Shown: piece after piece, positions 1-25,459 of the stretch
Numbering within the stretch: position 1 is the first letter of the stretch
How the letters are laid out: every line of letters starts with the position of its first letter
Virus record (IMG/VR): IMGVR_UViG_3300035666_000147
Coordinates: 1 to 25,459 of that record
DNA from: a virus
DNA: 25,459 nucleotides
Reading direction: 5' to 3' (one strand)
The notes under the pieces: generated by a model
Database searches by the model: none
Told to the model about the DNA's origin: nothing
The model's input: the letters and a program-made list of their open reading frames with translations, nothing else
Made by a program: the position numbers and the translations under genes

Positions 1-257
1 GTTTTGAGCGCGGTGTACTGCGAATGTCTCCTAATCTTGCTGGCCGTCAGTCAAGCTTCGACGCTGTGGTCAGTTTTGCGTTCAACGCTGGAGTCGGGAA
101 TTATCAGCGGTCTACGATAAGAATGAAGAACAACCGTGCCGACTATGAAGGTGCAGCAGAAGCGTTTATGATGTGGACTATGGGCGGGGGCAAAGTGTTA
201 CCGGGATTGGTGCGCCGCCGCAAGGCTGAAAAAGCGTTGTACCTGCGAGGTGAGTAG
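1..257 (+). CDS. Phage endolysin (GH24 lysozyme), C-terminal part
   Basis: The reading frame is open from the left edge (first full codon at position 3), so the start and the catalytic glutamate lie outside the window. The visible 85 or so residues match the C-terminal lobe of GH24 phage lysozymes (T4/P22-type endolysins). They include the SFAFNAGVGNY segment, an Asp/Ala-rich stretch leading to MWTMGGGKVLPGL, and a closing RRRKAEKALYL helix that is highly typical of the family. The enzyme cleaves the MurNAc-GlcNAc bond of peptidoglycan to release progeny. The TAG stop overlaps the GTG start of the next gene. An internal ATG at 24 is not the true start, because GH24 homology continues upstream of it. 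A signal or anchor sequence cannot be judged. Family assignment is confident from motif recognition. Confidence 0.9.
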   Translation, partial: FERGVLRMSPNLAGRQSSFDAVVSFAFNAGVGNYQRSTIRMKNNRADYEGAAEAFMMWTMGGGKVLPGLVRRRKAEKALYLRGE

Positions 258-700
258 TGGCCGTCCAGAAAAAAGCTATCGGCGAAGCAATCAAACAATC
301 GTATGCCCGAGGTGGCATGGCTGCGTGCCCTGTTGCTACAGTGGACATCCACGTTAACCTGAAGAATCGAAACAATGCCATCAAAGAGTATGGCTATGGG
401 CCCTTGAACCCAGAAGAACCGTCCAAGGACTTTTGGGACAAGAAAGCCAGGATGTGGGGCATCTCCATTGAAGATGCCCAAACAGCGCGGTGTGGCAATT
501 GCGCCGCGTTTATTCAGACCCCAGCGATGCTGGCCTGCATTGAAAAAGGCATTCACGCCGAAGACGCCCAGGAAACGGGCATGGAGCTTGAGAAAGATGT
601 CGTTAAGCGATCTAACTTGGGCTATTGTGAACTCTTTCATTTCAAATGCGCCGGAGCGAGAACTTGCGACGCATGGCTGGTCGGGGGTCCAATTAAGTAA
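257..700 (+). CDS. Cysteine-rich phage protein of unknown function
   Basis: The protein has 147 residues and starts at a GTG that overlaps the TAG of the endolysin (TAGTG), which fixes the start. The N-terminal part is basic and polar. The C-terminal half holds five cysteines in an ordered pattern: a CGNC pair near residue 80, a single cysteine about 15 residues later, then CELFHFKC followed by RTCDAW near the end. The spacing suggests a small metal-binding module (Zn or Fe-S), but no catalytic motif is visible. I have an impression of similar cysteine-rich proteins in environmental podovirus-like genomes, without a known function. It sits between lysis and tail genes and is probably co-transcribed with both, since its stop overlaps the next ATG (TAATG). 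Gene reality is confident; function is unknown. Confidence 0.8.
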   Translation: MAVQKKAIGEAIKQSYARGGMAACPVATVDIHVNLKNRNNAIKEYGYGPLNPEEPSKDFWDKKARMWGISIEDAQTARCGNCAAFIQTPAMLACIEKGIHAEDAQETGMELEKDVVKRSNLGYCELFHFKCAGARTCDAWLVGGPIK

Positions 701-2586
701 TGCCATTACTACGACTATTCCTCAAGCCAGGAATTGACAAACAAAACACGGAATACGGCGCTGAAGGCGGATGGATCGACGGTGATTACATCCGTTTTCG
801 TTATGGCCTGCCTGAAAAACTAGGTGGTTGGACATGGTTCAATGAGCAAGCGCAATACCTCATTGGTATGGTCAGCGATGTGCTTACATGGAATGATCTG
901 GGTGGTCTACCTCACCTGATCGTTGGCACCACACGCAAGCTCTATACTTTTTATGGCGGCACGTGGTACGACATTACGCCCCTTCGTGAAACGACAGCCC
1001 CTGGAGCGGTAACCTTTGCAGCTTCGGCAGGCAGCGATATCGTTACGGTAACTGATACTTCTCACGGCGCTATTGTCGGTGACTTTGTGACTTTCAGTGG
1101 CGCAGTCAGCTTGGGCGGCAATGTTACAGCGGCCTTTTTGAACGCTCAGTTTCAGATTCAAACCGTACCCACGGCTAACACCTACACCATTAAAGTGGGT
1201 GTCACCGCTGATGGCAGTGATTCGGGCAACGGTGGCGGTGCTGTGGTTGGCGCTTATCAGATCAACGTGGGATCAGATCAATCGTTTCAAGACCTTGGCT
1301 GGGGCACGGGAACCTGGAGCCTTGCGACTTTTGGCACCCCTCGACCTGCTTCCGCAGCACTTACCTTGACCTCTCGGGTATGGCAGTTTGATAACTTCGG
1401 TGAAAACATCGTCTGTCAGCTTGTGCAAGGAAAGGCCTACCTATACGACGTCAGCAGCGTAGGATCCCGCGCTACGTTGCTAATTGGTGCGCCTACCAAG
1501 ACAACCTACTCGTTGATTTCCACGCCTGATCGTCACATGGTTTGCTTGGGCACGGAATCTACGGTTGGCGACCCAACGACCTACGATCCCATGTTTGTGC
1601 GCTTCTCAAACCAGGAAGACATCAATACGGCAGGATCCTTTGTCGAATCAGCAACCAACACAGCCGGTGGTCAACGGCTCACGGACGGTACGTTCATCAT
1701 CAGCGGCATTCGCTCACGCGGACAGATTCTGATCTTCACCAACAGCGCATTGCACGGCATGCAGTATGTAGGGCCTCCGTACACCTTCAGCTTTCAGCAG
1801 CTTGGCGCAAACTGCGATTGTGCAGGCCCGCATGCAGCGGTAGACGTCAACGGCGTGGCTTTTTGGATGGGCATCAATGCCTTTTACATGTTTGACGGTA
1901 CGGTCAAGAAGCTTGCCTGCACGGTCCAGGACTACGTGTTCAAGGACATTGAGTTCCGGCAGTCCAATAAGTTTCACGCAGGCGTGAACTCCCAGTTCAA
2001 TGAGGTCACATGGTGGTATTGCTCTGAAGGATCGGATCAGATTGATCGCTTTGTGACTTATAACTATCTCGAGAATGTCTGGTCCGTGGGCAGTATGGCA
2101 CGCACCGCCTGGAATGACATTGGTACTTACAACTATCCTGTAGCTGCTGAATACCTCAATGCCAGCACCGAAACGCCCGTGGATGGCCCAATTTATGGGC
2201 TGACCGCTGGCAGATCGGGGATCTATTTACAAGAGGTGGGCGTGAACGGTGTGGATGGCGACAGCCAAACGGCCATCGCGTCTTACATCAAGTCAGGCTA
2301 CTTTGACATTGGCGACGGTGACCAAGTCATGTACATGCGACGATTCATTCCTGACTTTAAGAATCAGGTCGGTGATCTGACAGTGCATTTGCTTTTGCGG
2401 TACTACCCGCAAGAGACCGCCAATCCGAGTTCCTTGGATCCTTATGTCATCACACCCACAACCAACAAGGTCGACACCCGTGCGCGGGGCAGGCAGATTA
2501 GTCTGAGGATTGAAAGCGATCAAGAGGACGATAACTGGCGCTACGGCACGATGCGCGTTGACATCCAACCTGATGGGTTACGATGA
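700..2586 (+). CDS. Large beta-rich virion protein, possibly P22 gp10-like stabilisation/tail protein
   Basis: The 628-residue protein starts at an ATG overlapping the previous TAA. The opening ([15 protein letters not shown] followed by [14 protein letters not shown]) is characteristic of a family of phage tail proteins. Repeated short strands with periodic Gly/Trp/Tyr suggest a beta-propeller core. Around residues 110-195 lies an inserted Ser/Gly/Thr-rich beta domain ending in GAYQINVG. The later segment about a surface residue pair ([14 protein letters not shown], then [14 protein letters not shown]) and the C-terminal ISLRIES...MRVDIQPDG resemble the overall layout of P22 gp10, which plugs and stabilises the portal after DNA packaging. 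That comparison is an inference from layout, not an alignment. No enzyme motif is visible. It is a structural protein with good confidence; the exact role is uncertain. Confidence 0.8.
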
Positions 2587-3497
2587 GCAAGATCACTAAT
2601 GTTCGACTGCCTAATGCTTCGCCGCAATACAGCCCGGAGCAGTTCAACCAATTAGTGCGATCGCTTGAGCAGGTCATTCTGCTGCTCAACAGCACCTACG
2701 GATCCGTCTCTGATCAAAACATCTCAGGTGCACAGTCTTGGTTTAACGGAAGTCCTGGGCGTGCAGGGCAGTCGGGCTCGCAAGGGGTATTGCTGCCCTA
2801 CGGCGCATTCCAGGATGGCACGGATCAAGTAGCAGGATCCACGACTTCTGCTTATGCCGTCAGGCTCAACACGACGGACTACACCAATGGTGTCTACATT
2901 GGCTCACGCACGGCAGTCTTCACGGGTACGATCGATGACGGGACACCCCCTGGCGCGGGGACCGTGCTTAACGTAACAGCAGTCACTTCAGGAACCATTG
3001 AGCTTGGCATGCAGTTAACAGGCACGGGCGTGACCGCTGGAACACGAATCACGGCCTACGGTACAGGAAGCGGCGGCACAGGCACTTACACGGTAAACAC
3101 ATCCCAGGAAGTGACAAGCACCACAATCACAGGTGATCTTCCCTCAAAGATTACGGTGGACTATGCAGGTCTTTATAACCTGCAATTCAGCTTCCAGTTT
3201 GTCAACACCGATACGCAAATCCACGATACGGACGTGTGGTTTAGGAAGAACGGCACCAACATCGCTAACAGTAACAGCCGTTTTTCCGTTCCTAACAGTC
3301 ACGGTGGCGTAGATGGTCATTTAATTGCCGCGCTTAACTTCTTCTTGGACATGGATCCAGGAGACTTTGTTGAAATTATGTGGCATACGGATGATGTTCA
3401 GGTATTGATTGAGCAACTGCCCACCGCAGCCTCTCCGACGCGTCCCGCAACGCCTTCTGCCATCGTCACGATGTCATATGTATCTTCTTTGGTGTAG
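2583..3497 (+). CDS. Tail fibre-like structural protein with adhesin-type beta insert
   Basis: The 304-residue protein starts with an ATG that overlaps the previous stop (ATGA). The first 60 residues contain a polar helix ([19 protein letters not shown]), then a short collagen-like [13 protein letters not shown] turn. Residues 118-185 form a Gly/Thr/Val-rich unit ([20 protein letters not shown], then [13 protein letters not shown]) that recurs in many phage fibre and appendage proteins. The C-terminal 110 residues ([17 protein letters not shown], then [13 protein letters not shown]) look like a jelly-roll head of the C1q/TNF kind seen at fibre tips. It is therefore likely a receptor-facing or decoration protein. 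It sits between two other virion genes. The call rests on composition and motif similarity. Confidence 0.7.
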
Positions 3498-3499
3498 CC

Positions 3500-3832
3500 A
3501 TGGCCAATAAATATCTTCGCAAGAACGTCATCCCGTCCGCAGCCACAGAGACTGAGTTTTATGTGGTGCCGACGGCCAACACGGCCATCTTGCGCTCGTT
3601 ACGGGTGACCAATGCTAACGCTACACGCACCACAATTACGATTTCCCAGTACGACGCAGGCAGTGCAACCGAGCATTTTTTGTTGAAGTCTTATCCCCTG
3701 CCGCCTAATACGACCTTTGATGTGTTCAACGGTGTGCCCTGCGTGTTACTGGAAGGCGATGAGCTTGCTGTTGAATCGTTACTTTCAGACTGCCACTTCT
3801 ATCTTTCCTATGTAGAAGTGGACAGGAACTAG
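3500..3832 (+). CDS. Small beta-sandwich virion protein
   Basis: The 110-residue protein follows the fibre-like gene after a 2-nt gap, with an ATG at the start of MANKYLRKNV. The sequence is an alternation of short strands: FYVVPTANTAILRSLRVTN, TTITISQYDAG, FDVFNGVPCVLLEGDELAVES and CHFYLSYVEV. There is no signal peptide and no membrane segment. This is the pattern of small capsid-decoration or tail-accessory proteins in podovirus-like genomes. The product is probably structural, and its neighbours on both sides are virion genes. No motif gives a specific role, so the functional label is an inference from composition and position. Confidence 0.7.
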   Translation: MANKYLRKNVIPSAATETEFYVVPTANTAILRSLRVTNANATRTTITISQYDAGSATEHFLLKSYPLPPNTTFDVFNGVPCVLLEGDELAVESLLSDCHFYLSYVEVDRN

Positions 3833-3918
3833 CGTGATCCGTCATAATTCCAGCCATCTTTCGCGTCCTTTCCAGGCGCGCGGTCCATGGACCATGGCTC
3901 AATCGGAAAGGTACTAAC
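3833..3918. promoter_or_regulatory. Intergenic gap with a 12-bp palindrome
   Basis: This 86-nt gap is the longest within the late block. It contains a perfect 12-bp palindrome, GGTCCATGGACC, at 3882-3893, partly repeated directly (CCATGGACCATGG). No convincing -35/-10 pair and no hairpin with a T-run is visible. A purine stretch (GGAAAGG, 3904-3910) precedes the next ATG and probably serves as its ribosome binding site. The palindrome may be an operator, a small RNA stem or chance. Confidence 0.3.
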
Positions 3919-5844
3919 ATGGACGAAATGCAAGGCGTAATGGCGCTCCCCGAAGCTCAAGGTGCAGGGATGCGGCCCGAGGACATGGCGTTGATCGAAC
4001 AGATCCGCCAAAACGTGCCTCGTCAAGAGATTACTCAAGAGTTCCTGGCAGCAGGCGAGCAGGCCGATCCCCAGGCCGTGTCCGAGTTCAAACAAGAACT
4101 CGCAGGTCTTGAACTTACGCCCGATGAGTTGAACAAGCTCAATACGATGGTGGATGCCATCCTTGCTGCACCGCAAGATTACGCCAGCTTACGGCGCGCC
4201 TATCTTGCCGAGGGCATGCCCGAAGATCTCTTGCCTGAGCAGTTTGACCCGGCATTTTTTGCCGCTTTAAACATGGCGATCGACACGATTGCCATGAACC
4301 CCGGATCACCGCCCCCGATGGCCATGGCCATGGGCGGGGTGGCAGATCTTGCTGCTTACGGTCGCAATGGCGACACGATGCTTGCGCACATCACACCGCA
4401 AGAAGCTGCAATGCTCAAGCGCATGGGTGGCTCAGGTACGATCAATCCGTATACGGGATTGCCTGAATACGCCAGTATCTTTAAGAAGATCGGCAACGCA
4501 GTCAAAAAGTTTGCCAAGAGCACGGTGGGCAAGGTCATTATTGGCGTGGGAGCCAGTCTTTTTCTTGGTCCACTGGCAGCTAGTTTCTTGGGGCCTACAT
4601 TAGGGGCGGCAGCAACTGGTTTTGCAGCTAGCGCGGGAACAACGCTCTTATCTGGCGGAAATCTCCGTGATGCACTCAAGGCCGGTGTGTTTGGAGGCCT
4701 TTCCGCAGGCTTATTCCAAGGTGTCACTCAAAGTTTTCAGGGGTTACCAACAGGGGCGGAGACAGCGGCTGCTGGCGCTCCTTCTGTTTCCCCAACAGGA
4801 GCGCCTCCTCCCGGAGGAGCGTTGCCATCACTAGCTGAAACAGCAGCAGTAGACGCGGCACAGACTATTCGTTATCCAGGAAGCAGTATTGACTACAGTC
4901 AGGCCTTTGACGTTGCTTCAGCGGGACCCGTTGAACTTGCAAGACCTATTCAACCGGTTCCTGTGCAGGCTACGCCGGATCTTGGTCCAATGCCTCCTAT
5001 GTCGGCAGGACCTCCTCCAGCATTCCCAGATTCACGGGCGGGATTTGATATATCGGCACGTCTTGAAGGAACAAATACGGCATTTTCCCCTGGTGCGGTT
5101 GCCGGGACTGGGCAGCAGGCTGGCGGAGGCGTCATGGACCTTATCCGACAAGGTGAATATGGTAAGGCTGCCGGTGCTGCTTATGACCGTATCATGCCAG
5201 AGGCACTCGGAGGACAGCGTGGAGCTGTTACGCCTGACATGATCAATGACATGCGTTCTAAAGCCACAGATCTCGTTATGGCTAAACACCCGTCGTTCGC
5301 TGCACAGGCAATGACAGATCCTACTGCAAAAACCATTTTTGATAAGATGGTGACTGACCAAGCCACCAAGTTGGCTACTCCTGGCATGCTATCCACCTAC
5401 GGCCCACTCGCCGCTCTCGGCATTGGCGCACTAGGTCTGTCGGGAGGCTTCAAGACCAAAGACGCCCAAATGCCTGACCTGTTCAAGGGCCCCACAGGCT
5501 TCCAGCTCGCCAGGATGTACCCAAGCATGTACGGCTTGCAGTATGGTGGCGTGCGTCCCACAGCTTACGGCGGCATGTACCTGACCCCTCCCGGCTACGC
5601 TGAAGGCGGCGGTGTGATGGACACGCCTCAAGCAATGCGCGTGGGTGGCAAAACCTACCCTCGCAAGATCGGCGCGATCAACGGTCCAGGGACCGGGACG
5701 TCGGACTCTATTCCCGCGATGCTCTCAGACGGTGAGTTTGTGTTCACGGCCAAAGCAGTACGTGCCATGGGCCAAGGCTCACGGCGCAAGGGCGCTAAAA
5801 AGATGTATAAGCTAATGAAGATGCTGGAAGGAAAAGCAGCATGA
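3919..5844 (+). CDS. Internal virion protein with hydrophobic Gly/Ala segment
   Basis: The 641-residue protein begins at an ATG preceded by GGAAAGG. The first 130 residues are acidic and helical (EQIRQNVPRQEITQEFL and similar). A Met/Gly/Pro-rich linker follows. Near residues 190-255 there is a long Gly/Ala/Leu hydrophobic stretch (KVIIGVGASLFLGPLAASFL) that could enter a membrane. The middle is Pro/Ala/Gly-rich and low in complexity. The C-terminus is compact and basic: KTYPRKIGAINGPGTGTSDS, then DGEFVFTAKAVRAMGQGS and an RRKGAKKMYKLMKML tail, a segment I associate with large virion proteins of environmental phages. A role in the virion interior or DNA ejection fits the composition and the next three genes. 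No enzymatic motif is seen. The specific function is unknown. Confidence 0.65.
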   Translation: MDEMQGVMALPEAQGAGMRPEDMALIEQIRQNVPRQEITQEFLAAGEQADPQAVSEFKQELAGLELTPDELNKLNTMVDAILAAPQDYASLRRAYLAEGMPEDLLPEQFDPAFFAALNMAIDTIAMNPGSPPPMAMAMGGVADLAAYGRNGDTMLAHITPQEAAMLKRMGGSGTINPYTGLPEYASIFKKIGNAVKKFAKSTVGKVIIGVGASLFLGPLAASFLGPTLGAAATGFAASAGTTLLSGGNLRDALKAGVFGGLSAGLFQGVTQSFQGLPTGAETAAAGAPSVSPTGAPPPGGALPSLAETAAVDAAQTIRYPGSSIDYSQAFDVASAGPVELARPIQPVPVQATPDLGPMPPMSAGPPPAFPDSRAGFDISARLEGTNTAFSPGAVAGTGQQAGGGVMDLIRQGEYGKAAGAAYDRIMPEALGGQRGAVTPDMINDMRSKATDLVMAKHPSFAAQAMTDPTAKTIFDKMVTDQATKLATPGMLSTYGPLAALGIGALGLSGGFKTKDAQMPDLFKGPTGFQLARMYPSMYGLQYGGVRPTAYGGMYLTPPGYAEGGGVMDTPQAMRVGGKTYPRKIGAINGPGTGTSDSIPAMLSDGEFVFTAKAVRAMGQGSRRKGAKKMYKLMKMLEGKAA

Positions 5845-7187
5845 GTACGACTTACGCCACCCAAGTATCCCGCGAAGCCCCAGAAATTGAAGCCCTCAAA
5901 ATAGGGCTGATGGATGAGGCACGCAGGCTTTACAGCCAGCCTATTAATCTGCCTGCGGTTGAAGCAGCAGGACTATCTCTAGGTCAAACCCAGGCTGCTG
6001 ATCTTGCTCGCCAGGGCATTGGTTCGTATGAGCCTTTCTTGCAAGCCGGATCTCAAGCCGTTACTCAAGGCATGGGGCTCACGCAACAAGGTGCCCAACA
6101 ACTCGGCAATCTTAATGTCTCCCCACAGTTTGGTGCAGCGCAAGGTGCGTTCCAAAGTGCGTTGGGCGCAACCAGCCGACTAGGTGGTCTGGGCGATGTG
6201 GCAGCAGGATACTCTGCCGCCGACACGCGTCGTGCAACGCAGCAATTAGAAGATGCCATGCGTGGCGCGGGAGGCATTGAAGCTGCTGGTTCAGCCGCGC
6301 TTCAAGCGGGCATCGGCGCGTTGGGTGCGCAGGGCTACAAAGATTACTACAACCCGTTTGAAAAAGACGTTATCGCTGCCACACAGGATGATCTTAGGCG
6401 TCAAGGCGAGATGGCTCGCACAGCACTTGCTGGTCAAGCCGCACGGTCAGGTGCTTTTGGCAGTACGCGTGAGGGCGTGCAACGCGCCATTTTAGAAGGC
6501 GAGCTGTTAAGAAACGAAGCCAATGTGTTAGCAAACTTGCGATCACAGGGTTTCAATACTGCACAACAAGCTGCACTAAGTCGTGCAGGTATGTATGGTC
6601 AACTAGGCACGCAGGCAGGTGCGTTACGTTCCCAACAAGCAGGTCTTCAAGGCCAGTTGGCAGGGCAATCCGCAGCACAAGCTTTCCAGGCAGCACAGCT
6701 TGGTCAGGCAGGGACCGCGCTCCAGGGACAACTGGCAGGGCAAGAAGCAGGTCTATACGGCCAGCTTGGCCAAGGCATCGGTGGCCTTGCTGCTCAACAG
6801 GCGGGCCTTGAGATGCAGCGTGCAGGTCTCTTGGGCAGTTTGGGAAGTCAAATGGGCCAGCTCGGTGTGCAGCAAGGCGCGTTGGGCCAGACGATGCAAG
6901 GCCTTGGAGCGGCAGACGTGCAACTCATGGCAGGCATCGGTGGTCTCGAGCAGCAAAACGCTCAGGCGCAACTTGATGCGATTCGCGCCACGCAAACGCA
7001 AGAAGCCATGCTGCCCTTCCAGCAGTTGGGCTTTGTGTCGGACATCTACCGAGGCGCACCGACCACGCAGATGGCGTTGACCTCGCAGACTGCACCCAGC
7101 GCTAGCCCCTTGCAGACAGCCTTGGGCCTTGGGATTGCAGGACTTGGTGCTGCTTCAGGCGCACAACGCGCAGGACTTTTTGGCTAA
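5841..7187 (+). CDS. Gln/Ala/Gly-rich internal virion protein
   Basis: The 448-residue protein starts with an ATG overlapping the previous TGA (ATGA). It is almost entirely helical and built of Gln, Ala, Gly and Leu. A conserved-looking core around residues 165-225 reads YYNPFEKDVIAATQDDLRRQ, then ARSGAFGSTREGVQRAILEG. After it come imperfect repeats based on LQGQLAGQ and LYGQLG-type units (about residues 250-350), visible also as DNA repeats near 6646 and 6721. The C-terminus ends in a hydrophobic Gly/Ala/Leu segment. This composition is typical of internal core or ejection proteins of podoviruses that line or leave the virion with the DNA. The gene lies between two other large proteins of similar style. 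The assignment is by composition and context. Confidence 0.65.
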   Translation: MSTTYATQVSREAPEIEALKIGLMDEARRLYSQPINLPAVEAAGLSLGQTQAADLARQGIGSYEPFLQAGSQAVTQGMGLTQQGAQQLGNLNVSPQFGAAQGAFQSALGATSRLGGLGDVAAGYSAADTRRATQQLEDAMRGAGGIEAAGSAALQAGIGALGAQGYKDYYNPFEKDVIAATQDDLRRQGEMARTALAGQAARSGAFGSTREGVQRAILEGELLRNEANVLANLRSQGFNTAQQAALSRAGMYGQLGTQAGALRSQQAGLQGQLAGQSAAQAFQAAQLGQAGTALQGQLAGQEAGLYGQLGQGIGGLAAQQAGLEMQRAGLLGSLGSQMGQLGVQQGALGQTMQGLGAADVQLMAGIGGLEQQNAQAQLDAIRATQTQEAMLPFQQLGFVSDIYRGAPTTQMALTSQTAPSASPLQTALGLGIAGLGAASGAQRAGLFG

Positions 7188-7196
7188 GGAGCCGCG

Positions 7197-9572
7197 ATGA
7201 AGTCAAAAGTATTGGACCGACCCATGTTTAAGGGCGGCAAGATGGATCCCGACGAGGTCGGGATTATGTCCATTTTGATGGGCGAAGATGATGACATGGG
7301 CGAGGACGAAGATGAGTCCGACATGGCCAAGCTCATGGATCGTCGGCCTGACTCGCCTGAGATCCTGATGAACAATCTTCGCGGCGATGTGCGCTCGATT
7401 GACGCGCGGTTCGAGGAGCTTGCTGATATGGTCGGCTACGACGCTGCCCAGCAAACGCCCCCTGAAGTGCTTGCGCTCTTGCAGCCTGTGTTAGCTGCCG
7501 AACAGCAGGGCATCGCTGCCTTACCGGCCATGGCCCCTGGAGCTGCACCAGCAGCAATCCCCACCCCGCCACCGCCAATGGCAGCGCCCGCTGGTCCAGG
7601 CCTACCTCCAGGGGCCGCTCCTCCAGAAGCAGCGGGCATTGGCTCACTGCCCATGGGCATGGCCAAGGGAGGGCCTGTAGTCCAGCGTTTTAGGAATGGC
7701 TCATCTGAGAGGGCGGTTGAGTCCATGGATAACGAGCCCTCGGAAACTTCCGATATCGCTCAAGTCCTTGAAGGCCTGCGCGGGAACATGACTCAGGAAC
7801 AAGCCAAAGCGCTTTACGGATCAGATTTTGTTGAGCGAGCGAGACAGGCCGCGTTAAAGCGCATGGAGCCTTACCCTGTTCCCAAGTTTGAAAACGTACT
7901 TAAAGAGAAGATTCCCTTTTATCAAGGTTTGCTTGGGCAAGACAAGAGCTTGACCCAAGCGCAAATGCTTTTTGACATTGCAGGAGCAGGACTTGCACTG
8001 GCCGGAAATGTGGATCCACGCACGGGGCAACCGATGCGGGGTTCTCTTGCGTCTCGCATTGCGGGTGCTGCCAGTCAGCTTCCGGCGCAGATTGGTGCGC
8101 GTGCTTCGGAAGCAGAGAAGATGGCGCAACAAATCAAGATGCTAGGCATACAGGCCGCTGAGAAAGAAGTGTCCGCAGCCCGTACCGAGGCATTGGCGCG
8201 GGAGAAGGGTCTGGCTGATTTCTTTGGCAAGCTTGTACCCAAGACAGGAGCAGGTGCTAATAAGCCTGTTATTAGAGAAATCGCCGGAGAGGTGCGTGTT
8301 TATGATCCAGCTAAAGGTGGTGATATAACGAGTCCGAGTTCTTGGATTTCACTTGGGAAAAAACCTGCCTCTGGCTTCAGCGAATCAGATTTTAATCAGT
8401 TTAGGACTGAATACGCCCCCGCTATTCTAGATGGCACCGCTACGGCAGAACAAAAACGTAACTTTTTATCAGCCGTAACTGACTATACGCAGGCTAGGTG
8501 GGTACCTACCACAAGGACAGAGACAAACCCCACTACCAAAGAGACTTATTTAGTCCAAAAAATGGAGGAAATTCCAGGCAAAAAATTGGATGAAATCCAG
8601 CAACGTGCTCTTAACAAGCTCCGGGCAGAGATGGGCAAGGACTTTAATAGCGTCCTTAAGCAAAGTGCTGCAATCACCCCAGACAGAGCTCCTCAAGAGC
8701 CTGCTGCTACAACTACAGGTGGCAGTGCTGCTTCGACTACAGGGACCGCTCGTGTCCCAACCACCGGTGGCAGTGCTGCGCCAGCCGCGCCTGCTGTCGC
8801 ATCGACCACGGCTCAAGGACCAAGGACCGCGTCTGGTACCACAACGACTCCTTTGTTTACACAGCCTGCTGCTCAGTCTAACGTTAACTTTAGGTTCGGG
8901 ATCCAAGGCTCTGGCATGACGCCTCAAGCGGCCTTGTCGAGCGGTACAGTCGTGCCTACTATCATGGATATCACTTCCATGGGTCTTAGCACAGGCATTA
9001 TTAGTGTTCCTGCTGCTGCGATTACAAGCGTTCCTGCTATGGGACAGTTTGCTCCAGGTGAGCAACAGGCGGTTGCCTACGCTAGGCAAGCCATACCACT
9101 TATTTCTCGTTCTTTGCTTGATGCAGACAGGGTAACGGTTACTGAATTGCAGATGAAGGAAAAGGAACTTGAGTCACTGCTTCCAACGATTAGGACTAAC
9201 CCAACCGCAGCGGGCCGTGAACTGTTGGCGCTTGATTCAACACTGGCTGCAAGAGAGATGTCCCTTAAGAATAAGATAAACAACCCTGATTTAGCGATTG
9301 ATTTAAAGAACGGGTATCGTGATCGCTTAAGTGATGTTCAAGCCGCTCGGAATGTTTTAGGCGTAAGAGACACACCTCGTTTTTCGACGATTGATCAAAT
9401 GGAATCCTACATAAAAGGATCACCAAAAGGATCGCCCATCTACTTTTATTTCATGCCCGATGATAGGACGCTTAAGGGCTATACGGATGATGCAGGAAAG
9501 AAAGTTCCCGGCTTAAACCCAGCTGATGCGCGAAGGTTCAGGGAAAATCCGTTTGTGGTAATCAACCGATAA
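7197..9572 (+). CDS. Large internal virion protein, acidic N-terminus with Pro/Ala linker
   Basis: The 791-residue protein has a strong ribosome site (TAAGGAG) just before the ATG. The first 50 residues include a dense acidic run (GEDDDMGEDEDESD). Residues 100-155 are a Pro/Ala linker, then MAKGGPVVQRFRNGS, a motif class seen in phage virion proteins. Residues 185-350 are helical and Ala/Lys/Glu-rich. A Thr/Ser/Ala linker spans about residues 500-560, and the last 230 residues look globular and end in NPADARRFRENPFVVINR, a form reminiscent of C-terminal domains of virion-associated proteins. No lytic transglycosylase motif was found. It is read as a structural or ejected protein from context and composition. 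Confidence 0.65.
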   Translation: MKSKVLDRPMFKGGKMDPDEVGIMSILMGEDDDMGEDEDESDMAKLMDRRPDSPEILMNNLRGDVRSIDARFEELADMVGYDAAQQTPPEVLALLQPVLAAEQQGIAALPAMAPGAAPAAIPTPPPPMAAPAGPGLPPGAAPPEAAGIGSLPMGMAKGGPVVQRFRNGSSERAVESMDNEPSETSDIAQVLEGLRGNMTQEQAKALYGSDFVERARQAALKRMEPYPVPKFENVLKEKIPFYQGLLGQDKSLTQAQMLFDIAGAGLALAGNVDPRTGQPMRGSLASRIAGAASQLPAQIGARASEAEKMAQQIKMLGIQAAEKEVSAARTEALAREKGLADFFGKLVPKTGAGANKPVIREIAGEVRVYDPAKGGDITSPSSWISLGKKPASGFSESDFNQFRTEYAPAILDGTATAEQKRNFLSAVTDYTQARWVPTTRTETNPTTKETYLVQKMEEIPGKKLDEIQQRALNKLRAEMGKDFNSVLKQSAAITPDRAPQEPAATTTGGSAASTTGTARVPTTGGSAAPAAPAVASTTAQGPRTASGTTTTPLFTQPAAQSNVNFRFGIQGSGMTPQAALSSGTVVPTIMDITSMGLSTGIISVPAAAITSVPAMGQFAPGEQQAVAYARQAIPLISRSLLDADRVTVTELQMKEKELESLLPTIRTNPTAAGRELLALDSTLAAREMSLKNKINNPDLAIDLKNGYRDRLSDVQAARNVLGVRDTPRFSTIDQMESYIKGSPKGSPIYFYFMPDDRTLKGYTDDAGKKVPGLNPADARRFRENPFVVINR

Positions 9573-9585
9573 CGGGGACTATTTG

Positions 9586-12500
9586 ATGGCTGAAGCAACT
9601 AACAAACCACCCTCTGATCGCCTGCGAGAGCTTGGCTACGAACCTTCCACGGTTTTTTCGGACGTCAAGGACACCGCCGCTCAGATTTTTGAAACGATTC
9701 GGCCTGAGTCTTCTTACCCGTCTGACCCTCGCTTACAGGGTCTAGGCATCGTTATTGGCGGTTCGCCAACACTGACTGATCGAGCAGTAGAAGCTGGTTA
9801 TCGGACAGGGCAGGGCATCGTCGAAACATCGCCTGCTGTGGCAGGAGGAATAGCCGGACTTCGCGCCGGTCAACTGACGGGTAGTCCTGCCATAGCTGCA
9901 ACCCTGGCTGGATTGGGCTTTACAGGGGGTCTTGTAACCGGTCAAGCCCTTAGTGACCGATTTTTTGTCAAGCCTCCTGAACAAGAGCGTCCATATGCGG
10001 AAGCTTTCAAATCATTTGGATCGGCTCTCCCGTTTATGGGCTTGCCTTATCTCGGCCCTGGACCCCGTGTTGCAGGCGCAGCACTGTTTCGCCCAGCAAC
10101 ACCACCCGCTGAACTCGCAAAAATTGAAGCTGTTCTTCAGGCAAGACAGGCGGGCAAGGGCGGACCGTTGCCATCTGTGGGAGAAATTGTCCAGGCTGTT
10201 GACCAAGCTGTGTTTGCTGGTAAGAAGACTGCCTTAACCACCCCAAGAGTTACCGCTGGGCAAGAGGTCATGGCCGGAACAGGCGCTGGATTAGGAGCGT
10301 TTATCGCTGAAGCTTTTCCAGGATCAAACCAACTTGGCGTTAGTCAAGATGTTAACCGTATGCTATGGGAAACAGGTCTTGGTACATTCAGTCCAGTCAA
10401 TATTTTGGCAGGATTTTCAGGCAACATCGGAGACACCGTCAAGAATATGGTGTCGCGCTTTACGACAAAAGAGGGTGTCCTTAATCGATCGGGCGCTCTC
10501 CTGCAAGAATATTATGACAAACGTGGAACCGACACCAACGAGTTGCTGCGTATATTGGATGACCCGTCCGCTGTTTCGACGTTAACAACTGTAGAAAAAC
10601 TGGGCGACTTTGCGGATGTTGGGCGGTTGGCCAACATGCTCAAAGAACAGAGCAAGGTGCTTGGCGGCGAAATGGCGCTCCGCACGGAACAAAATGTCCG
10701 TTCGATAGCCAATCTAATTAACCTGCTCGGTGATGTTGGAACACCTGACTCATTAGCACTGGCGGCAGGCTTGCGAGAGACCATGTTTAAGGACATGCTC
10801 AAGCATCGAGCAACGATTGCCTATGCTCAAGCAGCACAGGCCAACGCAAAAATTCCAAAAAACAAAGCGGATACTAAAGAAGAGCAAAGTCTTCGCACAC
10901 GGGAGATCTTGCAGGGGTCTCTTGATGATTCAAGACAGGTTGAGGGTTTCTTTTGGGATCTGGTACCCAAGCGTGTGGAGGTCCAAATTCTGGATGTTCA
11001 GCGCCAGATAGGCGCTGGGAAACTGTCTAAGAAAGAAGGCGATGCACAGATACAGCAGATCCTGCAAAGTAACACCATCAGGCCTGAAAAATTTATTAAG
11101 ACGTATGAAGATCTCATGGCCGACATGTCAGTGGCAGAGACGATGCCTGCTGAAGCAACGGCCCTTTATACGCGCTATAAACGCGCAACCTTACCTGACG
11201 ATCAGGTGCTTGAGGAAATCCGTGCATCAAAAACGCCCCAAGGTGCTCAATACAGAAAACTTCTTCAAGACAGAGAAAACGAAACCAGTTCATTTTTGGC
11301 AAGGGAAATCCCCTCCTCCTCTTTCTTAAAAGGGCTCAACGAAAAGATAAGCACTTTTGAGGCGGAAGCCTTAAAACAGGCTCGTGCTGAAAGCGCCATG
11401 ACCGTCGGTGATATCGTCGGTGACCGTGGTGCATTATTACGCAAACTGCGAGATGCGACGGCTAAAGATAATAATGCTAATGCTGCTCGGATCTTTCAAC
11501 GATTAGAGGGTTCGTTACTTGATGACCTTGAAGGGGTCCCAGGAAATGCGGCAAGCACTGCAAGAACGTTTAGTCGCACGTTACATGACTTCTTCACACG
11601 CACTTTTGTCAACGACGTTTTGACGTTCGATCGTACGGGTGGCCCTAGAATTGCTCCTGAAGTGGTACTTAGTAAAGCTTTCACAGGCAAGCCTGAAGAC
11701 ATAGCGTTGCGCTTTAGGGCAATGGAAAATGCGGTGAATATGCTTCCTGCTTTGTACGATGAAGCTGCGACGCTCGGTGGTCCTGGATCTCAGGAACGAT
11801 TGGCAGCCATCACGCCAAAAATCCTTGCAGATGCAGCTGATCGAGTCGTTTCATTTAACGACGCTGCCGGTCGTTATCTTCGGTTGCTTGTCAACAATTT
11901 TGTTGACCCTGACACGGATCGAGTTACAAACCCAGAGGCATTACGTCGCTTTGTCAACAAAAACAAAGAACTTTTTCAACGATTCGGGCTCGCTGACATC
12001 GCTGACAATCCACGCCGCTTGGAAGAGTCTCTACGGACCACGCTTGATGCTAATAAGCCTGAGAATGTTCAGCAAAGGATCTCGGAGCTTGCTTTCGCCA
12101 ATTTAATTGGCAACGAGAAACCTTACGTAACGATTGAGAATATCCTCAGTCAAAAGAACCCCAAGACTGCTCAAGAACTTCGTCGCCTTGTTCAGTTTGC
12201 AAAAGCTGCCGATTCCACGCTGTTCCAACAGCAGTTGATCCGTGTGCAGCGCATGGCCGATCAAGCAACAGCCAAGGCTGCGGAACTGGAGCAAGCAGGT
12301 ATTCAAGGTCCGGAATTAGATGGCTTGACGCAGCAAGCGCAGCTTTATCGGTCGCGGGCAGCGGAATTGCAAGAGTTACTTGGCTTATCGGCAGGGTTTA
12401 CTGGACCTGCAAAGCCGATTGACGCTATGAAAGGTTTACAAAAAGCTTTCCATGACTACGCGTTCATGAACGCCAGTGGCTCAACAGATCCAACAACGGG

Positions 12501-13224
12501 TGGCGGATTTAGTTGGAAAAAGTATTACGACACCTTCTTTGCACCGCTGCGTCCAAGAGAACCATCCCTGTCACAGACACTCGTTGACGCTGGCGTATTC
12601 ACAGGCGCTGATATGAACCGGCTAAAGACCATGCTCGGTGAGGCTAGGCGCATTCAAGAATCACCTAAATTCCCAGGTAGGGCTGAGGAAGGTGAAGTGC
12701 TCAAGCGCGCTGACATGTTCACAGACTTGGCACTTCGCTTGATTGGTACGCGGATGTACGGCGGAAGCTCCCTGGTCATGGAAGCTGCCATGTCGCGCTT
12801 CATGCGCAACCTCTTTGATAACATGCCAGTCGAAGGAATTCGCCGGACGATTGAGCAGTCGATGCTTGATCCGAAACTTCACGCAGACTTGTTACGTCGA
12901 GGCGGCAATGCAAGGCAGGTGGCCTCTACGGGGCGACGTGTGTTTAATGCGCTTTACGGTGCGGGTATTACGGCCATGACGCCGGAAGATTTGTCCGAGG
13001 AAGAAGAGCGTTTGGCCGCTACGCCGCCCACTATGGCGGAGCGCACTGTAGCCCGTATAGAGAAAAAACTCCCGCCAGCACCGCCTTCACGCGGGCTTCT
13101 TGGCTCATTCGCCCCGGCTCAACAGCCCGGACGCCCTCAGGCACAGACTCCAAGCGGTCAGCCCAGTCCACAGGCGCGTGACATGCTGCGTCAGCTTTTC
13201 CCCTTTGACGCAGTGTTACGATAG
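9586..13224 (+). CDS. Very large internal virion/ejection protein
   Basis: The protein has 1212 residues from the ATG at 9586 (a TTG immediately upstream is in frame but is less likely; GGGGAC at 9574-9579 is the ribosome site). Residues 60-110 carry Gly/Ala-rich hydrophobic segments (GIAGLRAGQLTGSPAIAATL and nearby) that could insert in a membrane. The rest is mainly alpha-helical and charged, with many Arg/Glu/Ala helices. The tail is a Pro/Gln linker followed by a short LRQLFPFDAVLR end. Size, position and helix content fit the largest ejection protein of podoviruses (the T7 gp16 role), although no transglycosylase motif is recognisable here. The last 34 nt overlap the 3' end of the leftward nuclease gene. 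Confidence 0.65.
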   Translation: MAEATNKPPSDRLRELGYEPSTVFSDVKDTAAQIFETIRPESSYPSDPRLQGLGIVIGGSPTLTDRAVEAGYRTGQGIVETSPAVAGGIAGLRAGQLTGSPAIAATLAGLGFTGGLVTGQALSDRFFVKPPEQERPYAEAFKSFGSALPFMGLPYLGPGPRVAGAALFRPATPPAELAKIEAVLQARQAGKGGPLPSVGEIVQAVDQAVFAGKKTALTTPRVTAGQEVMAGTGAGLGAFIAEAFPGSNQLGVSQDVNRMLWETGLGTFSPVNILAGFSGNIGDTVKNMVSRFTTKEGVLNRSGALLQEYYDKRGTDTNELLRILDDPSAVSTLTTVEKLGDFADVGRLANMLKEQSKVLGGEMALRTEQNVRSIANLINLLGDVGTPDSLALAAGLRETMFKDMLKHRATIAYAQAAQANAKIPKNKADTKEEQSLRTREILQGSLDDSRQVEGFFWDLVPKRVEVQILDVQRQIGAGKLSKKEGDAQIQQILQSNTIRPEKFIKTYEDLMADMSVAETMPAEATALYTRYKRATLPDDQVLEEIRASKTPQGAQYRKLLQDRENETSSFLAREIPSSSFLKGLNEKISTFEAEALKQARAESAMTVGDIVGDRGALLRKLRDATAKDNNANAARIFQRLEGSLLDDLEGVPGNAASTARTFSRTLHDFFTRTFVNDVLTFDRTGGPRIAPEVVLSKAFTGKPEDIALRFRAMENAVNMLPALYDEAATLGGPGSQERLAAITPKILADAADRVVSFNDAAGRYLRLLVNNFVDPDTDRVTNPEALRRFVNKNKELFQRFGLADIADNPRRLEESLRTTLDANKPENVQQRISELAFANLIGNEKPYVTIENILSQKNPKTAQELRRLVQFAKAADSTLFQQQLIRVQRMADQATAKAAELEQAGIQGPELDGLTQQAQLYRSRAAELQELLGLSAGFTGPAKPIDAMKGLQKAFHDYAFMNASGSTDPTTGGGFSWKKYYDTFFAPLRPREPSLSQTLVDAGVFTGADMNRLKTMLGEARRIQESPKFPGRAEEGEVLKRADMFTDLALRLIGTRMYGGSSLVMEAAMSRFMRNLFDNMPVEGIRRTIEQSMLDPKLHADLLRRGGNARQVASTGRRVFNALYGAGITAMTPEDLSEEEERLAATPPTMAERTVARIEKKLPPAPPSRGLLGSFAPAQQPGRPQAQTPSGQPSPQARDMLRQLFPFDAVLR

Positions 13225-13883
13225 AACCCCTCTACCCGCTCAAGCCAGCCTGTCTTGTATTGGCTGAACTCCCGTCCGGTGGTCGTGAATACCTGCGTAC
13301 CACCGGATTGCATCGCCATCATCACCACACCCATCTCAATCTCGGTGCCAAATTGGTAGTCGTGCGCTAGCGCGTAAGCGGACAACTGGTGGAAGTAGTC
13401 CGTGATCCACTCATGGCGCTTCGGTTTATTGGACTGCTTAAAGTCAATGATCGCAGGCTTCCCTTTGTACAAGCCCACCATGTCCGTGGTCCCTGCATAG
13501 CGATTCGGAATATACAGAGTAACCTCCGAGCCCCACACTTCTGTGATATGTGAAAACTGCTCGTTGATCAGGCGATAGCCCATCTCGTAGCCCTTGATCG
13601 CTTCCTGCGTATAAGGCGCAGGCAGATCCTGCCCCGCAATCATGTGCTCGATCACACTGTGCATGTGCGTGCCGATCGTGGCGGCGGTCGTCTTGATGCG
13701 CTCGGCCTCCTCTTTGCCAACCCGCTGCACCCACTCGTCAATCTTGGCTTTATCCCTGGTTGACTCAAGGATGCGGGTCACGCTAGGTAATTTTTGATCA
13801 CCATACGTGCGACCGCCTTCGCCGTCATGACGGGCAAGCTTTTCATAGTGATACTTCTCGCGGATAGGAATCAGATGAGCCAT
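13191..13883 (-). CDS. PD-(D/E)XK nuclease, RecB/Cas4-like exonuclease
   Basis: The 230-residue protein shows the ordered catalytic signature of the PD-(D/E)XK exonuclease superfamily. There is an N-terminal GTHMH at 71-75, a conserved acid at E120, D134 in GTTDMV, the core D147-x-K149 in IIDFKQS, and Q166 in YFHQLSAYALAH. Such phage enzymes are metal-dependent DNA nucleases used in recombination or host DNA degradation. The start ATG at 13883 lies 13 nt inside the upstream SNF2 gene, so the two are translationally linked. A GAGGAAC element just upstream can act as ribosome site. No iron-sulfur cysteine cluster of the Cas4 kind is present. The fold call is strong; the biological role is inferred. 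Confidence 0.88.
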   Translation of the reverse strand: MAHLIPIREKYHYEKLARHDGEGGRTYGDQKLPSVTRILESTRDKAKIDEWVQRVGKEEAERIKTTAATIGTHMHSVIEHMIAGQDLPAPYTQEAIKGYEMGYRLINEQFSHITEVWGSEVTLYIPNRYAGTTDMVGLYKGKPAIIDFKQSNKPKRHEWITDYFHQLSAYALAHDYQFGTEIEMGVVMMAMQSGGTQVFTTTGREFSQYKTGWLERVEGFYRNTASKGKS

Positions 13884-15325
13884 TGTTTAAGTTCCTCACC
13901 AAGGACTTGGGTTGCTATGTCAATCTTATCGCGCAAGGCTTTGACGATCTTCTCATCAATCGTCTTGGGTGATATCAAGTCAACGTAAGTCACCTTGTTG
14001 ACTTGGCCTATCCGGTGAGCACGGTCCTCGGACTGCAATCGTTTTTCTAAATCAAAACTGTTGCTGTAATAGACAACGACACTTGCCGCTGTGAGCGTGA
14101 TCCCGTAGCCGCCTGTCTGCGGGTTGCCCACAAAGAATCGCATCGGGGAGCTTGGATCCTGGAACTTTTCAATCACGCGCTGGCGCTCATCAAGCTTTGT
14201 GTCGCCGTAATAAACGCCCACCGAATCCATGCCATACGCTTTTTGCAGTGCAAGATGGATGTCCTCGATGTTGTGTCGATAGGTCGCCCAAATGATGACC
14301 TTGCCGCTTGTTTCTTCGATGACGTTGAGCAACTCTTGGATGCGGTTATTAGGCAACTCCTGTATGGTTCCATCATCAAGCTTCACGAAGCCGCATACGA
14401 TCTGGTGCAGCCGCATCAGTTGCGTGAGCGCATTGACCGTGGATACCGTGCCTGTGGAGAACTGTGCAAGCGCCATGGCTTTCATCTGGTTGTAGGCAAG
14501 CGCCTGCTCATCGGTCAGGTCAACATCGCGCCGCACAAAAAGTTTCTCAGGCAGATCAAGGCACTCTTCCTTGGTGACTCTGAAACTGAACCGACTGACA
14601 AGCTTCTGCAACTCATCAAGCCGCTGGTATCCAATCACCTGCTTGAAAGCGTGCGTTGCAACACGGCGCTCGATCACCACTGCAAAGCGCGATTGGAACG
14701 CGTAGAAACTGTCCGTGCCCAAGCAATCGGAAGACAGGAAGTTGCACTGCGAGAACAAGTCCATCGGCGTCTTGGTCACAGGCGATCCGGTCATGATCCG
14801 GCGGAAGCGAGCGAGCCTTCCAGCTTTTGTAATGTTCTTGGTCCTTGCAGCGGTATGTGTTTTGATGGTTGTACTTTCATCAACGGCCATCAGCACCGTG
14901 TGCGACAAGACAAAGCGCTGTGCAAAGAGCTTGCCCTTGTCCGTTGAGAACGCTTCAACATTCATCACGAGAATCTTCAAGTCCTCGGTAACTTCAAAAA
15001 TGGAATCCAGTGCAGCCTTCTCAGCCTTGCGCGGTGAGGGCGTCCACAGTGCTGCGCGGTAAACCACGTGCGCTGGCATGTGCTTTGGGATTTCTATATC
15101 GATCCAGTTTCTGTAGACGCCTTTGGGCGCTACGATCACCGCAGCGTTAACCTCGCCGTTGTCATAGAGCATTGCTAAGTTATTGATTAACATATAACTT
15201 TTGCCTGTGCCCATGTCAGCAAAAAGCGCTGCGAGAGGCTTGCGCCAGAACCGCTCCAAGTACGCTTGCTGGTGTGCGAAGGGTTTGTTTCGATACGGGT
15301 AATTCGCTAAATATTGCTCTTCCAT
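13871..15325 (-). CDS. SNF2-family (SF2) DNA helicase/translocase
   Basis: The 484-residue protein contains all the core motifs of SNF2-like ATPases. Motif I is ADMGTGKS (36-43), motif Ia APKGVYRNW, motif II DEST (149-152, the DEAH-box equivalent), motif III TGSPVTKT, motif IV KVIIWATY, motif V GGYGITLT and motif VI EDRAHRIGQ (near 435-441). These proteins translocate on duplex DNA with ATP. In phages they are found among replication and recombination genes. It lacks accessory domains and is close to a minimal two-lobe engine. The start is chosen at the second of two adjacent ATGs because AAAGGAG lies 4 nt upstream; an in-frame ATG at 15352 is a weaker alternative. It overlaps the nuclease gene by 13 nt. 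Confidence 0.92.
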   Translation of the reverse strand: MEEQYLANYPYRNKPFAHQQAYLERFWRKPLAALFADMGTGKSYMLINNLAMLYDNGEVNAAVIVAPKGVYRNWIDIEIPKHMPAHVVYRAALWTPSPRKAEKAALDSIFEVTEDLKILVMNVEAFSTDKGKLFAQRFVLSHTVLMAVDESTTIKTHTAARTKNITKAGRLARFRRIMTGSPVTKTPMDLFSQCNFLSSDCLGTDSFYAFQSRFAVVIERRVATHAFKQVIGYQRLDELQKLVSRFSFRVTKEECLDLPEKLFVRRDVDLTDEQALAYNQMKAMALAQFSTGTVSTVNALTQLMRLHQIVCGFVKLDDGTIQELPNNRIQELLNVIEETSGKVIIWATYRHNIEDIHLALQKAYGMDSVGVYYGDTKLDERQRVIEKFQDPSSPMRFFVGNPQTGGYGITLTAASVVVYYSNSFDLEKRLQSEDRAHRIGQVNKVTYVDLISPKTIDEKIVKALRDKIDIATQVLGEELKQWLI

Positions 15326-15340
15326 CATTCTCCTTTCTTG

Positions 15341-15388
15341 CAGGACTTGCATGTCCTGAAATCGAAGTGTACACTCGGTTTTCGATTT
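15341..15388. promoter_or_regulatory. Divergent control region with nested inverted repeats
   Basis: The 80-nt gap between the leftward helicase and the rightward replication operon contains three symmetrical elements. CAGGAC-TTGCAT-GTCCTG is a perfect 6-bp inverted repeat at 15341-15358. AAATCGAA (15359-15366) and TTCGATTT (15381-15388) form a perfect 8-bp inverted repeat with a 14-nt centre. That centre starts with the palindrome GTGTACAC (15367-15374). TACACT on the plus strand (15370-15375) with TTGCAT 16 nt upstream is a weak sigma70-like promoter candidate, and because of the palindrome a TACACT also exists on the minus strand. The layout fits an operator between divergent promoters. 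No regulator gene was identified in the window. Confidence 0.5.
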
Positions 15389-15405
15389 GAGAAAGGAGAA
15401 AGGCG

Positions 15406-15738
15406 TTGGCTAAAGTCTATGCCGTTACTGAAACGGGGCAACACAACATCTCGTCTGCATTAGATTTTGGTGCGATCGAAGTGATCCTGCCAAACAATGT
15501 GCAAATTGCGTTTAGCGTTGCCCCCACCGTTGCTCGTGTGCAGCGAAAGCTTGAGAACTTCACCGACAACGATTACTTGCTTTTCATTGGTGACCCCACG
15601 GCGATCGGTATCGTAAGTGCCGTTGCAGCATCCAAGAACAACGGACGCTACAAATGTCTTAAGTGGGATCGTCTTGAAAGGCGTTACATTCCCATCCAGG
15701 TTGATTTGTTCCCCCAGAAAGGAGAAAGCCATGAGTGA
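15406..15738 (+). CDS. Small conserved-looking phage protein, first gene of replication operon
   Basis: The 110-residue product starts at a TTG (15406) preceded by AGAAAGGAGAAAGG, a strong ribosome site. The sequence is soluble and mixed alpha/beta: VYAVTETGQHNISSALDFG, then IEVILPNNVQIAFS and a C-terminal RRYIPIQVDLFP. There are no cysteines forming a metal site and no membrane segment. Function is not recognised. Its position, immediately after the divergent control region and overlapping the next gene by 8 nt, suggests that it is expressed early with the replication genes and may regulate or assist them. That is inference from location only. Confidence 0.75.
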   Translation: MAKVYAVTETGQHNISSALDFGAIEVILPNNVQIAFSVAPTVARVQRKLENFTDNDYLLFIGDPTAIGIVSAVAASKNNGRYKCLKWDRLERRYIPIQVDLFPQKGESHE

Positions 15739-16279
15739 TATGTTTGAACAAGATGCCGATGCGCTCACCATTGGTGACGATAAGCTTGCCGGTATTGCCC
15801 AACTCGCCAAGCGTGCCAAACTCTTGGAAAAAGAAATCTTAGAGTTGGAGACAACCTTGTCTGAGCGTCAAAGCAATTACCGCAAACTGACCGAAGAAGC
15901 ACTGCCCGAGGCCTTTGCAGAGCTTGGCTTAAAGAGCTTTGCTATGGAGGACGGCAGTAAGATCGAGGTCAAGCAGTTTTACAGCGCCACGATCAGCAAG
16001 GAGCGTCAGGCCGAGGCCTTTGCTTGGCTGCGTGAGCGTGGCTATGATGACATCATCAAGAACACAGTGACGGTGCGTTTTGGCCGTCGCGAAGATGAGC
16101 TTTGCGCTCGTCTACTGGATCTACTGTCAACGCAAGGCTACATGGCCGAGCAGAGCCAGAAGATAGAACCCCAAACTCTCAAGGCTTGGGTTAAGGAGAT
16201 GCTAGTCAAGGGAAGCGAAGTGCCCACTGAACTTTTCGGTGTGTACGTCGGCAACAAGGCCAGCATCAAATCAGCGTAG
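15731..16279 (+). CDS. Phage protein with N-terminal coiled coil, unknown function
   Basis: The 182-residue protein starts at the ATG at 15731, which has GAAAGGAGAAAG upstream and overlaps the previous stop. Residues 28-58 are a strong coiled coil (KRAKLLEKEILELETTLSER). A short globular domain follows, EDGSKIEVKQFYSATIS then AFAWLRERGYDDIIKNTV, and the C-terminal LKAWVKEML and ELFGVYVGNKASIK. I recognise this arrangement as a widespread family in podovirus-like phages, always near replication genes, but no function is established that I can name. The pattern could fit a DNA or replisome scaffold. Immediately downstream lies the SSB-like gene. Confidence 0.8.
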   Translation: MSDMFEQDADALTIGDDKLAGIAQLAKRAKLLEKEILELETTLSERQSNYRKLTEEALPEAFAELGLKSFAMEDGSKIEVKQFYSATISKERQAEAFAWLRERGYDDIIKNTVTVRFGRREDELCARLLDLLSTQGYMAEQSQKIEPQTLKAWVKEMLVKGSEVPTELFGVYVGNKASIKSA

Positions 16280-16315
16280 TAACGAACCATTAATCACGAA
16301 CCAAGGACCATGATC

Positions 16316-17110
16316 ATGGCAAAAGCAGATGTTTCAGCAGTAGCAGTAAAGACGACGGGCACCGCACTTGCATTAGCCGATGCTTTTGAAGCCGATGCGG
16401 GAGCAGGCCTTGAGCAGATGAACAAGGATGACTTTGCGCTTCCTTTTCTGAAAGCTCTCACCAACAACTCTGATGAGATCGGCGTTGTTGAAGGGGCCAT
16501 GCCTGGGATGATCTTCAACACAGTGACCAAGGAACTCTTCGACGGCAAGAAGGGTATCGTGGTTGTTCCGACCGCCTATGTACGGCAGTACATTGAGTGG
16601 GCACCGCGTGGCAGCGGTTCGTCGGGCGCGCCTGTGCAGATCTACCCAGCAACGTCCGATATCCTCAGTCGCACCAATCGCGTTCCGGGCGACAACAAGG
16701 ACTATCTGGACAACGGGAATTACATTGAAAACACCGCTAATCATTACGTGATGATGGTGGATGAGGAAGGTATCCCGACCCCTGCACTGATCGTGATGAA
16801 ATCCACGCAACTGAAGAAGTCCAGGAAGTGGAACAGCATGATGATGTCCGTCAAACTGATGGGCAAAAACGGTCCTTACACGCCGCCAATCTACAGCCAG
16901 ATGTATCGGCTGACGACCACGGCTGAAAGTAATGACAAAGGCAAGTGGTACGGTTGGGAAGTTGAGCGCATCGGCTCGATTCCAACGGATCAGATTGCCT
17001 CGGTTTACATGCCTGCAAAACAATTTGCAGAGTCTGTAAGTCGTGGGGAAGTGAAGGTTAAGCACGAGTCCGAAGCCGGAGAAGTGCAAGACGCCAATAT
17101 CCCGTTCTGA
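16316..17110 (+). CDS. Putative single-stranded DNA-binding protein (SSB-like C-tail)
   Basis: The 264-residue protein begins at the ATG at 16316, which has AAGGA 8 nt upstream; the ATG at 16310 is only 2 nt from that site. The central part is beta-rich: GIVVVPTAYVRQYIEWAPRG, HYVMMVDEEGIPTPALIVM, SRKWNSMMMSVKLM and KWYGWEVERIG. The C-terminus is acidic and ends exactly in DANIPF, the layout of bacterial SSB tails (consensus ending in DDIPF) that recruit replication proteins. The T7 analogue gp2.5 uses an acidic tail with a terminal Phe in the same way. No canonical OB-fold signature is provable by eye, so the SSB role is inferred from the tail and the operon position next to primase, helicase and polymerase. 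Confidence 0.65.
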   Translation: MAKADVSAVAVKTTGTALALADAFEADAGAGLEQMNKDDFALPFLKALTNNSDEIGVVEGAMPGMIFNTVTKELFDGKKGIVVVPTAYVRQYIEWAPRGSGSSGAPVQIYPATSDILSRTNRVPGDNKDYLDNGNYIENTANHYVMMVDEEGIPTPALIVMKSTQLKKSRKWNSMMMSVKLMGKNGPYTPPIYSQMYRLTTTAESNDKGKWYGWEVERIGSIPTDQIASVYMPAKQFAESVSRGEVKVKHESEAGEVQDANIPF

Positions 17111-17130
17111 TTGACCTGGGGGAAAGCCGG

Positions 17131-18693
17131 ATGACCGGGGAGTACCCCGTTGTGAGAAAGCCAGAAATGACTGACATCAAACGCTTCAAGGCGATCTTTG
17201 AGGGATTGGATATCGCCTACGGAACCTACCGGATTGAGAAGGCGAGGGGAGATGGCAAGCAAGCGGGAAAGGCCGTGGTGGTTAGACAACCACCAGTGGA
17301 TGAGCTCTGGGAAAAGCATCTGGAAGGTGTTGAGCCTTCTCTTGGTATTATCCCTATCCGGGCTGATAATTCTTGCATTTGGGGCTGTATTGATATTGAT
17401 CAATATCCCCTTGATCATCGCAGCGTTGTGGAGAAGATCAAGACGCTGAACCTGCCCCTCGTGGTCTGCCGCAGCAAATCAGGCGGCGCGCATGTGTTTG
17501 CGTTTACCAAGGAACCGATCCCTGCCGCTGACATGCGTCAGTACCTCACCGCCTGTGCAGCGCTGCTGGGTGAGTCAGGCAGAGAGATCTTTCCCAAGCA
17601 AAGCGAGATTCTTGTTGACCGTGGCGATACGGGCAACTTCTTAAACCTACCCTACTTTGGCGGCGATGAAACGCTGCGCTATGGCATTAAGAGCGATGGC
17701 ACGGCAGCTACGCTTGAAGAGTTTTATCGTTTATATGACGATGCGGTGCAAGACCAACTCGTTGCACCCGAGGCCCCTGCAAAGCCTGAGCAGCCCATCA
17801 AGGATGGTCCGCCTTGTTTACAGACGCTGTGTTCACAGGGCTTTCCTGAAGGCACAAGAAACAACGGCCTTTTTAACATCGGCATCTACCTCAAGCGCAC
17901 GGGTGCGCACAACTGGGAAGACAAGCTTGCCGAGCACAATCAAAAGTACTTTGGTCCCCCATTGGGACTGAGCGAGTTGCAGGTTATCGTTAAGCAACTG
18001 ACCAAAAAAGATTACAAGTACAAGTGTAAAGATGCGCCGATTAATTCTTTTTGTAATGCTGGCCTTTGTCGCACTCGCAAGTTTGGCGTTGGTGCCGATG
18101 GTCCTGATGCTCCTCAAATGTCTGCCCTCTCCAAGTACAACAGTGAGCCTCCACTATGGTTCTTGGATATCAACGGCAGGCGCGTTGAGCTCGATACGGA
18201 GAGTCTCTACAACCAAGCGGCGTTCCAAAAAGCGTGCATGGACAAGATCAACCTCTTACCGCCCACGCTACGCAAGCAAGACTGGGAGCAAGTGCTCAAC
18301 GCCTTACTGCGTGAGATGGTCGAGCTAGAACAGATTCAAGAGGCATCCGAAGACACCACCATCACAGGGCGATTCACGGCGCTTCTGGAGGAGTTCACCA
18401 CGCACATTCAGCAGGCCATGGACCGTGATGAAATCCTCATGGGCAGGCCCTGGGTGGATGAAGAGGATCAGAAGGTTTACTTCCGCATCAAGGATCTTGA
18501 GGATCACCTCACGCGCAATAACTTCAAGGGCCTGAGCGCACCGAAGATGGCCCAGCGGCTGCGTGATCTTGGCGGTGAACCATTACCCATGTTTCTCAAA
18601 GGCCGCACCACACGCGTGTGGCGTATCCCATGCTTCCCGAAACAAGAAGCACCCTTTGAGACGCCAGCAGCTAAACAAGCGAGTCCGTTCTAA
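17131..18693 (+). CDS. Archaeo-eukaryotic-type (AEP) primase, TOTE-like, with zinc-binding C-terminal module
   Basis: The 520-residue protein carries AEP primase motifs. There is an acidic pair D88-x-D90 in WGCIDIDQY, the nucleotide-binding SKSGGAHVFAF (115-125, catalytic-type H121), and FPKQSEI then GNFLNLPYFG (169-178). This order closely resembles the primase domain found in TOTE conflict systems and in phage primase-polymerases. Residues 228-256 (PPCLQTLCSQGFPEGTRNNG) and 297-320 (YKCKDAPINSFCNAGLCRTR) form a cysteine-containing module as in primase C-terminal domains. The last 160 residues are helical. The ATG at 17131 is preceded by GGGGGA; ATG 17167 is an in-frame alternative that lacks a clear ribosome site. 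A small hairpin (CGGGG/CCCCG, 17136-17149) overlaps the start of the frame. It likely primes phage DNA synthesis. Confidence 0.85.
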   Translation: MTGEYPVVRKPEMTDIKRFKAIFEGLDIAYGTYRIEKARGDGKQAGKAVVVRQPPVDELWEKHLEGVEPSLGIIPIRADNSCIWGCIDIDQYPLDHRSVVEKIKTLNLPLVVCRSKSGGAHVFAFTKEPIPAADMRQYLTACAALLGESGREIFPKQSEILVDRGDTGNFLNLPYFGGDETLRYGIKSDGTAATLEEFYRLYDDAVQDQLVAPEAPAKPEQPIKDGPPCLQTLCSQGFPEGTRNNGLFNIGIYLKRTGAHNWEDKLAEHNQKYFGPPLGLSELQVIVKQLTKKDYKYKCKDAPINSFCNAGLCRTRKFGVGADGPDAPQMSALSKYNSEPPLWFLDINGRRVELDTESLYNQAAFQKACMDKINLLPPTLRKQDWEQVLNALLREMVELEQIQEASEDTTITGRFTALLEEFTTHIQQAMDRDEILMGRPWVDEEDQKVYFRIKDLEDHLTRNNFKGLSAPKMAQRLRDLGGEPLPMFLKGRTTRVWRIPCFPKQEAPFETPAAKQASPF

Positions 18694-20192
18694 TGAGCAC
18701 GCAAAAGGTATTCGGCCCTCCAGGGACGGGCAAGACCACGTACCTATTGGGCGTGGTGCAAGACGAGTTGTCCAAGGACACCGCCTCAAACAAGATCGGC
18801 TACTTTGCCTTCACACGCAAAGCGGCTAACGAGGCGCGTGATCGGGCGATCGTGAAGTTCCCGCACCTGAACCCTACTACGGACTTCCCGTGGTTCAGGA
18901 CGCTTCATTCGCTGGCCTTTCGCTGCCTTGGGATTAACAAGAGCGAGATGATGCAAGATGAAAACTACAAAGAGTTTGGCAGAAGCTGTGGTTTGGAGAT
19001 CGCTACAGAAAACGACACCGATGGGTTCGTAGCGCGAGCAGACAACGCCATTCTGAACGAGATCAACCTTGCACGGATCAAGGGCCTTGATCTGAAGACC
19101 CACTATAACCAGTCCTCGCTCGATATTGAGTGGTTTCACTTCGAGTATGTGGAGCGCGCCTATCGCCAGTACAAAGGCGAGAATGGACTGCTTGACTTCA
19201 CCGATCTGCTTGAGTTGATCGTGCAAGAACCCAATCGCTTACCGCGCCTTGATGCACTGATCGTGGATGAATCGCAAGATCTCTCGCGCCTTCAGTGGCA
19301 GTTAGTCAAGGATCTTGCCAAACGCTCCACGCGTGTTTACCTAGCGGGCGATGATGATCAGGCGATCTACAACTGGGCAGGTGCTGATGTTGATTCGTTT
19401 CTCACCTTCCCTGGCGAAGTCAAGGTGCTGGATAAGTCTTACCGTATCCCTGCAAAGGTTCACGCCTTAGCCGAGCGCGTGGTTAAGCGCATCCACCATC
19501 GACAGCCCAAGGAGTGGTCTGCTCGTGATGAGCAGGGCAACATCCAAACCTATAACCATTTTTCCCAGGCCGACATGACCGATGGCGAGTGGCTCGTGAT
19601 GGCCGCTGCAAACTACATGCTGGATGAACTGCCTGAGTGGCTCAAGAGTCAAGGGCTGCTTTTCGAGCGCCATGGACAACGGAGCATTGGCGAGAAGGTG
19701 CTCGCAGCGGTCTATGGTTGGGAAGGGTTGCGCAAGGGCAATGAGATCCCGCTATCGGTTGCTAAGACGATCTACTCGTATCTCGACCCAGGGCTCATTG
19801 CTAAAGGATTTAAAACCTTGAACAGTGCGCCCGAGGATCGGATGTACTCGATCAAGGATCTGCATGCGAGGTGGGGCCTGTTGACCGATGGCATCTGGCA
19901 CGAGGTGCTGACCAAGATCAGTGCAAGCCAGCGCCAGTACATCATTGCTTTACTTCGACGCGGTGTGAAATTAAATGCAGCACCGAAGATAAAACTTTCC
20001 ACGATCCATGGCGCAAAAGGTGGAGAAGCTGATAATGTTCTACTTTTGACAGACCTGTCTACCAAGTTTGCCAAAAGTTATGACACTAACCCCGACGACA
20101 TCAATCGGTTGCTCTATGTTGGTATCACGCGCACTCGTAAAACCTTGCACTTGGTCATGCCACGCAGCAACCAGAAAGGCTTTCGACTGTGA
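18693..20192 (+). CDS. UvrD/Rep-like superfamily 1 DNA helicase
   Basis: The 499-residue protein has the full SF1A motif set. Walker A is GPPGTGKTT (8-16), Ia is AFTRKAANE, motif II VDESQD (191-196), III GDDDQAIYNWAGA (219-231), IV SYRIP (249-253), V STIHGAKGGEADNV (436-449) and VI RLLYVGITRTRK (472-483). It is shorter than host UvrD (about 720 residues) and appears to have reduced accessory subdomains, as in phage replicative or recombination helicases. It unwinds DNA with 3'-5' polarity in this family; polarity here is inferred. The ATG overlaps the primase TAA (TAATG), and its TGA overlaps the polymerase GTG (GTGA), so the three proteins are translationally coupled, consistent with a shared replisome role. 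Confidence 0.93.
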   Translation: MSTQKVFGPPGTGKTTYLLGVVQDELSKDTASNKIGYFAFTRKAANEARDRAIVKFPHLNPTTDFPWFRTLHSLAFRCLGINKSEMMQDENYKEFGRSCGLEIATENDTDGFVARADNAILNEINLARIKGLDLKTHYNQSSLDIEWFHFEYVERAYRQYKGENGLLDFTDLLELIVQEPNRLPRLDALIVDESQDLSRLQWQLVKDLAKRSTRVYLAGDDDQAIYNWAGADVDSFLTFPGEVKVLDKSYRIPAKVHALAERVVKRIHHRQPKEWSARDEQGNIQTYNHFSQADMTDGEWLVMAAANYMLDELPEWLKSQGLLFERHGQRSIGEKVLAAVYGWEGLRKGNEIPLSVAKTIYSYLDPGLIAKGFKTLNSAPEDRMYSIKDLHARWGLLTDGIWHEVLTKISASQRQYIIALLRRGVKLNAAPKIKLSTIHGAKGGEADNVLLLTDLSTKFAKSYDTNPDDINRLLYVGITRTRKTLHLVMPRSNQKGFRL

Positions 20193-23017
20193 CGCTACCA
20201 CTATTCCCGCCCACCTCCGAGTGGGTTCCCCCGGCCTCTTTTCCCGATCTATCTGACGCCAAGGAGATTGCAATTGATCTGGAAACGTGCGACAGAAACA
20301 TGGAACGGTTCGGCCCCGGATGGCCAAGAAATGATGGTTACATTGTCGGCTACGCCATTGCTGTTGAAGGATGGCGAGGCTACTACCCAGTTGCTCATGA
20401 GGGTGGAGGTAACCTTGACCGTGGGATTGTTGAGCGATTCATTCGACGTGTGCTTGACCTTCCATGTCCCAAGATCATGCACAACGCCGCCTACGATCTT
20501 GGATGGCTTCTCGCCTCTGGATTTAATGTGCGGGGTCGAATCATTGACACCATGGTCGCTGCTGCTTGCATCGATGAAAACCGATTCAGCTACGCCCTCA
20601 ATGCCCTCGGTTTCGATTACCTCAAAGAGGTCAAATCTGAGCAGGGACTAAAGGAAGCCGCACAAGACTTTGGCGTCCATGCCAAGAAAGAACTCTGGCG
20701 CTTGCCTGCCATGTTTGTGGGCGAGTACGCCGAGCAAGATGCTGCGCTCACGCTTAAGCTTTGGCAGCACTTCAAGACGGTCTTACGCAAGGAAGAAGTT
20801 GAATCGATCTTTGATCTAGAAACTGAACTTCTACCTGTGCTGGTTGGCATCACCAAGCGGGGCATCCGCTTTGATCGCGATCGAGCAACCAAGCTCGTGG
20901 GCGAGATGCAAGACAAAGAAGCCCAACTGGTTAAGGCTATTCGCAAAGCCTGCGGGTCGCCCGTGGACATCTGGGCCGCAGCCAGCATCGCTACAGGGTT
21001 TGACAAACTCGGGATCCATTACCCAAGGACCACGAACGGACTGCCAAGCTTTACCAAAAGTTTTCTTGACACGCACGAGCACCCGATCTGCAAACAGATC
21101 GTTGAAGCACGCGAGCTCAACAAGACCCACGGCACGTTCTTGCAGCCTTACTTGGACTTCTCTGCGCACGATGGCCGCATCCATCCGCACATCAACCAGA
21201 TCCGATCCGACGATGGCGGCACGGTCACAGGCAGGCTTTCCATGGCCAATCCTAATCTTCAACAGGTCAGCGCAAGACACGAGGTTCTTGGTCCATTAGT
21301 CAGGGGGCTTTTCCTTCCGGAGGAGGGTCAAAAATGGGCCGCAAACGACTTCTCGTCTCAAGAACCAAGGATCTTGATTCATTACGCACATTTATTAGGT
21401 CTTTCTGGTACTGACGAAGTCGTGAAGGCTTATCGAGAGAATCCGAGAACAGACTTCTATCAGATCGTAGCCGACGCAGCGAACGTGCCACGGAAGGTTG
21501 CGAAGACATGTATTGCAGAAGGCCAACTTGTACTCACTGATAGTGGGCTAGTCCCCATTGAAAAAATAACCACGGCACATAAGGTATGGGATGGGGTAGA
21601 ATGGGTGAACCACGATGGCGTGGTGTTCATGGGTAACAAGGAGGTAATCACCTATGGCAATCTCACCGCAACACCGGATCACGACATCTGGACAGTCGAA
21701 TCAGGGAAGATTTCTCTCGGGCTCGCAGCATCAAGACTGGAGACACCTATACGAACCGGAAATGCTGGGCAAGCAATTCGGTATGTGGACAGTGGTCAGC
21801 AGGGAGATCCAACGTCGTGGCAAGCATCACTATACAAGGGTGCGATGCGCCTGTGGCGTCGAGGACTGGAAGGTTTTAGACAACTTGAAACGTGGGAAGT
21901 CAAAACAATGCAACTCCTGTGCCATGACGGAGCGTCATCGTCTGGCGGGCAATTTATTAGTCTCTTCCCGTGGGGTATCTCTTTTACAAAAAAGAGCGGT
22001 TTCAATCCTCCAACGCTGCAACAATCCAAACGACAAGGGTTATGCTCATTATGGAAGTCGTGGCATAACTTGCGAGTTCGAGTCGGTCAAGGAATTGGTG
22101 GAGTATTTGCTCACAGTGTCCCCAGCCGAGGATTGGATTGGCAAACAGATCGATCGGATCGACAACGACAAGGGTTACGTACGTGGGAACATTCGGTGTG
22201 CCACGTCCTCACAGAACAGTGCCAACCGTCGCATAACACGCTATGTTACGTATCGTGGTCAGAGAGTTTGTTTAGGTCATGTTTGGCATCTTGTGAAAAC
22301 GGATCACCCAAACTTCCAGTTTACGAGCGGTTGGACAGTGAAGCTGATCAAACAAGGTGTGGAGCCCGATCAATTGCCCACGTATCAACGCGTCGGTATG
22401 CGAAGGTGTACGACATACTCAATGCCGGACCCCGCCATCGTTTCACTGTATCGAACGCCTTAGTATCAAATTGCACCCTGGCCATCATGTACGGCGCCGG
22501 AAAAGCAAAGATGGCTCAACAGCTTGATATGCCTCTAGATGAGGCCAGTGAACTCATCAAAACCTTTCATCAAAAAGTGCCCTTCTTGCGTGGCACCGTG
22601 GATGCCGTGATGCGCCGGATCGAGCATCGCGGATCCGGTGGCGCGATCCGTACCTTGTTAGGACGCAAGTGCCGCTTCCCGCTTTGGGAGCCCACTGAGT
22701 GGGGTATCAATAAGGCACTGCCCTTTGAGGAAGCCTCCATCAAATATGGACCAAGAATCAAGCGTGCAATGACCTACAAAGGACTGAATCGATTGATTCA
22801 GGGGTCAGCAGCGGATCAGACCAAGAAGGCTATGGTTGAACTTCATAAAGCAGGGTTTGACCTTTTGCTTTCCGTGCATGACGAGCTTGCGCTATCCGTG
22901 AACAAGCGTGAAGAGGCTGAAGAGGCCGCACATATCATGGCTAATGCTGTGCAGCTTGAAGTACCGTCAGTAGTGGACGTTGAGATAGGTGAGACGTGGG
23001 GAGCGTCGATGGGATGA
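20189..23017 (+). CDS. Family A DNA polymerase with 3'-5' exonuclease, interrupted by an intein
   Basis: The 942-residue precursor starts at GTG 20189 inside the helicase stop. The exonuclease shows ExoI D30/E32 (IDLET), ExoII HNAAYDLGWL (98-107, D103) and ExoIII Y180/D184 (GEYAEQDAALT). The polymerase shows TGRLSMANPNLQQ (347-359), motif A DFSSQEPR (387-394), motif B RKVAKT (435-440) resuming as CTLAIMYGAG (762-771), and motif C SVHDEL (895-900). An intein (441-761) splits motif B, so the enzyme is active only after splicing, giving a 621-residue mature protein. No 5'-3' exonuclease domain is present. The residue equivalent to E. coli Pol I position 762 is Leu (L764 of the precursor). It is the replicative polymerase of the phage and the last gene before a terminator candidate. 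Confidence 0.95.
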   Translation: MTLPLFPPTSEWVPPASFPDLSDAKEIAIDLETCDRNMERFGPGWPRNDGYIVGYAIAVEGWRGYYPVAHEGGGNLDRGIVERFIRRVLDLPCPKIMHNAAYDLGWLLASGFNVRGRIIDTMVAAACIDENRFSYALNALGFDYLKEVKSEQGLKEAAQDFGVHAKKELWRLPAMFVGEYAEQDAALTLKLWQHFKTVLRKEEVESIFDLETELLPVLVGITKRGIRFDRDRATKLVGEMQDKEAQLVKAIRKACGSPVDIWAAASIATGFDKLGIHYPRTTNGLPSFTKSFLDTHEHPICKQIVEARELNKTHGTFLQPYLDFSAHDGRIHPHINQIRSDDGGTVTGRLSMANPNLQQVSARHEVLGPLVRGLFLPEEGQKWAANDFSSQEPRILIHYAHLLGLSGTDEVVKAYRENPRTDFYQIVADAANVPRKVAKTCIAEGQLVLTDSGLVPIEKITTAHKVWDGVEWVNHDGVVFMGNKEVITYGNLTATPDHDIWTVESGKISLGLAASRLETPIRTGNAGQAIRYVDSGQQGDPTSWQASLYKGAMRLWRRGLEGFRQLETWEVKTMQLLCHDGASSSGGQFISLFPWGISFTKKSGFNPPTLQQSKRQGLCSLWKSWHNLRVRVGQGIGGVFAHSVPSRGLDWQTDRSDRQRQGLRTWEHSVCHVLTEQCQPSHNTLCYVSWSESLFRSCLASCENGSPKLPVYERLDSEADQTRCGARSIAHVSTRRYAKVYDILNAGPRHRFTVSNALVSNCTLAIMYGAGKAKMAQQLDMPLDEASELIKTFHQKVPFLRGTVDAVMRRIEHRGSGGAIRTLLGRKCRFPLWEPTEWGINKALPFEEASIKYGPRIKRAMTYKGLNRLIQGSAADQTKKAMVELHKAGFDLLLSVHDELALSVNKREEAEEAAHIMANAVQLEVPSVVDVEIGETWGASMG
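21638..21644 (+). promoter_or_regulatory. Internal Shine-Dalgarno for the nested endonuclease
   Basis: AAGGAGG lies in the intein coding sequence (reading Asn-Lys-Glu-Val in the polymerase frame) 9 nt before ATG 21654. The stretch AAGGAGGTAATCACC is complementary to the 3' end of bacterial 16S rRNA over nearly its whole length. Immediately after it, TAA at 21645-21647 closes the endonuclease frame upstream, so that frame needs a new initiation here. Confidence 0.85.
21654..22463 (+). CDS. HNH-like homing endonuclease encoded out of frame inside the intein
   Basis: The 269-codon ORF is in the +1 frame relative to the polymerase. From residue 37 it reads as a standard phage endonuclease: MLGKQFGMWTVVSRE, a four-cysteine zinc ribbon (C65, C67, C86, C89), RCNNPNDKGYAHYGSRGI (121-138), QIDRIDNDKGYVRGNIRCAT (165-184) and QNSANRR, then a C-terminal DNA-binding-like VTYRGQRVCLGHVW repeat segment. 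This is the YGGRGI/DRIDN class of phage HNH-like proteins, in which the first His of HNH is replaced. The first 36 and last 18 or so residues are shadows of intein blocks B and F/G. The strong ribosome site favours ATG 21654; ATG 21762, where homology starts, is an alternative. It would cut intein-free polymerase alleles to drive homing (inference). Confidence 0.88.
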   Translation: MAISPQHRITTSGQSNQGRFLSGSQHQDWRHLYEPEMLGKQFGMWTVVSREIQRRGKHHYTRVRCACGVEDWKVLDNLKRGKSKQCNSCAMTERHRLAGNLLVSSRGVSLLQKRAVSILQRCNNPNDKGYAHYGSRGITCEFESVKELVEYLLTVSPAEDWIGKQIDRIDNDKGYVRGNIRCATSSQNSANRRITRYVTYRGQRVCLGHVWHLVKTDHPNFQFTSGWTVKLIKQGVEPDQLPTYQRVGMRRCTTYSMPDPAIVSLYRTP

Positions 23018-23148
23018 GCATCTTTACACCGTTCTCCATGGGCTGCATAATGATTGCGGTAGTGTCCATAGCTACCTCTCCTGTTGTTGTCTTCCCGACG
23101 ATGTTGGCCCGTGGTCCAAGGATCACGGGTCTTTTTTATGCCTACTAA
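23014..23148 (+). CDS. Possible small hydrophobic peptide after the polymerase
   Basis: A 44-codon ORF starts at an ATG overlapping the polymerase stop (ATGA), with GGGGAG about 10 nt upstream. It encodes a mostly hydrophobic peptide (MSIFTPFSMGCIMIAVVSIA, then SPVVVFPTML) that would form one membrane segment, ending in a short basic tail. Phage genomes often carry such peptides. Against it, its 3' third coincides with a strong terminator hairpin and the region could simply be untranslated. The antisense strand is also open here. I give it low confidence. Confidence 0.35.
   Translation: MSIFTPFSMGCIMIAVVSIATSPVVVFPTMLARGPRITGLFYAY
23108..23137 (+). terminator. Rho-independent terminator after the replication operon
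   Basis: The arms CCCGTGGTC (23108-23116) and GATCACGGG (23121-23129) pair over nine positions with one G-T wobble around a CAAG loop. They are followed by TCTTTTTT (23130-23137). It lies 91 nt after the polymerase stop. The next probable start codon follows the T-run directly. Confidence 0.8.
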
Positions 23149-23443
23149 AAAGAAGTCCAAGAAGGGCCGACCACGCTTATGGTTTAAGCGTGAGAAGAAG
23201 GTTGTCTCGCCTTCGCGCAGACAAACAAAACCCTGGTGTACGGTGATGCTGCCGTTAGAAGCTTATGCCATGCTCACGGAGTTGAGTGAGTTTCATATCG
23301 TTTCTCGCTCCACCATCGCACACCGCTTGATCTACGCAGAGTTTTTACGTACACTTTCTCGCGTAGACCCCGAGAAAGCTAAAGAAATGGAGAAAGAATT
23401 TGAAGCGCGCTTTCACAATCCCGTTATCGAACGTGTTGAATGA
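23138..23443 (+). CDS. Small basic protein, possible DNA-binding
   Basis: The 101-residue product begins at the ATG directly after the terminator T-run. The N-terminus is highly basic (MPTKKKSKKGRPRLWFKREK). Residues 34-70 (CTVMLPLEAYAMLTELSEFH, then SRSTIAHRLIYAEFL) have the look of a strand followed by two helices, as in ribbon-helix-helix or short helix-turn-helix proteins, with a Glu/Lys helix after that. No clear ribosome site precedes the ATG: AAGGA is 15 nt away within the hairpin. Expression may depend on terminator readthrough or on an unseen promoter. The possible regulatory function is an inference from fold impression. Confidence 0.6.
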   Translation: MPTKKKSKKGRPRLWFKREKKVVSPSRRQTKPWCTVMLPLEAYAMLTELSEFHIVSRSTIAHRLIYAEFLRTLSRVDPEKAKEMEKEFEARFHNPVIERVE

Positions 23444-23768
23444 ATTAGAAGTATTTGTTCAATACGAAGTCCTGCCAGCCGAAGCTGGATTGCCTGAGCA
23501 GATCGATATCAAAACCGCATGGCTTGATCTTGAACATCAAGATAGGCCAAGACGTGTCAACATTCTCGGCGCATTGACAGAATCTAATCTCATGCTTTTA
23601 GAGGACGAAGCCTTTGAACACCATCGAACCCTACAGAAACCTATCCCGGAGCGGGATCCGCGCCAACTTGAACTACTACCAGACCCGTATGGACCGGTTG
23701 AGGCGGGAAATACGCGAGTTGGAATTCCAGTATCAATTGAACATCTGCGCGTACTCGTGGATGATTGA
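23400..23768 (+). CDS. Small phage protein of unknown function
   Basis: The frame is 122 codons from TTG 23400, which has GGAGAAAG 3 nt upstream and overlaps the previous gene by 44 nt; a TTG at 23436 beginning MNELEVFVQYEVLPAEAGLP is an alternative. The visible core (VQYEVLPAEAGLPEQIDIKT, then LTESNLMLLEDEAFEHH) fits a compact soluble alpha/beta protein. I have an impression of similar small early phage proteins with an acidic LEDEAFEHH-type helix. The last 50 codons overlap another ORF in a different frame. No function can be named. Confidence 0.6.
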   Translation: MKRAFTIPLSNVLNELEVFVQYEVLPAEAGLPEQIDIKTAWLDLEHQDRPRRVNILGALTESNLMLLEDEAFEHHRTLQKPIPERDPRQLELLPDPYGPVEAGNTRVGIPVSIEHLRVLVDD

Positions 23769-23835
23769 CGACCAAGGAGAAACCAATGCAACACCTGACC
23801 GACCAACTTCGGCTGATGGCCGAGCAAATGACTGA
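23614..23835 (+). CDS. Overlapping small coiled-coil protein
   Basis: This 73-codon ORF starts at TTG 23614 with AGAGGA 8 nt upstream. It overlaps the end of the previous frame by 155 nt and the next gene by 50 nt. Residues 17-50 (ANLNYYQTRMDRLRREIREL, then EFQYQLNICAYSWM) make a regular charged helix typical of short phage coiled coils and look more protein-like than the competing frame over the same DNA. The last 20 residues overlap the next gene and look like a shadow tail. It is probably real but one of the overlapping frames may be spurious. Confidence 0.5.
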   Translation: MNTIEPYRNLSRSGIRANLNYYQTRMDRLRREIRELEFQYQLNICAYSWMIDDQGETNATPDRPTSADGRAND

Positions 23836-24001
23836 CAGAGAAGACGCGCGCACGATCATGTACGCCGTTAATCACATCGAAGCTGCCAAGGTGTGGAAGC
23901 TTCGTTGGGCCGAGGCTGATGAGAAGTTGCACAAGCTGCACGAGATGCATGACAAACTACTGAGGGAATACAATGAATACAGAAAGCAACACGGAGACTG
24001 A
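23786..24001 (+). CDS. Small helical phage protein
   Basis: The 71-residue product starts at ATG 23786, with AAGGAG placed 6 nt upstream, which decides this start over the in-frame TTG at 23765. The sequence is a continuous charged helix: HLTDQLRLMAEQMTDREDAR, then WAEADEKLHKLHEMHDKLL and EYNEYRKQHGD. It probably forms a coiled coil or helical hairpin. No function is recognised. The next small gene starts 29 nt before its end. Confidence 0.75.
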   Translation: MQHLTDQLRLMAEQMTDREDARTIMYAVNHIEAAKVWKLRWAEADEKLHKLHEMHDKLLREYNEYRKQHGD

Positions 24002-24140
24002 CTTTCCTATCAGTCCTGAACAGATGAAATGGCCGTTCAGAACTAAAGAAGAGCAAGAAAAAATTATCAAATGGCGACAAAAACAAAAAAGACGTGATAA
24101 AGTAAATGAACTCAGCGATGTTGAGTTAGCACCTTACTGA
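23973..24140 (+). CDS. Very small basic protein
   Basis: A 55-codon frame begins at ATG 23973 preceded by GAGGGA 5 nt upstream, overlapping the previous gene by 29 nt. The product opens MNTESNTETDFPISPEQMKW and continues into a Lys/Gln/Arg-rich helix (EEQEKIIKWRQKQKRRDK) with an acidic end. The DNA here is clearly more A-rich than in surrounding genes, matching lysine codons. The ribosome site and compact spacing to the next gene (15 nt) support it. Function is unknown. Confidence 0.65.
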   Translation: MNTESNTETDFPISPEQMKWPFRTKEEQEKIIKWRQKQKRRDKVNELSDVELAPY

Positions 24141-24155
24141 TACAGGAGAAAGAAG

Positions 24156-24425
24156 ATGGAAGAACGTCAATGGAAGTCCGGTTCAGATGTCCTAGCAAGG
24201 TTTCGTAATCAGCCTGCTGCCAAGACGCTTACGCGTTTTGATCTGCGTGGTGCAAAGGAGATTGATAGCCAGCCCATCGAAGAAGTCGAGTACAGCTTTC
24301 GCGGTGTTGGCCTTGCAGTCAACATTAAGCGTGAGCCACGCGAGACCTGGATCCCACCGAGTGAGGATCCTTTTTACAAGGCCAAGTGGTCTTTTTACAA
24401 AGCTCTATTTTCAACAGGAGAGTAA
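24156..24425 (+). CDS. Small phage protein of unknown function
   Basis: The 89-residue protein starts at ATG 24156 with ACAGGAGAAAGA just upstream. It begins MEERQWKSGSDVLARFRNQP, contains a charged region with a predicted strand pair (PIEEVEYSFRGVGLAVNIKR), and ends in a Trp/Phe/Lys-rich segment (DPFYKAKWSFYKALF). It is soluble, with no metal-binding pattern. The following gene starts 2 nt after its stop, and the shared AGGAG near 24416-24420 serves that gene. No family is recognised. Confidence 0.75.
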   Translation: MEERQWKSGSDVLARFRNQPAAKTLTRFDLRGAKEIDSQPIEEVEYSFRGVGLAVNIKREPRETWIPPSEDPFYKAKWSFYKALFSTGE

Positions 24426-24427
24426 TC

Positions 24428-24961
24428 ATGAAGAACAAACGTAAAGAAGACGTTGCACCAGAGGCACCTGCCAAGAAGGTTTCACCCTTGAAAGGCCGCA
24501 AGCTTGGGCCACGCAAAAAGCCTTCGCCCCTGAAGGGACGCAAGCTTGGGCCCTCACTCTTGAAAGGCCGCAAGCTCGGTCCTCGCAAGCCCAAGAAGGA
24601 AGGGATCACTCGCGCTCAAATTGCCAAGGAACTCGAGCCTGGATTGAACGCGCTCTTTGGTCTGGAGTTCAAGAATACGGTACAGGCACCAAGTGTTAAT
24701 ACGATTTTACAAGAGCGTGCGCTGCAATATGGCACCTTTGTCTCGCTTGCCAAGACGGCGCAAGAGTTTAAGTCAGTGCTCTACAGGGAGCTTGGCTCAA
24801 GGAACAAGCGCCTTGCCGATGACCAAGCAGAAGCTTTGGACATGATCATCCATAAGATTGCCAGAGTAATCAACGGCGATGCCAATCACGTTGATACTTG
24901 GAATGACATTGCGGGCTACGCCACACTCGTTGCCGAGCGGCTGCAAGGCAGGACGCTATGA
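24428..24961 (+). CDS. DUF6378-like protein with basic repeat extension
   Basis: The 177-residue protein starts at ATG 24428 (AGGAG 8 nt upstream). Residues 18-56 hold three copies of the basic unit LKGRKLGP, separated by short Lys/Arg/Pro linkers. The C-terminal domain (about residues 92-175) contains ILQERALQYGTFVSLAKTAQ, then DDQAEALDMIIHKIARVING and WNDIAGYATLVAERL, which I recognise as the DUF6378 phage domain, of unknown function. That domain normally stands alone, so the repeat extension is an added nucleic-acid-binding-like arm (inference). The stop overlaps the next ATG (ATGA). The domain call is fairly confident; biochemical role is unknown. Confidence 0.8.
   Translation: MKNKRKEDVAPEAPAKKVSPLKGRKLGPRKKPSPLKGRKLGPSLLKGRKLGPRKPKKEGITRAQIAKELEPGLNALFGLEFKNTVQAPSVNTILQERALQYGTFVSLAKTAQEFKSVLYRELGSRNKRLADDQAEALDMIIHKIARVINGDANHVDTWNDIAGYATLVAERLQGRTL
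24485..24582 (+). repeat. Three in-frame tandem-like repeats encoding LKGRKLGP
   Basis: Three related 26-nt units begin near 24485, 24527 and 24557. Each contains an AAGGG/AAAGG-CGCAAGCT core and encodes LKGRKLGP. The spacing is 42 and 30 nt, both multiples of three. Unit 2 differs from the others at several synonymous sites, so the peptide is conserved beyond the DNA. Confidence 0.8.
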
Positions 24962-25200
24962 GCCCAGACGACGATTTAGAAAAGACCGTTGAAGCAAGCA
25001 AGGATCTGCTAACTAAGGCTATCGAGCTTTTCAATGATTATGACGCCGATGAAGTGATGTACGTGATCAGTTGGTTGATGGGCATTCATGTGCATTACGT
25101 TGTTGATCGTGAACTGATGACCGAAGATGAAGCTTTGAACACCGTGCTTTCACTGGTTAAAACGGCCTACATCGCTCAAGGGGAGGATGACAATGACTAA
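24958..25200 (+). CDS. Small acidic helical protein
   Basis: The 80-residue protein starts at an ATG overlapping the previous TGA. It is acidic at both ends (MSPDDDLEKT and QGEDDND) with a helical core, KDLLTKAIELFNDYDADEVM then YVISWLMGIHVHYVVD, and a short ELMTEDEALNTVLSLV helix. It has no membrane segment and no cysteines. The last 8 nt overlap the next gene. Acidic small phage proteins can be DNA mimics or host-takeover factors, but nothing here proves that. Function is unknown. Confidence 0.75.
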   Translation: MSPDDDLEKTVEASKDLLTKAIELFNDYDADEVMYVISWLMGIHVHYVVDRELMTEDEALNTVLSLVKTAYIAQGEDDND

Positions 25201-25363
25201 AGATCACGAAGCCATTGTTCACGTGATCAAGGTGGCGCTTGATCATCACGAGTGGCGTCTTGTGCGCCATCTCACGCGGCTTATCGAGATCCTGGATGCT
25301 GATGATGAGGCCCAAGATCCAGCGTTCATGGCGCGCTATAGCAATCCAGGAGGCACCGAGTGA
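25193..25363 (+). CDS. Very small phage protein
   Basis: The 56-codon frame starts at ATG 25193, preceded by GGGGAGGA, and overlaps the previous gene by 8 nt. It encodes MTKDHEAIVHVIKVALDHHE followed by WRLVRHLTRLIEILDADDE and a short polar tail. The core is a His/Leu/Arg-rich amphipathic helix pair. A strong ribosome site and junction overlaps at both ends support translation. Function is not recognised. Confidence 0.65.
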   Translation: MTKDHEAIVHVIKVALDHHEWRLVRHLTRLIEILDADDEAQDPAFMARYSNPGGTE

Positions 25364-25459
25364 AAGGCATGGCGTCATTTGAGAACCGTGAACTGATCCT
25401 GGAGCTTCGCTCACGGGCCAAGGACCACGGGTTCAAGGAACTGCGTAAGATCAACAAGC
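25360..25459 (+). CDS. Truncated gene at the window edge, N-terminal part
   Basis: A frame opens at GTG 25360 (overlapping the previous TGA, with AGGAGG 6 nt upstream) and runs off the right edge after 33 codons. An in-frame ATG at 25369 is an alternative start. The visible residues (MASFENRELILELRSRAKDH, then GFKELRKINK) form a charged helix. Too little is present for a function. Confidence 0.55.
   Translation, partial: MKGMASFENRELILELRSRAKDHGFKELRKINK

Follow-up and report, generated by a model that had tools for sequence, protein, structure and literature searches.

Full-length bifunctional class 1 inteins such as PI-SceI carry an in-frame homing endonuclease of the LAGLIDADG or HNH type. 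Fractured genes, in which split inteins have free-standing nuclease genes between their halves, were reportedly described by Dassa et al. in 2009. Out-of-frame HNH insertions have been found in phage methylases as the ShiLan domain and Pacc40 (Arsenault et al. 2025, PMC11855218), in elements that have neither a detectable splicing domain nor a detectable ribosome site. A putative intein-encoded HNH lying out of frame in a brucellaphage terminase is mentioned in a short note (PMC4422536, 2015), and actinobacteriophage inteins with a 'non-canonical architecture' (Gosselin et al. 2025, bioRxiv 10.1101/2025.01.02.630785) are cited in PMC11855218 for overlapping frames and, judging by that citation, may include the out-of-frame arrangement. 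The HNH ORF of I-PfoP3I, by the account in PMC3428280, is nested in a group I intron of a cyanophage DNA polymerase. Here we analyse a viral DNA polymerase gene in which a complete intein overlaps an HNH gene in another frame. With a probability of roughly 0.88 we read the locus as a homing intein whose nuclease would be a separate, internally initiated product of the out-of-frame HNH gene.

The window, i.e. the whole stretch of DNA that was analysed (25,459 nt), is an IMG/VR virus fragment of 25.5 kb whose genes include those for virion structural and tail proteins, helicase and primase. Two long ORFs at 7197-9569 and 9583-13221 (791 and 1213 aa) have no PHROG match, and a DUF6378 protein encoded at 24386-24961 has repeated KGRKLGP motifs in a row at its N terminus. 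The features of the polymerase gene are listed in Table 1. An initial annotation, made from the letters and an ORF list, had given coordinates for a nested ORF, its ribosome site and an upstream stop, all of which are exact when checked against the ORF list and the sequence. It had also claimed that the polymerase frame (frame 0) stays open through the intein and returns to splicing blocks, and this is what we find: frame 0 is continuous over the whole precursor, reading without a break through Cys1, TxxH, VYDILNAGPRHRF (block F) and a final SN followed by Cys. The span it reported does lie inside an intein; the intein itself is wider.

Table 1 Features of the polymerase gene, its intein and the nested gene in the window.
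Feature	Coordinates	Strand	Basis
Family A DNA polymerase with 3'-5' exonuclease domain, 942-aa precursor	20189-23017	+	DNA_pol_A 3.6e-51, DNA_pol_A_exo1 9.1e-9, phrog_17 8.8e-109
Intein, frame 0, 321 aa / 963 bp, Cys1 to Asn321	21509-22471	+	Splicing blocks kept at both ends; exact absence in L297
N-terminal splicing region, aa 1-85	21509-21763	+	pLDDT ~95; resembles DnaE/DnaB/RecA mini-inteins; frame-0-codon substitutions at intein nt 1-180
AAGGAGG, Shine-Dalgarno-like, 9 nt before nested ATG	21638-21644	+	Same place in relatives
TAA in nested frame, ending 6 nt before nested ATG	21645-21647	+	Sequence
Predicted HNH endonuclease gene, +1 frame, 269 aa	21654-22463	+	phrog_374 E=1.6e-27; AlphaFold pLDDT 87.6; purifying selection
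Block B, TPDH (T55PDH58)	21671-21682	+	Within N-terminal splicing region
Frame-0 linker, aa 93-291 (HNH gene read out of frame), predicted disordered	21785-22381	+	pLDDT mostly 33-60; no invariant columns
Zinc-ribbon cysteines C65, C67, C86, C89 of nested nuclease	21846-21920	+	Invariant or nearly so, alignments A1 and A4
HNH core, aa 117-195: R121, C122, Y133, R136, G137, R168, Y175, N179, N191	22002-22238	+	phrog_374, alignments, PacI likeness
C-terminal extension of nested nuclease, aa 196-245, probable DNA-binding region	22239-22388	+	Helices in AlphaFold model
C-terminal splicing region, aa 296-321, ending in VYDILNAGPRHRFTVSNALVSN	22394-22471	+	pLDDT ~95; frame-0 codon periodicity back here

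The intein sits between KVAKT and CTLAIMYG of the polymerase, with Cys+1 of the C-extein (22472-22474) directly after Asn321. The residues of a class 1 intein (C1, T55PDH58, N321 and Cys+1) are all present in frame with the polymerase, and in an alignment of relatives (A5) C1, T55 and H58 are invariant and N321 is kept in at least 90% of sequences. The penultimate residue is Ser, where His is usual. AlphaFold, given the window's sequence and an alignment of relatives, orders the two ends of the frame-0 product, leaving the long stretch between them at low confidence. The Hint fold is matched by Foldseek to the NpuDnaE, SspDnaB and MtuRecA mini-inteins (probability 1.00, best E 9.5e-4). Searches of Pfam and NCBIfam, and a sequence search of the PDB, gave no useful match for the isolated intein; the same searches gave none for the HNH.

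The nested ORF starts 145 nt after the intein start, i.e. in the +1 frame, covers 84% of it and stops 8 nt short of its end. As the initial annotation had proposed, this ORF is a predicted zinc-ribbon HNH endonuclease: besides the PHROG match to phage HNH endonucleases, the cysteines and the HNH-region residues of the family are kept, and 13 columns are invariant between the nested protein and its relatives. In the AlphaFold model, built from the window and an alignment of relatives, the nuclease is ordered, with a core pLDDT of ~95. Foldseek found no significant match for the model; VIA-align placed the HNH enzyme PacI (3ldy) top for residues 101-195, with a Z of 6.5 over 80 residues, which by itself is below the level that proves kinship. 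The C-terminal extension is missing from shorter relatives such as L016-L019 and is variable in alignment A1.

The start of the nested gene bears on whether the nuclease would be a protein of its own. An AGGAGG-like site and an ATG at intein nt 145 are found repeatedly in the large +1 clade, and the mean Shine-Dalgarno duplex energy is -9.3, compared with -7.0 under silent reshuffling. The site is missing in some relatives, and alone it is weak evidence, because frame-0 K-E-V codons partly dictate it; it was dropped as a proof of initiation in favour of a silent-codon test of the ATG. For the nested ATG to exist, frame-0 codon 49 must end in T, a silent choice at its third position, and 45 of 59 eligible inteins have this T vs. 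21.8 expected from their own codon usage; the sequences compared are related and not fully independent, so the simulated probability should not be read at face value. These data favour selection of the nested start codon via silent codon choice. Programmed ribosomal frameshifting from the polymerase frame, which would yield a fusion of N-extein, N-intein and HNH and no free HNH, is unlikely given these data, as the ATG is under selection and the Shine-Dalgarno-like site is properly spaced in most members with a nested ATG. There is also little room for it in the window, since the nested-frame TAA confines any shift to a few nucleotides. A fusion would be possible in the group with the HNH in +2, where the open stretch of the nested frame sometimes reaches far upstream (in L134, and in the first intein of L031 from before the intein start).

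Evidence that the overlap codes in two frames comes from relatives. Across 95 homologous nested ORFs, no frame-0 stop is present, compared with ~771 expected when HNH codons are synonymously reshuffled with local codon usage; in L007, the window's near-identical copy, 13.6 would be expected. The initial annotation had argued from a chance of 1e-5 to 1e-6 for an open polymerase frame, which is not the right test, and the homologue-based tests are much stronger. Substitutions between relatives favour frame-0 third positions over intein nt 1-180 (47-79%). From nt ~180 to the C block, the preference in most stretches (mostly 40-70%) is for nested third positions, equivalent to first positions of frame 0, and in the last intein block the pattern returns toward frame 0. 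Summed over 265 pairs, nested third positions hold 50% of changes even though these are frame-0 first positions. Divergence at fourfold nested sites (0.51) is below that at extein ones (0.65), as expected if frame-0 stops are barred. There is no detectable amino-acid constraint on frame 0 in the overlap, where replacements caused by silent nested changes have a mean BLOSUM score of 0.50 vs. 0.47 expected (73 pairs); being no more conservative than random, they suggest that frame 0 need only stay open here. This supports the view that frame 0 outside the splicing blocks is a tolerated disordered linker and no second designed protein. As evidence from sequence comparison, the relatives settle that the overlap is coding, in agreement with the dual coding first proposed, and the purifying-selection test on the +1 frame is clearly positive.

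Could the nested HNH be a relic, formerly expressed, with its frame kept only by frame-0 constraint on the DNA? Some relatives do have a damaged nuclease gene: L203 (at 3371) and L059 (at 2820) have nested nonsense codons and L006 and L207 have in-frame HNH deletions, all four with frame 0 open. Such breaks of the +1 frame are seen as rare decay only. Moreover, changes in the overlap track the nested codons, whereas constraint from frame 0 would yield the reverse pattern, and the nested frame is intact in the window and in L014, at 72% nested protein identity, making a relic very unlikely. The damaged copies also qualify the idea that nesting protects the nuclease gene from decay. Frame-0 stops and frameshifts would be purged because the polymerase is needed, so this part of the idea stands; nonsense codons and in-frame deletions can still kill the nuclease, as in these four loci.

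To see how general the frame relation is, we gathered relatives from phage records, viral contigs and bacterial genomes, scored the loci with HMMs for the intein ends and the HNH, and retained 98 non-redundant inteins (85% nucleotide clusters). The HNH is out of frame in 95 of these (+1 in 81, +2 in 14) and in frame in none; the remaining three are mini-inteins. As this survey favours full-length matches, it was repeated blind to the HNH, with only intein residues 1-62 as query, and again no HNH was in frame among 69 clusters, of which 64 had it out of frame (56 in +1, 8 in +2), four were mini-inteins and one was shortened. Among the hosts are phages or prophages of Streptococcus, Gardnerella, Clostridia, Salmonella, Escherichia, Sodalis, Hamiltonella, Caulobacter, Shewanella, Paenibacillus and Erwinia. 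PolA (at several sites) and ResIII/DEAD helicases are among the interrupted genes. The polymerase of L031 contains two inteins (3001-3882 and 4378-5157), one with its HNH in +2 and the other with it in +1. Assembly error is an unlikely source of the frame relation, since it is unchanged in L007 and L008, two near-identical contigs, and in dozens of divergent relatives. Going by these counts, an out-of-frame predicted HNH is the normal architecture of the window's intein family and no isolated oddity. Two further claims of the initial annotation, separate initiation of the nuclease and its uncoupling from the splicing protein, likewise have support at the sequence level.

In the public records examined, the nested nuclease mostly goes without annotation or is entered as the product of an intron. 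Salmonella phage Ent1 (L291) has its intein annotated and the nested nuclease overlooked; a neighbouring helicase gene (4951 onward) has a conventional LAGLIDADG intein by annotation, so that both intein designs would coexist in this phage. In Sodalis phage SO-1 (L292, NC_013600), the nested HNH (2578-3336) is annotated as the product of a 'type I self-splicing intron', and the sequence has intein ends and an HNH in the +2 frame. If that annotation applied to the window, a group I intron carrying the HNH would be removed at the RNA level, and HNH genes are indeed common in phage group I introns. Against this stand the lack of any Rfam family match at the gathering threshold anywhere in the window, the open frame 0 in all 95 relatives despite the 771 stops expected, the Hint splicing residues kept in frame 0 together with frame-0 codon periodicity, and end blocks that fold as an intein in the AlphaFold model and by Foldseek, which together leave a group I intron highly improbable. 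A spurious +1 ORF overlapping the polymerase gene by chance is refuted by HNH homology, conserved cysteines, position-specific selection and the selected start codon, even though some exteins have long alternative-frame openings (at least 180 aa in 8 of 90). The median longest alternative-frame opening is 253 aa in the inteins vs. 93 aa in extein stretches of the same length, and no covering open second frame was found in free-standing HNH genes of the same family.

With regard to mobility, the polymerase of L297 is 93% identical to the window's over 2.6 kb and aligns without gaps through the junction, with the intein precisely absent. Around position 1618 of L297, the conserved motif is YSAG and not YGAG, in a junction otherwise nearly identical to that of the window. 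For the window's own lineage, this one empty allele is the main evidence of probable intein mobility. Two other empty alleles (L298 and L299) match the window well further out and fall to 62-68% identity within 100 nt of the site, a drop for which co-conversion could be the source. In L017 and L018, the inteins are 87% identical and the flanks 69-73%, which we count in favour of horizontal spread. Split forms also occur: in L122 (2278-3836), L126 (2281-3860) and L138 (2260-3803), PolA is divided into an ORF for N-extein and IntN, an HNH ORF and an ORF for IntC and C-extein, with both polymerase genes overlapping the HNH gene, which is the same HNH as in the nested family, in different frames. 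These split polymerases make the nested arrangement grade into fractured genes and could mark a path connecting nested with fractured inteins, in either direction. Finally, a tree that includes 54 free-standing HNHs places the nested ones in three groups, each with a single frame (+1 clade B, n=69, which holds the window; +1 clade A, n=12; and +2, n=14), and well-supported branches need at least two transitions between nested and free HNH, a minimum given that the free HNHs were gathered by similarity and are a biased sample.

The homing-intein reading would then work as follows. The HNH gene lies out of frame at the position normally taken by an intein's nuclease domain. Ribosomes reading frame 0 would make the polymerase precursor, from which the intein would excise itself with a disordered linker of ~200 residues looped out during splicing, and other ribosomes would initiate internally, at the AAGGAGG/ATG, with the free HNH as their product. 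Polymerase alleles that lack the intein would be cut by this HNH close to where the intein inserts, and the element would spread when the cut is repaired from the copy that carries it. The arrangement suggests that intein and nuclease need not be one protein, and that ~800 bp of DNA can be shared by two products, with one frame a real gene and the other a linker needing only openness. It makes testable how inteins acquire nucleases (with at least two separate captures and three fixed-frame clades), why nucleases insert at the very position where split inteins are naturally divided, and how overlapping genes arise and persist. Experiments are practical in cultured phages that carry the arrangement (a Salmonella Jerseyvirus and phages of Escherichia and Caulobacter), and linker-tolerant inteins have uses in protein engineering. 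More tentatively, such loci might form a large unrecognised class of mobile phage polymerase and helicase inteins in which the nuclease is always out of frame and internally initiated, with at least two origins from free-standing HNH genes, and be an intermediate on the way to split inteins and fractured genes; we regard this broader picture as possible but somewhat doubtful.

Like PI-SceI-type inteins, the window's intein has Hint halves at its ends, a nuclease coded between blocks B and F and a conserved site in a replication gene. Unlike in those inteins, its nuclease has a start and a stop of its own in another frame and cannot be part of the intein protein, the frame-0 reading yields a disordered linker in place of the nuclease, and none of 95 relatives has the nuclease in frame. 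With fractured genes it would share a nuclease made as a separate product between intein halves, whereas its halves belong to one continuous polypeptide (20189-23017) that the nuclease gene overlaps. In that an intervening sequence of a phage DNA polymerase gene holds an HNH ORF, the locus resembles that of I-PfoP3I, where, as that enzyme is described in PMC3428280, removal is by a ribozyme at the RNA level and not by the protein splicing predicted here. The brucellaphage terminase HNH is set apart, by its description in PMC4422536, by its different host gene. As in ShiLan and Pacc40 (PMC11855218), a zinc-binding HNH is hidden out of frame while the frame of the phage host gene stays open; unlike there, the HNH lies inside a complete intein and a ribosome site is present. 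Out-of-frame HNHs as such were already known (PMC11855218, PMC4422536), and what is added here is the generality of the arrangement, the evidence of selection and the silent-codon start signal.
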